This document shows, in pieces, positions 1 to 64,000 of a stretch of DNA of 64,000 nt; within the stretch, counting starts at the first letter, position 1; every line of letters begins with the position of its first letter. A program made the position numbers and the translations under genes. The stretch spans positions 1-64,000 of the forward strand of contig CALHPJ010000018.1 in NCBI GenBank assembly GCA_938036345.1. The letters run 5' to 3'. Under the pieces are notes generated by a model, which saw only the letters and a list, made by a program, of their open reading frames with translations, made no database searches and was not told where the DNA came from. Origin of the DNA: an uncultured Thermofilaceae archaeon (GTDB lineage Archaea > Thermoproteota > Thermoprotei > Thermofilales > Thermofilaceae).

Positions 1-315
1 GGTGATAGGCTTTACCACAGGCCTACGGAGCTGAGCGGTGGTCAGCAGCAGAGGGTAGCTATAGCCCGCGCCCTAGCAAACGACCCCGCCATCATCCTAG
101 CGGACGAGCCAACCGGAAACCTCGACCTCCAAACAGGGCTCGAGATTATCAACCTAATGAGGCAACTCAACAAGGAGAGGGGGGCAACTATAGTTACAGC
201 CACTCACGATTTAAAAATGATTGACGTGAGTGATAGGATTATTTACCTTAGGGACGGAAAAGTTGAGAGGATTGAGACGAGAGCTGAAATAGCTGTAGAG
301 GCCGAAGAATATTAG
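1..315 (+). CDS. ABC transporter ATP-binding protein, C-terminal part (LolD/MacB-like)
   Basis: The 5' end lies outside the window. The visible 104 residues hold the ABC signature [15 protein letters not shown], a Walker [12 protein letters not shown] and the switch histidine in TATHD, so this is an ATPase subunit hydrolysing ATP for a membrane partner. The DEPTGNLD form and the short tail resemble the LolD/MacB/FtsE group that works with FtsX-like permeases; this is family inference, and the permease is not in view. The stop codon overlaps the 3' end of the convergent SWIM gene by four bases. Confidence 0.9.
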
Positions 316-620
316 TCAATAAGCCCCTTAAAAATAAGGGGAAATATTTTACTAGTGAATTCATCCAAGCTTATCTCAACTTCCTGAAGGTTATTACCAG
401 CGAGTTTCATCGCCAAAAGGTGTATACAAGAATCGGAGATCCTCTTTGCAAACACGTCGAAAAGATAGCTAGGGCAGCTGCAGAATTTCCCGGGAACGGT
501 GACATAGAGTGCATCGAATCTCCTGGAGTACGCTGCGTAAATAGTAAGGTTCGCATCTTCAACGATGAATTTGACCAATTTCTTCTCCGATATCAGCTTC
601 AGCGCTCTCCGTCGCGCCAT
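312..620 (-). CDS. Small SWIM zinc-finger protein
   Basis: A 102-residue protein with CSC near residue 47 and CIH near residue 65, matching the SWIM pattern CxC-x(n)-CxH for zinc binding and for nucleic-acid or protein contacts. Nothing else is recognisable. The ATG shares one base with the stop of the upstream dUTPase-like gene (TAATG), so the two are probably translated together. Archaeal SWIM proteins are sometimes partners of recombination proteins, but no such function is shown here. Confidence 0.7.
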   Translation of the reverse strand: MARRRALKLISEKKLVKFIVEDANLTIYAAYSRRFDALYVTVPGKFCSCPSYLFDVFAKRISDSCIHLLAMKLAGNNLQEVEISLDEFTSKIFPLIFKGLID

Positions 621-1126
621 TAAAGCTCGCCCTGGTAAACTCCGCTGTACCCCCTTTCTAGGGGGTTACTCACTTCCATGAATACCAACTGCACAATACG
701 AGCGTTTTTCTCAAGTACGATGCCAGCACTGTTGTAAACCACTAGGAGCGCTTTGCTCCTGCCCCTATAGCCGGGGTCCCAGACGGCGGTTTCCACTGTG
801 GCACCGCTGCGCAGGAGACTTGATCTAGGTTTAGCTATTGCCACAATGTTGCGTGGTAGGCATAGCTCTTCGTTGAAAACCACTAGGTATGCGCCTGGGG
901 GTAGAAATACTGACTCATTCTCATCGAAAGGCAGCAGTTCTGTCTCTGAAACTCTACGTTTAACGTTACTAAAATCGATTTGACCGGGCGTTTTAAACTT
1001 CCTAACCTCCCTAAGAGTTAAATCGAAACCCGCCGCCTGGAGTTGAACATCCAAATCTATCCAACCAGATATTAAGGGAGGATTTTGTCCTATAAGTCTA
1101 AGTATGTCGGTCGTGCTTAATACCAT
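620..1126 (-). CDS. dUTPase / dCTP deaminase family protein
   Basis: A 168-residue protein with the trimeric dUTPase/Dcd fold motifs: AGFDLTL near the N-terminus, PRSSLLRSG in the middle, WDPGYRG, and a C-terminal YQG motif of the nucleotide-closing tail. Members remove dUTP, or deaminate dCTP to dUTP, giving dUMP for thymidylate synthesis and keeping uracil out of DNA. Length and motif spacing resemble the archaeal dUTPase/Dcd-like proteins of Thermococcales. The sequence does not settle whether it is a deaminase, a dUTPase or bifunctional. It overlaps the SWIM gene by one base. Confidence 0.85.
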   Translation of the reverse strand: MVLSTTDILRLIGQNPPLISGWIDLDVQLQAAGFDLTLREVRKFKTPGQIDFSNVKRRVSETELLPFDENESVFLPPGAYLVVFNEELCLPRNIVAIAKPRSSLLRSGATVETAVWDPGYRGRSKALLVVYNSAGIVLEKNARIVQLVFMEVSNPLERGYSGVYQGEL

Positions 1127-1170
1127 GGGATACCAAAGTACGGTGCCCGTAAAAACTGTCGCTGAAAATT

Positions 1171-2436
1171 CTATGGAAGTAGCCTTTGACGGTCTCTAGG
1201 GAACAGGACAACCTCCCTAATGTTCTGGGACTGTGTAATTACCATAACTAGCCTATCGAGTCCTAAACCGAACCCTCCGTGAGGAGGCATCCCATACTTG
1301 AAAGCTTTAAGGTAAAAGGAGAAATCGTCTGGATTAAGGCCTTTAATTCTGATGTTTTCGACTAGTTCATTGTACCTATGCTCGCGCTGCCCTCCTGAAG
1401 CCAGCTCTAGCCCTTTATAGTCTAGATCGAATGCTGCACTGAGCTTTCCTTTTCTCATTATGTAAAAGGGTTTGGCGTCCCAAGGGTAGTTCACGATAAA
1501 GTAGGCATCATAACCCTCTTTTAGCATGAATTCGCCTATTGCTTTTTCCTCTGTGCTACCTAAGTCCTGCCCCCAGTCTATCTCAAACCCTAAGCTTTTG
1601 AGTATTTCGAGAGCTTCGCTATAATCTAAATGCTTAAAGGGCCTTCTCGGCTCGCTGAGCTTCACCCCTAGCGCATCCAGCTCGCGAGATGCGACCTCTT
1701 TAACTCTTGCAAAAACGTGTGCTATAAGCCCCTCGAGAATACCCATGATTTCCTCCACGCTATCTATAAAACCCATTTCAACGTCAATGCCCCAGCTCTC
1801 GTTGAGATGCCTTATTGTGCTGTGGGGCTCGGCTCTGAAGTAGGGCGTTAGCTCGTAGACCCGTGAAATTCCACACATCAGCATTTGCTTGTAAAGTTGA
1901 GGACTTTGGGATAGGAACGCTCTCCTCCCAAAGTAATCGAGCTGGAAGAGAGTGGCCCCTCCTTCGGCGCCGGCCCCGCAAATCTTGGGTGTATGCACTT
2001 CAAGGAAACCGTTGGATTCCAGGTATTCACGCGCCGCGCTCGCCACAATCGCCCTAATTCTAAAAATCGCGCGCTGTTTGGCCATCCTGAGAGCGACGTA
2101 GCGGTGTTCTATTATTGTGTCAAGCAAGGCTGGAGTGGTGCCCGCGGGGTCCAATGGAAGTAGGTCTATTGGCTCAGCTAAAACCTCTAGGTTTGTAGCA
2201 TGTACTTCGAGCCCCCTCTTACTGACCTGTACTTCAGGTATTGTTCCTCTGATCGTGATAGCAGACCCAGTTTTAATCTTAGATGCTCGCTGCCAAACTT
2301 CGGGATTTCTGCTTTTCTTAACTACTACTGTGTAGATATCGAGCGAACCACCGTCGATCACCTCTAGGAAAACTATGCCTCCGACAGCCCTGATCGAGTT
2401 CACCCACCCTGAGAGCTTTACGCTCTGAGCGCTCAT
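1171..2436 (-). CDS. aspS: Aspartyl-tRNA synthetase (archaeal type)
   Basis: A 421-residue class IIb synthetase that charges tRNA-Asp and, in many archaea lacking AsnRS, also tRNA-Asn. An N-terminal OB-fold (about residues 10-95) binds the anticodon. Motif 2 is visible as YFRAEPHSTIRHLNESWGIDVE and motif 3 as GFGLGLDRLVM near the C-terminus, with the flipping-loop region GAGAEGGATLF. The length is normal for the archaeal form, which lacks the bacterial GAD insert. Single gene, divergent from the downstream-coordinate peptidase. Whether it is discriminating was not determined. Confidence 0.96.
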   Translation of the reverse strand: MSAQSVKLSGWVNSIRAVGGIVFLEVIDGGSLDIYTVVVKKSRNPEVWQRASKIKTGSAITIRGTIPEVQVSKRGLEVHATNLEVLAEPIDLLPLDPAGTTPALLDTIIEHRYVALRMAKQRAIFRIRAIVASAAREYLESNGFLEVHTPKICGAGAEGGATLFQLDYFGRRAFLSQSPQLYKQMLMCGISRVYELTPYFRAEPHSTIRHLNESWGIDVEMGFIDSVEEIMGILEGLIAHVFARVKEVASRELDALGVKLSEPRRPFKHLDYSEALEILKSLGFEIDWGQDLGSTEEKAIGEFMLKEGYDAYFIVNYPWDAKPFYIMRKGKLSAAFDLDYKGLELASGGQREHRYNELVENIRIKGLNPDDFSFYLKAFKYGMPPHGGFGLGLDRLVMVITQSQNIREVVLFPRDRQRLLP

Positions 2437-2517
2437 CTTGTAACCCTCTACAACTGAATTTATGAACTTGCGCCAGCTGCCCGAAAGAGCTTTTTACTCC
2501 CAAAGTACAATTGAGGC

Positions 2518-3621
2518 GTGATAGATTTCGCCGAACATGCAAAGCTGGTCTCTCACAAAATAGTTGCTGAAAGTGGCCTTAACGCTGTGATAATAATGGG
2601 TGCTTCAAACATCTTCTACGTCACTGGCTCTGATGCCCCGGCGGCAGCTATTGTTTATGAGGGTGGAGGTGTGGTAGCTCTCGCTACGAGACTCGAATAC
2701 CTACGTGCTTCGATGGAGATTCGGGTCGGTGAGCTCTACACATATGCTAAGCACAACGATTTTGCCGAGCATGAGAGGGTTCTGGGAGGGGATCTATACG
2801 AAGCGGTTAGGGCGCTTATACCATCCCCCGGGGATGGAAAGATTGGATTGATCGGTGTTGCCGCGAATTCTCGCCAGCTGTGGGAAGAAAAAATGGGGAC
2901 TAAGCTTGTTGATGTAACTAGCGAGTTTACAAAACTGCGGCGGGCAAAAGACGAGGCGGAGTTGAATGCTATTAAGCAAGCTATCCAGTTAGCTGAGCAA
3001 GCAATGAGGAGGGCCGTGGATGCCCTTGAGAAGGGGGTTACGGAGTCAGATATTGCGGCTGAGATACTAGGCTCCATAGTGCGTAACGGAGCCCAACCGG
3101 CGTTCCATCCTATAGTTGCTTTCGGAGAACACGCAGCCCAGCCTCATGCCAAACCGACTCTCCGATCGCTTCAAGTGGGCGACCTGGTCAAGATTGACTT
3201 GGGCGCGAAAGTAGAGGGCTACTGTTCCGATGTTACCAGAACTTTCGCTTTCGGGAAAGCATCGGAACAGCAGCGTAAGCTCTTCAGGGCGGTTGCAAGG
3301 GCCCAAGAGACAGCACTGGAGTGCATTAGCGTAGGAGTTAAAGCCAGCGACGTACACTCGAAAGCCTACGAGGTTCTTAAAGAGGAGGGAGTATCGAAAT
3401 ACTTCAATCACGGTTTAGGTCACGGAGTAGGGATCGATGTACACGAGGAGCCCTACCTAAGCATGGAAAGCACTACCACCTTAGCTCGGGACGATGTTCT
3501 GACTGTTGAGCCAGGGGTTTATCTGCCGGGTTACGGCGGTATACGTATCGAGGACATGGTGCTAATTACCGATAAAGGGCCTGAGGTGCTCACAAGATTT
3601 CCTAAAGAACTTTCCCTTTAG
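2518..3621 (+). CDS. pepQ: Xaa-Pro dipeptidase (M24 metallopeptidase)
   Basis: A 367-residue M24B peptidase that splits dipeptides with C-terminal proline in the cytosol. The dinuclear metal ligands are all visible: Asp in IDLG, Asp in CSDVTRTF, His in HGLGHGVG, and Glu in VEPGVY and RIEDMV. The first 125 residues form the creatinase-type N-terminal domain. It starts with GTG. The DUF99 gene follows five bases later, suggesting cotranscription. Aminopeptidase P is the main alternative; the length favours the dipeptidase. Confidence 0.9.
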   Translation: MIDFAEHAKLVSHKIVAESGLNAVIIMGASNIFYVTGSDAPAAAIVYEGGGVVALATRLEYLRASMEIRVGELYTYAKHNDFAEHERVLGGDLYEAVRALIPSPGDGKIGLIGVAANSRQLWEEKMGTKLVDVTSEFTKLRRAKDEAELNAIKQAIQLAEQAMRRAVDALEKGVTESDIAAEILGSIVRNGAQPAFHPIVAFGEHAAQPHAKPTLRSLQVGDLVKIDLGAKVEGYCSDVTRTFAFGKASEQQRKLFRAVARAQETALECISVGVKASDVHSKAYEVLKEEGVSKYFNHGLGHGVGIDVHEEPYLSMESTTTLARDDVLTVEPGVYLPGYGGIRIEDMVLITDKGPEVLTRFPKELSL

Positions 3622-3625
3622 TGCG

Positions 3626-4225
3626 ATGAAAGTGAACCCTTTCAAGCAAGGGTTTAGGTGCTTAGGGATAGCAGAGAGCTTCATCCGTTCGGCACCCAAG
3701 TCCATTCTGTGCGGAGTAGTTATGCGGAGGGATCTCGTTATCGACGGGATAGCCTTCTCAACAGTTACCGTAGGAGGTCTAGACGCGACCGACGGCGTTC
3801 TCCAAATATATAGAGAACTGGACCGCAAGGACGTAAATTGCATCCTGCTCAACGGCTGCGTAATATCCTGGTTTAACGTTGTGGATTTAAGGCGAGTTCA
3901 CGAGGAGACGCGCGTTCCGCTGATAAGCCTAACTTACGAGGAATCTGAGGGGTTAGAGCGATACATAGAGAGGTACTTTAAGGAGGATAAGGAAAAAAGG
4001 ATGGAACTCTATAAAAGCCTAGGGCCTCGTGAAGCTCTGTACATTAGGAGGACCGGCGCCAGAGTGTTCGTGAGGTACTACGGGCTCTCTAGGCGGGAAG
4101 TCGAGGCAATTTTGAACGCGTTTACGACGCACGGCCGAGTCCCTGAACCCCTAAGGGTAGCGAACTTAGCGGCAAGGGCGTGCCTACACCGCCTGCAACG
4201 AATGGGTAGCATTGGCGCAAACTAA
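3626..4225 (+). CDS. DUF99 family protein (endonuclease dU-like)
   Basis: A 199-residue protein of the archaeal DUF99/UPF0215 family, recognised by LGIAESF near the start, GVVMRRDLVIDG, GGLDATDG and the WFNVVDL motif. Members are annotated as endonuclease dU because some are neighbours of, or related by fold to, endonuclease V, which cleaves deaminated DNA; activity for this protein is inference. It follows pepQ with a four-base gap and precedes mtnA by 26 bases. Confidence 0.82.
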   Translation: MKVNPFKQGFRCLGIAESFIRSAPKSILCGVVMRRDLVIDGIAFSTVTVGGLDATDGVLQIYRELDRKDVNCILLNGCVISWFNVVDLRRVHEETRVPLISLTYEESEGLERYIERYFKEDKEKRMELYKSLGPREALYIRRTGARVFVRYYGLSRREVEAILNAFTTHGRVPEPLRVANLAARACLHRLQRMGSIGAN

Positions 4226-4251
4226 ATAGCTTAGCGCGCAGACTGCTACCT

Positions 4252-5292
4252 GTGCTAAACCTTCCCCGTACAATCGAATGGATTAACGGAAAAGTCAGGC
4301 TTATTAACCAACTGGAGCTTCCACACAAACTTGAATACATAGAGACTGACGACTGGCTAAGACTTGTCGAGACTATAAGGAAAATGGAGATAAGAGGGGC
4401 ACCAGCCATAGGCGTGGCTGCAGCGTTCTCTATGGCTTTAGCCGCGCAGCGCATAAAGGCTAGAGCGCTCAACGAAGCTCTCAATGAGCTGGCTAAATGC
4501 GCCGAGGTGATCAAAGCTACGCGACCCACGGCGGTCAACCTGGCTTGGGCCGTTGACAGGGTTTTAACTGCAGCAAGAACGGCCACTAGCCTTGACGAAC
4601 TCAAGGAGAAAACCCTGGAGGCTGCGTTGAAAGTCCAGCAAATGGATGAGGAAGCCAATAGGAAAATTGGGGAACTGGGTGAGAAATTAATCGACGACGG
4701 CGACACGGTGATGACCGTTTGCAACGCTGGGTCTTTAGCTACCAGCTATTATGGGACTGCTACTGCTCCAATCTACTTAGCGCACGAGAGAGGTAAAAGA
4801 GTGAGTGTAATAGCTCTTGAAACTCGCCCTTATTTGCAAGGAGCCCGGCTAACCGCCTGGGAGTTAAGCAGGGCCGGTATAAATGTCAAAGTAATCACTG
4901 ATAACGCGATCGGCATAGTTCTGCAGAAGCATCACATAGACCTCATCATTACGGGAGCCGACCGTATAACTAGGAAAGGCTATGTTGCGAATAAGGTGGG
5001 GACCTATCCGCTCGCATTGCTGGCTAAGGAGCATTCAGTCCCATTCTACGTAGCAGCTCCGACAAGCACTTTCGACTTATCGATCGAGACGGGTGAGGAA
5101 ATACCAATTGAGGAAAGACCAAGCGATGAAGTTGTCTATATATTCGGGAGGAGGATCACGCCTGAGGGCGTCGAGGCGATATACTACGCCTTCGATGTAA
5201 CTCCGCCAAAGCTTATAAGCGGCATCATAACTGAAAAAGGAATAATTTATCCTCCTTACGAGAAAAGCATCAGGCATCTATTTTCTGTTTGA
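4252..5292 (+). CDS. mtnA: S-methyl-5-thioribose-1-phosphate isomerase
   Basis: A 346-residue member of the eIF2B-like sugar isomerases. It converts methylthioribose-1-phosphate to the ribulose form in methionine salvage. Diagnostic features are RGAPAIG near residue 47, the catalytic Cys in VCNAGSLAT, the catalytic Asp in GADRI, and IPIEERPSDEV towards the C-terminus. It starts with GTG. The related ribose-1,5-bisphosphate isomerase of the archaeal AMP pathway is a less likely alternative, as the C-terminal motif fits MtnA better. Confidence 0.9.
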   Translation: MLNLPRTIEWINGKVRLINQLELPHKLEYIETDDWLRLVETIRKMEIRGAPAIGVAAAFSMALAAQRIKARALNEALNELAKCAEVIKATRPTAVNLAWAVDRVLTAARTATSLDELKEKTLEAALKVQQMDEEANRKIGELGEKLIDDGDTVMTVCNAGSLATSYYGTATAPIYLAHERGKRVSVIALETRPYLQGARLTAWELSRAGINVKVITDNAIGIVLQKHHIDLIITGADRITRKGYVANKVGTYPLALLAKEHSVPFYVAAPTSTFDLSIETGEEIPIEERPSDEVVYIFGRRITPEGVEAIYYAFDVTPPKLISGIITEKGIIYPPYEKSIRHLFSV

Positions 5293-5344
5293 TATGCCCC
5301 TTGCTGCGTAAAAATAACTTTATTTTACGGTTATAATTAAATTA

Positions 5345-5803
5345 ATGGAAAACGAGATGATGGAATACCTGGTAGCTTTACTTTACTCTCAAGCAATAAA
5401 TATGATGGAAACTTTCGTCTGGGTGGGCAAGCCCTGGAAGCTTAAACCCCCCTTCCCTCTTACCGCTCACGAAGTCGAGGATGACGGCTACCATCTACTA
5501 TTATCGGTTCTCTACGTCGCCCCCTATTTGATCCTGTACCTCAACCAACTTTTACTGATAGTAGAGCTTTCTTTAATCACTTGGTTATTGAATGACGTGA
5601 CGTGGCATTTCTGGTCTGTAAGCCCCCGGTACCATTTAGAATGGATCCGCTTTTACTTCAACCCTCGTGGGGATCAAGTTGTCTGGTACGCTCGGTTCTT
5701 AGTTGCTAAGGTCGCAGTTACGCCCAGGCGCATGTTCACTGTAACTGTGGCTAGAATCTGCACGGCTGCAGCTATGCGGGTGCTAGTTCATCTTGTATCA
5801 TAG
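5345..5803 (+). CDS. Uncharacterised membrane-associated protein
   Basis: A 152-residue protein I do not recognise. A long hydrophobic stretch at about residues 48-88 (LLLSVLYVAPYLILYLNQ onward) could form one or two membrane spans, and the flanks are rich in Trp, Tyr and Arg. There is no signal peptide or known motif. An AT-rich stretch just upstream could hold its promoter. It stands alone between mtnA and a basic-tailed protein. Confidence 0.55.
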   Translation: MENEMMEYLVALLYSQAINMMETFVWVGKPWKLKPPFPLTAHEVEDDGYHLLLSVLYVAPYLILYLNQLLLIVELSLITWLLNDVTWHFWSVSPRYHLEWIRFYFNPRGDQVVWYARFLVAKVAVTPRRMFTVTVARICTAAAMRVLVHLVS

Positions 5804-5912
5804 CGCCGGTCCACCTGCCGCGGTGTCCTCACCTGTCTGGGTGGGGGCAAGTTACCCTTATATTTCATCCCGGCTATATCTGACATGAGGCAGCTGTTAA
5901 AAAGTTTGCGAG

Positions 5913-6287
5913 GTGGCGAAGTTGGCGGGCCCCTTTGTCGTGAAGGTGAAGAGCCTCAGGGATCTAGTAAACGTAGCGGTAGCGGTTCAGATCCCTATAG
6001 TACATCGTATCGAGCTAGGGGATAAAAACATATATTATGTTCCCTTTCCTCTCTACGATTCCCACACAATATACTACTACGAAACAGATAACACCGTGAA
6101 AGGCAAGTACATTGTAATGAACCGGTTCTCTGGAGACGTCCACCTATACAATGAGTTCACCAATGACAGCAAGAGCATTATAATACCAATAATCGAGGTC
6201 GCTGAGCAAAATGTACTACCGAAGCAGATAACATCATTGGGGGGAAGCGAGAAGAAGAAAAAAGCAAAGGCTAAGCATAAGGCTTGA
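5913..6287 (+). CDS. Uncharacterised protein with lysine-rich tail
   Basis: A 124-residue GTG-started protein with no motif I can name. Residues 1-105 look like a compact alpha/beta domain with many Tyr and Ile residues. The last 14 residues (KKKKAKAKHKA) are strongly basic, as in archaeal nucleic-acid-associated proteins, so binding to RNA or DNA is a guess. Codon use matches its neighbours. Confidence 0.6.
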   Translation: MAKLAGPFVVKVKSLRDLVNVAVAVQIPIVHRIELGDKNIYYVPFPLYDSHTIYYYETDNTVKGKYIVMNRFSGDVHLYNEFTNDSKSIIIPIIEVAEQNVLPKQITSLGGSEKKKKAKAKHKA

Positions 6288-6402
6288 TGAATAGACAGCA
6301 TGCTAACTGGCCAGCTACGTTGCGCAGCTCCCTCGTTCACAGGCTAAAGATTCCTTCTTAACCCCGAGAACGAGACCTCACTCTATCTATCTCCTCCGCG
6401 TG

Positions 6403-7113
6403 TTAGAAGTATGCTTCAATGCCACTTTTGGTCAGGTCAACTAAAGTTATGGTTTTTACTGCTGGAACTGCCACATTATAGACACGTGTGCCGCCGAGGT
6501 AGACTGTTGTTCTCTTGCTATTGTGCGCGTGTCCATGGAAAACCCCCCAGGTTTTCGTCCTCATGATAACTGAAGTTAGCTTTCGGGATCCCATTTCCCT
6601 CCAAATCCCGGGGTTCTCCCCCTCCAACGTTCCACAAATGGGCGCATAATGGGTCAGCAGCAAAGTATACTGTGATTTTTGCTTAGCCTCTACGAGCATT
6701 TTTTCAAGCATATTAAGGCGATTCTCGTAAATTTTACCGATACCGGGGATGTTTTTCTCCTGCCACCTAGTTGGGCGATCTAAAACTCCACGGGTGCCGA
6801 CAACGGCTATTGAGAAACCCGATATTTCTATAGATACTTCTTCGTCATCCAGCCAAGTAACATCGCTGCAAATAGCTTTAATTTCTTCTTTTCGTTCATC
6901 ATATTCTTCGTTACCGAAAATACCTATAATTTCCCCCTTGTACGCTTCCCTTAAAGTATCTACAACCAGCCTGCACTGTTTGGAATCCCCTTTATCGGTT
7001 AAGTCCCCTGCTAGGAGCAATAAGGCAGCGTTTTTGAGAAGATGTAGTGATGCTTTAACTAAACCTAGGTAGCGAAATCCATGCACGTCGCTGAGTGCGG
7101 CTATTGCTACCAC
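6403..7113 (-). CDS. Calcineurin-like metallophosphoesterase
   Basis: A 236-residue phosphoesterase with the metal-binding series DVHGF (residue 9), GDLTDKGD, GNEEYD, THYAP and GHAHN. The usual GNHD/E block reads GNEE, so the histidine that normally positions the phosphate is replaced by Glu. The remaining ligands suggest metal is still bound, but activity may be altered. Substrate unknown. Single gene with its own upstream region. Confidence 0.82.
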   Translation of the reverse strand: MVAIAALSDVHGFRYLGLVKASLHLLKNAALLLLAGDLTDKGDSKQCRLVVDTLREAYKGEIIGIFGNEEYDERKEEIKAICSDVTWLDDEEVSIEISGFSIAVVGTRGVLDRPTRWQEKNIPGIGKIYENRLNMLEKMLVEAKQKSQYTLLLTHYAPICGTLEGENPGIWREMGSRKLTSVIMRTKTWGVFHGHAHNSKRTTVYLGGTRVYNVAVPAVKTITLVDLTKSGIEAYF

Positions 7114-7350
7114 GGATTCGCGTTAGCGAGTAGAACATTTAAATTCTACGGAGTAATATCCATTTTACTTTACTCTATCTAAGATGCCTGCTTAACGCGG
7201 CAAGTCCTTAGTGCCGGGTTCGGACCATGTTAGTTGAGAGCGACGAGATTCGTAACGCCCGCATACGATATAGGGGAGCAAATCGAAATGAAGGGCGGAA
7301 GTTTCGCTCTACATAATAGGTGGGATATACCCTAGTCTCCAAACTCACAT

Positions 7351-7800
7351 GTGCAGCAGCTTGAGAAACTCACAAAAACGGAGAGCCTTATAGTGGCCGC
7401 TTATTTGTCGAGGCAGCCCCCTCCCAAAGCTAAGGATTTAGCCGCTGAGTTGGGTGTCTCTATAAAAACTGTGTACAAGGCTCTCTACAAATACCGTAAA
7501 CTTCGCCAGGAGAATGAATTCAAAGAGTCGAATGAAGCCTCCGGCTATTCTTCCGGATTCGACGCCGCTCCAAGTTTGCAGGCCAACGAAATTCACGACC
7601 TTAACGGGCTACTCGAGGCCGTTTTCGAGTTAAAGCAATCTATCGATCGCCTTAATGCCACGCTAAATAAAATCTTGAACATGCTGACAGAGAGAGAAGC
7701 ATTTCCCCCTCAGCTCAAGTTACCCGCAGAAGAGCCTGACGAACTCCCTGTTTTTATTAAGGACAATCCGTGGCTAGAGATAATTCGTTCGCGCGCTTAA
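7351..7800 (+). CDS. Helix-turn-helix protein with coiled-coil region
   Basis: A 149-residue protein starting with GTG. Residues 8-55 form a helix-turn-helix domain (LAAELGVSIKTVYKALYKYRK as the recognition part). A linker follows, then a probable coiled coil at about 88-113 (leucine heptads in LLEAVFELKQSIDRLNATLN) and a conserved-looking tail ending in NPWLEIIRSRA. It probably binds DNA as a dimer. Target genes unknown. It converges with the flavoprotein gene, four bases apart. Confidence 0.65.
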   Translation: MQQLEKLTKTESLIVAAYLSRQPPPKAKDLAAELGVSIKTVYKALYKYRKLRQENEFKESNEASGYSSGFDAAPSLQANEIHDLNGLLEAVFELKQSIDRLNATLNKILNMLTEREAFPPQLKLPAEEPDELPVFIKDNPWLEIIRSRA

Positions 7801-7804
7801 CACG

Positions 7805-9031
7805 TCAGAATCGAATCTGTGAACGCTTAGCTAGTGCTCGTAGAACAGTTTTCCGGAATAATGCTTGAAGTGCCCTGTGAAAGGGGTCCTCAAAGGACAG
7901 CTCGAATACCTCTAGCGGGTTCAATGCGTAGAGAAGCTCTCTAAGACTTCTCCCAGCCCTAACTGCAGAATAGAGGAAGCCTATCAGCGCAGCTTTTTCT
8001 AAACCTGTCATCAGTTGTACGCCGAGCAGTCTTCCCCCCCGCGAAGCTACCATTTTCAAACTCGTGTCGCTCCAGCCCCTCCAACCCTTAACCTTTGTCA
8101 CGGAAACGCGTATCCCTAAGCTCTCGGCCTCCTCCTGCAGTATGCCGAGTGAAGCATAAAGCCTGCTCCCCAGCTGAGCGATAAAAAAGCGTTTTACGTT
8201 CACCGGTTTCAAACCCATTAGATCTAAGAAGCAGGATTGTGCTTGCAGCATTGCTTCCCCCTCGCATGCTACATCGAGCTCATACCCTTTTTGACCCACA
8301 ATCCTAGTGGCACAGCCGATTGCTTTAACTCCTGGGACTCCCACGACGTTGCAGTAACGATCAACTACTATGCGGGGACCCTCCTTCAAGCTGAGCCACG
8401 TGGGTTGCTGGGCTTTTCCCCAGGCATAGCTTACTAGAAGCGATTTATCATCAATTTTATCCAAACTATCTATTAACCTAACTCCGCAATCAGTCAAATC
8501 CTTTAAGATCCATTCCAATGTATCATTATCAAATATTTTTATATTTTTATCCAAATAGAAGAATAATTGTTTAAAACCGGCTTTTAGCAACGCGTCGATA
8601 AGAGGTAGAGCTGCCATGCTACCTACGATAGCTACCTTCTCCCCAGCGTGTAGTAATTCTCTTAGCAGCTTAGCAGATTCCGGATTTTTTAAATTCAAGC
8701 ATCTTCGAGTTCCCACTTCGGGTTCAGGCCAAGTAGATATCAAAAGAGTGCCCTGGCGGCTCTCTCCATTAGCAGTGAACTCACCGGGTCTAGTCACTAC
8801 TATATCCCGAAGGTTTACTATTTCAGCCAAGTCGCTTAAAGTTAAAAGGTCAACGCTAATTAACTGGGGGGAGGCTGCTAAGCCGACGGCGTAATAAGGT
8901 AGTAGAGAGTACGAGAAGCCAGGATACTCGCTAGTTTTTACTAGTAACACCCTGTCTTTCCTCGAAACTTTCCTGTAGTTGTGAGCTACCATGCAGGCGC
9001 TTAGATCGTCGCCTAAAATGACCAAGGTCAT
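7805..9031 (-). CDS. Pyridine nucleotide-disulfide oxidoreductase-like flavoprotein lacking the redox cysteine
   Basis: A 408-residue protein with the layout of CoA-disulfide/NADH oxidase-type reductases: an N-terminal FAD-like Rossmann region, a second nucleotide-binding region around KVAIVGSMAALPLI, and a C-terminal dimerisation domain (about residues 300-390). The segment FSYSLLPYYAVG aligns with the family's active-site segment ending in C-x-LPYY-x-G, but no Cys is present. The first dinucleotide motif reads ILGDDLSA rather than GxGxxG. It may be a divergent or non-catalytic paralog. The gene stands alone. Confidence 0.65.
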   Translation of the reverse strand: MTLVILGDDLSACMVAHNYRKVSRKDRVLLVKTSEYPGFSYSLLPYYAVGLAASPQLISVDLLTLSDLAEIVNLRDIVVTRPGEFTANGESRQGTLLISTWPEPEVGTRRCLNLKNPESAKLLRELLHAGEKVAIVGSMAALPLIDALLKAGFKQLFFYLDKNIKIFDNDTLEWILKDLTDCGVRLIDSLDKIDDKSLLVSYAWGKAQQPTWLSLKEGPRIVVDRYCNVVGVPGVKAIGCATRIVGQKGYELDVACEGEAMLQAQSCFLDLMGLKPVNVKRFFIAQLGSRLYASLGILQEEAESLGIRVSVTKVKGWRGWSDTSLKMVASRGGRLLGVQLMTGLEKAALIGFLYSAVRAGRSLRELLYALNPLEVFELSFEDPFHRALQALFRKTVLRALAKRSQIRF

Positions 9032-9057
9032 CCGAGCCCACCTATTAATTCAATAGA

Positions 9058-9068
9058 AGTATATATTA
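9058..9068 (+). promoter_or_regulatory. TATA box of the YchF-like GTPase gene
   Basis: An AGTATATATTA element centred near 9063. Transcription would start near 9090, which makes the in-frame GTG at 9070 unlikely as a start and supports the ATG at 9100. Confidence 0.6.
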
Positions 9069-9099
9069 AGTGGAGTGGGGGAGAGAGCGACATGGGCTT

Positions 9100-10308
9100 A
9101 TGCCTGGTGTGCAGATAGGTATCGTGGGGAAACCCAATGTCGGTAAAAGCACTTTTTTCGCTGCGGCTACGCTGCACGATGTAAAAATCGCCCCTTATCC
9201 GTTTACCACAATAGAACCTAATGTTGGCATCGGATACGTCAGGTTTAAGTGCGTGTGCAAAGAGCTTGGGGTTAAAGATAATCCCCGCAACTCGTTATGC
9301 ATTGAGGGATGGAGGTTTGCCCCTATCGAGCTAGTAGACGTGGCGGGGTTAGTACCCGAAGCATGGAAAGGTAGGGGATTGGGTAATAGGTTCCTCGACC
9401 ACCTTCGGAGGGCGGGCGCTCTAATACACGTAGTCGACGCGGCCGGCTCGACCGACTCTGAGGGCAGACCTGTAGAACAAGGCTCCCACGATCCTCTCGC
9501 AGACATAGAGTTTCTGGAAAGGGAATTGGATATGTGGATTTTTGGTATGCTAGAGAAGGACTGGAAGCGCTTTGCCATGACTGTGGAGGCGATGGGCTCT
9601 AAATTGGATAAAGAGCTTTACAAAAGGCTCAGCGGCCTCAGCGTTAGTGAAGAGTCTATTTCGGAGGCTATAGATGCTGCCGGTCTACAGTCCAGAAAAC
9701 CCACTGCTTGGACCGCGGAAAACTTGCTCGAGTTTGTGAAAGAGTTAAGAGCCAGGGCAAAGCCCATGATTATAGCCGCTAACAAAGCCGACCAACCAGC
9801 GGCTAGGCAGAATATCGAGAGAATGCAAGAGGTGCTTAAGGGCAGGTATGTAGTCATCCCGACATCCGCCGAGGCTGAGTTGGTTCTCAGAAAAGCTGCG
9901 GCGGCGAGCCTTATAAAGTACTTGCCGGGCGATAACGATTTCGAAACTATTGGGAGACTCAACGAGAAGCAGGAGATCGCATTAGAACTAATACGGAAAA
10001 GGGTTTTGAAGGTGTGGGGGTCCACTGGCGTGCAGCAGGTTGTAAATACACTTGTGTTCGACATACTCGGCTATGTAGCCGTTTTCCCAGTTGCAGACGA
10101 GCATAAACTTTCTGATAACCAGGGGCGAGTCCTGCCAGACGTCTACCTCCTTAGGAGGGGTTCAACAGTCCGTGATCTGGCATATGCTATTCACAGCGAG
10201 TTTGGAGAGAAATTCATCACTGCTATAGATGCTGTAACCGGTAAAAGAATAGGTGCGGACGACCTTCTTGTACACAGATCCATAGTCAAAGTCGTAGCTG
10301 GGCGCTAG
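9100..10308 (+). CDS. YchF/OLA1-type (Obg family) translation-associated GTPase/ATPase
   Basis: A 402-residue P-loop NTPase: G1 GKPNVGKST, G3 DVAGLVP, G4 NKAD, a helical insert around residues 130-200, and a C-terminal TGS domain (about 320-400, with RRGSTVRDLAYAIH). Archaeal and eukaryotic YchF proteins bind ribosomes and can prefer ATP; the exact role is unknown. The sequence MPGVQIGIVGKPNVGKST at the chosen ATG matches the usual family start. Upstream GTG codons are in frame but lie over the promoter. Confidence 0.92.
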   Translation: MPGVQIGIVGKPNVGKSTFFAAATLHDVKIAPYPFTTIEPNVGIGYVRFKCVCKELGVKDNPRNSLCIEGWRFAPIELVDVAGLVPEAWKGRGLGNRFLDHLRRAGALIHVVDAAGSTDSEGRPVEQGSHDPLADIEFLERELDMWIFGMLEKDWKRFAMTVEAMGSKLDKELYKRLSGLSVSEESISEAIDAAGLQSRKPTAWTAENLLEFVKELRARAKPMIIAANKADQPAARQNIERMQEVLKGRYVVIPTSAEAELVLRKAAAASLIKYLPGDNDFETIGRLNEKQEIALELIRKRVLKVWGSTGVQQVVNTLVFDILGYVAVFPVADEHKLSDNQGRVLPDVYLLRRGSTVRDLAYAIHSEFGEKFITAIDAVTGKRIGADDLLVHRSIVKVVAGR

Positions 10309-10353
10309 TCGTGCCACTACTCTTAAATCTGCATAGTCCCCCAGCAGTAGAGG

Positions 10354-11211
10354 GTGCAGGCAGTGCCGCTCGTTGAATTAAAAGGCGTTCACTTCAAGTA
10401 CGCAGGTAGCGATGAGTATTCGTTGAAGGGCGTATCTTTCTCCGCTAGTAGAGGTGAGTGCGTCCTACTTGTAGGACCTTCCGGTTGCGGCAAGAGCACA
10501 CTGCTGCGCGTTCTCAATGGGCTGATCCCACATTTCTACGAAGGTGACTTGGAGGGAGAGGCCACGGTAGCCGGCCTAGACGTGCGTAGTACACCTATCC
10601 ACGTATTGGCGAAGCACGTCGGGATGGTTTTTCAAGACCCTGAAAATCAGCTCTTCCTCTCAAGCGTGGAAAGGGAAATAGCCTTCGGCTTAGAGAACAT
10701 GGGGTTAGCTAGAGCGGAGATAAAGAGGCGTGTTGAGGAAACCCTAAGGGTTTTTGGGCTGGAGGAATTGCGGTATAAAGCCCCCTACGAGCTGAGCGGT
10801 GGTCAACAGCAAAAAGTGGCTATAGCCTCGATTATGGCCATGGAGCCCGAGGTACTAGTGCTGGATGAGCCTACGGCGAATCTCGACCCCTTAAGTGCTT
10901 TAGAAATACTTTCGCTCGTAAATGTGTTAGTTAAGGATGAGGGATTACTCACGATCATAGTGGAACATCGACTGGAGCTTGCTCTTAAGTTTGCAACACG
11001 CTTGGTCGTAATGAACGACGGAAGGTTGGTGTTCGACGGAGATCCCCGCACCGGAGTCCTCTTCACCCATCGCTTGATTGGCTATCCCCCTGTGGTCATA
11101 ACTTACAACTTGGTGAGACGGAGGGGCTTGACCGAAAACTTCACCCCTCTAACTCCCGAGGAGCTGGCTGAAGTGGTGGCTGAGGCATGCTCAAGGAGGA
11201 AGCAATCATAG
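10354..11211 (+). CDS. ecfA1: Energy-coupling factor transporter ATPase EcfA1
   Basis: A 285-residue ABC ATPase of a group II ECF importer. Walker A is GPSGCGKST, the Q-loop VFQDPENQLF, the signature LSGGQQQKVAIA, and Walker B VLVLDEPTANLDP. The PENQLF form after the Q-loop is typical of EcfA. It starts with GTG (alternative GTG nine bases on) and its 3' end overlaps ecfA2 by 25 bases. Together with ecfA2 and ecfT it powers vitamin or metal uptake once an S-component joins; no S-component is nearby. Confidence 0.93.
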   Translation: MQAVPLVELKGVHFKYAGSDEYSLKGVSFSASRGECVLLVGPSGCGKSTLLRVLNGLIPHFYEGDLEGEATVAGLDVRSTPIHVLAKHVGMVFQDPENQLFLSSVEREIAFGLENMGLARAEIKRRVEETLRVFGLEELRYKAPYELSGGQQQKVAIASIMAMEPEVLVLDEPTANLDPLSALEILSLVNVLVKDEGLLTIIVEHRLELALKFATRLVVMNDGRLVFDGDPRTGVLFTHRLIGYPPVVITYNLVRRRGLTENFTPLTPEELAEVVAEACSRRKQS

Positions 11212-12041
11212 TTAAGGACGTGTATTTCTCGTACAACGGCTTTGAAGTTCTCAAAGGTGTATCGTTAACGGTGAGGACCGGGGAAGTACTTGCGCTGATG
11301 GGAGAAAATGGTGCTGGGAAAACCACACTAATAAAGCACTTTAACGGTTTGTTGAAACCGCAGAAAGGTAGGGTGCTTGTCTTTGGTAAAGATACGCGGG
11401 AAGCGAGCGTCGCCCAACTGGCTAGACGGGTCGGCCTCGTGTTTCAAAACCCAGACCATCAACTTTTTGCAGAAAGCGTCGAAGAAGAAATACTGTTCAC
11501 TCTAAGGAACATGGGATACCCGGAAAGCCGTGTAAAGGAGCGCTGCGAGTATGTTCTCCGGTTATTTGATTTGGATAAGTACAGGCAGCGGTCGCCCTAC
11601 ACGTTGAGTATCGGTGAAAGGAAGAGGCTGGCAATAGCCGCCGTCGTGAGCCACGACCCAGACGTGCTTGTCTTAGACGAACCAACAGCTGGACAAGATT
11701 ACTTCAATAAGAGCAAGCTAGCCAGGATAATTAACGCAATGAAAATGAAGGGGAAGGGTATTGTAATAGTCACACACGACGTGGAGTTCGCTGTCCAAAT
11801 CGCGGATAGGGTGGCTTTGATGGCGAATGGGAGAGTAATAAAGGTAGGGTCGGCTAGAGACGTACTCACTGATGAGAAGGGTTTAAGGGCCGCCAGACTA
11901 CTGCCACCACAAATCGCGTGGACAGCGTCGCTTTTGATACAGAAAGGTTTTACCATGTCGCGAATACCCATGCTTCCCGGGGAACTTTACTTTGAGCTTG
12001 CAAGAATGCTCGATTCCCGAGGGGAAGGTGGTAACTTATGA
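11187..12041 (+). CDS. ecfA2: Energy-coupling factor transporter ATPase EcfA2
   Basis: The second ATPase, 284 residues: Walker A GENGAGKTT, Q-loop VFQNPDHQLF, signature LSIGERKRLAIA, Walker B VLVLDEPTAGQDY. The signature reads LSIGE instead of LSGGQ, a common asymmetry in paired ECF ATPases. The ATG lies inside the end of ecfA1, and the stop overlaps the ecfT start as ATGA, so all three are translationally coupled. Confidence 0.92.
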   Translation: MLKEEAIIVKDVYFSYNGFEVLKGVSLTVRTGEVLALMGENGAGKTTLIKHFNGLLKPQKGRVLVFGKDTREASVAQLARRVGLVFQNPDHQLFAESVEEEILFTLRNMGYPESRVKERCEYVLRLFDLDKYRQRSPYTLSIGERKRLAIAAVVSHDPDVLVLDEPTAGQDYFNKSKLARIINAMKMKGKGIVIVTHDVEFAVQIADRVALMANGRVIKVGSARDVLTDEKGLRAARLLPPQIAWTASLLIQKGFTMSRIPMLPGELYFELARMLDSRGEGGNL

Positions 12042-12814
12042 GCAGAGTTTTCGATATTTTCAGGTTCAGGCAAAAAAAGACACCTTTGCATTCGCTAGAC
12101 CCCAGGGCAAAGTTTGCGATTTTGCTAGCTCTTAGCGCCGCCTCCCTTGCTTTCTCTGATCCTTTCAGCCTTTCACTTCTCCTGCTAGTTGAGGTAATTT
12201 TACTCAAAATAGCTAAATCGCTTTCTGAATTGATTAGTTCATTAAGGGGTTTAACTTCTATAATGATTTTAATATTTATATTAAATTATTTAACATTACC
12301 CTCCGGTAGGCTGTACACCTCGATCGCGATGTCTTTGAGGTTTTTGAGCCTTGCAACGGCTTTCTCGGTTTTCTTTCTAACAACAACCCCTGACGAGCTA
12401 TCTACCGCGCTTGAAGTATCCGGGGTCCCCCGAGAGTACACGATGATGTTTACAATGTCACTGCGTTTCGTTCCATCTCTGGCTAGGGATTTGCAAACGG
12501 TATCCGATGCTCTCAGAGCCCGGGGTTTGGAATTAGAACGCGGTGGTTTAAGAGAGCGGTTGAGAAATTACACGTATCTCCTAGTTCCACTATTAGTCTA
12601 TGAACTGAGGAGAAGTCTTATGGTTGCTGAGGCTTTAGAAGCCAGGGGCTTCGGAGCAGTCAGGAAAGTTGAACCTTTTTACGAACTCCGATTCAGAGCA
12701 AAAGACTACCTTACCCTAGCTCTCAGCTGCTGCGCTCTTTTAATCATTGCCCTTCTACATTTAACCAAAGTTTACTCGGTTTTCACGTCTGAGCTTGCCA
12801 GAATTATACCTTAA
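12038..12814 (+). CDS. ecfT: ECF transporter transmembrane protein EcfT (CbiQ family)
   Basis: A 258-residue membrane protein with about five or six hydrophobic spans (for example LLLLVEVILLKIA, MILIFILNYLTL and LTLALSCCALLIIALL). Two Ala-Arg-Gly coupling motifs sit in ALRARGLEL and ALEARGFGA; these contact the two EcfA ATPases. Start overlaps the ecfA2 stop (ATGA). The substrate depends on an S-protein encoded elsewhere. Confidence 0.92.
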   Translation: MSRVFDIFRFRQKKTPLHSLDPRAKFAILLALSAASLAFSDPFSLSLLLLVEVILLKIAKSLSELISSLRGLTSIMILIFILNYLTLPSGRLYTSIAMSLRFLSLATAFSVFFLTTTPDELSTALEVSGVPREYTMMFTMSLRFVPSLARDLQTVSDALRARGLELERGGLRERLRNYTYLLVPLLVYELRRSLMVAEALEARGFGAVRKVEPFYELRFRAKDYLTLALSCCALLIIALLHLTKVYSVFTSELARIIP

Positions 12815-12844
12815 CTTGAACCCTAAGAGTAGCAGCGATGCCCT

Positions 12845-12876
12845 GCTGCGTGCTCACTAATTAGTGAGCATGCAGC
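12845..12876. promoter_or_regulatory. 32-bp near-perfect palindrome between ecfT and serA
   Basis: Two 16-base arms with one mismatch (G/T) and no spacer. The inner 20 bases TGCTCACTAATTAGTGAGCA are a perfect palindrome. It lies about 30 bases after the ecfT stop and roughly 110 bases before the serA start. A dimeric-regulator operator or a transcript-end hairpin are both possible; no run of T follows it, which favours a protein-binding site. Confidence 0.55.
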
Positions 12877-12986
12877 TAGATTTTATTGGTCCTCAATGGA
12901 GGAGTAACACATTTCCATTTTCATGTATCATGCTTGCTACCTGGTTCAGGTAACTCTAGGATAAACCATTTACAGTGGAAAGTTAC

Positions 12987-13931
12987 ATGAAGCCTGTGCC
13001 TAGAATCCTTGTTTGCGATCCGTTGCCGGGGAAGCTCATTGAATTTTTGAGAGGAAAAGGCTTTGAGGTGGACGTGGTTCAAAGCCCTCCGCCAGACATT
13101 TTGCGCCAAATAATCGCTGACTACGATGCGGTGATAGTTAGAAGTGCGACAAAGGTAACTGCTGAAGTAATAAAAGCGGGCAAGAGGCTGAGATTAATAG
13201 CTAGAGCAGGAGCTGGGGTAGACAACATAGATGTAGGGGCGGCACTAGAGCGGGGAGTAAGGGTAGTGAACACGCCTGAAGCTGTTTCAAACGCGGTAGC
13301 GGAGTTAACTATCTGCCTTGCGCTTTCCTTGATAAGGTCGGTGCCCCCAGCGGTCGAGAGCTTAAAGTCCGGGAAATGGGAAAAAAGGCTATTCGTTGGG
13401 AGGGAGCTATCGGGATTGACTGTGGGTGTAGTGGGCCTAGGCAATATTGGAACTCTTGTAGCAGCGAAGATGAAAGCCCTTGGTGCAAAAGTGATCGCGT
13501 ACAGGCGTAACGTGAATGAGCTAAGGAAGGATGCAGAAAGGCTTGGAATAGAGGCTGCCAAAAGCTTAGAAGACCTACTTAAAAGGAGCGAGCTAGTGAC
13601 ATTGCACGTACCTTATGACTCCAGTACACACCACCTTATAAGCGAGTCCAGTATTCGGCTAATGCCTAGAGCCTCCTACCTCATAAATACTTCCAGGGCT
13701 TGGATCGTTGATGGAAAAGCTCTATTAGCTGCTCTGAACAATGGAGTTTTAGAGGGGGCGGCTATTGACGTACACTACAACGAGCCCCCTCGCGAAGACT
13801 GGGAATGGGAACTTATAAGGCATCCACGCGTAATAGCAACCCCGCATATAGGAGCGCAGACTAGAGAGGCCAACGAGAGGATTGCCGTGCAGTTGGCCGA
13901 AAAGATAATTGCCGAATTCGCTGAAGCATAG
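12987..13931 (+). CDS. serA: D-3-phosphoglycerate dehydrogenase-like D-2-hydroxyacid dehydrogenase
   Basis: A 314-residue NAD-dependent dehydrogenase, short form without the ACT/ASB regulatory tail. It shows the substrate-binding RAGAGVDNID, the NAD motif GLGNIG, the catalytic Arg in NTSRAWIVD, Glu in HYNEPP, and His in TPHIGAQT. In serine synthesis it would oxidise 3-phosphoglycerate. Other 2-hydroxyacids (glyoxylate reductase) cannot be excluded. A GTG four codons upstream is an alternative start. A palindrome lies in its upstream region. Confidence 0.85.
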   Translation: MKPVPRILVCDPLPGKLIEFLRGKGFEVDVVQSPPPDILRQIIADYDAVIVRSATKVTAEVIKAGKRLRLIARAGAGVDNIDVGAALERGVRVVNTPEAVSNAVAELTICLALSLIRSVPPAVESLKSGKWEKRLFVGRELSGLTVGVVGLGNIGTLVAAKMKALGAKVIAYRRNVNELRKDAERLGIEAAKSLEDLLKRSELVTLHVPYDSSTHHLISESSIRLMPRASYLINTSRAWIVDGKALLAALNNGVLEGAAIDVHYNEPPREDWEWELIRHPRVIATPHIGAQTREANERIAVQLAEKIIAEFAEA

Positions 13932-13970
13932 CGTGCAGTTTTTAAAGGGAGGCTTCGACTCTCTGTAACT

Positions 13971-14498
13971 ATGGGGTACTACAAATACGTTGCCCAGCTG
14001 TGGAAGCGGCCACTAAGCAAACCTCTAGTTGAGTTGTACAAGAAGAGGTTGATCGAGTGGAGACGGCAACCATCAATTGTTAGGGTCGAGAAACCCACGC
14101 GTATAAACCGGGCCCGCGCCTTGGGCTACAAGGCTAAGCAAGGTTTCGTCATCGTTAGGGTTCGAGTTCGGAAAGGCGGCCTAAATAGACCTAGACCCAG
14201 GTCTGGAAGGAGGCCCAAAAGAATGGGGGCAGTTAAGTACACTCCTCACAAAAGTTCACAGCTTATAGCTGAAGAGAGGGCTGCAAGGAAATACCCCAAC
14301 CTAGTTGTGCTTGGGTCGTATTGGGCCGGAGAAGACGGTGAACACGAATGGTATGAGGTAGTCATGGTTGATCCTGAACATCCCTGCGTTAAAAGCGATC
14401 CCGAGAGGAACTGGGTATGCGGGGTAAGTAAAAAGGTCAAATATAAACCCGATAAAATAAAAAGAATTCTTGATAAAATAGAGAAGGAAACTGGATAG
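13971..14498 (+). CDS. rpl15e: Large ribosomal subunit protein L15e
   Basis: A 175-residue protein with the highly conserved L15e core ([53 protein letters not shown]). It is shorter than the usual 190-plus residues. After NWVCGVSKK the tail is a lysine-rich helix-like sequence and lacks the common GLTSAGKK-type end. No frameshift explains this in the other frames. It opens a run of RNA-processing genes. Confidence 0.95.
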
Positions 14499-14503
14499 AT
14501 TCC

Positions 14504-14953
14504 ATGAAGCCACTTGTTGGCCTTCTGGAAATTTCCACTCTTTGCCATGCTACCGAGGATCTAGAAAAGGTGAGGAGAAGCGTTATAAACCTGCTTCCAA
14601 CTGCTATTAAAACCTTATATGAAAACTCGATTAAAGTAAATTTGCTTGAAGGCTATTACGGGAATCCAATTTTCTTTCTTAATCTCAAAATAGAGGATCC
14701 CGCTCATGCAACTCTAATAGTCAGACACTTAGTGAAGAGTTTAGATCAGCTAGATATTGCAGGCTTGGAGACCGCGATTGGCTTACACCAGGACTCGAGC
14801 GGCAACCTATATCTGAGGTTTGATAAGCAGCAAGCCTATCTTGGGAGAGTTAAATTAAGTGACGGTGACGATGTTATTAAAGTAAAAATAAGATTTAAAC
14901 CGTTCGCGAAGCGTGAGTTTAAATCTAGAGGGTTAAAGGTTTTCCTAGAATGA
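14504..14953 (+). CDS. COG1325 predicted exosome-associated RNA-binding protein
   Basis: A 149-residue protein that I assign to COG1325 from its sequence and from position between L15e and the RNase P Rpp30 gene, the conserved archaeal order. It is related to the RNA-binding DUF54 family, and its function is unproven. Its stop overlaps the start of the following RNase P gene by four bases (ATGA). Confidence 0.78.
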   Translation: MKPLVGLLEISTLCHATEDLEKVRRSVINLLPTAIKTLYENSIKVNLLEGYYGNPIFFLNLKIEDPAHATLIVRHLVKSLDQLDIAGLETAIGLHQDSSGNLYLRFDKQQAYLGRVKLSDGDDVIKVKIRFKPFAKREFKSRGLKVFLE

Positions 14954-15705
14954 AGAGAAGGTTTTACGACCTATTTGTGAACATTGACTGCATCACGGAT
15001 GAAGTTCTTAATTATTTAAGAGAGCTCGGATTTAGCGGCGTTGGTGCCGCGGTTAATGTAGGGCAGTTACTCTCAGCGCCGGATTACTCGATGAAGCTTA
15101 TTGAGTCTTTAAGGCAGAAGGGTTTGGAATTGGGATTAGACGTAGCATCCAGGTTGACTATTGATAAACCGTTTGATGAAAATTTTATAAAGAAGATTTT
15201 AAGAAAATATAGAAAGAGATTCGAAATAATATCAATCCAATCTTCGAGAAGGGGGATTGTAGCCTTTGCCTGTAGAGATACTAGAGTCGACATCTTGACT
15301 CTTTCATTGGGCACTAAGATCTTCAGGGGTGACGTTGATTACATTAAAATGTACGATAAAAGGATTGAACTCACGTTAAGGTTGCTTCAGCAAGCCGATA
15401 TTTATGGAAAGGCTAAGGTTCTTGCCTACTATCAAGGCATGCTAAGGGAATTCTGCAACAAGAAGAAGATGTCTACCGCACTTTTGTTTTCCTCGGGCGC
15501 TCGGGATCGAGGAGACCTGCGCGACCCTAGAATGATGGCTTCAGTGCTCCACGTATTGGGTCTGAGCTACGATGAAGCATTGAACGTTATTTCCACGTAT
15601 CCAGCAAGACTTGTAAATGAGAATAGAGATAAGCTGAGAGGATTAGTGCCGGTGAGGGGGGTTAAGATACTGAAAAACGGGAATAAAGTCGAGTGTGGAA
15701 CTTAA
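14950..15705 (+). CDS. rnp3: Ribonuclease P protein component 3 (Rpp30)
   Basis: A 251-residue TIM-barrel protein of archaeal RNase P, which trims tRNA 5' leaders. Family features are the alternating strand/helix pattern and the C-terminal ATLLFSSGARDRGDLRDPR-like region, here ALLFSSGARDRGDLRDPR, followed by the LGLSYDEALNVISTYPARLV helix. It is coupled to the upstream gene by ATGA and is probably transcribed with rnp2 and psmA. Confidence 0.92.
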   Translation: MKRRFYDLFVNIDCITDEVLNYLRELGFSGVGAAVNVGQLLSAPDYSMKLIESLRQKGLELGLDVASRLTIDKPFDENFIKKILRKYRKRFEIISIQSSRRGIVAFACRDTRVDILTLSLGTKIFRGDVDYIKMYDKRIELTLRLLQQADIYGKAKVLAYYQGMLREFCNKKKMSTALLFSSGARDRGDLRDPRMMASVLHVLGLSYDEALNVISTYPARLVNENRDKLRGLVPVRGVKILKNGNKVECGT

Positions 15706-15773
15706 CGCAGTTTCTCTAGCTTGCTAAGAGAGGGGCTACACAAAATTTTTCCTGCACTCCAGTTCTTCGCGGT

Positions 15774-16076
15774 ATGACTTACCGTTACATCGTACTCCGC
15801 ATGCAGGAGGCTGCTAACCTATCTTCGGAAATTACTAACTCGGTACTAGAGCTGTGGGGTGTAAAGGGGTTAGCGGACGCGATGCCTGAGGTGGTCCACT
15901 TAGATTCAGCAAACGGTATCGCAATTCTCCGAGTGAAAAGGGAGGGAATGCATTTGGTTAGAGCAGCTCTCGCCGCGTACCGTAAGCAATTGGCGATTAT
16001 ACTAAAAGTAACTGGGTCCTACAAGAAAGCACTAAGGTTGATAGAGAGTATGGGCAGTAAAAAACCAACTTTTTAA
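15774..16076 (+). CDS. rnp2: Ribonuclease P protein component 2 (Pop5)
   Basis: A 100-residue Pop5/Rpp14 family protein that pairs with Rpp30 and stabilises the catalytic domain of RNase P RNA. The N-terminal MTYRYIVLRM strand and the region GIAILRVKREGMHLVRAALA match the family. Located 68 bases after rnp3 and 20 bases before psmA. Confidence 0.86.
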   Translation: MTYRYIVLRMQEAANLSSEITNSVLELWGVKGLADAMPEVVHLDSANGIAILRVKREGMHLVRAALAAYRKQLAIILKVTGSYKKALRLIESMGSKKPTF

Positions 16077-16096
16077 GGGCGACATGCGGTACTTCT

Positions 16097-16828
16097 GTGG
16101 TGGACGAGATGTTTACGCCTCCAGGAGTGGGCTACGATAGAGCCGTTGCGTTATTCTCACCCGATGGAAGACTCTTCCAGGTAGAGTATGCGCACGAGGC
16201 TGTTAGAAAGGGTTCCACAACTTTAGGAATCAAGGTGGCTGAGGGAGTTGTCCTAGCTGCAGAGAAAAGACAACCCACTAGGCTGGCTGAAAGTGCAGAG
16301 AAAATCAAGAGAATTGATGAACATATAGGTTTAGCTTTTTCGGGTTTATTCGGAGATGCTAGAGTATTGATAGATGATGCAAGAGTTTACGCACAAATAT
16401 ATAGGCTCACATATGGTGAACGGATACCGGTAGAATTGCTAGCTAAGAGGATATGCGATATAAAGCAGGTTTACACGCAGCACGGAGGCGTTAGGCCTTT
16501 TGGCGTATCTTTTTTGATAGCTGGTGTAGATAGGCACGGACCGCATCTAATAATGACGGATCCTGGCGGAAGCTATATGAGCTATAAAGCTGAAGCCGTA
16601 GGTGCTGGGGCTCAAGCAGTAAGAGAGTTCCTAGAGGAGACCCATAACGACAATGTGAGCCTTGAAGAAGCAATACTGTTGGCACTAAGAGCGCTTGATA
16701 AAGCTGTTGAAGGCGGAATAGCGCCTCACAGGGTGGAGATAGCTATAGTTGCAGTAAAAGATCAAACATTCAGAATGCTGGCACAAAATGAGATTAACGA
16801 ATATTTTAATAAAATGCATCGAAAATAA
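16097..16828 (+). CDS. psmA: 20S proteasome alpha subunit
   Basis: A 243-residue alpha subunit: the gate region YDRAVALFSPDGRLFQVEYA near the N-terminus, the alpha-type signature, and AEAVGAGAQAVREFLEE. It lacks the N-terminal Thr of beta subunits, as expected. Two GTG codons and an ATG at 16109 are possible starts. It sits after rnp2 as in other archaea, but SBDS, Rrp4 and Rrp41 do not follow. Confidence 0.95.
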   Translation: MVDEMFTPPGVGYDRAVALFSPDGRLFQVEYAHEAVRKGSTTLGIKVAEGVVLAAEKRQPTRLAESAEKIKRIDEHIGLAFSGLFGDARVLIDDARVYAQIYRLTYGERIPVELLAKRICDIKQVYTQHGGVRPFGVSFLIAGVDRHGPHLIMTDPGGSYMSYKAEAVGAGAQAVREFLEETHNDNVSLEEAILLALRALDKAVEGGIAPHRVEIAIVAVKDQTFRMLAQNEINEYFNKMHRK

Positions 16829-16843
16829 CAATAATTAAGCTAA

Positions 16844-18736
16844 ATGAATTCTCACCGAAGGAGAAAACATATCAGAAAGCTGGTTAAAACGTTAACAAAG
16901 GTAAGGACCCCTCTCTACTGGTGTGATACCTGCAACGTACCTCTATTGACGCGGGTTTGCGGAAAGTGCGGTCAAGAGGGTAGAGCGATTCTCCTGACGG
17001 CACCTGCCGACGCTAGGCCAGCGTCAGAGGTAGAGTTACTCGATTTCCGAAGGGCCGTTAAAGCCGAGTTAAACGGAGAGTATCCCTATCCGCACCGTAA
17101 GGTAGTTCTCTTCAACAAGATTCCTTATCCGGACGCAGCGGATGAGGTGGTGGTTGACGGCTACATTATAGGCCACCGCTATTACGACCTTGAAGAGAAA
17201 GTATGGAGGTTCAAGCCCCTTTACGTAGGCGCCTCTGAAATTCTGAGAAGAAAAGTAGGCTATTACGCCGTTGTTAATTTAACTAAATTAACCAGAAATT
17301 ACGAGATTCATAAAGATAAAATACTTGAGGCAAATCTTCCTTCCCGGGGAGAGAAGCGTTACGTTGCTCTAAGTACAGCCTCAGGGTACGAAGGCATCGG
17401 TGTAATTACAAGGTCCGGGCGAATACGTGTACTTAAAAGCTGGTTAAGGAAAAACTATAGGTGGAATGCCAGGGATCCCGACTGGCGAGAAGTTGTCGAG
17501 GCAAATGAAGCGAGAATCGCTATCTTGGAGCAGGAAGCAATAGACTTCGCTAGGAAGATAAGCAGTGAGACCGGTTTACCAGCTCTAGTTTCCTTCAGCG
17601 GGGGGAAGGATAGCCTAGTAACCTACCAATTAGTTGAAAAAGCATTGGGTAAAGTTCCAATACTTTTTAACGATACGGGTTTAGAGTTGCCGGAAACCAT
17701 AGAATACGTCAGAAAGTTTGCTGAAAGCCGTGGAGCTGAGGTTATCCTCGCAAGTGCTGGCGATATATTCTGGCTGGGGCTAGCGGTGCTAGGTCCGCCT
17801 GCCCGCGATTATCGGTGGTGTTGTAAGACTTGCAAGCTGGTTCCAACGGCTAGTGCAATAAGCAAGTTTTTCAAACAAGGGGTGCTTAGCTTCGTTGGAC
17901 AGCGGAGACTAGAGTCTGCGGCACGCGCCGCTAGTCCCCGGGTGTACAAGAACAGGTGGCTCCCCAACGTAGTGGTTGCAGCACCCATTTTAAACTGGAG
18001 CGCGCTCGAGGTTTGGCTTTACATATTTAGGGAAAAGCTGGAAGTCAACCCTCTGTACCTGAACGGATTTGACAGGCTTGGCTGCTGGCTATGCCCGGCC
18101 GTAGAGCTCGGCGAGGTTGAGTACCTTAGACGCATCCATCCCGAGCTTTGGAGCATGTGGGAGAATAAGCTGAGGTCCTATGCGGAGGAGCAAAACCTCC
18201 CCGAAGATTGGTTGCACTTAGCTCTGTGGCGCTGGCTGCGTCCACCTGGAGACATTTCCAGACTGGCTAAGGGCGTTTCAGCGCATACGTTGCGAACTCC
18301 TAGGGTGAAAATTTGTTCTGGGCCCGATTCCGGCTACATTACTGTGAAGAAGCCTCTGCACCGGGTCGACGCTTATGCGTTCAGTAGCACGCTAACCCCG
18401 CTGGGCGAAGTACGTATACGCGATTCTACAACGTTGTTTCTCGACAGGGTAAAGATTACCATACTTAGCGAAGGCGAGGAGCTAGAAGTGTACTTCAATG
18501 GACCGATTGACGCGGAGAAGCTGGCCAAGTCTGTTATCAGGGCCTCTCTATGTGTGGGTTGCGGCTCTTGCGAGCTCTGGTGCCCGCGCTCTGCGATACG
18601 CATTAGAGAGGGGATCCCCCATGCAGACCTACCGCTGTGCAACCATTGCGGTGTTTGCAATGATGTGTGCCCTGTTTCAGAGTACGTACTCCGAAGTCTG
18701 AAATTCAGTGCTCTTCAAGGGGGGATTGGCAAATAG
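16844..18736 (+). CDS. PP-loop (PAPS reductase-like) protein with N-terminal zinc ribbon and C-terminal ferredoxin
   Basis: A 630-residue multidomain protein. Residues 27-43 form a zinc ribbon (CDTC, CGKC); 70-220 may hold a PUA-like domain; the PP-loop SFSGGKDS lies near 249-256. Further on are CCKTC and GCWLCP motifs that could bind a cluster, and residues 555-615 carry two [4Fe-4S] motifs (CVGCGSCELWC, CNHCGVCNDVC). PP-loop enzymes adenylate a substrate; with zinc-ribbon/PUA parts, RNA thiolation is as likely as PAPS or APS reduction. It follows psmA by 15 bases. Confidence 0.85.
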   Translation: MNSHRRRKHIRKLVKTLTKVRTPLYWCDTCNVPLLTRVCGKCGQEGRAILLTAPADARPASEVELLDFRRAVKAELNGEYPYPHRKVVLFNKIPYPDAADEVVVDGYIIGHRYYDLEEKVWRFKPLYVGASEILRRKVGYYAVVNLTKLTRNYEIHKDKILEANLPSRGEKRYVALSTASGYEGIGVITRSGRIRVLKSWLRKNYRWNARDPDWREVVEANEARIAILEQEAIDFARKISSETGLPALVSFSGGKDSLVTYQLVEKALGKVPILFNDTGLELPETIEYVRKFAESRGAEVILASAGDIFWLGLAVLGPPARDYRWCCKTCKLVPTASAISKFFKQGVLSFVGQRRLESAARAASPRVYKNRWLPNVVVAAPILNWSALEVWLYIFREKLEVNPLYLNGFDRLGCWLCPAVELGEVEYLRRIHPELWSMWENKLRSYAEEQNLPEDWLHLALWRWLRPPGDISRLAKGVSAHTLRTPRVKICSGPDSGYITVKKPLHRVDAYAFSSTLTPLGEVRIRDSTTLFLDRVKITILSEGEELEVYFNGPIDAEKLAKSVIRASLCVGCGSCELWCPRSAIRIREGIPHADLPLCNHCGVCNDVCPVSEYVLRSLKFSALQGGIGK

Positions 18737-18881
18737 GGCATCTACCGTATACCTTCTTGTAGCATGTAGGACAATACGGAACTCCGCACTTCGGGCATTC
18801 GTACATCTCGTCCCCTCTATACAACTTTTTACCGCAGCGGGTACATCTACCTATTACCAGCATTTTTGGAACGTAAGCCAT
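18705..18881 (-). CDS. Small zinc-ribbon/treble-clef protein
   Basis: A 58-residue protein with four CxxC pairs: CTRC, CPKC, CPTC and CPIC, at about residues 13, 29, 37 and 48. This is enough for two structural zinc sites and resembles a tiny double zinc ribbon or RING-like module. It was too short for a simple length cut-off. Its last 32 bases overlap, on the opposite strand, the end of the PP-loop/ferredoxin gene. Function unknown. Confidence 0.72.
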   Translation of the reverse strand: MAYVPKMLVIGRCTRCGKKLYRGDEMYECPKCGVPYCPTCYKKVYGRCPICQSPLEEH

Positions 18882-19093
18882 TCAAGTCACCGATGCGCAG
18901 GAGGACTTAATCCCCATTATAAACGTTATTAAGCTCAGGCATTGCATACTTATTGATATCCTCCCTGACCAGCTTTTTCGCGGGTCTTAGCCGACTTTGG
19001 CGGCTTTGAGTCGTACAGGCTAATGTCCATACCCTGACCCGACTATCGCGCAGAAGATAAATACCTGGTTGCATACATCAGCGGGAGCTAGAT

Positions 19094-19381
19094 ATGCCGA
19101 AAAAGCGGAAGAGCAGGGGGAGGCATAAAGGTGGGAAAGGTAAAGAGGATATAGTGCAGTGTGATGAATGCGGCGCCCTCATACCTAGGTCAAAAGCTGT
19201 TAAAATTACTAAGCGGTACTCTCCGATAGACCCTCAGCTGGCTAAAGAGCTGAGGAGTAAGGGTTCTATAATTCCAACATACGAGGTAACCAAGTATCTC
19301 TGCATAAACTGTGCAATCTTTCGGGGGATAATAAAGGTAAGAGCCGAAGAGGAACGTAAAAAGAAAACACCACTAAGTTAA
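19094..19381 (+). CDS. rps26e: Small ribosomal subunit protein S26e
   Basis: A 95-residue protein with basic N-terminus, CDEC and CINC zinc-binding pairs about 46 residues apart, and the S26e segment KAVKITKRYSPID. Among archaea this protein is found mainly in the crenarchaeal/TACK side, so it is a lineage marker. trmY follows six bases later. Confidence 0.93.
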   Translation: MPKKRKSRGRHKGGKGKEDIVQCDECGALIPRSKAVKITKRYSPIDPQLAKELRSKGSIIPTYEVTKYLCINCAIFRGIIKVRAEEERKKKTPLS

Positions 19382-19387
19382 GAACGA

Positions 19388-20008
19388 ATGGACCTAGCAT
19401 TTAAGTCATTGAATGTGGAAAGAGTTTTCATTGTAAAGGCCTCGCTTGCTCATACCGGTGGGAAAATTAATGCGAGGGCACTCGCTTCACACGGCAGGCT
19501 GGATGTAGTAGCTAGAGCCATGCTTGCCGCTCTATCATTGAGAACAAGTAACAGGTCGGATACCGTCTTTTGCGCTGTCCTCGAGGGACCCCCGCGTCCG
19601 CCGGTAACTGTTGAGGTTAGAGGCTGGGAACTCAGGTATTCAATAAAAAGTGAGGAAGATGTTGGGGACTTGCTGTCGAGGCTTTTCTCGGGTCATCACG
19701 TCGAGGGAGCGTATGCTTGGGAAATAGGTTTTAAGGAGCTAGTTTCAGAGCTAGTGCGCGAGTTTGGGTCGAAGAAGGTTGTTTACTTGCACGAAGCCGG
19801 TGAAGATATATCTAATCTGAGTTTGGAGGGCAAGATAGCTTTACTACTCGGAGATCATAAGGGCATCGACAGGGAAACCGAAGCATGGATCAAATCCTTA
19901 GGTTTGCGTTGGTTTAGCCTCGGCCCCCAGCCGTACTTTACCGAGCATTGCATTTCCTTTATTAACTATCTTCTGGATGAAAGAACTCGTTTACCAAGGC
20001 ATCTTTAG
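19388..20008 (+). CDS. trmY: tRNA (pseudouridine(54)-N1)-methyltransferase
   Basis: A 206-residue SPOUT methyltransferase (DUF358) that methylates pseudouridine 54 in archaeal tRNA using SAM. The N-terminal block GRLDVVARAMLAALSL and the SAM-knot loop LLLGDHKGI are intact. It follows rps26e by six bases. A second, divergent member of the family lies at 46546-47085 next to Pus10. The stop overlaps the convergent PINA gene by four bases. Confidence 0.9.
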   Translation: MDLAFKSLNVERVFIVKASLAHTGGKINARALASHGRLDVVARAMLAALSLRTSNRSDTVFCAVLEGPPRPPVTVEVRGWELRYSIKSEEDVGDLLSRLFSGHHVEGAYAWEIGFKELVSELVREFGSKKVVYLHEAGEDISNLSLEGKIALLLGDHKGIDRETEAWIKSLGLRWFSLGPQPYFTEHCISFINYLLDERTRLPRHL

Positions 20009-21585
20009 TAGGATAACTTTGGTCTGATCTCTATCTCGACACCAAGCTTTCTGGCGGCCCGCTCGATTTTCTTACGAGGTTTTCCTACCATGTAGTTGTA
20101 GTATTCTTCGTCAACTAGTAAAATCACTTTGTTGCCCTCGATGGAGGCTATTTCGACATCACCTTCAGGGAAGTACTTTTTCAAGATGCTAGCTAAGCGG
20201 CTCTTGACAACTTCTTCTCCGCGAATGGCGCTCCTTCCCTTTATGGGAACGACGAAGGTTCTATCTCCGAAGACATATAGTTCATATTCCGGCTCACCCG
20301 ATAAATAATCCTTAACTACAACTACCGGCCTAGCTAGCTCAGCTTCCCTGAGGCCATGCGGAACCTTCACTATGGTCTCCAGCTCGTAAACTTTCTTTAC
20401 CTCGCCATCGGCTATGAATATTACTGTGTCGATTATAGAGGGTATCATACCCAACTCGATCCTGCCTATAAAACGCTGTATAGCATCTATAGGGCTGGTT
20501 GCATGCACAACCCCGACCATTCCCACACCAGCTAACCTTAAATCCGCAAAGAGCTCGAAATCGCTAGTGTTCCTCATCTCGTCGAAGAACGTGTAATCCG
20601 GCCTGGAGAGCAAAAGAATGTCGTGAAGCTCCTCCGAAGTGGCATATGTCTTAGAGTACTGGGTTACATCGTTGGGCAACTGCATGTCCCGAGGCGACTC
20701 TATGGTTTTCACAATTTTACCCTTCCTGCGGTAATATTCTGCTAGCGCCTGAGCAAACGTGGTTTTACCCATACCCGGCGCACCGGCAATCAGTATACCT
20801 TCCGCCTGCTTTTCGAGCCTATGCATGAGCTTGGCGGGAAGATTGTAATCCTCTAAGCTGAGCCTTACCAGGGGTCTTACAGCAGTCACCTCTAAGCCGT
20901 CCGATAATGGAGGCCTTGTGATTACTATTCGGTAGCTGCCAACCTGCAGTATCATGGATCCCGGCTTATCGCTCTCGATGAAAGCCGAATGATTGCTCTT
21001 AGCATACTCTAGGATTTCCTCGACGATGTTCTCCAATTCCTCTCGAGTCACCGGCTCCTCGCTTAGTTGCATAAAACGCCACCTTCCTGGCCTACCTACC
21101 TTAGCGCGGGGCTGAACTCCCTCCTTCAGGTGAATAGACATTGTGTCATCGGAGAAGAACCGGTCCAGTACGAATCCCCCGCTTTTAGTCGGCTCGAGGT
21201 ACAGAGTTCGAACACCTAAACTTTTGGCAGCTTCTGCGCAAATGGGATCCGATGTTATGAGGGTAGCGTCAAGTTCCATCGCAAGTTCTCTTATTATCTC
21301 ATCGGGCGAAAAATCCTTTGACCATCTTAGCCCATCTGGAAAATCTCTGAGGTACTCGATGCTAATAGAGCTCTCTTTAGCTGCTGCAAGATCTCTGATC
21401 TGACTTAGCTCCCTTAACCCTACGAACCCTCTATGACTCCCCTCACGGGCTAATCTATCAAAATGCGATATAATAAGCGAGTGAAGAATCAACCTACCAA
21501 CGATACTCCCCTCTTGCAATGCTTTCCGCAAAGTCCCAGTGGCTATTGCGGTAGTATCGGCTATGTAAAGCTCTTCCTCAGACAT
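20005..21585 (-). CDS. PIN-domain ATPase with KH domain (PINA type)
   Basis: A 526-residue protein: an N-terminal PIN nuclease-like domain (residues 5-150, with acidic residues in IADTTAI and ITSDPICAEA), a PilT/VirB11-type ATPase (Walker A GAPGMGKTT, Walker B-like YTFFDEMRN, HATS), and a C-terminal KH-like RNA/DNA-binding domain (about 455-526). In Sulfolobus the homologous PINA is a hexameric ATPase that promotes Holliday junction migration and binds Hjc. The same role is inferred here. Confidence 0.9.
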   Translation of the reverse strand: MSEEELYIADTTAIATGTLRKALQEGSIVGRLILHSLIISHFDRLAREGSHRGFVGLRELSQIRDLAAAKESSISIEYLRDFPDGLRWSKDFSPDEIIRELAMELDATLITSDPICAEAAKSLGVRTLYLEPTKSGGFVLDRFFSDDTMSIHLKEGVQPRAKVGRPGRWRFMQLSEEPVTREELENIVEEILEYAKSNHSAFIESDKPGSMILQVGSYRIVITRPPLSDGLEVTAVRPLVRLSLEDYNLPAKLMHRLEKQAEGILIAGAPGMGKTTFAQALAEYYRRKGKIVKTIESPRDMQLPNDVTQYSKTYATSEELHDILLLSRPDYTFFDEMRNTSDFELFADLRLAGVGMVGVVHATSPIDAIQRFIGRIELGMIPSIIDTVIFIADGEVKKVYELETIVKVPHGLREAELARPVVVVKDYLSGEPEYELYVFGDRTFVVPIKGRSAIRGEEVVKSRLASILKKYFPEGDVEIASIEGNKVILLVDEEYYNYMVGKPRKKIERAARKLGVEIEIRPKLSY

Positions 21586-21736
21586 TTCGGGACAGACCCA
21601 CTGAAACCTTTTTAAGTCTTCCGATACCTATCTATTGTTTGTGCACCCAATATAGCGCGTGCTATGCGTAACACGCGCGCGCTACAGCTAGCTTATTCGC
21701 ATTATACGCTCCTCCGAGGGTGATTCCCCATTATAC

Positions 21737-22102
21737 ATGAAGTTCCTACTGAACATCACTATGCACGATCGGCAGTTTAACCCCGATATATATCGGGACT
21801 ACGACGAGTTGCAGCAAGTTGTTCTTGAGGCCCTTTTCAAACTTATTAGAGCGACGAAGGGATCGATGCTGACTTTTAATGCGAAAAAGCTAGCCGTTGT
21901 AGCAAGCCTCCCCACGCATCCAGTAGTGCTCACCCTGATAAAAGATGTTATAGAGCGGTTACGGGCTAGAGGCTTAGTCCAAAAAATATCCCAGTCCAGC
22001 CACGGCGTTAAGTACGCAATCACGCAAGATAGCCCGCTATGGGTTATGGCCAAAAGCGGTGGGCAATTGCTAGCTTTAGAGTCGCTGGCAAAGGTACAGT
22101 GA
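21737..22102 (+). CDS. Winged-helix-like protein of unknown function
   Basis: A 121-residue protein not recognised by name. Residues 15-95 read as a winged helix: LQQVVLEALFKLIRATKG, then VIERLRARGLVQKISQ and a wing-like VKYAITQDSPLWVMA. It may be a DNA-binding regulator. A short GC-rich inverted repeat sits in the 150 bases upstream. It is followed by another unknown gene. Confidence 0.6.
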   Translation: MKFLLNITMHDRQFNPDIYRDYDELQQVVLEALFKLIRATKGSMLTFNAKKLAVVASLPTHPVVLTLIKDVIERLRARGLVQKISQSSHGVKYAITQDSPLWVMAKSGGQLLALESLAKVQ

Positions 22103-22181
22103 GGTAGTACCGTTAGCCTCGCTCCGCCGGATAACTATAGCGCCTGCCTTGCTGCAGAAAGGCTATAATCACCGGAGAGTT

Positions 22182-22568
22182 ATGATAAACGTGAATTGTC
22201 TGCTGCAGTTTGGAACAAAGCTATCACAAAGGGAGGCTGTAATGTGGCTTAAAGCCCTCGAGGCTCTAGCTACATTACATGGTTTTGCAACGCCCTCTGT
22301 TTACGCTATAGTGTTCTTTAAAAACACAGGTGAGCTTGATTTGAGAAAGTTAGTGAAAGTGACAGAGGATGTGTTCGTTGGTGATGGCGTAGTAGCTGTT
22401 AAGTATTCAGAAGTTCCCTCAGTACTAGCTCAAAGGTTACTTACAGGTTACTACTCGCTGTGCTTGCTAGCTGAGGATAACCGCGTATGCGCTGAGAAGA
22501 TCATCGAACTTGCTAAAAATGACCTTTGGCTTTTCCTAACGCTTATTTCGCAGCAGTTTTTCGCTTAG
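22182..22568 (+). CDS. Uncharacterised protein
   Basis: A 128-residue protein without recognisable motifs, hydrophobic towards its C-terminus. The ATG at 22182 is chosen over an earlier in-frame ATG because the extra residues are poorly composed for this genome. Eight bases separate it from the THUMP methyltransferase gene, so they may be cotranscribed. Confidence 0.5.
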   Translation: MINVNCLLQFGTKLSQREAVMWLKALEALATLHGFATPSVYAIVFFKNTGELDLRKLVKVTEDVFVGDGVVAVKYSEVPSVLAQRLLTGYYSLCLLAEDNRVCAEKIIELAKNDLWLFLTLISQQFFA

Positions 22569-22576
22569 TATGTACT

Positions 22577-23614
22577 ATGCGAAAAGAGGTTAGGAAGCTG
22601 CTTTTAACAACGGTGCCGGGTATCGAGGATCTTTTGCTTGAGGAAGCTAGCAGGTACTTAGCTGGGAAGGCGGATATCGAAACAGGGCGTGTACTTTTCC
22701 ACTGCGAAAAGGCATTAACCGCAAAAGAACTCAGCCTTTTAATCTCGCAGCTAGCCCTGCTCGAAAAGGCGTACGTAGTACTAGTAGATACTCCGATAGA
22801 TGATTTGAATGACGTTAAAGGGTCTTTAGAGGAGATTTTAGATATTTTAAAGGAGATACTGTATCCCTCAGCGAGTTTTGCAGTTAAAGCAGAAAGGGTC
22901 GGGGAATTCAGCTTTACGTCAATCGATTTAGCAAAAGAGGTGGGCTCTTTTATCCAAAGCATGGATTTCCATCCTCCAGTATCCTTAGACGACCCGGATG
23001 TGCTTTTTTACGCGGAGGTTGTGAATGGAAAGTTCAGGCTCGGAATAGATCTTTCTCCTTTCATAAGTTTAAGGGACAGAGGCTATAGAGTGTACATACA
23101 CCCCTCGATGTTGAATCCGATAGTGGCACGCGCACTCTGTAGAATCGCGCGACTTAGAGACGGAGAGTTTCTGCTTGACCCCATGTGCGGCGGCGGAACG
23201 ATACTCATAGAGGGCTTGCTAGAGACACAGGCGGAGGCTCTGGGATTAGATATAAGGAAGAAGCACGTAGACGGAGCTAAACTGAACGCGCAGCGCGCAG
23301 GCGTAAATGCTGACTTCGCGGTCGCAGATATAAGGATGCTCGCCAGGACTCTCAGGCGGGTTGTAGATGTAATGGCTACAAACCCGCCTTACGGGATTCG
23401 TGAAAAGGCCGTTGGGGGATTAAGGAAGGTTCACGAGTCGCTTTTCAAAGGGGCCCAAGAACTCCTTAAAGAGGGGGGTAGGTTGGTACTATTGAGCCCG
23501 CTCAAAAATACGGTCATACATTCTGCGGAGAAGACGTCTAACTTAGTGCTTGTTGAGTGCAGGCGGATCGTTTTGGGCGGGCTAACGTCTTATATTTTCC
23601 TCTACGAGCGCTAG
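22577..23614 (+). CDS. THUMP-domain tRNA N2-guanine methyltransferase (Trm14/Trm-G10 family)
   Basis: A 345-residue enzyme with an N-terminal THUMP domain (about residues 40-150) that binds the tRNA acceptor end, and a Rossmann methyltransferase domain: SAM motif DPMCGGGTILIEG and catalytic NPPYGIR. The NPPY motif means methyl transfer to an exocyclic amine, giving m2G at position 6 or 10. The sequence does not separate these. The ATG at 22577 is used because earlier in-frame codons lie inside the previous gene. Confidence 0.88.
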   Translation: MRKEVRKLLLTTVPGIEDLLLEEASRYLAGKADIETGRVLFHCEKALTAKELSLLISQLALLEKAYVVLVDTPIDDLNDVKGSLEEILDILKEILYPSASFAVKAERVGEFSFTSIDLAKEVGSFIQSMDFHPPVSLDDPDVLFYAEVVNGKFRLGIDLSPFISLRDRGYRVYIHPSMLNPIVARALCRIARLRDGEFLLDPMCGGGTILIEGLLETQAEALGLDIRKKHVDGAKLNAQRAGVNADFAVADIRMLARTLRRVVDVMATNPPYGIREKAVGGLRKVHESLFKGAQELLKEGGRLVLLSPLKNTVIHSAEKTSNLVLVECRRIVLGGLTSYIFLYER

Positions 23615-23662
23615 TGGGCATCAGTAAGAAAATTTTAAAAAAGCTATAAATTGGGAGGAGCT

Positions 23663-24124
23663 GTGGTTAGCGTTAAATACGTACCGTCACGTATCTTCAT
23701 TGAAGAGCTAGCCAGGTACCTCAAAGAGAACGTTAAGGAAGTTCAGCCGCCAGAGTGGTCCCTGTATGCTAAAACCGGATCTCATAAAGAGCGTGTGCCC
23801 GACGATCCGGAGTGGTGGTATAAACGGTGCGCCTCACTGCTACGGAAGCTTTACATTCATGGCCCAGTAGGCCTAGAGCGGCTAAGAGTCGCATACGGTG
23901 GAAGGAAAAACCTTGGACACAAACGCAAACATTTTTCGAAGGCTGGAGGTTCAGCTATAAGGAAAGCGTTACAACAGCTTGAGGTTGCAGGCCTCGTCAT
24001 GAAGGTGGAGGGGAATGGGCGTGTCTTAACGCCGAAGGGTAGAGCGCTTCTTGATACTCTGGCTTACAATATCTTCAAGCAGATGGCCGCCGAGAGACCG
24101 GAGCTGGTAAAGTACATAAGCTAG
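23663..24124 (+). CDS. rps19e: Small ribosomal subunit protein S19e
   Basis: A 153-residue S19e with the typical WWYKRCASLLRKLY and YGGRKNLGHKRKHFSKAGGSAIRKALQQLE segments. GTG 23663 is preferred to the TTG four codons upstream because GGGAGG lies four to five bases before it. It heads a ribosomal/translation operon with PDCD5-like, L39e, L31e and aIF6. Confidence 0.94.
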   Translation: MVSVKYVPSRIFIEELARYLKENVKEVQPPEWSLYAKTGSHKERVPDDPEWWYKRCASLLRKLYIHGPVGLERLRVAYGGRKNLGHKRKHFSKAGGSAIRKALQQLEVAGLVMKVEGNGRVLTPKGRALLDTLAYNIFKQMAAERPELVKYIS

Positions 24125-24155
24125 ACTTTATCGGTCAAATTAGGGTGTACAGAGT

Positions 24156-24509
24156 ATGGAGGAGTATGACGAGGAGGTTGAAGAAATTAAGAAGCGGAAG
24201 CTGCTCGAGTACCAGCGAAGATTGGCCGAGGCTGCTCAAGCCGAGGAAGAACGAAGGTTAGAGGAAGCAAAGAGGCAGGAGTTTTTAAGGAAAATTCTCA
24301 CTCCAGAAGCTAGGGCGAGACTGAGTAACCTAAAGATAGTGAAACCAGAGCTGGCTGAAGCCGTGGAAAGTCAGCTGATTCAGCTTGCCTACAGTGGAAG
24401 AGTACCTATACCTATTACAGATGACCTGTTAAAAGAACTGCTAAAAAAGATTACCGATACGCAGAGAGAGCTAAAATTAAAATACATTAGGGGAAGTTCG
24501 CTGAGGTGA
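24156..24509 (+). CDS. PDCD5-like DNA-binding protein
   Basis: A 117-residue protein with a charged helical N-terminus (EEYDEEVEEIKKRKLLEYQRRLAEAAQ) and the conserved core ILTPEARARLSNLKIVKPELAEAVESQLIQLA, diagnostic of the archaeal PDCD5/MTH1615 family. Members bind nucleic acid; the cellular role is unclear. Its place between S19e and L39e is conserved in archaea. Confidence 0.92.
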   Translation: MEEYDEEVEEIKKRKLLEYQRRLAEAAQAEEERRLEEAKRQEFLRKILTPEARARLSNLKIVKPELAEAVESQLIQLAYSGRVPIPITDDLLKELLKKITDTQRELKLKYIRGSSLR

Positions 24510-24515
24510 AGAGCG

Positions 24516-24668
24516 ATGGCCCGTAACAAACCGTGCGCGAAGAAGAGGAGGCTAGCCAGCGCTATAAAAAGCAATTACCAGGTTCCTGTTTGGGTAATAG
24601 TGAAAACTAGGCGCCGAGTTGGCAGGAAAGTACGGCGGAACTGGAGAAGAAGCAGGCTGCAACTATAG
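24516..24668 (+). CDS. rpl39e: Large ribosomal subunit protein L39e
   Basis: A 50-residue very basic protein ([20 protein letters not shown] at the start, RNWRRSRL at the end) matching L39e, which lines the nascent-peptide exit tunnel. Seven bases after the PDCD5-like stop and four before the L31e ATG. Confidence 0.95.
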
Positions 24669-24672
24669 GTGA

Positions 24673-24957
24673 ATGCCGATGAGCGAAATCGAGAGAACGT
24701 ACGTAATCCCCCTGAGAAACGCCTATAGAGCGCCGCTCACTAAGAGGGCTAAAGTAGCCATGCGGATAGTAAGGGAGTTTCTAAAGCGACACGCTAAAGC
24801 TGAAATCATACGCATTTCGCCCGCGCTCAATAACCTTGTATGGTCACGAGGAATATCCAGGCCTCCGAGGAAGTTGCAAGTGAAGGTCAAAGTAACCACA
24901 GAGGACGGGGTCAAGGTAGCCGAAGTTGAACCCCTAGAGGGGGCCGGTAGTTCTTGA
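24673..24957 (+). CDS. rpl31e: Large ribosomal subunit protein L31e
   Basis: A 94-residue L31e with YVIPLRNAYRAPLTKRAK at the N-terminus and RISPALNNLVWSRGISRPPRK in the middle. Its stop is embedded in the TTG start of aIF6 (TTGA), indicating translational coupling. Confidence 0.94.
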   Translation: MPMSEIERTYVIPLRNAYRAPLTKRAKVAMRIVREFLKRHAKAEIIRISPALNNLVWSRGISRPPRKLQVKVKVTTEDGVKVAEVEPLEGAGSS

Positions 24958-25628
24958 GTATCGAAATAGTCCACGCCTTCGGCAACCCTAATATCGGGGT
25001 TTACGTATCGGCAAGCGAGTATTTTGCTTTGATACCTCCTGAAGCTCCTGAGAAGCTAGAGCGCGCGCTTGAAAGAAACTTAGATGTGGAAGTTATCAGG
25101 GTCACCATCAACAGCTCCCCCCTCTTAGGAGTTTTGTGCGTTATGAACAGCCACGGCATCTTGCTTGGACGCTTAGTTAGAGAAGGAGAAATTAATATAT
25201 TGAAAGAAAAACTTAAAGAATATATAATAGTGGAAGTATTAGAAGATTTAAAAGAAAATGTATTAGGTAATTTAATACTAGCAAACGACAGGGGGGCTAT
25301 AGTGAGTCCTTTAATACCTCGAGGCATGCTAAAGAAGATAGTCGACGTGTTAAATGTTGAAGCTGTTCAAGGGAGTTTTGGTGGGACTAACCTGGTGGGG
25401 GCTATGGGAGTAGCGACGAACAGAGGGGTTCTTTTATCCCCTTTGGTGAGCGACGATGAGGTGGGACAGGTATTAGAGGTGCTGAAGGTATCAAAGGGTG
25501 GAATTGGTACCGTGAATAAGGGGAACGTATTCGTGAAAGGAGGAATGGTTGCTAACAGCAGGGGCGCAATAGTAGGCTACGAAACAACCGGTATAGAAAT
25601 CATGAGAATTCATTCATCTCTTTTCTAA
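24954..25628 (+). CDS. eif6: Translation initiation factor aIF6
   Basis: A 224-residue pentein-fold protein that binds the large ribosomal subunit and blocks joining of subunits. Internal repeats such as NSHGILLGRLV, NDRGAIVSPLI, NRGVLLSPLV and NSRGAIVGYE are typical. It starts with TTG inside the L31e stop. The 3' end overlaps the convergent NrdD-like gene by 15 bases. Confidence 0.93.
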   Translation: MSIEIVHAFGNPNIGVYVSASEYFALIPPEAPEKLERALERNLDVEVIRVTINSSPLLGVLCVMNSHGILLGRLVREGEINILKEKLKEYIIVEVLEDLKENVLGNLILANDRGAIVSPLIPRGMLKKIVDVLNVEAVQGSFGGTNLVGAMGVATNRGVLLSPLVSDDEVGQVLEVLKVSKGGIGTVNKGNVFVKGGMVANSRGAIVGYETTGIEIMRIHSSLF

Positions 25629-27410
25629 GCTATCGATGCTAACGCGCGTGCGATACTCGTCTTTAACTTCGTTAGGTATGAGATCTGAAGGCTTATAGAG
25701 AGTAAGCGGTCTTATAAGGTGTGTCACGTTGCCTGAAAGGCAGAAGCTACAGATACCTCTTAACCCATGAGCTACTGTACTACATGACTCGCAAACGGTA
25801 AATTCCAAGTGAACAGTAACTCTGAATATCTCCTTGCTCACAGCTAAACGCAGGATTCTGATTAGAGTTTCCGGAAATAGGTACGATTTCGATGTCACCG
25901 GCCATACAGACCCCCCTTGAAGTACTCTTTGTGTTGCCCCCTCCGCTGAGGCCCAATCCTCCAAGGATCTCTCTATTGAGAGTGCGCAGCTGCTGAGTGG
26001 GTTAAAGAGCTTTACCCGAGAGCTTGAATAAAGTTTTTCATCCGGTATAGATGCCGAAATGCTGACGTTATCTAAAGAACGCGAAATTGACCTCCAAAAT
26101 CTATTAGCTAGCTCTATTAAGTTGTTTAACCTTAGGTCCCGGTGATGCATTCTCATAGCAGCTTCAAAGCCTGTAAGTGCCAGCTGTGGATTCAGAACCT
26201 CGTAGCTTTCAACCAAACCGCTTAAACGTGATGCAACACGGCTTACGTTAAGGTGTTTACTAAGCGTCAGACATTCCTGTGCTACATGCTCTAGGACACC
26301 ATAAGCGTCTAAACCGCTCTGCTTAACTTCAGCATGTAAAGTGGTAAGAGGAACCCCCACTCGGATAGGTAGAATGTAGGCTTCCCCCGCATTAGGCATA
26401 GGAGCTTCGGCCAGCGATATACTCGGTATCTTCTCTCCCCTACTTATTATGGAGTTGACTGGACTATTAATTAAGGTCAACCAGTTAAGTACGCTTTCGC
26501 CCCACTTATCGAGGTCGTGAACAACTACTCCTAAATTTCTAACCCCGTTTACAGGCTGTTCATGAGAGCCTACTACCACCGTAACCTTTCCAGGGGGGAG
26601 CAAACTATCTATCGTTCTTATCTCTTCCTGGTCCACTTTATCTACCAGCACTATTATCTCGTCAGCATAATCCATTAAACGTGCCACAGCTCTCGTGACA
26701 TCGCACTTTAGCCGCAAGAAAACCGCCTGAGCTCCAACCAGTGAGTAGACAGGGTTTCTCACAAAGACCAGCCCCCTAAGCTGATAATCGTAAAGTGCCT
26801 GAGATAAACTGCGCAGTGCTTTTAAGCTAGCAATGCTTTTACAAAGCTCCTCGCGGAAACCGGAATATTCGCAGCTAACGTATGATTTAACTAGGGCTTC
26901 ACTTACTTCAGGAGGCAGGCAAGTATATCTGCCTACCTTCCCCGCAAGCTCTATTTCCGCTAAAAGCTCCAGGATTTCTTCACTGATCGGCTCACCTAAT
27001 CTCAAAAGTTTTTCCCAGATTCTCGCTATGGTTTCTTCGCTTTCACTGCTGTACTTGATGCCTAACTTACGGGCTATTTCAGAAAAAGAAACGCTCTTCG
27101 TGACCCCTCTATAATCAATTAATGTGGGCTTCTTCACCCCCCTGTATAATCCTTCCAGCTCACGAAGCCTAGTTACAAACCATCTTCCGATGTCGGTCAG
27201 CTCATACAATCCTTTCTCGTTTACAGTTATCAATCCTGAAACCCTAAGCTTTCTGAGATGGAAATTTAGTTTACCACCTGACAAGTTTAATTCGCGCATG
27301 ATATCTGTGAAATTACTAGAACCTTTTGATGCCAAATGCAAAAGTATACAAATCCTTACTTCATGTCCAATGCTTTGTAAAAGCCTAGCAACTTCGCTAT
27401 CTATATTCAT
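25614..27410 (-). CDS. ArsR-type helix-turn-helix fused to an NrdD-like domain
   Basis: A 598-residue protein. Residues 1-80 form an ArsR-like winged helix (FTDIMRELNLSGGKLNFHLRKLRVSGLI). The remainder resembles anaerobic ribonucleotide reductase NrdD. The zinc site is conserved (Cys540, Cys543, Cys554, Cys557), followed by NVTHLIRPLTLY where NrdD has its glycyl-radical loop RVxGY. The radical Gly is absent and the ATP cone is replaced by the winged helix, so reduction is unlikely; a nucleotide-sensing regulator is one inference. Adjacent to a geranylgeranyl reductase gene. Confidence 0.72.
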   Translation of the reverse strand: MNIDSEVARLLQSIGHEVRICILLHLASKGSSNFTDIMRELNLSGGKLNFHLRKLRVSGLITVNEKGLYELTDIGRWFVTRLRELEGLYRGVKKPTLIDYRGVTKSVSFSEIARKLGIKYSSESEETIARIWEKLLRLGEPISEEILELLAEIELAGKVGRYTCLPPEVSEALVKSYVSCEYSGFREELCKSIASLKALRSLSQALYDYQLRGLVFVRNPVYSLVGAQAVFLRLKCDVTRAVARLMDYADEIIVLVDKVDQEEIRTIDSLLPPGKVTVVVGSHEQPVNGVRNLGVVVHDLDKWGESVLNWLTLINSPVNSIISRGEKIPSISLAEAPMPNAGEAYILPIRVGVPLTTLHAEVKQSGLDAYGVLEHVAQECLTLSKHLNVSRVASRLSGLVESYEVLNPQLALTGFEAAMRMHHRDLRLNNLIELANRFWRSISRSLDNVSISASIPDEKLYSSSRVKLFNPLSSCALSIERSLEDWASAEGATQRVLQGGSVWPVTSKSYLFPETLIRILRLAVSKEIFRVTVHLEFTVCESCSTVAHGLRGICSFCLSGNVTHLIRPLTLYKPSDLIPNEVKDEYRTRVSIDSLEKR

Positions 27411-27422
27411 AAATGGTAACTG

Positions 27423-28778
27423 CTACGTCCAAAACTCTTCCTTAACTAGATAGTACAACTTTTCCTCATTTCTGAACCATTCTTCAAAACCCTTTGGGTC
27501 TTGAGGAAAATCGGAATAGATACTTCGTGCTTTATCCATATAACTTTTTAGTTTGGTTATTTGAGATAGAAGACTCGGTTTTCTAAGCAGCTTAACAGCT
27601 CCTACGAGCTTGGTAATGACAGCGGCTGCTAGCTCGCCTCTATAGCCGAGAGATGACAGCTCGTCATCGCTTATTACCCCGCTTTTAATTATTAGTTCAA
27701 GGTCATCGTTGGTCAGACCTTGCACGTAGATCCTTGCCACATCCAGCATCGCTTGCTTAATCCCATACGCATCTAAATACGCTTCCTGATATAGCCAAAG
27801 GTTTTCTAACCCTGTTCCTCCATTTTCAAGAGCAGTTATAGTGACTTTAGCGGCATGGTAACTACTGACAAGCGCGGGCCCTATTCCGCCTCCGTGAAGC
27901 GGATTGGCAGTATAAGCAGCATCGCCGACGGCTACGAACCCATTCCAAACAATACATGGTGCTGGTCGTCTTGTCGGAACGAGCCCCCCGCCTTCATGCA
28001 GTATTCTGCCTTTGGCGCGCGTCAGCTCGTTGAGCAGGTATTTCTCGAACATTATGCGGGGGTTTGGAGCATTGTTCCCCGCCTTGACACCTAGCCCAAA
28101 ATTTACAGTGTATTTATCCTTCGGGAACCACCACCAGTACCCTCCTGGAGCTACTTCAGCATCCAGTACTATGTAAGCTAGGCTGGGATCCTGCTCCTCT
28201 TCTACCGAGGCTATTGCTCGGTAGGCCGCGTTAAAATCCTCAGGTGGAGCTTTGTACGAAACCCACCATTCGGGCGGCAATTTTGTCCGTACCGCCGCCG
28301 CAGCGCCCGTAGCATCGACCACAACTTTTGCTCTTAATTCTATCGAGCCTCCTTTACCGGTGACTAGAACCCCTTTCACCCACTCTTTCTCGAATATCGG
28401 TTTTTGCACTTGATGCCCTGCTAGGACCTCTGCGCCTGCGTTAAGGGCCATTCTTAAGAGTCTTTGGCCAAAGGCCTTTCTATTTATAGCATAACCACGC
28501 CCCCACGCGGTGACGTAATACTTTCTGCTGGGAGAGAAAACCCGAACTCCCTCTATAGTTCCCGTCGCGTCTAACCCGACTCGAGGCGGCTCTAACCCCA
28601 CGGCTTTAAAATGGTGTTCTCCGACCGCATCTCCGCACACTTTCTCGCCGATTCTATCTTCACTTTTAGCCTCGACTAAAATGGTAGAGAAACCAGCCTT
28701 AGCTGCGTGGTAGGCAAAGAATAGGCCACTGACACCTGCACCTGAGATTACTATATCGTAACTCGTTTTCAAGCTCAT
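27423..28778 (-). CDS. Geranylgeranyl reductase family flavoprotein
   Basis: A 451-residue FAD enzyme. It carries the N-terminal dinucleotide motif GAGVSGLFFAYHAAKAG, a Cys in EKVCGDAV at the substrate-pocket position of the family, the GGYWWWFPK block (form of PxxYxWxFP) and the second FAD motif VGDAAYTANPLHGGGIG. Such enzymes saturate geranylgeranyl chains of archaeal ether lipids, or related isoprenoids. The exact substrate is unknown. It lies just upstream (minus strand) of the NrdD-like gene and after a DUF59 gene. Confidence 0.9.
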   Translation of the reverse strand: MSLKTSYDIVISGAGVSGLFFAYHAAKAGFSTILVEAKSEDRIGEKVCGDAVGEHHFKAVGLEPPRVGLDATGTIEGVRVFSPSRKYYVTAWGRGYAINRKAFGQRLLRMALNAGAEVLAGHQVQKPIFEKEWVKGVLVTGKGGSIELRAKVVVDATGAAAAVRTKLPPEWWVSYKAPPEDFNAAYRAIASVEEEQDPSLAYIVLDAEVAPGGYWWWFPKDKYTVNFGLGVKAGNNAPNPRIMFEKYLLNELTRAKGRILHEGGGLVPTRRPAPCIVWNGFVAVGDAAYTANPLHGGGIGPALVSSYHAAKVTITALENGGTGLENLWLYQEAYLDAYGIKQAMLDVARIYVQGLTNDDLELIIKSGVISDDELSSLGYRGELAAAVITKLVGAVKLLRKPSLLSQITKLKSYMDKARSIYSDFPQDPKGFEEWFRNEEKLYYLVKEEFWT

Positions 28779-28803
28779 TAACCTCCCTCTGCTGCAGAGG
28801 CTT

Positions 28804-29160
28804 TTATTGCTGCCGCGTCTCCCTAGCGCGTTTTAACCATTCTTCGATTACGTCTACGCCGTAGATCTCCTTCAACCGCTTTCTACCCTCCTCCGTGACC
28901 CTTAGCGGAGACCAAGGCGGATCCCAAACAAGCTCAACATCGACACTTTTTGCGCCGGTCTCTTGTTTAACTACCTCTTCTATAAGAGAGGGGAGGTAAC
29001 TTCCGAGGGGGCAACCCGGAGCCGTCAACGTCATTTTTATTTTAACTTCGGAATCGCTAACCTCTAAATCGTATACTAAACCCAGATCGTATACGTTGAC
29101 CGGGATTTCTGGGTCGTAGACTTTCTTTAGCGCCTCTATCACCTTATCTTTCAGACTCAC
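28804..29160 (-). CDS. MIP18/PaaD family (DUF59) iron-sulfur assembly protein
   Basis: A 118-residue protein with VYDPEIPVNVYDLGLVYDLEV and the Cys motif TAPGCPLG, both diagnostic of DUF59/SufT proteins that help place Fe-S clusters into target proteins. It precedes the geranylgeranyl reductase gene on the same strand by 25 bases and could be cotranscribed. The many Fe-S subunits in this window are possible clients, but no link is shown. Confidence 0.9.
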   Translation of the reverse strand: MSLKDKVIEALKKVYDPEIPVNVYDLGLVYDLEVSDSEVKIKMTLTAPGCPLGSYLPSLIEEVVKQETGAKSVDVELVWDPPWSPLRVTEEGRKRLKEIYGVDVIEEWLKRARETRQQ

Positions 29161-29274
29161 GGGTGTTACATTTCCGTTGACATTTATTGTTTATGCCTTA
29201 GAATGTGAACTAGGCATCGCAATCGCTTGAGGGAACCACTTAAGTTTAAAAACCGCTAAAGTACAGCTGGCCCG

Positions 29275-29988
29275 ATGAGTGATGTAATCAAGTCAGGTGA
29301 TGCTATACTGCTCCACTACACGCTGGTGCTTAAAGACGAGAATAAGGTTCTCGAAACAACTGTAGAGGAGGTTGCAAAGGAGCACGGAATTTACAGCGAC
29401 AAGACCACGTATAAGCCCATCCTGTTAATAGTTGGTGCCGGCGAAATCCCAGCAGGGCTAGAAGAAGCGATTATTGGAATGCGCGAAAACGAGGAAAAGG
29501 AGGTCGAAGTCCCACCCGAAAAGGGCTTTGGGAAAAGAGACCCAAATAAAGTAAAGGTGCTGCCAGCTAGGCTGTTTTCATCTCAAGGTATTGTACCTAG
29601 GGCCGGAGAGGAGGTGGAAATAAAGGGTGAGAGGGGAACCATCGTGAGTGTAGGCAGCGGCAGGGTCATTGTGGACTTTAACCATCCCCTAGCTGGGAAA
29701 GGCCTACTTTACAAAGTGAAGGTAGTTAAAGTACTCAGGAATGCCGAAGAGAAGGTCAAGGCTCTGCTGGAAAAGTATATAGGGATGCTCGAAGGGGTCG
29801 AAGTAAAGGTGGAAGGTGACGCCGTCATACTCAATACACCATTTCACTTGCTGCATTCCAGCGACTTCGTAGAGAAGATCGAGAGGTTTGCTCGAGACCT
29901 TGAGAAGTATGTAAATGAGATCACTACGTTAAAGCTAGAAAGCAACGTGCTGCGGCGAGCATCGGAAGCTCCGGTGCAACCAGCTTGA
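29275..29988 (+). CDS. FKBP-type peptidyl-prolyl isomerase (SlyD-like)
   Basis: A 237-residue archaeal long-form FKBP: GDAILLHYTLVLKDENKVLETT at the start, an insert-in-flap chaperone domain (about 85-130, after GFGKRDPNKV), and a C-terminal extension of about 80 residues. It catalyses proline isomerisation and aids folding. The stop overlaps the TTG start of the Pelota gene (TTGA). Confidence 0.92.
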   Translation: MSDVIKSGDAILLHYTLVLKDENKVLETTVEEVAKEHGIYSDKTTYKPILLIVGAGEIPAGLEEAIIGMRENEEKEVEVPPEKGFGKRDPNKVKVLPARLFSSQGIVPRAGEEVEIKGERGTIVSVGSGRVIVDFNHPLAGKGLLYKVKVVKVLRNAEEKVKALLEKYIGMLEGVEVKVEGDAVILNTPFHLLHSSDFVEKIERFARDLEKYVNEITTLKLESNVLRRASEAPVQPA

Positions 29989-31046
29989 GAGTACTGGAGT
30001 GCGATGAACGCCGAAGAATAATAAAGTTTCAGCTGGAAACCCCTGAGGATTTGTATTTTACATCTTTAATCATAGATCCAGGGGATAGTGTTACAGCATG
30101 GACGACTCGTCAAATCAAGGTCTCACGAGGCAGCGGTCGAGAGGAGAAAGGTGAAAGAGTACGCGTAAAATTGACGTTAAACGTGAAAAAAGTTGAGTTT
30201 CAAAGGTTCTCTGACGTGCTTAGGATTTTGGGAATCGTTGAAGAAGCGCCTGAATGGCTCTACGCCAAAGGATCGCATCACACAGTAGGCCTTAGGGTAG
30301 GCGACGAAGTGGTGCTTTGTAAGCAACTCATAGCAAAGCATCATAAAAGAATCTTGGAGCTGGCAGTTGCGCGCACAAAGGTCGTTGGTCTGTTGAGTGT
30401 TGACTTTGAGGAACTCGCAACGGGCGTTCTCCGCCCACAAGGGCTTGAGATGATTTCCGTCGCAGCCCTACCGAGGGCGCGCAAGGAGGGAAGCATCAGG
30501 GAACATTTGAGAAATGCATTGTCAAAGCATTTACGTTCTATCCTAGAGCAACTAGAAGCGAAGAATGTTAGCCAGATCATAGCCGTAGCACCTCAGCTGG
30601 TTCTAGAAGTGTTAGGCGAAGAGCTGCAAGGGCTTAGGATACCGGTTAAATTCTTCAAAACCGCTGAGGGTGGCTTGGCTGGTATATACGAAGTGCTAAG
30701 AGACAGCGAGTTTAAAGAAGTGGTAGAAAATTTGGTTTTTTCAGCGTCGCGCGAGGCGTTATCTGAGCTGCTGGAAACTATGGTGAAATCCCCTGCCAGA
30801 GTAGCGCTAGGTATTGAGGAAGTCGAGCGGGCTCTTGAAAGCAAGTCTGTAAGGTTGCTTCTAGTAAGCGACGAGGTATTTTTGAGCGATAAAAGGGAGA
30901 AAATAATGAATATACTCAAATCGGCTTCCGATGTAGTAAAAGATGTTATTGTTGTGCCACCCCACATAGAGGGAGCCTATATGCTAAGGCGCTTCGAAGG
31001 GGTGGCTGCTATTCTTTACTACGATGTAATGCTCCTTCCAAAGTAG
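29985..31046 (+). CDS. pelA: Pelota (Dom34) mRNA surveillance protein
   Basis: A 353-residue homolog of eRF1-like Pelota, which with aEF1A/ABCE1 rescues stalled ribosomes. It shows an N-terminal Lsm-like domain (residues 1-125), a central domain lacking the eRF1 GGQ as expected, and a C-terminal domain with ARVALGIEEVERALESKSVRLLLVSDE. It starts with TTG overlapping the FKBP stop. Confidence 0.93.
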   Translation: MRVLECDERRRIIKFQLETPEDLYFTSLIIDPGDSVTAWTTRQIKVSRGSGREEKGERVRVKLTLNVKKVEFQRFSDVLRILGIVEEAPEWLYAKGSHHTVGLRVGDEVVLCKQLIAKHHKRILELAVARTKVVGLLSVDFEELATGVLRPQGLEMISVAALPRARKEGSIREHLRNALSKHLRSILEQLEAKNVSQIIAVAPQLVLEVLGEELQGLRIPVKFFKTAEGGLAGIYEVLRDSEFKEVVENLVFSASREALSELLETMVKSPARVALGIEEVERALESKSVRLLLVSDEVFLSDKREKIMNILKSASDVVKDVIVVPPHIEGAYMLRRFEGVAAILYYDVMLLPK

Positions 31047-31129
31047 GATTCGCTAGTTGTCTCAAGCACTTAGGGCTAGGAAGGGGTATTCAGGCAGTGT
31101 GCACTCATCTGGAGGGATAGCTTGTAGAG

Positions 31130-31238
31130 TGGTGCGGGGGCCGGGATTCGAACCCGGGCAGGCCTTCGCCAGCGGAGCCTCAGTGTAGGCCTGACCTAAG
31201 TCAGTCCGCCCCCTTTGTCCTAGCTCGGGCACCCCCGC
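31130..31238 (-). tRNA. tRNA-Leu (GAG) with intron
   Basis: Minus-strand type II tRNA with encoded CCA (31130-31132). Acceptor stem GCGGGGG/CCCCCGC, T-arm CCGGG-TTCGAAT-CCCGG, and a long variable arm characteristic of Leu. Anticodon stem GCGGA/TCCGC encloses 28 bases. Removing 21 restores the seven-base loop CTGAGGC with anticodon GAG. A TATA-like AACTTATTAC lies about 28 bases upstream of the first base. Confidence 0.9.
31180..31200 (-). other. Intron of tRNA-Leu (about 21 nt)
   Basis: Inferred from the need to restore a seven-base anticodon loop. The exact ends are ambiguous by up to five bases because ACTGA occurs at both junctions, so the position may be anywhere between 30/31 and 35/36. 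It is not at the canonical 37/38, which would give a Val-like anticodon GAC in a Leu-type body. Confidence 0.7.
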
Positions 31239-31365
31239 TAAGCCTAGCTAACCAACCCAGGTAATAAGTTTTCGCTGGAGTTGAGAATGCGTTACCTGTA
31301 GCAGCCCTGCGTCAGGTACGCTATGTTTTTAATTAAGCCTTTTATAACGAGCCTGGTGGGAGAAG

Positions 31366-31770
31366 TTGAGTACAAAACCTGTAGATGCCGGCTCCCTTAG
31401 ACCGGGATCCTTTATAGTGGTGGATAACGAGCCATGTAGAGTGTTAGAGGTGGAAAAATCTAAAACAGGTAAACACGGCTCAGCTAAAGTTAGAATCGTG
31501 GCAATGGGATTATTCGATAATGCTAAGAGAACCTTAGTGGTACCAGCGGATTCCAAAGTAGAGTCGCCCGAGGTCCGCAAGTTTGCTGCTCAAGTACTGG
31601 CTGTGATAGGTAGTAACACGGTACAGGTGATGAACCTAGAGGATTACTCAACATTTGAAGCTCCGATGCCAGAAGATCCGGACTTAAAGGCTAAAATTGA
31701 GCCGGGTGGAGAAGTAGAGGTTTGGGAAATAATGGGGCGCCATAAAATAATGCGCACCCTCAAACGCTAG
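31366..31770 (+). CDS. eif5a: Translation factor aIF5A (hypusine-containing)
   Basis: A 134-residue two-domain factor that promotes peptide bond formation at difficult sequences. The hypusine loop SKTGKHGSAK places the modified Lys at residue 36. The C-terminal OB-fold spans about 72-134. It begins with TTG, downstream of a GGTGGGAG sequence. Divergently placed relative to the tRNA-Leu gene. Confidence 0.95.
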   Translation: MSTKPVDAGSLRPGSFIVVDNEPCRVLEVEKSKTGKHGSAKVRIVAMGLFDNAKRTLVVPADSKVESPEVRKFAAQVLAVIGSNTVQVMNLEDYSTFEAPMPEDPDLKAKIEPGGEVEVWEIMGRHKIMRTLKR

Positions 31771-31810
31771 CAGGCGCCGAAATTGTTATTAGCGTGCGTT
31801 ATAACTAAAA

Positions 31811-31867
31811 CGAAGTGATGAGCCAGGCTCGCTGAACAATGATTGAGATCTTGAGTGCTGAGTCCTT
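31811..31867 (+). ncRNA. Candidate C/D-box guide sRNA
   Basis: All four boxes occur in order and at typical spacing: C box GTGATGA (31815-31821), 10-base guide, D' box CTGA (31832-31835), a three-base gap, C' box ATGATTG (31839-31845, imperfect), about 12-base guide, and D box CTGA (31858-31861). The D' guide is complementary to CGAGCCUGGC, a sequence common in D-loops of archaeal tRNA-Leu. The copy in this window differs there, so that target is only a suggestion. Confidence 0.65.
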
Positions 31868-32090
31868 TTGGCCTCCAACGGTCTATGTGTAATATGTTGG
31901 GCGGGTTCTGAGCTACGTAGTCTTTGATGGACTGCACAGCCCTTGGGCTGCATTACCCTCGGCCCCCTTGGCCGGAGGCCTCGGGCTCGACACCTCGGGA
32001 ACCTGTGGGCTCCCCGCATCCGACTGTAGGGATTCGGTGCCGCCTACAATGTCGCGGTCCATGATCGCCCCGCATTTTCTGCACCTCACG

Positions 32091-32129
32091 TCTGCCCTCA
32101 TAGGCAGCATTGCTGCCTATGAGGGCAGA
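32091..32129. repeat. 39-bp perfect palindrome inside the TnpB remnant
   Basis: Two perfectly complementary 19-base arms (32091-32109 and 32111-32129) around a single base. It lies exactly between the two halves of the zinc ribbon and coincides with the frameshift there. The second Cys of the first CPxC pair is lost within it. Confidence 0.9.
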
Positions 32130-32198
32130 TCCTCGAGCTGCCCCTCGAATCCACGTACTTCACATCCAATCCAAACCACCTCAGCCTATATTTCAGCA

Positions 32199-32228
32199 TG
32201 AAGTGGAAGGCGAGAGCCTTCCACTTCA
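32199..32228. repeat. Perfect inverted repeat, 13-base arms, 4-base loop
   Basis: Arms TGAAGTGGAAGGC and GCCTTCCACTTCA flank GAGA. It lies within the same TnpB remnant, about 70 bases from the 39-bp palindrome. Confidence 0.9.
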
Positions 32229-32730
32229 AAATTCTCCTGCGTATGTTCATTCTTCTCGACAGTGATTATCAGCCCCCGCGAGAATTAGCCCACCGATTAT
32301 ATCAAAGTCTTTTTGGAAGCCACGGGTACCCTTATATCGACTTCAAGGTACTTTTCTCGTGACGTTGTGCTATTCTTCAGAACCCCGTCCTTGAAAGTGA
32401 AGAAAGCACTCCTAACATAGACTGTCCTTTTAGTTATTCTTGGGATTACTTTATTGTTTTTACAGTATGCAAAGCGATGTCCAGCCCTCACGAGGCTGAG
32501 GACCGAGTTAATCGTAGAGTCCACGTAATGCTTCGAACGCTTCTATTCCTTCGGCAGCTCGCTGCAAAGCCTCCCCCTATTTTCACTTGTGAACCTTAGG
32601 TGGGTCCTCTTAGATGTCTCTACAGGACGGCGCGAAAGCCCGCCTTTTTCAGTTCAAGGTATGTTTCGATCAAGTCCCTGACTAAGCCCTGAGCCCCTGC
32701 TGGCGGCGTTCGATGACCACCGCCTCGGCG

Positions 32731-33570
32731 GCTCTCCCTTTTCTTCCTACCGAGGGCTCCATGTACTCTTCGCTGCTCTGAGTAAGCACTAGGTAGCGGG
32801 AGCGGCGCAGAGCCCCCTAGGGCTCTGCGAAAAGCGTTAAGCGGCGCGGTGCGCTGGCAGCTCTGGCGAAGGGTTCCTTGCCGGCCTTTCATCTCTCGCT
32901 TCACCACCCCTGCCTGCATTTCTTGAGCCTGACCGTCTGCACCTTTTCCTGGAGTGCGCGGTTCGATCGGGCTCGCGCCCTTCCCCTTCGGGGTTGGGCC
33001 ACTGTTAATGTGCGTGGTTGTTTAATAGGTTCCTTCGCTGGAAGCGCTTGTGACGCATCGATGCTTGCGAAATTCGCCACAGGTAGCTTAGCGGGGAGAA
33101 GAGGGAGGCTACGCTCCTAATGGAGAGGAGGCTCAGGATCTCGCTAGGCAAGCTACACATGACGGCTAGAACTGGTGAAGGGCTCCAAGTGCCCCACTCG
33201 CCCAGTGCCCGGGGCCCTCACTACCACCTATGAGTATACTTTCTATCCTGGATTACCGGCAGAGAATGGCTTCAACTCCTCGATCTATTCCTCAGCGAAG
33301 CCTGTTGCCCTTTAACCGAGCCTATGCTGCATCCATGGTCCCTTCGTCGACGGGATACGAGCAACCCTTGTACAGCACTGTTTGGAAATTCAATCTACCT
33401 GAAGGAGGTTGTAGCAATGCGCTTTTCCTTTGTTCAGGCCCTTCCTCGCGCTTCAAACCGCCATAAGGGAATCTACGTACTGTGGGCGAGTTCGCAGTGT
33501 GGAATGCAGTGTCAAAGGAACCGAGATTTTGAGTGGTTGACTTGGGTTACTACTTACCAGTGCAGAACTT
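32731..33570. other. Gene-poor, GC-rich stretch between the TnpB remnant and the hydrogenase operon
   Basis: About 840 bases without a gene I can support. It contains a perfect hairpin at 32806-32829 (arms CGCAGAGCCC and GGGCTCTGCG, loop CCTA). The minus strand around 32650-32700 reads LVRDLIETYLELKKAGF, possibly the TnpB N-terminus. Short open frames on both strands show no motif and look like decayed sequence. No tRNA, rRNA or CRISPR repeats were seen. Confidence 0.5.
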
Positions 33571-33579
33571 ATTTTAATT

Positions 33580-33588
33580 CTATATATC
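33580..33588 (+). promoter_or_regulatory. TATA box of the hybrid hydrogenase operon
   Basis: CTATATATC preceded by ATTTTAATT, about 40 bases before the ATG at 33624. It implies a short leader and argues against any upstream in-frame start. All five operon genes are within 16 bases of each other or overlap, so this is probably the single promoter. Confidence 0.6.
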
Positions 33589-33623
33589 TCGACTTTAATA
33601 AGAGCCTGTTTAAGGCGTTTCCG

Positions 33624-34139
33624 ATGGAAGGCAGTAGGAGAGACGAAGTTGACTGCGCTAGCATAGATGACCTTTTCCAAGGGCTAAGAAGGGAGCCACA
33701 TAATTTACTTGAAGCGCTTAGGAGGGTGCAGTCACGTTATGGGTACTTGCCGCTCGAAGGGATTAAAAAAGCCGCCGAGTACGTGGGGGTCCCATTAGCT
33801 CAAGCCTATAGTGTCGCTACGTTTTACCACCAATACAGCTTAGAGCCAGTGGGTAAGTATAGAATACTTGTATGCATGGGCACTGCATGCCACCTCCGCG
33901 GCAATAGTTTGAACATAGAATTCCTGCGTTCCGTGCTAGGATTAAAACCAGGTCAGAAAACCACGAGCGACGGTATTTTCTCTGTGGAGGAAGCTCGCTG
34001 CTTTGGTTGCTGCGGGCTTGCCCCGGTCGTAATGATTCAGCGCCCTGAGGGCAAAAACGAGATAGTGGGTAAGGCAAACGCGCGGACATTAAGGGCAATC
34101 ATAGCAAAATATAGGAGGCTTGAAGGGGGTGCAGGCTAA
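33624..34139 (+). CDS. HydC/NuoE-like 2Fe-2S subunit of hybrid hydrogenase
   Basis: A 171-residue thioredoxin-fold protein of the NuoE/HoxE/HydC family, cytosolic, passing electrons to or from the flavin subunit. An N-terminal helical bundle (RVQSRYGYLPLEGIKKAAEYVGVPLAQAYSVATFY) precedes the [2Fe-2S] ligands in CMGTAC and CFGCC. ATG 33624 is chosen because a TATA box lies just upstream, and the longer in-frame extension has no family similarity. The next gene starts at the base after the stop. Confidence 0.92.
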   Translation: MEGSRRDEVDCASIDDLFQGLRREPHNLLEALRRVQSRYGYLPLEGIKKAAEYVGVPLAQAYSVATFYHQYSLEPVGKYRILVCMGTACHLRGNSLNIEFLRSVLGLKPGQKTTSDGIFSVEEARCFGCCGLAPVVMIQRPEGKNEIVGKANARTLRAIIAKYRRLEGGAG

Positions 34140-36128
34140 ATGCCGTGGAGCTTACTGGATAAATGCTGCGAGAAGTGCTGGCATTCCCCGAAAACTCCGT
34201 GCCCGGATTTCATCAATTGCTCATTGAGTGGCCCGCTGTGTCACAGCGACGAAGAGTGCGCCAAAAAGAGAAAGACTAGACTCGAGCAGTTGCAGCATGG
34301 AGAAAAGGGGGCTAAAATCAAAGTACCGTGGACAAGCTGCACGCTCGCCACTGGAGCAGAGGCGGTATACCAGGCGGTTGTTGACTATATTTCGAAAAGG
34401 GGGCTGGACATCACTGTGTCTATCTCCGGTTGCTATGGCCTTGATTTCATCGACCCTTGGCTCGAGTTTGTAACGAAGGGCATGCCCACGGCAATATACG
34501 CTAACGTTAAAGAAAATAGTGTGCCGAAACTCATAGAGAGATACTTTCTAGATCAAGATGTTAGCGGAGCTTTCGCGCTCAAAGAGAAAACGGGCAACGC
34601 TAAAGGTGAGGATGAAGTACCCTTACTGAGTGAATTAGATTTCTGGAGAAAGCAATACAGATGGGTTTCCCGAAATTGTGGCATAGTCGATCCAGAGTCG
34701 CTCGAAGAGTACATCGCTTCGGGCGGCTATAAAGGGCTTAGTAGAGCTCTTAAGATGGGGCCGGATGCTGTTATAGATGAAATTCAAAAAAGTGGATTAA
34801 GGGGGCGAGGTGGTGCAGGTTTTCCCACAGGCTTGAAGTGGAGGATAACAAGACAGCAGCGTGGTACGCCGAAGTACGCTATAGCTAACGCCGATGAAGG
34901 CGATCCCGGCGCGTTTATGAATAGGTTACTCGCAGAATCTGATCCATTCAGAATTGTAGAGGGATTAACGATAGCTGGCTACGCCGTCGGCGCTAGCAGA
35001 GGTTTCATTTTCGTGCGGGCTGAAAAACCCCTAATGGCTAGGAGGTTGCAGAGGGCGGTCGAGGAGGCTAGGAAGTACGGCTTGCTGGGCACGAATATCC
35101 TTGGCTCAGGTTTCAACTTTGACATAGAAGTTATACTCAGCGCTGGAGCATTTGTGTGTGGCGAGGAAACGGCGCTTATCGCCGCTATCGAAGGTAAAAG
35201 GGCCTGGCCCCGGCAGCGGCCACCATACCCGGCTGAAAAGGGGTTGTGGGGGCAACCCACAGTGATAAACAATGTAGAGACGCTGGCGCATGTAGCCACA
35301 ATCATGGCTGAAGGCGCTGAGAAGTTTGCGGCTTTAGGCAGCGATAGAACGAAAGGTACGAAGATGTTCTGTGTTACCGGGGCGGTAAAAAGGACGGGAG
35401 CTTATGAAGTACCAATAGGAGTTACCATCCGAATTCTTGTTGAGGAGTTGGCAGGCGGCGCACCTGATGGGGTAAAAATCAAAGCGGTACAGATAGGGGG
35501 CCCATCGGGGGGTTGCATACCGGCTTCGCTTTTAGATCTACAGGTAGACTACGAAACCTTGCAGAGCGCTGGCGCTATAATGGGGAGCGGAGGTGTAGTA
35601 GCTATTAGCGACGAGAACTGTATGGTCGATGTAGCTAAATTCTTCCTAACGTTCACGTCGGCGGAGTCCTGCGGGAAGTGTATGCCGTGCCGAGTGGGGT
35701 TGCGGGTAATGTGGAGCATCCTAGATAAAATAACGCAAGGTAAAGGTCAAGAGGAGGATTTAGAGGTTTTAAAGCAACTTGCTGAAACCGTTCGAAGCAC
35801 GAGCTTGTGCGCTTTGGGAGGGACCGCGCCGAACCCGGTACTTTCTACACTCCGCTACTTCATGGACGAATATGAAGCACACATCAAAAAGGGTGTGTGT
35901 CCTGCGAATGTATGTGCCGCGCTAGTCACTTACTTGATAGATGAGGATATGTGCATAGGTTGTGGGCAATGCGCGATGAACTGCCCAGCAAATGCTATAT
36001 CGAAGCTTGCGAGCGGTAAGTACCGTATAGATCAGAGTTTGTGTGTCAAGTGTGGAACCTGCTACGTAGTTTGCCCGGTAAGGGCTGTGAAGAAAACCAG
36101 CTGTTCAGGAGGTGGTGGGAATGGTTAA
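34140..36128 (+). CDS. HydB/NuoF-like FMN- and NAD-binding subunit of hybrid hydrogenase
   Basis: A 662-residue diaphorase subunit. Residues 1-45 are Cys-rich (C9, C10, C13, C21, C27, C34, C40). Residues 58-150 are a thioredoxin-like domain with only C67 and C98 of the usual four ligands. Then comes the NuoF core, with GRGGAGFPTGLKW and ANADEGDPGAF for NADH/FMN, ESCGKCMPCRVG for a [4Fe-4S] cluster, and finally a two-cluster ferredoxin (CIGCGQCAMNC, CVKCGTCYVVC). It would exchange electrons with NAD(P). It overlaps the next gene by eight bases. Confidence 0.93.
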   Translation: MPWSLLDKCCEKCWHSPKTPCPDFINCSLSGPLCHSDEECAKKRKTRLEQLQHGEKGAKIKVPWTSCTLATGAEAVYQAVVDYISKRGLDITVSISGCYGLDFIDPWLEFVTKGMPTAIYANVKENSVPKLIERYFLDQDVSGAFALKEKTGNAKGEDEVPLLSELDFWRKQYRWVSRNCGIVDPESLEEYIASGGYKGLSRALKMGPDAVIDEIQKSGLRGRGGAGFPTGLKWRITRQQRGTPKYAIANADEGDPGAFMNRLLAESDPFRIVEGLTIAGYAVGASRGFIFVRAEKPLMARRLQRAVEEARKYGLLGTNILGSGFNFDIEVILSAGAFVCGEETALIAAIEGKRAWPRQRPPYPAEKGLWGQPTVINNVETLAHVATIMAEGAEKFAALGSDRTKGTKMFCVTGAVKRTGAYEVPIGVTIRILVEELAGGAPDGVKIKAVQIGGPSGGCIPASLLDLQVDYETLQSAGAIMGSGGVVAISDENCMVDVAKFFLTFTSAESCGKCMPCRVGLRVMWSILDKITQGKGQEEDLEVLKQLAETVRSTSLCALGGTAPNPVLSTLRYFMDEYEAHIKKGVCPANVCAALVTYLIDEDMCIGCGQCAMNCPANAISKLASGKYRIDQSLCVKCGTCYVVCPVRAVKKTSCSGGGGNG

Positions 36129-36777
36129 GGTAAAAATTGACGGGGTAACTATTGAGGTTGAACCTGGAACTTCTGTACTGGCTGCAGCTGAGAAAGCAGG
36201 TTTAAGGATTCCCCACCTCTGCGTCGTTAAGGGTATTTACGAAGGTGCTAGCTGTAGGCTGTGCCTAGTTAAAACCCCGACGGGCCGCCTCTTTCCAGCC
36301 TGTGCTTACTATGTATACAGGGATGAGGAGTTCATCAGTGACTCACTAGACCTGAGAATAGAAAGAAAAGTGAACTTTGAATTTATCCTTAAGTTCCATA
36401 GAATGGAGTGCTGGCTTTGCCCGCGCAAGGGTAACTGCCTGCTCGCTAAGTTATCGAAAGAATTGGCAGTCGAAGGAACCCCCGTATGTGCAGAGTGCCC
36501 TCTTTCTCCGGAGGAGTGCCTGCTAACTAAGGGCGTGCCCTGTCTTGGACCGATTACACTATCCGGGTGCGATGCCGAGTGCGTTGAGAGTGGAGGACCT
36601 TGTTGGGGCTGCCGCGGTCCAATATCTAGGGTGGACGTGCTCGAAAATGCATTTTCGCGCTATAGGGAGCTGGGGATTGATACCGAAACTATTTTGAGAA
36701 AAGCTGATATATTTTGGAACTCGCTCCCCGAATTCGAGGTAGTGAAGAAGGTGTTTAACAGGGTGAGAACATCGTGA
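36121..36777 (+). CDS. Chimera: NuoG/HydA-type N-terminal Fe-S domain plus [NiFe] small-subunit C-terminal domain
   Basis: A 218-residue protein. Residues 1-75 form a plant-type ferredoxin with [2Fe-2S] ligands C34, C45, C48 and C61. H93, C97, C100 and C106 make the His-Cys [4Fe-4S] motif of NuoG/HoxU/HydA. Residues 120-200 match the C-terminal domain of group 3 [NiFe] small subunits: C123, C126, C133, C141 and then CDAEC, CWGCRGP (C150, C154, C161, C164), which hold medial and distal clusters. ATG 36121 follows AGGAGG by eight bases; an earlier GTG is possible. Confidence 0.88.
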   Translation: MVKVKIDGVTIEVEPGTSVLAAAEKAGLRIPHLCVVKGIYEGASCRLCLVKTPTGRLFPACAYYVYRDEEFISDSLDLRIERKVNFEFILKFHRMECWLCPRKGNCLLAKLSKELAVEGTPVCAECPLSPEECLLTKGVPCLGPITLSGCDAECVESGGPCWGCRGPISRVDVLENAFSRYRELGIDTETILRKADIFWNSLPEFEVVKKVFNRVRTS

Positions 36778-38057
36778 GCAGCCAGCATGGCAGCTTAATC
36801 ATAGGAGAAGTCCCAGCAGTCGCTGGGCACGTCGATGTGCACGTTGAGAGCAAAGAAGCAACTGTCCGAGTTAAGTTCAGCGCTACCCAGGATCCCAGGT
36901 TCTTCGAGCGTTTTCTCAAAGGAAGGCCGAGCGTAGAGGTACCATACGTGATGTCGCGCATATGCGGTGTTTGCAGCGTTGTGCACTTGACCTGTTCAAT
37001 AAATGCTGTAGAAAAAGCGCTTGGTGTTGAACCGAGTGAGGAAGTTCTCAGACTTAGGGAGCTAGCTAAGGGTCTGGAAATAGTCCAGAACAACTTAATA
37101 CACGTTTTGATGTCACTGCCTGATTTCACAGGCTGCAGTGACGTGGTAAGTTTTTCAAAAATGCACCAAAGTATTTTCAGCAATCTAATGGAAGCCAATA
37201 GGCTCGCGCTAGAGGCCCATAAGAGGATCTGCGGTAGATTCGTGCATATTCCGACTTTAGGCGTCGCAGCGCACAACAAGCCGGTGAGCAGGTATGAGCT
37301 GGAGACGGCAGGTAAGCTCCTTCACACAGTAGCTAGGAAACTCGAAGAAACGGCCAGCGATTTGGCAGATGCATGGAGGCCACCTGTGGAGGGGTTTAGC
37401 GATCCAGCACCCACTTACTGCGTTTTAAATGGCGATGAAAGGTACCCTCTATTCAGTTCAAGCTTGCTGTTTTCAGATGGAGTAACAGTCCCCGTCGAGA
37501 AGTACGCCACCGTTATAGAGGAGATAAGATCCCCCCACTCTAACGCTCACTATGCCCTTTACAGGGGCAGAGCTTTCTACACCGGATCCAGGGCAAGGAT
37601 TCAAGCATACTCGAAAATCATTGGTTGCGAGGTTTCAGTATTAGCGAAAACACTGAGTATAGATTTCAACAACCCCTTCGATAACGTGGGTGCACAATAC
37701 GTGGATGTTGTCTATTTATCGCGTTTCCTGGGCGATCTGGCCCTTGATCTGGCAGATAGATTCCGAGGGGGCATAAAACCCTCCCATGTCGAATATTCCA
37801 GTGGAAGCGGCGAAGGAGTAGCGACTGTGACCGCTCCAAGAGGCGTTCTTATACACCATTACGTCATAAGGGGAGGCAGGCTAGAAAGCGCGAACATCAT
37901 AACTCCCACAGTTATGAACGCGAGACATATAGAGGTAGCCGGTGAAGCCTTGGTTCGAAAGCTTGTGGAGCGTGGCGAAAGTGAAGAAAATATAAAAAAT
38001 ATAATAGCCGCACTTGTGAGAGCTTACGATCCATGTTTACCGTGTTCTGTCCATTAG
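36774..38057 (+). CDS. [NiFe]-hydrogenase large subunit, group 3-like
   Basis: A 427-residue catalytic subunit. Both Ni-Fe ligand motifs are intact: RICGVCSVVH (Cys64, Cys67) and DPCLPCSVH (Cys421, Cys424), so it should bind the NiFe(CN)2CO centre and split or form H2. The protein ends exactly at His427. The C-terminal extension normally removed by a maturation protease is absent. It starts with GTG overlapping the previous stop (GTGA). hyp maturation genes are not in the window. Confidence 0.95.
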   Translation: MSSQHGSLIIGEVPAVAGHVDVHVESKEATVRVKFSATQDPRFFERFLKGRPSVEVPYVMSRICGVCSVVHLTCSINAVEKALGVEPSEEVLRLRELAKGLEIVQNNLIHVLMSLPDFTGCSDVVSFSKMHQSIFSNLMEANRLALEAHKRICGRFVHIPTLGVAAHNKPVSRYELETAGKLLHTVARKLEETASDLADAWRPPVEGFSDPAPTYCVLNGDERYPLFSSSLLFSDGVTVPVEKYATVIEEIRSPHSNAHYALYRGRAFYTGSRARIQAYSKIIGCEVSVLAKTLSIDFNNPFDNVGAQYVDVVYLSRFLGDLALDLADRFRGGIKPSHVEYSSGSGEGVATVTAPRGVLIHHYVIRGGRLESANIITPTVMNARHIEVAGEALVRKLVERGESEENIKNIIAALVRAYDPCLPCSVH

Positions 38058-38060
38058 GCG

Positions 38061-39350
38061 ATGAGTATGAAGGTGGCGTTCTTCTCATTTGGAGCGTGCG
38101 AAGGTTGCAGGTACAGGATGGTGAACGAGCTCTCTAAGATACTCAGTATAGACGGCATCGAAATAGTGAGGGAGCTCCTACTCGGGCTAACCTCCGAGGA
38201 TGAGTATGATATAGCTGTAGTGGAAGGCGCATTGACCTCCCTCGATGTAGAGAAGTTCAAGGAAATTAGGAGTAAAGCAAAATACGTAGTAGCTCTGGGG
38301 AGCTGTGCGTACCTTGGCGGAATCACTACACTGGGGTATAAGTACGGTTTTCAAGCTGAAGAGTATCTCGAGAAGGGTTACAAAGAATCTATTCCGCTTC
38401 AGCAAGTAGCGCGCGTTGACAGCTACGTTAGGGGTTGTCCCGCAAGCATCGACGAACTAGCCCAAGTTCTAAAAGAGATAGCAACTTTAGGGGTGTTACC
38501 CAAGTATGAGAGGAGGTTTGAATTCGAAAAAGTGTCAGATTTAGTGTTAAAAGATGACTTCCTTAAGTTGGATACGGGTAAGTGCATTGTCTGTGGAAGA
38601 TGCGTCGAAATCTGCTCTCGGATAAACGTTCACGCGCTCACGCAAGCTTTTCGAGGGTTCCGGGTAACTGTGAGTACTCCAGCTCAGCTAAGCTTTCTCG
38701 AAGCTGGCTGCGTACGGTGTGGGCTTTGTGCAGCTTTTTGTCCAGTGGGGGCAGTGACCTACAGAAGTGATATGGAGGCGGCACTGAAAGCTATCCATTC
38801 CGGTGCTAGTGTAGTGGCCGAGGTAATAGCTCTAGAGGCGACGGCCAAAGCCCTTGGCGTGAAGGTTGGGCAAGTAGTATCTCTGCTTAAGCAATTGGGA
38901 GCCTCTAGCGTTAAAGTAGTGGATCCAGCAGGTCTAGTTGCAAATAAAGTCGGTGTAGTGCCCTTCAGCATGGCTGAGGAAAGATGGATAAAGACTATCT
39001 ACCCTCAGGCTAGCGAATACTTACTTCAACGACCAATACTAAATAGCCAGAATGCCCTGCTTATCACTGCCTGTGCCGCTAGAAAGGAAGATCACACACC
39101 GACTTTAACAGCGCACGAACTAGAAATGTTGGCAAGGGGGTCCGGTTTTGTCCTAGAGGATCTTCCGGAAGTTAGTGTTGATTTTCAACCTGCGTCTAGG
39201 TCGAACCTGCGAATAGCTAAGGGTCCGAGCGAATCCGCCGAAGCCATACGGAGGTTCTTAGAGTCACCCACCTACACGTTAGTAGTGCAGCTTTGCCCCG
39301 GAGGCTGCGAGAGAGGATCGGGCATCCCGTTTAAACTACTTAACGAATAG
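38061..39350 (+). CDS. Chimera: [NiFe] small-subunit N-terminal domain, 2x[4Fe-4S] ferredoxin and degenerate [FeFe]-hydrogenase-like domain
   Basis: A 429-residue protein. Residues 1-150 are the flavodoxin-like small-subunit domain with proximal-cluster ligands C13, C16 (GACEGC), C82 (GSC) and C126 (RGCPAS). Residues 170-230 hold two [4Fe-4S] motifs (C175/178/181/185 and C217/220/223/227). Residues 232-425 follow the order of [FeFe]-hydrogenase motifs: the TSCCP region reads VPFSMAEERW (no Cys), the MPC region reads ITACAARK (C338), and the last reads LCPGGCERGSG (C412, C416). Three of four H-cluster positions remain, so catalysis by this domain is doubtful. Confidence 0.88.
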   Translation: MSMKVAFFSFGACEGCRYRMVNELSKILSIDGIEIVRELLLGLTSEDEYDIAVVEGALTSLDVEKFKEIRSKAKYVVALGSCAYLGGITTLGYKYGFQAEEYLEKGYKESIPLQQVARVDSYVRGCPASIDELAQVLKEIATLGVLPKYERRFEFEKVSDLVLKDDFLKLDTGKCIVCGRCVEICSRINVHALTQAFRGFRVTVSTPAQLSFLEAGCVRCGLCAAFCPVGAVTYRSDMEAALKAIHSGASVVAEVIALEATAKALGVKVGQVVSLLKQLGASSVKVVDPAGLVANKVGVVPFSMAEERWIKTIYPQASEYLLQRPILNSQNALLITACAARKEDHTPTLTAHELEMLARGSGFVLEDLPEVSVDFQPASRSNLRIAKGPSESAEAIRRFLESPTYTLVVQLCPGGCERGSGIPFKLLNE

Positions 39351-39423
39351 ACAAAAATAGAAAAGTTTTTATTTATAGATTTTAACTAAAGCCAATTTGG
39401 GTACAGCACCGAAGGGGGTTCCT

Positions 39424-40809
39424 ATGCTAGAGAGTTTCAGGCAGCTGCGAAGCGCGTCACGCGGTTTCAAAATCAGCATAGTAGAGGGCGCGTTGACGGT
39501 TTTTGGCTCCTCGTTGATCGGACCCATGGTAACACCACTTCTGATACGCTTGGGAGCAGATGCCGGTGTCATTGGTTTGTACACTGCGCTTGTTTCTGCA
39601 ACTACGCCTTTGATGCAAATTTTAGCGGCTTTAATACTGGATAGGTTTCGTGAACACCGGCTCTTCATCATGACCTTCTTCGCAGGGGTTAGCAGAGCTC
39701 TGTGGTTCGGCGTCCTGCTAACGACCATAGGCGTTTGGGGGGATCTATGGACGGTTATAGCTTTACTTTGCCTTTCTAATGCTGTAGGGGTTTTAGCTAG
39801 TCTAGCATGGACGGACATAATGGCCGACTTGGTCAAGGCGGAGGAGAGGGGGCGCCTCTTCGCGGTTAGGAACACACTGCTCGGTCTCATCAACTTAGCT
39901 AGCCTTACCTTTGCAAAGGCTATATATGACCAATTGATGTACCCGCAAGGCTATACGATAGCTATTGCTTTTGGAGCTTCTCTCATGCTAGCTGCAGCAC
40001 CTTTACTCTACTTCTACGGGGACCAGGTTAAACCTAAGGGCATAGGTTTAGGCTTAAAAGGCGTTACCTCAGCCTTTAAAGACAGTCAGGTATTCAAGGA
40101 TTCCTTTTCTCTAGCTTTCTGGAACTTCGCGGTCAGCATGGTAGGCGGGGTATGGAACTACCACATGTACGCAGCTTACGGCGCCGACGAGAGCTGGTTC
40201 ACTACTTTAAACCTAGTAGCCGGGCTAATGGGCACAATAGCAAATCCTCCATGGGGATCCTTTTACGATAGGTTTGGTCCGAGAGCGACTTTTGTCCTAT
40301 CGGGATTGGGGATAGTCGCAGTACCCATTCTATTTCCTTTTTTACCAAACTTGGCTGGCCAAGCGGCTTTACAAACATATTCTACGTTCATGTGGAGCGG
40401 CTTCAACCTAGCTGCGTTCAACTATGCCCTTTCCTACGGATCTGAAGCCAGACATTTGTACATAGCAGTCTACAACACGTTTCCCTCACTGTTTTCTGCT
40501 CTCGGTACGCTGGTGGGGGTTCAGGTTTATAATAAGGCAACGGTTTGGGTATTTTTTATCTCCGGGCTTGGAAGAGTGTTCGCGTTAGCTGTCTTGTATC
40601 GGGTTTCCTCATCGAGGGGATTGGCTTACGAGGAACTGAAGGTTTTCAGTAATCTTTACCCTATCTTTCTAGCTACACGCGTATTAGCGGTTTATGCCTA
40701 CGCGGAATTCATTCTGGCATTAAAGCTGCTTTATGCCGCCCTACTAGCGGTATTGGTGCTCTCGGCACTGACCGGACTATTTATAGTGCTCAGGGTGATA
40801 GCCCTGTAG
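39424..40809 (+). CDS. Major facilitator superfamily transporter
   Basis: A 461-residue integral membrane protein with about 11-12 hydrophobic spans and MFS-like loop motifs (DRFREHRLF between helices 2 and 3, YDRFGPRATF in the second half). The substrate is unknown. ATG 39424 follows GGGGG; a TTG at 39397 is in frame and would be nearly leaderless relative to a TTTATTTATAG element at 39368. It has its own promoter and need not belong to the hydrogenase operon. Confidence 0.85.
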   Translation: MLESFRQLRSASRGFKISIVEGALTVFGSSLIGPMVTPLLIRLGADAGVIGLYTALVSATTPLMQILAALILDRFREHRLFIMTFFAGVSRALWFGVLLTTIGVWGDLWTVIALLCLSNAVGVLASLAWTDIMADLVKAEERGRLFAVRNTLLGLINLASLTFAKAIYDQLMYPQGYTIAIAFGASLMLAAAPLLYFYGDQVKPKGIGLGLKGVTSAFKDSQVFKDSFSLAFWNFAVSMVGGVWNYHMYAAYGADESWFTTLNLVAGLMGTIANPPWGSFYDRFGPRATFVLSGLGIVAVPILFPFLPNLAGQAALQTYSTFMWSGFNLAAFNYALSYGSEARHLYIAVYNTFPSLFSALGTLVGVQVYNKATVWVFFISGLGRVFALAVLYRVSSSRGLAYEELKVFSNLYPIFLATRVLAVYAYAEFILALKLLYAALLAVLVLSALTGLFIVLRVIAL

Positions 40810-40819
40810 GGGTGGAGGA

Positions 40820-41572
40820 ATGCCGGGTGACAGTCTGGATATTATCGGGGCCATACTGAATGAGCTTAGAAAGATAGGGGTAGAGTACCTAACCGCCGTG
40901 GTATTTGTGCTTCCACGCATGCTAGGCATGGTTTTAGTGTTGATACTTGGATGGACGCTAGGTAGGCTGATGGGCAGGTTAGTGGCAGCTTTTGTAAAGG
41001 TTAGCAAGGCTGACGATGCACTACTCGGAACACCCCTCGGCATTTACCTTAAGAAAGCGGGGTATTCCCTCTCTAGCTTACTGGATCTGGTGACTAGGGC
41101 CAGCATTTACATCCTTACTATTGCCTTAGCTCTTCAAGTGCTACAAATTCCAGAGGTCACATCCGCTGCAGGCGCTCTTCTCCAATTAGTTGGGCGCCTT
41201 GTTCTAGGCACGATCGTGCTCATAGTCGGGCTTTTCGTAGTAGAAAAAATTATAGGAGTTGCCGGCAGAGTCTTAGAAGGCGGTCGCGAAACATCAATAG
41301 CGCTGGGAGTTACTCACGCCATTTTATTGGCTGTAGTCATTGCCGCAGCCGCTTCAAGCGTGGGCGTGGATTTAAGCCCGATCGTTGCGGTGCTTTCTTC
41401 AGTTGCCTGGGGGATTGGGGCTGGGATCGGTTTTGCAATAGTGCTTTTCACGCTTGCGCTGCTAAAGGAAGACCTAAGCTACCTCTTTAAGGCATTCATT
41501 GCAGCCCTGCAATCTCAATCCCGAGAATCGTATAAGAACTCCAGCAACGACGTCAAAGTAGAGCGCAGGTAA
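40820..41572 (+). CDS. Membrane protein with conserved TM-helix repeats (MscS-associated type)
   Basis: A 250-residue protein with about five membrane spans. Its repeated units (LPRMLGMVLVLILGWTLGRLMGRLV and VGRLVLGTIVLIVGLFVVEKIIG) resemble the conserved TM-helix repeat found upstream of MscS-like channel domains, though no MscS beta domain follows. It starts 10 bases after the MFS gene. A channel or small-solute role is a guess. Confidence 0.7.
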   Translation: MPGDSLDIIGAILNELRKIGVEYLTAVVFVLPRMLGMVLVLILGWTLGRLMGRLVAAFVKVSKADDALLGTPLGIYLKKAGYSLSSLLDLVTRASIYILTIALALQVLQIPEVTSAAGALLQLVGRLVLGTIVLIVGLFVVEKIIGVAGRVLEGGRETSIALGVTHAILLAVVIAAAASSVGVDLSPIVAVLSSVAWGIGAGIGFAIVLFTLALLKEDLSYLFKAFIAALQSQSRESYKNSSNDVKVERR

Positions 41573-41589
41573 GTTCGACGGCCACGTTT

Positions 41590-42681
41590 TCAGGCAGCGG
41601 TTTCATTTCCTAGGTTAAGTAACTTTAGGGCCTCTTCTTCATTTAAAGCCCACGTCTGGATAATGATGCGTCCTTTCGGGAAAATCCTAAGTACTTCTTG
41701 GACGCGCGCTGGGGGTACGCTAATTATGAGCCCTTTTCCGCTTTCAAGTACCCTCTTATAGAGCTCGAACCATTTCGAAGACCCGCAGTCATTCCCGCTC
41801 AGCTCCTCTTTAGCTCCCGGAACCCACTGTATCGCGTGCAGTTCCCCTATTTTGAGCAGTATGCTGAGATGCTTTATTTGCTCCGGGCCGTCAAGATGGT
41901 AGACAGAGTGGTCGAGCCTTGCACATTGTTCTTCGATACACGGTCTCACGAGCTTTTCGAAAGCAGCCGGGGAAAACATATACGAAACGTCGCATTGGAG
42001 TGGATACCACCTTTGTGGGCACCAAATTCCCATCCACGCGGATGTGCCCTCATGCCCTCCCTCGTGCATAGCTGCGTAAAAGCTATCGTAACACTCGTGC
42101 CATATCTCGGTAACATTGTAGATAGCATCGAGCAGAGCGTCGGGATTCCTGTAAATATCTTTGAGTAGCTCGACTGTTCCGCGGAGTGCGGCTATTACGT
42201 CAAGAACCCCGCCGATATCTGTCATTCCAACCACGAAGCGACCGGGGTGCATCTCGACAGCTGTCTTAGTTGCTAAGTAGACCCTACGCCACCAAATGTT
42301 CTCTTTGTCCAGCTCAGATTCGGCTATCTCTCTTAAGCTCGCGACACCCTTACCTTGCTGATTTCCAAACCACATAGTATAGTTATGGAACACCGGCTGT
42401 GCGCCTAAGAAAGCCGAAAGGATGCCTGGACCAAAGTTGATCCACAAATTTGGATAAGCTGCTCCGCCGAAGAAGGTGGCTGAGCAGAATTCCTCAAACC
42501 TTCTGACAACTGTTACAGGGTCATCCGGATAACGGCAGAAATCCCAGAAATCGTAGGAGTACCACTTAGTAGGATCCCTTGGAGCAGTCACCTGGATCAC
42601 TGGCCTTCGTACCTCCCCCTCCCACCACGCTGCTAGAAGTTCCTTAGCATTTTTCCAGTCTTCCTTATATAACAGTCCCAC
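41590..42681 (-). CDS. Uroporphyrinogen decarboxylase-like (URO-D/corrinoid methyltransferase superfamily) protein
   Basis: A 363-residue protein with the URO-D-type TIM-barrel layout: tryptophan-rich N-terminus, MTDIGGVLDVIAALRG, FSPAAFEKLVRPCIEEQ, and YHLDGPEQIKHL, which corresponds to the metal-site strand of methyltransferase members. No haem genes or corrinoid proteins are near, so it is unlikely to make haem. A methyl-transfer or catabolic role is inference. It converges with the membrane protein gene. Confidence 0.7.
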   Translation of the reverse strand: MGLLYKEDWKNAKELLAAWWEGEVRRPVIQVTAPRDPTKWYSYDFWDFCRYPDDPVTVVRRFEEFCSATFFGGAAYPNLWINFGPGILSAFLGAQPVFHNYTMWFGNQQGKGVASLREIAESELDKENIWWRRVYLATKTAVEMHPGRFVVGMTDIGGVLDVIAALRGTVELLKDIYRNPDALLDAIYNVTEIWHECYDSFYAAMHEGGHEGTSAWMGIWCPQRWYPLQCDVSYMFSPAAFEKLVRPCIEEQCARLDHSVYHLDGPEQIKHLSILLKIGELHAIQWVPGAKEELSGNDCGSSKWFELYKRVLESGKGLIISVPPARVQEVLRIFPKGRIIIQTWALNEEEALKLLNLGNETAA

Positions 42682-42729
42682 ACTTTGACTACGAACACGC
42701 AGTATATAAGTGCAATACCTCGGTACGAG

Positions 42730-43866
42730 CTACCTGGTAATGGCGATTTCACTCAGCTCTTCAAGGTATCTATGTCCGCTCCCCTCTCTGAAATACCTGT
42801 AAGCTGGCTCCAATATGTTGCTTAATTCCTTGGCAACAGCCAGTTTTAGATCGAGAGGATGCACTTCCCCCTTTGCATACGCGCTCGTAAGCTCATAAAA
42901 TGAACTAAACTCTTTCACATCTCCGGTTCTCTTGCTAGTCACCTGCAATGGGTGTTTTCTATCCCTGAATAGAACATATTTTGCAAGCTCTAATACAGGA
43001 TTTAGCTCAACCTCCCTTGGTGGACAGTAGGCTTTTCTAAGCTTTTCAAAGATTTCGTGAGGGGAATCGTGTATAAAAATCGCGCTTTCTGGCTTCGATT
43101 TGGACATTTTCACATCCAAGATGCACTGTTCAAACGTATCCCTATCGCCGCTCTCTTTAGCGAGCAGCATGGACTTCCTCGTTTGCTCATCTATGTTCAT
43201 CCCGGTTAGTAGGTGATGGTGAACAGCCACTGGCTTGTATCCGCCTACCACTTCGCCCACTTCTATGGCGATTACATGGGCTTTACGCTGATCCATGCCC
43301 CCGTGGGCTAAGTTAACACCTAAACTGAATATATCGGCAACTTGCATCGGCACATACAGTAGCTGAGCAAAGCTAAGGCTTTCACCAAGTTTTCTACCCA
43401 TGATTGTTACAGATCTTCTAACTCGAGATAGGGTCGTGCTCATAGAGACCTTAATAACGTTGGTCATATAATCGATTCCACGCTTCTCATAAAGCTCAGA
43501 GCCCATGATAAACTGTGTCCTCTCAGGATCACCGCCTACGATTTTTAGCGAATACTTCAGAGCCTCCTTAAAGTAGCCTCCGGCTACGCGCTTGATGGTG
43601 TCCAAGTCGCCTCCCAACTTCTTGTTTATCCAAGAATGGTAGTCAGCAAGGAAAATCGTGGTTTTTATGCCTGCTTTCTGAAAGTCTGCTACTTTCTGCA
43701 TACAAAGTAAACCAGTCCCTAAGTGAACAAAGCCTGATATCTCGAAACCTATATAATGCCTTAAATCGCACCCCTCCTCTAGATGACTTCTTAAGCGGTC
43801 CACTGTAAGGACTTCCTCGGTAGGCTCCCTTAGAATAAGCTTTATTATCTCCTCGGGATCCATCAC
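42730..43866 (-). CDS. tyrS: Tyrosyl-tRNA synthetase
   Basis: A 378-residue class I synthetase of archaeal/eukaryotic type, with the HIGH-like motif HLGTG after [10 protein letters not shown], the tyrosine-pocket region, and the signature KMSKSKPES. TrpRS is excluded by the archaeal TyrRS pattern [19 protein letters not shown]. Length is normal. It is the last gene of the rpoF-DUF655-tyrS run on the minus strand. Confidence 0.94.
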
Positions 43867-43895
43867 CAGGTAATTCTCGGGAAGTTTTTAACTTT

Positions 43896-44504
43896 TCAAG
43901 CCTCCTCGCCATAAGGTGTACGAGCGTGGGGTGGAGGGTTTACGAAAAGGTAGTGCCTTTGTTCGCCCCTCAATTCCTCCAGTATCCTTTCTTGAATGGA
44001 CTTCACAGGGTCTATCTTTACACGGTCGTATATGTCCTTGAAGGACTCAAAGGGTTTCCGTCTCCGTTCCTCTAAGATTTTCCATAACAACCTTTTACCT
44101 ATACCAGGTAAGAGTTCAAGTGAATGCATTCTAGTTGTAAGTGGTTCCGCCTTATTGAAGAACTCTACAAACTCATTTTCTCTTTGGATAATTATTCGCC
44201 TTATTGTCTCTTGAAGCTCAGCCTTTGCGTTAGCTGTAAGTTCATCGTATGTAAGTCTCCTAGTAACTTTAATTAACTGCCCTTCAAGTTCCCTCAATAG
44301 TGGGATCCTTTCGCCGGGTTTCAGCTCTAAGCCGGGTAGGGGTGCCAATTCTAAAAGTGTAAAAAATTTGTCTCCGATGGCTTGTGCTACAGGCCCTTTC
44401 ACGCCCTCCCTTTTACCCCTGCTAATCGTTAGACCGTAAGGTAAGAAATCTAGAATGTAGACGTATTCTTCATAAATTTTTTGTTTTCTTTCCTGAAATT
44501 TCAT
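43896..44504 (-). CDS. DUF655 RNA-associated protein
   Basis: A 202-residue protein of DUF655: YVYILDFLPYG at the N-terminus, and a helix-hairpin-helix region LELLPGIGKRLLWKILEERRRKPFESF. It is conserved next to rpoF and L21e in archaea and presumed to bind nucleic acid. The start overlaps the rpoF stop by four bases (ATGA). Confidence 0.9.
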   Translation of the reverse strand: MKFQERKQKIYEEYVYILDFLPYGLTISRGKREGVKGPVAQAIGDKFFTLLELAPLPGLELKPGERIPLLRELEGQLIKVTRRLTYDELTANAKAELQETIRRIIIQRENEFVEFFNKAEPLTTRMHSLELLPGIGKRLLWKILEERRRKPFESFKDIYDRVKIDPVKSIQERILEELRGEQRHYLFVNPPPHARTPYGEEA

Positions 44505-44833
44505 ATATCTCTCCTAAATTCATTTATTTTATTAAGAATATTTTTAATATCTTCATTTGAAAATATCTTTGAAATTGGTGCTAAAATCGTTCTTACTTCT
44601 TCTTCCGATTCAGGCGCAATATTAGCTAACTGGACTGCTATTTCCTCCGGTAGGCCTGCCTCCCGCAGGTCCTCTACCAACTTAGCTGCATTACTGGCAC
44701 TCATTTTTTTGAATTTCCTTGCATAATCTAAGACCAGTACCTCAACGCTGGTTAGCTCACGTTTGCTGCTTTCGTTAAGTAGAATCTCAGCTACCTCTGG
44801 CAATGTAAGCATCTTTTCTTTGGTAACCTTCAC
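44501..44833 (-). CDS. rpoF: DNA-directed RNA polymerase subunit F (Rpb4)
   Basis: A 110-residue stalk subunit that pairs with subunit E (Rpb7). The HRDC-like helical segment ASNAAKLVEDLREAGLPEEIAVQLANIAP is typical. Promoter: a CTTATATAAC element centred near 44874 on the minus strand. Cotranscribed with DUF655. Confidence 0.92.
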   Translation of the reverse strand: MKVTKEKMLTLPEVAEILLNESSKRELTSVEVLVLDYARKFKKMSASNAAKLVEDLREAGLPEEIAVQLANIAPESEEEVRTILAPISKIFSNEDIKNILNKINEFRRDI

Positions 44834-44908
44834 TGTGGGGCACCTCTCTAACTGAGGGCTTTTCCCTGTTATATAAGTTTAAAGCGGGGCTACCGCGTCT
44901 TCCGCTCG

Positions 44909-44920
44909 ATAAATTTATCA
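44909..44920 (+). promoter_or_regulatory. TATA box of rpl21e
   Basis: The palindromic GATAAATTTATC is centred about 30 bases before the rpl21e ATG. Together with the separate element near 44874 for rpoF, it gives a divergent promoter pair in the 111 bases between the two genes. Confidence 0.55.
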
Positions 44921-44944
44921 GAGACCAAGATCTCTGGGGCGCGT

Positions 44945-45259
44945 ATGAGGCATTCAAAGGGTTATAGAAACAGGACACGAAAGCTCCTTCGGAAGACTCC
45001 ACGCGAAAGAGGTAGACCTGGCTTAAGTAGACTGCTGTATGAGTATAAGGAAGGCGACTTAGTTTGCATAGATATATGCCCAAATTACGTGGAAACCGCG
45101 CCGCATAGGAGGTACCAGGGGAAAATAGGGACTATAGTGGGCGTGAGAGGGAAAGCGTACTTGGTAAGTGTCAAGATAGGGGGTAAGGATAAGATCATAA
45201 TTACCACGAAGGATCATTTAAAGCCGTTTAAGCAACAGGAGGCCTCAGCCCAAGTATAA
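44945..45259 (+). CDS. rpl21e: Large ribosomal subunit protein L21e
   Basis: A 104-residue L21e: MRHSKGYRNRTRKLLRK at the start, PHRRYQGKIGTIVGVRGKAY in the SH3-like barrel. The last 32 bases overlap the 3' end of pus10 on the other strand. The rpoF-L21e-pus10-srp54 neighbourhood is conserved in archaea, though here L21e is on the opposite strand to its partners. Confidence 0.95.
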   Translation: MRHSKGYRNRTRKLLRKTPRERGRPGLSRLLYEYKEGDLVCIDICPNYVETAPHRRYQGKIGTIVGVRGKAYLVSVKIGGKDKIIITTKDHLKPFKQQEASAQV

Positions 45260-46568
45260 AATCGCTCACCATCTCTGGCTCCTCTATCCACAGAATGTCG
45301 AGTTCTTCGACAGTGATATTAACGCCGAGCACCTCAGCAACGTTTGGCCGAGTTCGCCCTTGATCTCCATGTATTAACTCCTTTACGTAAAGCCCGCCTT
45401 GGCAAGTGATCTCAAGTAGAATTTCTCGTTCTCCTAAAGCTTTAGCTTTCAACTCGTATACTATTTTTTTTCTTACTTTATCGTTTTTTCTTCTCAATAT
45501 TCTCAATGGTGTCCGCTGGCTGACTAGTAGATTCCTGAACTTGGCTTCCAGCTCTTCAAGCGCGTGGTCGCTAATGGGTTGACCAAGCTTTACCTTGGCG
45601 ACGTACTTCTTACGCGCTATCTCCGAGAAGGCTTTAAGCTTAGGCACCAGTTTGCCGTCAACGTACACCAGGTTCTCCACTTCGACGAGCCCCTTGGCCG
45701 AGTCGTTTATTAATCGCTCAGCCATTCCCAGGTCCACGCTCCGGACTTTCGGCGATACGATTTCAACAACAAAGGGCCTTCCATTACCAAGCGTTCTCAC
45801 ATCAAGGTCTTCTCTGCCAGCGGCGTGGAGTTTCGCATCTCTGGCTCCGAATAGCTTGATAAGTGGTGCAGTAATTAGCTCCTCTATAGACGTGTTATAG
45901 CTGATCCTCGAGTCCGGCTGGTAGAGCCAAGGGCTTTGCGGTAGCCCTCTCACTTTTTTCCTGTACCTACCGTATATGAACACCGGCCTTGGCTCTGCTA
46001 CCACTTTCCATGTTTTCGCGTCAATTATAAAAACTAGGTCAGGTTTATCGGGTGAGTAAAATTTTCCAGTTAAAGATTGGATCTGCTTACCAACTTCACG
46101 TGTTAGCTCGCTTTTAATCGACTCCGATCTTTCAAGCCTAAAATTTAGCCAGAGGCTCTCTTCGCGCTCAATTATTTCGTGAGGTATCGAGCATCCGACT
46201 TGAAAGGTACTGTATTCGTATTCCTTTCCGACTTCAACGCACATGGTCGCTAATTCATTCACTTTACTCACTAAGTTTTTACATATGTAGCATTCAACTT
46301 CTTTGATGGGTTCAGCCCCGATTTTAGCTAGAGTTAAACGAGCGGCGTTAAAGCCTGAAAGCGCCAGCGATTTAAGCAGCTCCTCATTCCATTCGCCAAG
46401 AGCCGTATCGTAAGCCTCCATTAAAAGTATAGTTTTTAAAGCGCGGCCCCGTTCGGCGTTTGTCAGCCCGTAACCCATCATGCCGAAGAGTCTTCCTAGA
46501 CATGAATCACAGAGCGGGTATTTTTGAATGGCCTGCTTGGCTACGTTAATTATCTCGCTTGCTCGCAT
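45228..46568 (-). CDS. pus10: tRNA pseudouridine synthase Pus10
   Basis: A 446-residue enzyme making pseudouridine 54 and 55 in archaeal tRNA. The N-terminal zinc/THUMP region has CDSC and CYIC pairs. The catalytic domain carries GREDLDVRTLGNGRPF, with the catalytic Asp. It overlaps the TrmY-like gene by 23 bases, which links Psi54 formation with a putative Psi54 methyltransferase relative. Confidence 0.93.
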   Translation of the reverse strand: MRASEIINVAKQAIQKYPLCDSCLGRLFGMMGYGLTNAERGRALKTILLMEAYDTALGEWNEELLKSLALSGFNAARLTLAKIGAEPIKEVECYICKNLVSKVNELATMCVEVGKEYEYSTFQVGCSIPHEIIEREESLWLNFRLERSESIKSELTREVGKQIQSLTGKFYSPDKPDLVFIIDAKTWKVVAEPRPVFIYGRYRKKVRGLPQSPWLYQPDSRISYNTSIEELITAPLIKLFGARDAKLHAAGREDLDVRTLGNGRPFVVEIVSPKVRSVDLGMAERLINDSAKGLVEVENLVYVDGKLVPKLKAFSEIARKKYVAKVKLGQPISDHALEELEAKFRNLLVSQRTPLRILRRKNDKVRKKIVYELKAKALGEREILLEITCQGGLYVKELIHGDQGRTRPNVAEVLGVNITVEELDILWIEEPEMVSDFILGLRPPVA

Positions 46569-47085
46569 ATGATAACCTATCTAGGAGGATATTTAAAACA
46601 GGTATTATTTGATCAGGCCACTGCCTATCCACGGGACATTTCAAATACGCTACGTTCGCCGGTACCTTGTAAGCCTGACCCCTATAAACGAAAGGTATGA
46701 TAAAAGCTACAGGGGCTCGAGGAGGGTCCTCTAGGAGGTCTTTCCCAAATGGTGCACAAAAATACTTTATCGGAAAATTAAGCAAGTATGACTCTAGATC
46801 CCGTTTACTTATGAGCACGCCGCTGCGCACCGTGCCGCGTCCTTCGCGAATCGCGCGAAAAACCCTCCTTAAAATACCCAGCAGTGAACCTTCGTCAGGC
46901 CTAACGCCTCTTAAGTGCTCGCTAACAAAATGTATCGCCACCTTATTCGTATGGAAAATGAGGTCGGCATCCCTGCGTAGTCCATGGGAGAGCATTATAC
47001 TGGAGGATATGCAGCGGGCCATTAAAGGCATGTTCTCTATAAGCTCGTCTTCGCTTTGAGCTAGCAGAATAAAGCGGCGCCGCAT
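46546..47085 (-). CDS. Divergent TrmY-like (DUF358) protein
   Basis: A 179-residue protein with the N-terminal half of the TrmY family (RFILLAQ, then MARCISSSIMLSHGLRRDADLIF and GVRPDEGSLLGILRRVFRAIREG). In the SAM-knot region, where TrmY has GDHxG, this protein reads IIPFVYRGQAY, so SAM binding may be lost or changed. Coupled to srp54 upstream (TGATG) and to pus10 downstream (23-base overlap). It may assist or regulate Psi54 modification; this is inference. Confidence 0.75.
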   Translation of the reverse strand: MRRRFILLAQSEDELIENMPLMARCISSSIMLSHGLRRDADLIFHTNKVAIHFVSEHLRGVRPDEGSLLGILRRVFRAIREGRGTVRSGVLISKRDLESYLLNFPIKYFCAPFGKDLLEDPPRAPVAFIIPFVYRGQAYKVPANVAYLKCPVDRQWPDQIIPVLNILLDRLSYASKRDN

Positions 47086-48383
47086 CAGATACCAGGTATC
47101 AGGCGCCCCCCTCGGCTCCTGCTTAGTTGCCTTAAAAGCTTCTGCGTTCTCTTATACGTAGTTAACAGGTTCTTCACATCCTTTGTGCTGGTTCCCGAAC
47201 CTTTAGCGATCCTAATAATCCTAGACCTGGTTATAGTATCCGGGTTTGCTAGCTCCTCTCTCGTCATCGAGTTCATTATAGCTATCCATTTTTTCACATT
47301 TTCTGAACCTGCTTTTTCTAATTCCGGTGTAATCTCATATGATCCAGGTAGCAACTCCAAAATTTTTCTCAAAGGCCCCATCTTTGAAAGACCCTCGAGC
47401 TGCTGCTTGAATTCGAGCAGGGTAAACCTACCCCTGATCAGTGCATCGGGTTGTGCGACTAACTGAGCTTTACGCATTCGATCCACTAAAGATTTTAGAT
47501 CCCCCATTCCAAGAAGCCTACTTACAAAAGAGGGTGGGTCGAAGGGGTCTAACTCCTCCAGCTTTTCCCCTACACCTATGAAGATCACCTTTGCGCCGGT
47601 TTTCGCAACAGCGGCAAGCGCCCCACCCCCCCTGGCTGAACCATCCATTTTCGTAAGTATTATTGACCCCAAGGGAGCCACCTTGTGAAATGCCTCAGCT
47701 TGAGCCCCAGCCCTCTTACCTATCGTAGCATCAAGGACAAGCACTACTTCGTCCGGTTTCAGCGAGTTCACAAGCTCCTTCATTTCATTCAGTAAATCTT
47801 TCTCCTCCTTGTGCCGCCCAGCCGTGTCCACTATTATGAGCTCTACACCTTTGGCTCTTAGAGCCTCCACTCCATTTAGAGCCACTTCGACTGATGGCGC
47901 ACCTTTTAATCCGTAGAACTCAACGCCGATGGAGTTAGCTAGCTGGCTTAGTTGCTCGTAGGCCCCAGGCCTGTAATTGTCAGCGCATATTAATCCAACC
48001 TTAAACCCCCTTTTTTTATAGTATAGGGCTAACTTAGCAGCTGTAGTAGTTTTTCCAGATCCCTGAAGGCCTACAAGCAGTAGAACCCCCCCTTTCCTAA
48101 CTTTAAGTTCATGTTTGTTTTCGCCACCCAGTACGTTAACTAACTCCTCGTAGAGCGCGCGGAGAAGTAGCTCCCGTCTCGAAAATCCCGGAGGCACATC
48201 CTCCTTGAACACGCGCTCCTCTACTTTCCTGGTCAGCTCGAGAACCAAGTCCGGGCTTACATCAGCTTTAAGCAGTTCCCTCTCTAGCTCCCTTAAAGTT
48301 TTTTTAACAGCTACCCTATCTATAATTGGTTCTCTTTTAATTAGCGATACTATTCTAGCTAAACCTTTCCTAAGCTCCTCCAT
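47085..48383 (-). CDS. srp54: Signal recognition particle GTPase SRP54
   Basis: A 432-residue protein: N domain (1-90), G domain with GLQGSGKTTTAAK, DTAGRHKEE and TKMDGSARGG, and a methionine-poor M domain from about residue 310 (MGPLRKILELLPG). It binds signal sequences and 7S RNA and delivers ribosomes to the membrane. Located seven bases after secG and coupled to the TrmY-like gene. Confidence 0.95.
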   Translation of the reverse strand: MEELRKGLARIVSLIKREPIIDRVAVKKTLRELERELLKADVSPDLVLELTRKVEERVFKEDVPPGFSRRELLLRALYEELVNVLGGENKHELKVRKGGVLLLVGLQGSGKTTTAAKLALYYKKRGFKVGLICADNYRPGAYEQLSQLANSIGVEFYGLKGAPSVEVALNGVEALRAKGVELIIVDTAGRHKEEKDLLNEMKELVNSLKPDEVVLVLDATIGKRAGAQAEAFHKVAPLGSIILTKMDGSARGGGALAAVAKTGAKVIFIGVGEKLEELDPFDPPSFVSRLLGMGDLKSLVDRMRKAQLVAQPDALIRGRFTLLEFKQQLEGLSKMGPLRKILELLPGSYEITPELEKAGSENVKKWIAIMNSMTREELANPDTITRSRIIRIAKGSGTSTKDVKNLLTTYKRTQKLLRQLSRSRGGRLIPGI

Positions 48384-48389
48384 CTTCGG

Positions 48390-48563
48390 TTACGGCGGGA
48401 TTGGCAATACTAGGTGGGCAATCATTATGCACAACATCAAACCTACAGCTAAGGCCACAATAGCTTCTGGACGCAGCTTAATCCCTCCGACCTCCTCTTC
48501 GAAGTAGGTGATCAAGCCTGCAGCAGATTGGGGCGCTCGTACCCTCTTTTTACCTTTAGCCAT
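48390..48563 (-). CDS. secG: Preprotein translocase subunit SecG (Sec61-beta)
   Basis: A 57-residue archaeal Sec61-beta: basic N-terminus MAKGKKRVRAPQSAAGLITYF, the signature LRPEAIVALAVGLMLCIMI as a single membrane span, and a short Pro-rich end. Part of the SecYE-beta channel. Six bases before srp54, which fits a secretion operon. A TTTAAAAA element about 60 bases upstream on the minus strand is a possible promoter. Confidence 0.92.
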   Translation of the reverse strand: MAKGKKRVRAPQSAAGLITYFEEEVGGIKLRPEAIVALAVGLMLCIMIAHLVLPIPP

Positions 48564-48665
48564 CAATCAGTAGAACCTCTGCGAGTGATAAAACTTTCGA
48601 TAGAATTGACGTCGCACCGCTTTTTAAACGTCACTATGCTCGCTAGGTTGCCCTCCTAGCTAAGC

Positions 48666-49262
48666 TCATGGGTACTGTAAATCGCCTTCCACTCTCTCGA
48701 CCAATAATTTTCCAGGTACTGGTTTGGGCGGTTTTATGCTGCTTAGGCCTAGAGGGTCGTCCATGATCAAAGTGAAACTGTCACCTTGCTCAGCGACTTT
48801 CGCTACGAACTCCCGATAATTACTTGCATCCATGCCCAGCGCTTCGAAGGATTTTGCGGCCTCCACGATCAATTGCAAAATTCCTTCAATGTTTGTAACC
48901 ATCATCTGCGCTGCAATACCGGGATCCAGCGCAAAGCCAAGCTCTGGTATCTCGATAGAGGCAACATTACTGCGGATCACGTGTGCATACAAATCATCCA
49001 TGCTGTCAACTTTATAGTATAGCCTGACGTGCTTTCTCGCCTCTAAAGGTATCACATCAGTGTGCCTATAACCGCACTTTGAACACGTTCTAGAGGACAG
49101 CAGAACCTTCCCGATATCCGGTATGTCGTATATGCTTTCTCTAATCACCACATTCGAGCCACAAAACGGACACTCGGTTACAAATTCATCGAAGTAAGCA
49201 GCATATACTGCGATATTCTCCGGCAGCTGGTTTAAAGTTCTTCGATCCCCTCCTTCCGGCAT
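48666..49262 (-). CDS. ZPR1-type zinc-finger protein
   Basis: A 198-residue archaeal ZPR1-domain protein: CPFCG and CSKCGYRHTDV form the zinc finger at about residues 31-68, followed by the beta/helical ZPR1 domain. Eukaryotic ZPR1 works with eEF1A; the archaeal role is unknown. ATG 49262 is chosen because a TATA element at 49288-49296 puts the transcript start right there, as a leaderless mRNA; a longer form from 49316 is in frame. Confidence 0.82.
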   Translation of the reverse strand: MPEGGDRRTLNQLPENIAVYAAYFDEFVTECPFCGSNVVIRESIYDIPDIGKVLLSSRTCSKCGYRHTDVIPLEARKHVRLYYKVDSMDDLYAHVIRSNVASIEIPELGFALDPGIAAQMMVTNIEGILQLIVEAAKSFEALGMDASNYREFVAKVAEQGDSFTLIMDDPLGLSSIKPPKPVPGKLLVERVEGDLQYP

Positions 49263-49287
49263 ACTAGGGAGGGTGTAGTAAGCTCGC

Positions 49288-49296
49288 CTTATAAGG
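49288..49296 (-). promoter_or_regulatory. TATA box of the ZPR1 gene
   Basis: The palindromic CTTATAAGG is centred 29 bases upstream of the ATG at 49262, the spacing expected for a leaderless transcript. Confidence 0.55.
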
Positions 49297-49316
49297 CCTA
49301 TTTGTAAAAGATGCAC

Positions 49317-50200
49317 ACATAGTATAACGAGGGTTTACTTTCAATTGCATCTCAAACCGATGTAAGGCTGATTGCTGAAGAGGGCTTTAAAGCAGGTTAA
49401 GTGCATCTACTCAGTTAATCCAGGTTAACCTGCCGAATTAATTGCCAGCTCCGCTCGAGAGCTTGCGATAATCTACCGTTTGTACAGCGATGTGGTAGAT
49501 CTACTGCCAGGACGGATGGTCGGTGTTTCCCCACTAAAAGTTCACCTGCCCTTAAAAAGAAATAACAGAAAGGCTCCCCTGAGCTCCTGCCATACAGAGT
49601 GCAACTCGACCGCAACTTACACAGTCGCTACCTAGCTGAGCCTCCTCCTTATGCTTTGACTTTAGCGCATAGCGAAGTTAAAGCCAGGAATAGAAGCGCT
49701 TAACGGCACTTTTCGGTTTACACATTTGTGCCTAGTTTAGGGCATAATTAAAAGTTGTTACTCCGATCGGAGAGCGGCTCAACTATTAAAAGTTATACAG
49801 CATCGACATAGGCAACTATTACATTTTCTTCAGCGTAGGTGAAATCACAGTATGGGCTGGAATATTTCGAAGTACCATTGCCCTTAAAATGCTTTAAGAA
49901 GGCAGCATCGATCAATACCATACGCAAATTGCTTGAAAGGGGCATCAAAGGGCTCTACGAGAGGCCTAGAATCACCAGGTTCACTACCCGGAGGGGCAGG
50001 CTACTTTGCTGAAGAGCGGGTCCTCCGGGAGGCTCTCCCCCGGCTCTTCAGAGAGCCTGTGAAGCCGGCCCACCCCCGGTGGAGTGAGGTTCGACAACTG
50101 CTCAAAAGCGGTGAAGGAGAGCCAGAGGGGAAGTCGCCGGTTCCACTGTGCTCCGGGAACGAGATCTGATTTACTGCTCTACCTGGTGCACGAAAGCTGA
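49317..50200. other. Gene-poor stretch with possible decayed coding sequence
   Basis: No intact gene is supported. On the plus strand near 49905-50010 one frame reads RKLLERGIKGLYERPRITRF and ends in a stop. A second frame continues to 50169 with VLREALPRLFREPVKPAHP and a stop near PLCSGNEI. This looks like a frameshifted gene end, perhaps from a mobile element, but I cannot assign a family. The minus strand near 49430-49610 has an unassigned 66-codon frame. No RNase P or SRP RNA motifs were recognised. Confidence 0.4.
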
Positions 50201-50202
50201 AA

Positions 50203-50212
50203 GGATATATAT
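50203..50212 (+). promoter_or_regulatory. TATA box of tRNA-Asn
   Basis: GGATATATAT is centred 26 bases before the first base of tRNA-Asn, so transcription would start at or next to the mature 5' end. Confidence 0.65.
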
Positions 50213-50233
50213 CCCGTGACAAGTCACCCCTAT

Positions 50234-50336
50234 GCCGGGGTAGCTTAGCCCGGTAGTGCCGAAACCCTGTGTCGGCCTCGAAAGCGCCCGGCTGTTAACC
50301 GGGAGGTCCCGGGTTCGAATCCCGGCCCCGGCGCCA
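50234..50336 (+). tRNA. tRNA-Asn (GTT) with D-arm intron
   Basis: Acceptor stem GCCGGGG/CCCCGGC, anticodon arm CCCGG-CTGTTAA-CCGGG (anticodon GTT), variable loop AGGTC, T-arm CCGGG-TTCGAAT-CCCGG, discriminator G and encoded CCA. The D-arm is interrupted. Excising 26 bases restores GCTT-AGCCCGGTA-GAGC, the normal archaeal Asn D-arm, and a 77-base molecule including CCA. Confidence 0.94.
50257..50282 (+). other. Intron of tRNA-Asn (26 nt) between positions 22 and 23
   Basis: The boundaries are unambiguous if the D-arm must be canonical, since sliding by one base breaks the stem. The intron can form a GCCGA/TCGGC stem with a nine-base loop. Such non-canonical sites are known in Thermoproteota and need an endonuclease with relaxed specificity; an endA gene lies 1.3 kb away. 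Confidence 0.8.
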
Positions 50337-50493
50337 CGCTTTGCATTTACCTTTATCAAGACCCGTGTTGCGCGCGCCAAAAATTTCAAGGAACCAATAC
50401 TTACTGCACAAGTTCCCAATTTTTCTAGGTGTTTTTCATTATAATGGAAATATTTAAGTCAATGGTCGCGTAACCCCCGCGAGGGACAGGTAG

Positions 50494-51597
50494 ATGAAAG
50501 TTACTGTCAGCCATATAAAGGCTGATATCGGCGGCTGGGTTGGGCACAGTACTGTTCATCCTAAGTTAATAGATTACGCTGAGAAAAAATTGAGAGAAGC
50601 TAAGGAAACGGGCTTGATTATAGATTACTGCGTTTTCAATTGTGGAGATGACTTGCAGCTTCTTATGACGCATACCAGGGGGGACAATAACCCCGAAATT
50701 CATAAGCTAGCATGGGACACATTTGTTGAAGCCACAGAGAAAGTTAGCAAACCACTAAAACTCTATGGAGCTGGTCAAGATTTACTCAAGGATACATTTA
50801 GCGGTAATGTGAAAGGCATGGGTCCTGGAGTAGCTGAAATGACTTTCGAGGAGAGAAAAAGCGAGCCAATAATAGTGTTTGCAGCTGATAAAACTGAACC
50901 TGGCGCGTGGAACATGCCACTTTATAAAATGTTTGCTGATCCCTTCAATACAGCCGGCTTGGTCATCGATCCAAGCATGCATGATGGGTTTAAATTCGAA
51001 GTCTACGATGTAATTGAGCATAAGTACGTTATTATGAACACTCCGGAGGAAGCCTACGATCTCCTAGCATTAATCGGCACACCCGGTAGGTACGTGATTA
51101 GGAGAGTGTATAGGAAGTCCGACAACGAAATTGGTGCTGCGGCCAGTGTAACTAGGCTAAGTTTGATAGCTGGCCGCTATGTAGGTAAAGATGATCCTGT
51201 GCTCATAGTCAGGACTCAGCATGGCTTCCCCGCTGTTGGTGAGGTGCTTGAGGCATTTGCTTTTCCCCACATAGTGGCTGGATGGATGAGGGGAAGCCAC
51301 CACGGTCCACTAATGCCAGTAGCTTTGAAAAACGCTAAACCAACTAGGTTCGACGGTCCACCGAGAGTAGTAGCGCTTGGGTTCCAACTCCACAATGGGT
51401 ACCTGGAAGGTCCCAACGATCTTTTCGACGATCCAGCTTTTGACTACACAAGGAGAGTGGCCATGGAGATCGCCGACTACTTAAGAAGGCATGGACCTTT
51501 CATGCCTCATAGATTGGGACCCGACGAGATGGAATACACGACGCTGCCAGCCGTTTTAGAGAAACTAAGGGATAGGCTTAAACCCAGCGAAGAGTAA
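50494..51597 (+). CDS. fbp: Fructose 1,6-bisphosphate aldolase/phosphatase
   Basis: A 367-residue bifunctional archaeal enzyme making fructose 6-phosphate from triose phosphates in gluconeogenesis. Conserved blocks include VGDDLQL-like CGDDLQLLMTHTRG, GAGQDLLKDTFSGNVKGMGPG, YVGKDDPV with the Schiff-base Lys, AFPHIVAGWMRGSHHGPLMP and EMEYTTLP. The promoter is an ATATTTAAG element centred near 50454. Its presence implies carbon assimilation beyond sugar use. Confidence 0.96.
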   Translation: MKVTVSHIKADIGGWVGHSTVHPKLIDYAEKKLREAKETGLIIDYCVFNCGDDLQLLMTHTRGDNNPEIHKLAWDTFVEATEKVSKPLKLYGAGQDLLKDTFSGNVKGMGPGVAEMTFEERKSEPIIVFAADKTEPGAWNMPLYKMFADPFNTAGLVIDPSMHDGFKFEVYDVIEHKYVIMNTPEEAYDLLALIGTPGRYVIRRVYRKSDNEIGAAASVTRLSLIAGRYVGKDDPVLIVRTQHGFPAVGEVLEAFAFPHIVAGWMRGSHHGPLMPVALKNAKPTRFDGPPRVVALGFQLHNGYLEGPNDLFDDPAFDYTRRVAMEIADYLRRHGPFMPHRLGPDEMEYTTLPAVLEKLRDRLKPSEE

Positions 51598-51646
51598 AAT
51601 AAGTTAACATTATTGTATTTTTATTTTTAAATTTTTGTGATATAAG

Positions 51647-52213
51647 TTACATAAGCCACTTGAATTGAAGATAGTTCACTTTTCGAGAAGTATCAACATA
51701 GGCTATAATGAACCTTTTTCTCACGGAATGGGAGAGCCTCCCCGCCCTGACTATTTCGATAGGGTCTAGCTTGCTATTATAAGGTAGCACATGCACAAGG
51801 AAGGGTGCATGCTCAAGTCCAGGCCCCAGTCGATAGACAACGAATGTTGCGCCGAACTTCATCCCGGACTTTACAATTAGGTTCTTACCTCTCAAATCTC
51901 TGTATACAATATACACTTCGTTAAAGTTTTCGTACATTTCCTCTCCGATTTTTTTAAGAACATCAACTTCGACTTTATTACCTTCAGCGTCTAGGATCGT
52001 CAACTTACCTTCCTCCGCTAGGTAAACTGCATCGAGAACCGATAACTCAAGTTCCCTTTCAACATTAGGAGTTTTAGGTTTACTAACCATGAAGAACTTG
52101 CCATAGAATCCGTCATTAAAGTACATGTTGCGACCTTTAACTCTGTCAAACACTACTATCCTCCTTCCCACTAGGCGTGCCTCCACTTTTGTCTTCGGTG
52201 CGCTCTCAGCCAC
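51647..52213 (-). CDS. endA: tRNA-splicing endonuclease EndA
   Basis: A 188-residue catalytic-type subunit with the Tyr in FGATFVVYRLGPG, His in LEHAPFLVHV and Lys in SVRKRFIIAY. It cuts bulge-helix-bulge motifs to release tRNA introns. The size fits a homotetramer or the catalytic half of the crenarchaeal heterotetramer, which handles non-canonical introns such as those in this window. Divergent from the HerA-like gene. Confidence 0.93.
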   Translation of the reverse strand: MAESAPKTKVEARLVGRRIVVFDRVKGRNMYFNDGFYGKFFMVSKPKTPNVERELELSVLDAVYLAEEGKLTILDAEGNKVEVDVLKKIGEEMYENFNEVYIVYRDLRGKNLIVKSGMKFGATFVVYRLGPGLEHAPFLVHVLPYNSKLDPIEIVRAGRLSHSVRKRFIIAYVDTSRKVNYLQFKWLM

Positions 52214-52256
52214 ATTTCGCAGCTACGTATACCGCCTTAAAACCTTCCCTTTGAGC

Positions 52257-53264
52257 GTGTCTCAGAAGATCAAAATTAAACTTGGAAAATTTGGTGGCAG
52301 TATTCATATCGAGGAAGGGCATGTAGTTATCCTCGGCCGATCGGGAGCCGGAAAGTCAAACACGGCAAAAGTCGTGATAAGGGAGTTAGCTAGGAGGGGG
52401 TTACCAGTTCTTGTAATAGACTGGGCCGGCGAGTACGAGATGAATAATTTTACGCGCCTCAGGCCGGGTAGCGATTTTTCTCTGAATATTTTTAAAACTG
52501 TAGGCGTGCACGATGCTGAGGGTGTCGATGTCGTTGTGGATCTTTTTGATGCGACTTTTCACCTAACTGCACCGCAAATGTACATGCTAAGAGTAGCTGT
52601 GAAAAACGCATGCGCAAAGGGGGCTAAGGACCTCGGCGACCTTCTTAAAGCAATTGAAGAAGCGCCAACGCGCAGCTTCTATGACTACGAAACAAAAATG
52701 GCCTTGATACGCCGGCTCTCTCCGCTTGCCGAAGGACGAGTGGGACACGCACTGAGTGGAAGGGCAAACATAGGTAGTATCTTAACCAAGAATACGATTG
52801 TCGACTTAAGTTCTTTTAAAAGCATCTACGCTAAAAGGCTCTTCACGCTCTTCCTTCTGAAACACGTCTACGACAGGGCTGTTTCAAGGGGCGTTACAGG
52901 CAAGCCTGTTCACGCGACCTTGGTTGAGGAATTCTGGAATGTAGCTCCCTACAGGCGGTTAGACACGGAACCTACTATTGGTGAGCGAATGTTCTTCGAA
53001 CTTCGGAAGTATGGTGAAATCGTTATCGCTGTGACTCAAAATCCATCCGAGGTAGCTTGGGGCGTAATCAGCAATGCCGAGGTTGTTATAGTTCATGCCA
53101 TGCTTCCTAAAGAGGCTGAGGTCCTAGGGCTACACCGGCTGTTTTTGACGGGACAGAGGCAAGTCGACATTTGTCAGCTCGTAATGCGGTTGAAGAAAGG
53201 GGAAGCTATCGTTATTGAGAGGGGCAGGATGTTTCGAGTGAAAGTTGCGCAAGTGAAGATGTAA
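52257..53264 (+). CDS. HerA-like (DUF87) ATPase
   Basis: A 335-residue hexameric-type ATPase: Walker A GRSGAGKSNT, followed by VLVIDWAGEYEM; Walker B ATLVEEFWNVAP; and a sensor-like AVTQNPSEV. HerA relatives pump or resect DNA with NurA; no NurA gene is adjacent, so this smaller relative may have another partner. GTG 52257 (or TTG 52251) is favoured because the longer frame runs into endA. Followed by a 93-residue protein with its own TATA box. Confidence 0.8.
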   Translation: MSQKIKIKLGKFGGSIHIEEGHVVILGRSGAGKSNTAKVVIRELARRGLPVLVIDWAGEYEMNNFTRLRPGSDFSLNIFKTVGVHDAEGVDVVVDLFDATFHLTAPQMYMLRVAVKNACAKGAKDLGDLLKAIEEAPTRSFYDYETKMALIRRLSPLAEGRVGHALSGRANIGSILTKNTIVDLSSFKSIYAKRLFTLFLLKHVYDRAVSRGVTGKPVHATLVEEFWNVAPYRRLDTEPTIGERMFFELRKYGEIVIAVTQNPSEVAWGVISNAEVVIVHAMLPKEAEVLGLHRLFLTGQRQVDICQLVMRLKKGEAIVIERGRMFRVKVAQVKM

Positions 53265-53285
53265 AATGTGCGCGTGCGTAAAACG

Positions 53286-53295
53286 TTTATATTTA
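53286..53295 (+). promoter_or_regulatory. TATA box before the 53322-54256 gene pair
   Basis: TTTATATTTA is centred about 32 bases before the TTG start at 53322, giving an almost leaderless transcript. Confidence 0.5.
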
Positions 53296-53321
53296 CATAG
53301 CTCGGGGGTTTCGGGGTTGGC

Positions 53322-53603
53322 TTGACGGCGAGGGAGCGCCGATTGCGTATTAGGAGGAAAGATACAGTGCCGCGGCAACAGGCTAGGTTGAACCCCAAGG
53401 CTATGGAATACCTGGGTATCAAAGACAAAGTTGAAATTGTTATTGGTGGTAAAAAACGCTTAATTTTCAGCGCGCTAGCGCTCGACTCCGTGCCAGAGAG
53501 CGAAGTCTGGTGCAATAGCGATGAACTCAAGGAGCTTGGAGTAGCTGATAACACGATAGCGGCTGTTCGCGCTCCAATAACGATCGCTGGTGTAAAAGCA
53601 TGA
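53322..53603 (+). CDS. Small conserved-looking protein, possible AbrB/double-psi barrel
   Basis: A 93-residue protein beginning with TTG. The basic N-terminus TARERRLRIRRKDTVPRQQARLNP precedes a beta-rich part (YLGIKDKVEIVIGGKKRLIFSALALD) that resembles swapped-hairpin AbrB-type or double-psi barrels. I do not recognise the family with certainty. It overlaps the PhoU-like gene by four bases (ATGA), so the pair is coupled. Confidence 0.6.
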   Translation: MTARERRLRIRRKDTVPRQQARLNPKAMEYLGIKDKVEIVIGGKKRLIFSALALDSVPESEVWCNSDELKELGVADNTIAAVRAPITIAGVKA

Positions 53604-54256
53604 GCATCGAGCTTGAGAGCAGGAAATCCGCAACCGCTGATGAAAAGTTACTCAACATACTGAGGAGCGAGCTGTTAATAGCTAAGGAAATGTTAAAAGG
53701 CGTATTGAATGCATTCAATGCTCTAGGGAAGGGGGAGTACGAGGCGGTGAGATGGCTGTCCGAGGAAGCCAGGAAAAGCAAGGAAAACGCTGTTTTGCTT
53801 CAACGAAGTTTTCTTGAGTATTTCTCTGCGGTGGCGCCTTCACTATATAGTAAGGAGGAATGGCTCAGGGTGTCGTCAAAAATGTTGGGCATTCTGGATA
53901 AACTCGGGGGTATAACTTACCGCGTAGAGTACCTTGTTTCGAAGTCCTGGAACGTTCCAGTGGATATTCGAATGGTGCTAATAGATATGGCAACGGCGCT
54001 CATTTCGATGATGGACGAGTACACAGTTATGATTAACGCCTTAACACGTGGTAAAGCCGCAGAGATTCGAGGAAGGATTTCGGCTATCGAGGCAAGCATC
54101 GATGCAAAATACAGGGAAGCTACGTTTAAGATTCTCGAGGCAAGTATCCCGGCATCGTTGATGATCTTATTGCTGAGCATAGCTGAAATGTTGGAAGATG
54201 TCTCCGATTTGGTGGATTCCGCGGCCGATGATACCTACTTAGTAGCCGTTGCGTAG
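53600..54256 (+). CDS. PhoU/DUF47-like helical protein
   Basis: A 218-residue all-helical protein resembling DUF47 (phosphate transport regulator) by length, helix pattern and the C-terminal IAEMLEDVSDLVDSAADD, where acidic residues may bind metal. DUF47 proteins usually pair with PitA phosphate permeases; none is nearby. Translationally coupled to the preceding small protein. Confidence 0.72.
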   Translation: MSIELESRKSATADEKLLNILRSELLIAKEMLKGVLNAFNALGKGEYEAVRWLSEEARKSKENAVLLQRSFLEYFSAVAPSLYSKEEWLRVSSKMLGILDKLGGITYRVEYLVSKSWNVPVDIRMVLIDMATALISMMDEYTVMINALTRGKAAEIRGRISAIEASIDAKYREATFKILEASIPASLMILLLSIAEMLEDVSDLVDSAADDTYLVAVA

Positions 54257-54280
54257 ACTACAGTAAAGAGGTTAAACTTT

Positions 54281-56653
54281 CTAGCTAAAGAAATCGAGTA
54301 GAGTTTGCTGACCTCTCTCCAGTAATTGCTCTTCTTTAATACCAAAATATTCCAGAATTCTAAGTGCAGCCGGCAATATTTGCTTCCTCACGTAATAATC
54401 GACATCAACCTCACTTATACTTTTAACCAGCACATGCGGAATTGCTTTTTCAGATAACTTTTCACCGCCTTTACCTTTGCCTACAATGAAGCCTATCTTA
54501 CCCCCCTTGGAAACCCTATAGCCCGCTTCCACTAACCTTTTAGCCGCGATCACATGAGCTGCCTCTACCTCATAATCTTCAAAAGACTTTGTAAGAGTTT
54601 TCCAAACAATTAGTTTCTCAAGTGGTATTTTACCCGCGTGCAAGTTCTCTATTGTTTCCCTAACGTACTTCACAGCCCTGCCGATATCCTCTTCCTTGAG
54701 GATTATTTCTATTACTTTTTCTTGCACTTCCCTGGCCAGCTCAGCCCAATCCCCTCTTACCGCTTCCAGACCGACGACATCTATTCTACCGTCTTCCAGC
54801 AACCCGCAGTATCGTTTTTTAGCCTCTGTAAAGAAAATCTTTTTATAAAGTTTATCAACTTTTATATCTAAATTGAGATTTTCATTAATAATATTAATCA
54901 ACTTTCTAACTTTATCGGGCTCGTAGATAACGAAAATGCTGTCCGTATCACCGTATATTACAGTCAATCCTAGGCTTTGAGCCAGCCCAATCGTTTCGCT
55001 GATAGTCTTCCTGCCCCATGCAGTAGTAGCTTCCGCTACTTGCCTTCTGTACCACCTCGCTCCCACCCAGCCGCAGTACCCGTAGGTAGCGTTCGCTATT
55101 ACCTTAATGGCTTTCTGCCTCTCTTCGAGTATTCGATACTCAGGGCTTCCTGGATCTAGACCTTTCATCCGTTCCCTTACTTCCTCCCTAGCTTTCAGCA
55201 GTTTTTCGAGCACTTTTCTATAGAACCCTGGTGGAGTCTTCCTAAATGCGTACCCGACCTCCGGTGCTACATTAACGCTATTCTCCTCTATTTTCTCTCC
55301 AGGAAGTACCAACGTATCGGGTGAAATATTGTACTTTATCATCAGACTCGGGTACATCGATGAGAAGTCGAGAACTGCTACATTCCTGTGAATTCCAGGC
55401 TTAGGTTTAAGTACGATAGCTCCCTTGTAGGGTTCGTAAGGTCTTTCAATCCTGTTAGGAATTAGTTCGCCATATTCAAAGGCTGCTCGCATAAGGTGCC
55501 ACTCAACCCTGAATCCGACGGAGGCCGATCCAACCTGGTCTAGCGTTAAGCCAACTAGGCTAGAGAGCTGTATGGCGAAGGGGAGAAACTTTTCAGCTAG
55601 ACCGAACGTGCTCTCCACGTCATCCTTAGCGTACTGAAGGAGAAAGGATCGCTTACTTGGGTTGTCCCAGTATTCATGAATTTTAGATGAATCTATAAGT
55701 AATCTTTCACTTTTAGCTTTAACTCCTAAATAATCGGCTACATTATCTAAAGTTTTAATTTTTATTTCGGAAATTTCATCAGCGTAGTCATACAGGTCAA
55801 CGTTGGCTCTCCCCACTATAGAGTAATGACCATACACGCTAAGTGTTGGCTCTCCGCCGCCTCTGGATACATTAAATTTCATTTTATGTACCCTGCACCT
55901 GGTCAGAATGTACGGCCAATCGAATCGATTACTATTATAGCCCACTATGACATCAGGGTCGTGCTCCAGTATATCTTTCATGAATCGCTGGAGCAGAGTT
56001 TTATCATCTTTGCCGTCGGCGGTGAAGATTCGTGTATCACTTTGACCAGTAGCTGCTGCAATAACAATTATCGGATCCCTTTTCGGGCTCGGTTCGCCGA
56101 ATGGGTTATAGCACTCAATGTCAAAGGCGTAAACTCGCAGTTGGGGAGGGTTTCCGAAACCTACGTATTGGGGACTACTTTCGGCTAAGTAAACGGAGTC
56201 TATGCCCCACCCCTCCTCGTTCGGCACCTCTTTCGCTGTGACTTCGTGCCAGCTGCAAGGGTACACGCCCCTGTCTATCATGTAACGCATGTAAAACCGG
56301 ATATCAGCTTCAAGCACGTCGTCCACACTCTCAATTTTCAGCAGAGTTTCACGAAGCTTTGGAACATCCTTTGGCGACGTCAGTGTAACCTTCAGTACTT
56401 TAACCTCTTTACCAAAGTACTTCTTCTCGAGAGGTTCAATGTTAGAAATGTCGTACTCACTGGATAGCCTACGTATTTGCTCGACTACCTGGTTCTCCCG
56501 CCCCTCAACGGGAAGTACGTATATGTACGGCCTAAAGCTTCTATCCAAGACTACGACCCGCCTACCCTCGCGGTCTATTCCCCATAGTCTTACTTCAGGA
56601 ACCCCTCCTACTATCTCATAGCTGGCATCCAGCAGCCAAAACTCTAACCTCAT
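54281..56653 (-). CDS. polB: Family B DNA polymerase
   Basis: A 790-residue replicative-type polymerase. Exonuclease motifs: FDIECYNP (Exo I), GYNSNRFDWP (Exo II), YAKDDVEST (Exo III). Polymerase motifs: DFSSMYPSLM (A), KVIANATYGYCGW (B) and YGDTDSIFV (C). The extreme C-terminus QQTLLDFFS is a PCNA-binding (PIP) box, supporting a role at the replication fork. Length and motifs are complete, with no intein. Confidence 0.96.
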   Translation of the reverse strand: MRLEFWLLDASYEIVGGVPEVRLWGIDREGRRVVVLDRSFRPYIYVLPVEGRENQVVEQIRRLSSEYDISNIEPLEKKYFGKEVKVLKVTLTSPKDVPKLRETLLKIESVDDVLEADIRFYMRYMIDRGVYPCSWHEVTAKEVPNEEGWGIDSVYLAESSPQYVGFGNPPQLRVYAFDIECYNPFGEPSPKRDPIIVIAAATGQSDTRIFTADGKDDKTLLQRFMKDILEHDPDVIVGYNSNRFDWPYILTRCRVHKMKFNVSRGGGEPTLSVYGHYSIVGRANVDLYDYADEISEIKIKTLDNVADYLGVKAKSERLLIDSSKIHEYWDNPSKRSFLLQYAKDDVESTFGLAEKFLPFAIQLSSLVGLTLDQVGSASVGFRVEWHLMRAAFEYGELIPNRIERPYEPYKGAIVLKPKPGIHRNVAVLDFSSMYPSLMIKYNISPDTLVLPGEKIEENSVNVAPEVGYAFRKTPPGFYRKVLEKLLKAREEVRERMKGLDPGSPEYRILEERQKAIKVIANATYGYCGWVGARWYRRQVAEATTAWGRKTISETIGLAQSLGLTVIYGDTDSIFVIYEPDKVRKLINIINENLNLDIKVDKLYKKIFFTEAKKRYCGLLEDGRIDVVGLEAVRGDWAELAREVQEKVIEIILKEEDIGRAVKYVRETIENLHAGKIPLEKLIVWKTLTKSFEDYEVEAAHVIAAKRLVEAGYRVSKGGKIGFIVGKGKGGEKLSEKAIPHVLVKSISEVDVDYYVRKQILPAALRILEYFGIKEEQLLERGQQTLLDFFS

Positions 56654-56734
56654 TTCACTCCTAATAACATTGTTAACCCTTTAAACTCAGCGCAAAGGCG
56701 GTGAAGCGTTCAACATTCCTTCTAATACAAGGGG

Positions 56735-57352
56735 TTAGACCGGAATGAATTCTTCCAATATGCCGTTGTTGGTTATAGCCAGAACGTCTATGCCATCACC
56801 GCTCATGGCATCTCTGCTGAAGGCAACTTTAATGGATTTTAAAGCTAGAGAGCGTGCTTCCTCAACACTGATGTCATCCTTATACTCGCTTTCGATTATG
56901 CTGATCGCTAATTGCGCGCCGGTTCCCACAGCTGCGTACTTGTCCTCTATCACCGCACCTAGAGGATCTAAGACATAGACATGCGTTCCCTCTTCATCGA
57001 TCCCTCCGACGATCATTTCGACTATGTAAGGAGCTACCCTGCTGCTGTTGTGTAAAATTAAAGAAAGTAGCTTAGCAAGATTGTATACCCTTGGCTTTAA
57101 ACCGCTTTCAAGCTCATAGAGTCTCATCTCGGCTTCAAGCATCCTGGCCAATGTCTGCATATCTGCCACAAATCCGGCACTAGCAATACCCGCCCGGTCC
57201 AGAACTTTGAAGACCTTTTTCCCAGCTTTGCTCATTAGGGTGTACCCATAAGTCACGCGCTTATCGGCGGCTAGGACCACTCCATCTTTAGCTTTTATCC
57301 CTAGTGCCGTTGCACCTGGGTAGTATTCCGACAATTTAACCCCCAACACCAT
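56735..57352 (-). CDS. psmB: 20S proteasome beta subunit lacking the N-terminal threonine
   Basis: A 205-residue beta-type subunit. The region that should start the mature chain (normally G|TTTVG) reads G|ATALG, so residue 14 is Ala at the Thr1 position, although Asp and Lys of the active site (KDG, ADKR) remain. The Sulfolobus beta1 paralog shows the same ATA pattern and is considered structural; an active beta2 should be elsewhere. ATG 57352 gives the usual short N-terminus. Confidence 0.9.
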   Translation of the reverse strand: MVLGVKLSEYYPGATALGIKAKDGVVLAADKRVTYGYTLMSKAGKKVFKVLDRAGIASAGFVADMQTLARMLEAEMRLYELESGLKPRVYNLAKLLSLILHNSSRVAPYIVEMIVGGIDEEGTHVYVLDPLGAVIEDKYAAVGTGAQLAISIIESEYKDDISVEEARSLALKSIKVAFSRDAMSGDGIDVLAITNNGILEEFIPV

Positions 57353-57404
57353 TTGCACGAGCTCTTTAAAAAGTATGTGCACAAAAGTATGCAAGCGAAG
57401 AACT

Positions 57405-58427
57405 GTGTGTGCATCAGTTTTCACCGGAATACGGATAGCTCCTGCAAATTGGAGCGAGCTCTACGAAGCAGCTAAACGTAGAGCCGCCAGGGCCGGAGTG
57501 AGGAAGTCAAGGAGTCGGTTTAGAACGGCGAAAAGCCTTGAGGAGGCGAGAATAAAAGTGGCATCGGTATACGTGGTCAAGACACTAAGGGACATCGCGC
57601 TTACAACCCCTTTCCTGGAATCACTCCATCCCTTCTATAGGGAACTGCTCAAGACAATTATAGATGAAAACGCATACCGACTTTGCCTGTCAAGGATATA
57701 CTCCGTATCAAAAATTATAGAAGGGCTGGCGCGTGAACATGCAAAGGAAGTTCTTCGCAGCAGGGATATCAGAGAGATTCGCCATAATCGTAAGGCCTTC
57801 TTCGGAAGGCTAGGCTCGCTTCTCAAAGATTTAGACTGGTGTTTCAAAACGCTCCGAAACTGGCAGGCGGAGATGGTAAAGCTGCCTACGATCGACGTAT
57901 CCATTCCCTCGATTATCATAGCGGGTGCACCAAACGTGGGTAAGTCATCCTTGCTCAGGTCAATCTCCAGGGCTACTCCCGAGGTTAAACCTTACCCGTT
58001 TACCACGAAAAATGTGCAGGTGGGGCATCTAGAGTTAGGTGAAGTGAAGGTGCAGGCTATCGATACCCCGGGCCTACTTGATCGTCCCTTAGAGGAGAAA
58101 GGACCTGTGGAGAGGAGAGCTGTAGCAGCCCTTAGGTTCCTGAACGGAGTCGTAGTTTTTGTTTTCGACCCAACCACGACTTGCGGTTTCCCTTTAGATT
58201 ACCAGCTAGCCGTGTATAGGGAGGTAAAGAGCCTGTTAGAGGAAACCCCGATAGTAATTGTTTCGAATAAGGTTGATTTAACGTCGCCTACTCAGGCCTC
58301 CGAACTAGTGAGAATGCTGGGTGAGGAAGCTAAAAATTTAATTTTCATATCAGCATCGTATCGGATTGGTATTGATTACATGTTAAACGAGGTTAAGAAG
58401 TGTTTCCTATGTGCACGTAAAAGTTAA
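57405..58427 (+). CDS. NOG1-like GTPase
   Basis: A 340-residue Obg-related GTPase with a NOG1-type N-terminal helical domain (1-165) and G motifs GAPNVGKSS, DTPGLLDRP and SNKVDL. NOG1 acts in large-subunit assembly. GTG 57405 is chosen because a TTTAAAAA element at about 57365 would put the transcript start near 57394; ATG 57375 is in frame but very close to that element. Divergent from psmB. Confidence 0.88.
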   Translation: MCASVFTGIRIAPANWSELYEAAKRRAARAGVRKSRSRFRTAKSLEEARIKVASVYVVKTLRDIALTTPFLESLHPFYRELLKTIIDENAYRLCLSRIYSVSKIIEGLAREHAKEVLRSRDIREIRHNRKAFFGRLGSLLKDLDWCFKTLRNWQAEMVKLPTIDVSIPSIIIAGAPNVGKSSLLRSISRATPEVKPYPFTTKNVQVGHLELGEVKVQAIDTPGLLDRPLEEKGPVERRAVAALRFLNGVVVFVFDPTTTCGFPLDYQLAVYREVKSLLEETPIVIVSNKVDLTSPTQASELVRMLGEEAKNLIFISASYRIGIDYMLNEVKKCFLCARKS

Positions 58428-58450
58428 ATGAGGCCCCTAGAGGAAGCTCC

Positions 58451-58963
58451 GTGTCAAAGATAGGGATAATCTCCGATACCCATGACAACATTAAGGCTCT
58501 TGACGAGCTCTTAAGCAGGTTTGAGAAATACGGGGTCAGGAGCTTAATTCACGCGGGCGACATAATAGCGCCTTTTACACTGAAGAGAATACTCGTACGG
58601 AATTTCGATCTCAGTGGGGTGTTCGGCAATAATGACGGTGAGCTACTGGCCTTGTCCAGGATTGCGAAGGAGAGTGGTGCTTCCATTTCTCAGCAACCTC
58701 TAATTTTAGAATTCAGCAGCACCAGGATGTTAGTGTTGCATGGTACAGGAGGTACGGTCGAGACAAAAAGGTTCGTAGAGTCCCTGGCTAAAAGTGGCGA
58801 TTACGACGTGATAGTATACGGTCACACTCACGAGTTAGATGTGAGGAGAATAGGTAAAGTGCTCATAATAAACCCCGGAGAAGCGTGCGGCTATCTATCG
58901 GGCATGTCAACAGCTGTAATACTCGACACGGAGAAGCTCGAAACTGAGGTGATTAAACTTTGA
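58451..58963 (+). CDS. YfcE/MJ0936-type phosphodiesterase
   Basis: A 170-residue calcineurin-like phosphodiesterase: DTHDN, GDII, GNNDGE, LHGTGG and YGHTHE supply the two-metal site. GTG start. It follows the NOG1-like gene by 23 bases. The physiological substrate is unknown. Confidence 0.9.
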   Translation: MSKIGIISDTHDNIKALDELLSRFEKYGVRSLIHAGDIIAPFTLKRILVRNFDLSGVFGNNDGELLALSRIAKESGASISQQPLILEFSSTRMLVLHGTGGTVETKRFVESLAKSGDYDVIVYGHTHELDVRRIGKVLIINPGEACGYLSGMSTAVILDTEKLETEVIKL

Positions 58964-59042
58964 TCGCGGGTTAGAATTGCGCTAACGTAACGCATGTGCT
59001 TGCGAGTTAAATGAACAACTTTAAAGTTCATGAGTCAGCAGT

Positions 59043-60110
59043 GTGAGCAACGTGATGAAAGGGCCCCACGAGATCGAATTACCCGCTAAGGTTATAACCG
59101 GTAGCGGTGCGCTATCGGCGCTACCGGGGCTACTGGAGAGCTTCGGTTACAGAAGGATAGCGCTCTTCACTGGGCCTAACGTGAAAACGATCTGCGGCTA
59201 CAGGGTAGAAAACATGCTGAACAAAGCTGGGTTTGAATGCCACATATACACCGTTGGGGAGGCCTCCAAACCAGAAGCGGAAACGGCAGCGTTATTTACC
59301 AAAGAGGTGGAGGCGGACGCCATCGTTGCTGTAGGAGGCGGTAAGGTAATCGATGTCGCCAAATATGTGTCCCATGCTTATGGTATAAGGTTCGTGAGCG
59401 TCCCCACAGCTGTATCCCATGACGGTATAGCCAGTCCAGCTATTTCGCTGAAGGATGTGGAAGGTTTCCCTGTAAGCAAGTTTGGTAGACCGCCAGTAGC
59501 GATTATCGCTGACATTGATATAATCTCGCAAGCCCCCAAGAAGTTGTTAGCAAGCGGTTTTGGGGACATAATAGGTAAGCTGACCAGTGTGCGAGATGCC
59601 ATTTTAGCTAGAAAGATCAAGGGAGAATACATAGGAGACTACAGCCTTGCGCTAGCCAAGTTGAGTGCACAGATGGTAGCGGAGAGTGCTGAACTGATAG
59701 CTACGCAGGATCCCGAAGGCGTAAGTGTCTTGGTCGAGGCCGCTATAAGCTGCGGAGTTGCGATGGCAATAGCGGGTAGCTCAAGGCCGTGTTCAGGCAG
59801 CGAGCATCTATTCAGCCACGCGCTCGACATAGTGTATCCTGAGAAGATCAGTCTACATGGCGAGCAAGTGGGTGTCGGAACTATAATGATGGCTTTTCTT
59901 CACGGAATTAACTGGAAACGTATAAGGCAGTTATTGCGCATGGTTGGCGCACCGACCACTAACGAGGAGCTAGGCGTCCCCCCGAAGGCCATAGTAAACG
60001 CGCTTACAATAGCGCATAAGGTGAGGAAGCGGTATACAATCTTGGGCGAAGGAGGTTTAAGCGAATCTGCCGCACTTAAACTCGCAAAGGTGACAGGGGT
60101 TATTGAGTGA
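59043..60110 (+). CDS. egsA: sn-Glycerol-1-phosphate dehydrogenase
   Basis: A 355-residue enzyme making G1P, the archaeal lipid backbone. NAD(P) binding GGGKVIDVAKY; zinc ligands Asp in VSHDGIASP, His in SEHLFSHALD and His in LHGEQVG. GTG start, with an ATG four codons later. A palindromic ACTTTAAAGT TATA-like element lies about 25 bases upstream. Overlaps the TatD gene (GTGA). Confidence 0.94.
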   Translation: MSNVMKGPHEIELPAKVITGSGALSALPGLLESFGYRRIALFTGPNVKTICGYRVENMLNKAGFECHIYTVGEASKPEAETAALFTKEVEADAIVAVGGGKVIDVAKYVSHAYGIRFVSVPTAVSHDGIASPAISLKDVEGFPVSKFGRPPVAIIADIDIISQAPKKLLASGFGDIIGKLTSVRDAILARKIKGEYIGDYSLALAKLSAQMVAESAELIATQDPEGVSVLVEAAISCGVAMAIAGSSRPCSGSEHLFSHALDIVYPEKISLHGEQVGVGTIMMAFLHGINWKRIRQLLRMVGAPTTNEELGVPPKAIVNALTIAHKVRKRYTILGEGGLSESAALKLAKVTGVIE

Positions 60111-60856
60111 GCGGTAAACGAGCTTCGCTGCGATATACCGATGCGCATTGTCACGCACATGAGATTCCGGAAGGTGAGCTGGCAGCCTATCAGGACGAAT
60201 TCGAGGTGGTTCTGGCGGTATCCGACGACCTCGAGTCTTCGCTGAGAACGGTTGCTTTAGCTAAAAAGTTCAAGCATATAAAGGCGAGTGTGGGAGTTCA
60301 CCCTTGGTCCTTAGAAGAAACAAATGTTGAAGAGCAACTGCGCGGGTTAGAGAGGTTGGTAGCCGAGAGCGAAGTAGTGTGCATTGGCGAGATAGGTCTG
60401 GATAGAGCGTTCACTCCCCACACTATAGAAAAACAGTTGGTGGTTTTTAGGCGACTACTGCAGCTTGCGAAGGATTACGATTTACCGGTGAATCTTCACG
60501 CGGCAAAAACGTGGAAGCAGGTTTTAGATGAAGTTAGTGCCCATGGTATTAAGCGCGCACTTTTTCACTGGTATAGTGGACCGCCCGAAGTGCTAACAGA
60601 GATCTCCGCTAGGAGATACTTGATCTCTATTAATCCAACGGTTAAAGCGAATAAAAAACATTTGGGGGTGGCAAAGCAAGCCCCTCTACAGATTTTAACT
60701 TTCGAGAGCGATGGCCCTTACGTATACAGGGGGATGGCTCTAAAGCCTACCTTGATACCGGAAACCTTGAAGCTGATCGCTAGAGTTAGAAATTTGGATA
60801 TTCAGGAGCTAGCAGCTACTGCTAACGAGAACCTTTTTAGGTTTTTAGGAATATAA
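60107..60856 (+). CDS. TatD-family metal-dependent hydrolase/DNase
   Basis: A 249-residue TIM-barrel hydrolase with DAHCHAHE, GEIGLD, NLHAAKTW, HWYSG and ESDGPY, covering the TatD metal ligands. Family members are 3'-5' exonucleases in DNA repair. It is coupled to egsA by GTGA overlap, with no obvious functional link. Confidence 0.88.
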   Translation: MSGKRASLRYTDAHCHAHEIPEGELAAYQDEFEVVLAVSDDLESSLRTVALAKKFKHIKASVGVHPWSLEETNVEEQLRGLERLVAESEVVCIGEIGLDRAFTPHTIEKQLVVFRRLLQLAKDYDLPVNLHAAKTWKQVLDEVSAHGIKRALFHWYSGPPEVLTEISARRYLISINPTVKANKKHLGVAKQAPLQILTFESDGPYVYRGMALKPTLIPETLKLIARVRNLDIQELAATANENLFRFLGI

Positions 60857-60996
60857 CTATTGTTTTCGCAAATATTCAGAGAAAAGATTGAAGAGCTCGG
60901 TAAAACTATGTCTATACAATGTTCTGCATAAGAACTGGCGGAAGATTTTTAAGGCCGTGAGAGGCGCCTCCATGCGCAAAAGCGCGAGATAAAAGT

Positions 60997-61413
60997 GTGA
61001 GAAAAAGAGAGCCTGTAGAATTGAAGGTAAAAGATTTGAGACCCAGTTCGAAATGGTTTACTGTTAAAGTTAAAATTTTAAATGTAGGGGATGAGAAGAG
61101 CGTATTTTCGAGGGATGGGAGTCAGCACCGGGTTGCAGAGGCTTTAGTTGGAGACGAGACGGGAAGTATACTCTTGACTTTATGGGACAACGATATCGAT
61201 AAAGTAAGAGGGCTCATAGGGTCCACAGTATCCGTAAAGAATGGGTACATAGTATTGTTCCGCGGGTCGATGAGGCTCGCACTCGGTAGGTTTGGGAGTC
61301 TAGAAGAAGTAGACGAAGAAATAACTGATGTTAATGAAGAGCTAAATATGTCTGAAAAAACATATAGCCAAAGAGGTAGTTTTCGATCCCGTAGACCCAG
61401 AGGAGAATTTTAG
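60997..61413 (+). CDS. ssb: Single-stranded DNA-binding protein (crenarchaeal OB-fold type)
   Basis: A 138-residue protein with one OB-fold (residues 8-105; VKDLRPSSKWFTVKVKILN, DETGSILLTLWDN) and an Arg/Ser-rich flexible tail ending RSRRPRGEF. Length and layout match the Sulfolobus SSB. Many Thermoproteales lack this SSB, so its presence argues against that order. GTG start after a TTTTTAAGG promoter element. Confidence 0.9.
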   Translation: MRKREPVELKVKDLRPSSKWFTVKVKILNVGDEKSVFSRDGSQHRVAEALVGDETGSILLTLWDNDIDKVRGLIGSTVSVKNGYIVLFRGSMRLALGRFGSLEEVDEEITDVNEELNMSEKTYSQRGSFRSRRPRGEF

Positions 61414-61451
61414 CACTATAATTTAAATCGTTAATTTTTTATTTTTAAATA

Positions 61452-62825
61452 TTAAAATAATAAATATCCCTCTGTAACAATTACCGCCAAGTAAAAGTCA
61501 TTCACATTTGTTCCCGTCGGGCCCGTGATTATATGCCCGCCTATGGATTTAAAGAACCCGTAGCTATCATTGTTGCCTAGGAAATCGGCTGGTTTAAGCC
61601 CCAGTTTAACTGATTTTTCCACGGTTTTTCCGTCGACTACCGCACCCGCGACATCCGTTGGGCCATCAATCCCATCGCTCCCCATTGCAGCGATGGCTAT
61701 TCCCTCTTCACCAGCTATCTGGATCGCGGCAGAGAGCGCGAATTCCTGGTTTCTGCCACCCTTACCCCCTCCCCTAACTGTTACTGTGGTCTCTCCCCCG
61801 CATAAAATGACGGCCGGCGGGGGGATGGGTATTGAACTGCGTTTAACTTCCAACGCTACTGCGGTTAAGAATTTAGCTGCCTCTCTTGCCTCACCCTGCA
61901 ACATGCTAGTAAGAATTAACGAGTTCAATCCCATACGCTTAGCGTAGGCGTCCATAGCTCGAAGTGCAGTGAGGTTGCTCCCTATTAACACGTTGTGCAC
62001 CTGCCCAAAGCAGGGGTCACCGGGTTTTGGCGTCTCAGGGAGCTTCCCGTCTACTCCACTTTCGATAAGCTCGCGAATTTTAAAGGGCACTTTACCTAGT
62101 ATTCCGTAGTGTTCCAACACTGTTCGAGCATCCATAAAAGTGGTAGGATCGGGAACTGTGGGGCCTGAAGCAATTATGTCCAATTTATCTCCTACAACAT
62201 CTGAAATCACTAATGAGAGCACTGGGGAGGGGCTTGCAGCAGCCGCTAACCGCCCTCCCTTCAGCAGCGATAGGTGTTTTCTAACAGTGTTAACTTCTGC
62301 GATTGTTGCGCCTGACTTTAGAAGTAAGTCGGTTACGGTACTCAGGTCTTCTAGCGAGAGTCCGGGGATTGGGACCTCCATTAGAGCTGAGCCGCCGCCC
62401 GAAATGAGCACAAGTAGCGGTTTCCCTTCCTCTTTTGCTTTGCGAGCTAGCTTCAAGGCTAGCATTCCTGCCTTCACACTCCCCTCGTCAGGGTACGGGT
62501 GCCCGGCCTCCACCTGCTCTATCCTAGTGAGCTCGGCTATCGGTGCGCCTCGCGGCAGGGCAGCTACACCGCCTCTCACTAGGTCGCCAGCAAGCTGTTC
62601 AACAGCTTCAGCCATTCTGCCCGCTGCTTTGCCAAGAGCTACAACGTAGAAGCCCCTTCCAACATCCACTATGCAGTCGTTGTCTGCCATAAGGTTATGT
62701 CCAACTAACTTAATTTTTTCTAAAACTAAACGTTTAGGATCGACGGCCCTGATACCTTCTAACAGCAGAGTCATCGCTATTTTACGTGCTAGCTTGTTCC
62801 GGTCATTCACTAAGTTTTTATTCAT
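61452..62825 (-). CDS. gck: Glycerate 2-kinase (MOFRL family)
   Basis: A 457-residue kinase making 2-phosphoglycerate from D-glycerate, as in the archaeal non-phosphorylative Entner-Doudoroff route. It has an N-terminal GckA domain with ALGKAAGRMAEA, VLISGGGSALM and NTVRKHLS, and a C-terminal MOFRL domain with GGETTVTVRGGGKGGRNQE and GSDGIDGPTDVAG. Single gene, AT-rich flanks. Confidence 0.93.
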   Translation of the reverse strand: MNKNLVNDRNKLARKIAMTLLLEGIRAVDPKRLVLEKIKLVGHNLMADNDCIVDVGRGFYVVALGKAAGRMAEAVEQLAGDLVRGGVAALPRGAPIAELTRIEQVEAGHPYPDEGSVKAGMLALKLARKAKEEGKPLLVLISGGGSALMEVPIPGLSLEDLSTVTDLLLKSGATIAEVNTVRKHLSLLKGGRLAAAASPSPVLSLVISDVVGDKLDIIASGPTVPDPTTFMDARTVLEHYGILGKVPFKIRELIESGVDGKLPETPKPGDPCFGQVHNVLIGSNLTALRAMDAYAKRMGLNSLILTSMLQGEAREAAKFLTAVALEVKRSSIPIPPPAVILCGGETTVTVRGGGKGGRNQEFALSAAIQIAGEEGIAIAAMGSDGIDGPTDVAGAVVDGKTVEKSVKLGLKPADFLGNNDSYGFFKSIGGHIITGPTGTNVNDFYLAVIVTEGYLLF

Positions 62826-62918
62826 ACCTCAAATTTTATCCAAAAATATCCTATAAAAACTCCCTCGCCTCGGCTTTTATAGGCGTAACAATTTAAGGAG
62901 GTGCAACATTGATAATTC

Positions 62919-63563
62919 ATGGGCCAGGTAGAATTTCGCGGAGTCAGAATTACTCGCCTGAACCATGCGGCGTTTAAGCTTGAAGGCGATGGAAAGGTAA
63001 TCTACATCGATCCCTTTCAGTTAGCTTCCTCTCCCAAAGACGGGGACATCGTCGTATGCACTCATGACCACTACGATCATTGCAGCATTGAAGACATTCG
63101 GAAAGTCATTAAGCCGAATGGAATTGTCATCGCATCCGTAAACTGCGGATCTAAGCTAAAAGTCCTGAGGAACGAGGTTAAACTGCTGAATCCCCACGAT
63201 CAGCTCAGCATCGACCATATAACAGTGACCGCTGTGCCAGCATACAACGTTGGAAAACGCTACCACCCTAAAGATTACAAAGGTATTGGCGTTATCATCG
63301 AAGTGGCTGGTGTGCGAATTTACCACGCCGGGGATACCGATCTGATTCCTGAGATGGATAACCTTAGCGGTAAAGTTGAGGTAGCCCTAGTACCGGTGAG
63401 TGGGGTATACGTGATGGACGTTGAGGAGGCGATAGAAGCCGTTAAACGGATACGCCCAGCTCTTGCTATACCGATGCACTACGGAGCCATCGTAGGGGAG
63501 CCTCGACACGCTGAGAGATTTCGCCAAGGGTTGCAAGGTATCTGCGACGTCGCAGTTATTTGA
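62919..63563 (+). CDS. Metallo-beta-lactamase fold hydrolase (UPF0173-like)
   Basis: A 214-residue protein with the metal motif CTHDHYDHC, HAGDTDL and the terminal PMHYGAIVG, typical of small archaeal members of unknown substrate. AAGGAGGTG lies at 62895-62903, farther from the ATG than usual (15 bases), but no better start is in frame. Confidence 0.88.
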   Translation: MGQVEFRGVRITRLNHAAFKLEGDGKVIYIDPFQLASSPKDGDIVVCTHDHYDHCSIEDIRKVIKPNGIVIASVNCGSKLKVLRNEVKLLNPHDQLSIDHITVTAVPAYNVGKRYHPKDYKGIGVIIEVAGVRIYHAGDTDLIPEMDNLSGKVEVALVPVSGVYVMDVEEAIEAVKRIRPALAIPMHYGAIVGEPRHAERFRQGLQGICDVAVI

Positions 63564-63646
63564 GACGACTGCAGCATAATAAATAAAAAACCATGCTGAC
63601 TGTTACGTGAGCTGTGACGAAGGTCTGGAGCGCCGAGCTGTTGGCT

Positions 63647-63820
63647 ATGAGGATAACCAACGTCTCGGATAACCAGCAAACGGTTCGTGTATCTGTTCGA
63701 ATACCCAGCGAACAATACAAAGCGTTAAGAACCCTCGTAGATGAAGGGATCTATCCCTCAGTGTCGGACGCTATTAGGGAGGCAATAGCAAGGCTCGTGA
63801 AAGAATGCTCGGCTCCTTAA
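63647..63820 (+). CDS. Ribbon-helix-helix (CopG-like) regulator
   Basis: A 57-residue protein: beta strand TVRVSVRIPSEQYKAL followed by two helices (LVDEGIYPSVSDAIREAIARLVKEC), the RHH fold that binds DNA as a dimer. A GTG at 63614 adds 11 residues and is possible. No toxin gene is visible beside it. Confidence 0.75.
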   Translation: MRITNVSDNQQTVRVSVRIPSEQYKALRTLVDEGIYPSVSDAIREAIARLVKECSAP

Positions 63821-63835
63821 GCACTCAAAGGGGCT

Positions 63836-64000
63836 CTACACATAAAACGGTGGCATCTCTTTTCTGCTTTTCTCGGCTTCCTTAAGCATGGCCGCTATTT
63901 CGGCCTCTCTTGCCTTTATCTCCTCTATCAGTCTATCCAAGTTACTCGTATTTATTTCGAAACGAAAAAGCTTAGCTAGAGCTAGAACCACTCGCTTGGC
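63836..64000 (-). CDS. C-terminal end of a PAC2-like protein (proteasome assembly chaperone family)
   Basis: The last 54 residues of a minus-strand gene whose start lies beyond the window: VLALAKLFRFEINTSNLDRL then a charged helix EEIKAREAEIAAMLKEAEKS. Length, helix pattern and ending resemble archaeal PAC2 (COG1938) proteins. The assignment rests only on this tail. Confidence 0.55.
   Translation of the reverse strand, partial: AKRVVLALAKLFRFEINTSNLDRLIEEIKAREAEIAAMLKEAEKSRKEMPPFYV

Follow-up and report, generated by a model that had tools for sequence, protein, structure and literature searches.

What an [FeFe]-hydrogenase-like domain does in a heat-loving archaeon when its H-cluster site is incomplete, and how it got there, are the questions raised by a single open reading frame of 429 aa at positions 38061-39350 of the stretch of DNA analysed here (the window, 64,000 nucleotides of a contig from an uncultured Thermofilaceae archaeon). 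A preliminary description had pointed to this domain, and the elements quoted in it (VPFSMAEERW, ITACAARK with Cys338 and LCPGGC with Cys412/Cys416) are all present in the frame. The domain does not stand on its own: it is the C-terminus of a chimera that begins as a [NiFe]-hydrogenase small subunit, and two hydrogenase classes are joined in one protein.

The frame is the last gene of an operon (33324-39350) that encodes a NuoE-like subunit, a NuoF-like subunit, a first chimera of 221 aa (chimera 1), a NiFe large subunit and the chimera above (chimera 2). This five-gene operon is conserved across the phylum Thermoproteota, and its gene order is kept in homologous loci as far as the contigs extend. 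The exceptions are two loci (L068:1061-3154 in genome G110 and L070:5113-7194 in genome G082) where no large-subunit gene lies between the chimeras; each of these genomes has a more distant, lower-scoring large subunit elsewhere. The features of the window are as follows.

33324-34139, + strand: NuoE/HydC (BfuC)-like subunit, thioredoxin-like [2Fe-2S] type (PF01257, E=8.8e-40).
34140-36128, + strand: NuoF/HydB (BfuB)-like FMN/NAD subunit with SLBB, B1, a B2/Zn-type site and two C-terminal [4Fe-4S] sites (PDB matches and an invariant Cys set).
36112-36777, + strand: chimera 1, a HydA N-terminal half (aa 1-120; [2Fe-2S] A1 and His/Cys [4Fe-4S] A2) followed by a group-3b small-subunit C-terminal half (aa ~121-201; two further [4Fe-4S]), from matches to 8a6t, P. 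furiosus SHI delta and NF040831.
36774-38057, + strand: [NiFe]-hydrogenase large subunit with RICGVC...DPCLPC ligands (PF00374, 1.9e-24; ShyA NF040828, 3.6e-51, which is under the cut-off of that model).
38061-39350, + strand: chimera 2, a small-subunit N-domain, two [4Fe-4S] motifs and a HydA C-domain apparently without H-cluster, in one 429-aa ORF.
38061-38516, + strand: small-subunit N-domain of chimera 2 (residues 1-150) with the proximal [4Fe-4S] ligands C11, C14, C80 and C124 (PF01058, 1.4e-20; ShyD residues 1-152).
38583-38741, + strand: two [4Fe-4S] motifs of A3/A4 type (within residues 165-240), C173/176/179/183 and C215/218/221/225, invariant in 18 homologues (HydA of 8a6t, residues 123-248, E=2.4e-22).
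38751-39347, + strand: HydA C-domain (from residue ~231) with H-cluster motif 1 lost and both inter-motif stretches shortened (profile, model and fold matches).
38967-38969, + strand: codon of Ser301, which corresponds to the [4Fe-4S]H ligand CpI Cys300; 17 of 18 homologues have Ser here, whereas L048 and the unexchanged relatives have Cys.
39072-39074, + strand: Cys336 of motif 2, invariant in 21 sequences (18 fusions and 3 unexchanged).
39294-39308, + strand: Cys410-x3-Cys414 of motif 3, CPGGC, invariant in the same 21.

Residue numbers 301, 336, 410 and 414 count from the second Met, the start favoured by the homologues, and 338, 412 and 416 from the first. In the N-domain, C11, C14 and C124 are present in 18 of 18 homologues and C80 in 17, and the closest PDB relatives of residues 165-240 are bifurcating HydA chains. 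For the C-domain, a profile built on 18 homologous C-domains reached HydA (HydA1) in the PDB at E=5.8e-22, and PF02906 was matched by 17 of the 18 homologues (best 1.1e-16). The window copy taken alone gave no PF02906 match, and a PF02906 search of its own genome was likewise empty; detection there needed homologue-built profiles. A full-length model based on seven sequences had low confidence over the ferredoxin part (pLDDT 68), so the C-domain was modelled separately. Its predicted structure (21-sequence input) reached a pLDDT of 90.4 and a pTM of 0.86, and each of its 19 PDB matches at E<=0.001 is an [FeFe]-hydrogenase (TMq 0.63-0.70). As modelled, the C-domain truly has a HydA-like fold, and the structure prediction proposed in the preliminary description bears out the assignment made there.

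Comparison of the two chimeras supports a common origin by an exchange of halves. Chimera 1 corresponds to HydA 2-120 (8a6t) over residues 3-121 and to positions 156-237 of ShyD, the group-3b small subunit, over residues 121-201 (NF040831, 2.5e-19), the C-half also matching P. furiosus SHI delta 161-256. In chimera 2, residues 3-146 match ShyD 1-152, and the remainder matches HydA from residue 123 onward. By these matches HydA is cut near residue 121 and ShyD near residue 153, with each N-half now carrying the C-half of the other. Direct comparison with relatives whose HydA and ShyD remain whole gave identical breakpoints. In these unexchanged relatives the gene order is NuoE, NuoF, HydA (549 aa), ShyD (238 aa) and large subunit (L075), or HydA, ShyD and large subunit (L076 and L077), and the ligand residue in motif 1 is a Cys (SAECP, SPACP). 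The HydA gene and the small-subunit gene appear to have traded halves reciprocally, and the exchanged order could have arisen from the unexchanged one by excision of the HydA-C/ShyD-N segment and its reinsertion downstream of the large-subunit gene. Two unrelated hydrogenase classes have thus been joined here by more than a plain fusion of one end to the other: halves were exchanged reciprocally, and both sets of cluster motifs were kept. In chimera 1, 15 Cys are invariant in 18 homologues.

The C-domain was found in 23 of 398 Thermoproteota genomes, in exchanged form in 18, unexchanged in three, broken in one (G075) and as canonical HydA in one (G261). The relatives that carry public names are Thermofilales/Thermofilaceae MAGs. 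The broken copy (L081:9689-12721) is a decaying operon with many stops and fragments. On a tree of HydA C-halves rooted on intact HydA, the 18 exchanged forms group together as a single clade (98/94), with the unexchanged forms (100/98) next to it, and a single exchanged clade was likewise recovered on the large-subunit tree (99/97). The earliest branch within the exchanged clade on the C-half tree is L048 (rest 93/96), whose motif 1 reads IPCCYSA and which retains all four H-cluster Cys; with this branching order, a single Cys-to-Ser change suffices. The resulting series, from intact four-Cys HydA through a four-Cys exchanged form to the Ser form, makes it possible to test what an H-cluster domain does once it no longer makes H2.

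The two Cys of TSCCP serve as [4Fe-4S]H ligand and in proton transfer (PMC12138974). In the window, motif TSCCPxW is absent and VPFSMAEER stands in its place; alignment with T. kivui HydA puts the Ser opposite the second Cys, the [4Fe-4S]H ligand, and the preceding residue opposite the proton-transfer Cys, which is gone. Motif 2 (MPCxxKxxE) reads TACAARKED, with the Cys retained and the remainder changed, and motif 3 (CxxGCxxGGGxP) reads CPGGCERGSGIP, with two Cys retained and one Gly changed to Ser. The residues between motifs 1 and 2 and between motifs 2 and 3 number 35 and 74, versus 55 and 160 in the intact archaeal HydA of L096 (TSCCPAW), a deficit of ~20 and ~86; the spacing is 43-56 and 132 residues in the unexchanged relatives. 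The loss of one H-cluster Cys and the shortening noticed in the preliminary description are therefore real, but 17 of 18 homologues have a Ser at the ligand position, the adjacent proton-transfer Cys is lost as well, the gap between motifs 1 and 2 is ~20 rather than ~30 residues, and the larger one between motifs 2 and 3 had been overlooked. The remaining ligands are under constraint: Cys336, Cys410 and Cys414 do not vary in the 18 fusions and three unexchanged relatives while mean column identity is 30%, and the dN/dS of the C-domain (0.12-0.30 in close pairs) indicates purifying selection. A new motif, VPFSSAEER ... ARKEDH, is strongly conserved in the window clade.

Neither a conserved nearby Cys that could act as fourth ligand nor HydE, HydF or HydG over cut-off was found in the genomes searched, the combination that the preliminary description had held to speak against its view. 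HydF and HydG had no match over cut-off in 18 genomes (own and homologous), HydE none in 15 genomes, and HydG none in the three unexchanged genomes, while Thermotoga maritima in the control set does reach the cut-offs. G261, which has a canonical TSCCPAW HydA, is also without a HydG match, so the absence of maturases is weak evidence, and the notion that missing HydEFG decides the cofactor question was dropped after this control. In the alignment, motif 1 of the [FeFe]-hydrogenase HydA1 from A. woodii (PDB sequence) is TSCSPGW, and a Ser at the ligand position is thus not in itself disqualifying. For both reasons, the main grounds for concluding that there is no H-cluster are that motif 1 is gone and that segments of the pocket are deleted. 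The canonical HydA at L096:8416-10224 (TSCCPAW, MPCTSKKTE, CPGGCIGGGGQP), encoded in a Thermoproteota genome without a HydG match, points either to a different archaeal maturation, to an incomplete MAG or to a foreign contig.

The other subunits were compared across the operons. In the large subunit the Ni-Fe Cys ligands are intact and invariant in the alignment of operon homologues, and HypD was found in the window's own genome, which makes the NiFe site the likely H2 site. This subunit terminates exactly at DPCLPCSVH, without C-terminal extension, throughout the window clade (n=7), which should therefore not need a maturation protease for it; ~5-14 extra residues occur in other exchanged members. 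Two more genes of the NiFe large-subunit family lie outside the window in the same genome (G000:C22:28360 and G000:C1:129405). The NuoF-like subunit has NfnB (2.8e-207) and A. mobile NiFe-HydB (7t2r_B, 4.3e-197) as top PDB matches and retains the B1, B2-type, B3 and B4 cysteines. At its B5-type [2Fe-2S] site Cys67 and Cys98 are retained, and position 102 of the thioredoxin-like N-domain (codon ~34443) is Asp in the window clade (n=7) and Cys in 10 other relatives; this change makes ferredoxin-linked bifurcation by the complex uncertain, and such bifurcation is, judged from the residues retained, possible. The C1-type Cys184/189/226/230 of the NuoE-like subunit (numbering of the 271-aa ORF) are invariant in 17 operons. 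Its ORF exceeds the homologues (147-201 aa) by ~100 aa; an ATG at 33624 would give the usual 171 aa and is probably the real start. Downstream of the operon, an MFS transporter and a protein of ~250 aa are encoded (39397-41572), likewise in several relatives (L026, L027, L028 and L060).

We consider it likely that the NiFe site handles H2 in a HydABC (Bfu)-type NAD-linked complex and that a single ordinary cluster in the HydA domain provides a side site for electrons. Chimera 2, a product of the half-swap between the HydA and small-subunit genes, would belong, as one of five subunits, to a soluble [NiFe]-hydrogenase that occurs in Thermofilales-type archaea and is organised around a HydABC (Bfu) scaffold for electron transfer, with H2 chemistry at the NiFe site of the adjacent large subunit. 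Electrons may run from the proximal small-subunit cluster through the HydA-type cluster chain to FMN/NAD(H), possibly also to ferredoxin. With motif 1 gone and segments of the 2Fe pocket deleted, the HydA C-domain would be without H-cluster; its three invariant Cys and the invariant Ser (or another, non-Cys fourth ligand) may together bind a single, ordinary cluster of cubane type that corresponds to A5 in NiFe-HydA of A. mobile. This cluster would form a side branch off A4 and may store electrons or provide a port for them, besides contributing to the architecture of the complex. The sequences show the homology, the operon, the Cys pattern, the shortening, the exchange, the order of events on the tree and the purifying selection; the cluster identity, the Ser ligation, the electron route and any bifurcation are what we infer. 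By analogy, an arrangement like that of A. mobile, with A4/A5 as side branch, is the most economical reading. The ordinary [4Fe-4S] or electron-relay role suggested in the preliminary description agrees with the invariant Cys336/410/414, the purifying selection and the A. mobile precedent (PMC8880783), and the domain is not a decaying relic.

A relic of another kind, purely structural, without cluster and retained only for packing against other subunits, would account for the lost ligand and the large deletions, and the equivalent branch in A. mobile lies off the main NiFe-to-FMN path, which takes the A3 route (PMC9304861). We regard it as unlikely, since the three Cys persist at so low a column identity, the C-domain is under purifying selection and A. 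mobile has a [4Fe-4S] cluster at the equivalent site. That the C-domain still bears an H-cluster, in an enzyme with two different hydrogenase sites, is very improbable: three of four H-cluster Cys are present, including the 2Fe-bridging CxxxC, the fourth position is Ser as in A. woodii HydA1, L048 has all four Cys, and no HydG match accompanies the one canonical archaeal HydA encountered, which suggests that maturation in archaea may differ; yet a different sequence stands in place of the whole TSCCPxW motif, the proton-transfer Cys has gone, 20 and ~86 inter-motif residues are missing and HydE/F/G were not found over cut-off in the genomes searched.

The altered site might instead have taken on a new redox or substrate function, such as an outlet to a further acceptor or the binding of a mixed cluster as in Nar1, which would give the complex three substrates. 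The strong conservation of the new motif in the window clade fits such a site, as do the many third substrates among Bfu relatives (PMC9304861) and the extra [2Fe-2S] bound by Nar1, whose proposed location is the 2Fe cavity (PMC12621388). We give this a small chance, because no substrate or additional ligand set is evident and the pocket is shortened. A bolder reading, which we hold to be rather improbable, is that after the reciprocal HydA/NiFe small-subunit exchange both chimeras were kept and spread in an archaeal phylum, the H-cluster site being turned in one Cys-to-Ser step into a Ser/3-Cys redox site for a third electron partner. A sequencing or assembly artefact, or a chance resemblance, to which the failure of PF02906 on the window copy alone might point, is next to negligible, as the fusion recurs in 17 other genomes with uninterrupted frames, a conserved operon and fold matches. 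The likely reading remains one ordinary cluster beside a working NiFe site, and it carries a caution for annotation: HydA-like matches in Thermoproteota need not imply [FeFe]-hydrogenase activity.

HydA homologues without H-cluster are known in HylA of the Clostridium acidurici formate dehydrogenase (PMC6085437) and in Nar1/CIAO3 (PMC12621388), which belong to other complexes and functions and have no NiFe subunit. Nar1/CIAO3 is a stand-alone cluster-trafficking protein, whereas the domain here is fused to a NiFe small subunit within a hydrogenase operon. A Nar1-type function was rejected on this genomic context; the likeness drawn in the preliminary description stands as an analogy of fold, the actual setting being a NiFe hydrogenase with the architecture of HydABC/Bfu complexes. 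Group 3b sulfhydrogenase alpha/delta (P. furiosus SHI, 9nez/9e1j) is the best named family for the large subunit, and both delta halves are present, but delta, one chain with three clusters there, is split here over 36112-36777 and 38061-39350. NuoE/NuoF-like subunits replace beta/gamma.

Archaeal hybrid hydrogenases that combine the [FeFe] and [NiFe] classes were described by Greening et al. in 2024 (Cell 187:3357), with fusions reportedly in ten archaeal orders. The fusion found here is very probably of the same kind, a kind already known. With these hybrids and the A. mobile precedent, the novelty is limited; what the sequences document here is that halves were exchanged reciprocally, that one Cys-to-Ser step suffices and that unexchanged relatives exist.

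The closest parallel is NiFe-HydABCSL of Acetomicrobium mobile (NiFe-Bfu; PDB 7t2r; PMC8880783), which likewise combines a HydABC scaffold with NiFe small and large subunits and a HydA C-domain without H-cluster. In that enzyme a [4Fe-4S] cluster takes the place of the H-cluster (PMC8880783), and the NiFe electrons enter via A3, A4/A5 being a side branch (PMC9304861). The C-domain profile did not retrieve 7t2r_A. The operon in the window shares with NiFe-Bfu the BfuB/BfuC core with B1, B2-type, B3, B4 and C1 ligands, as well as genes for the NiFe small and large subunits within one operon. In A. mobile, HydA is one chain and HydS, with one cluster, is separate, whereas in the window HydA and a small subunit of 3b type have been cut and joined crosswise, and the BfuA that is a single polypeptide without H-cluster in NiFe-Bfu has its halves on two chimeras. 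The retained Cys of motifs 2 and 3, with Ser at the fourth position, are a feature of the archaeal form that also differs from A. mobile.
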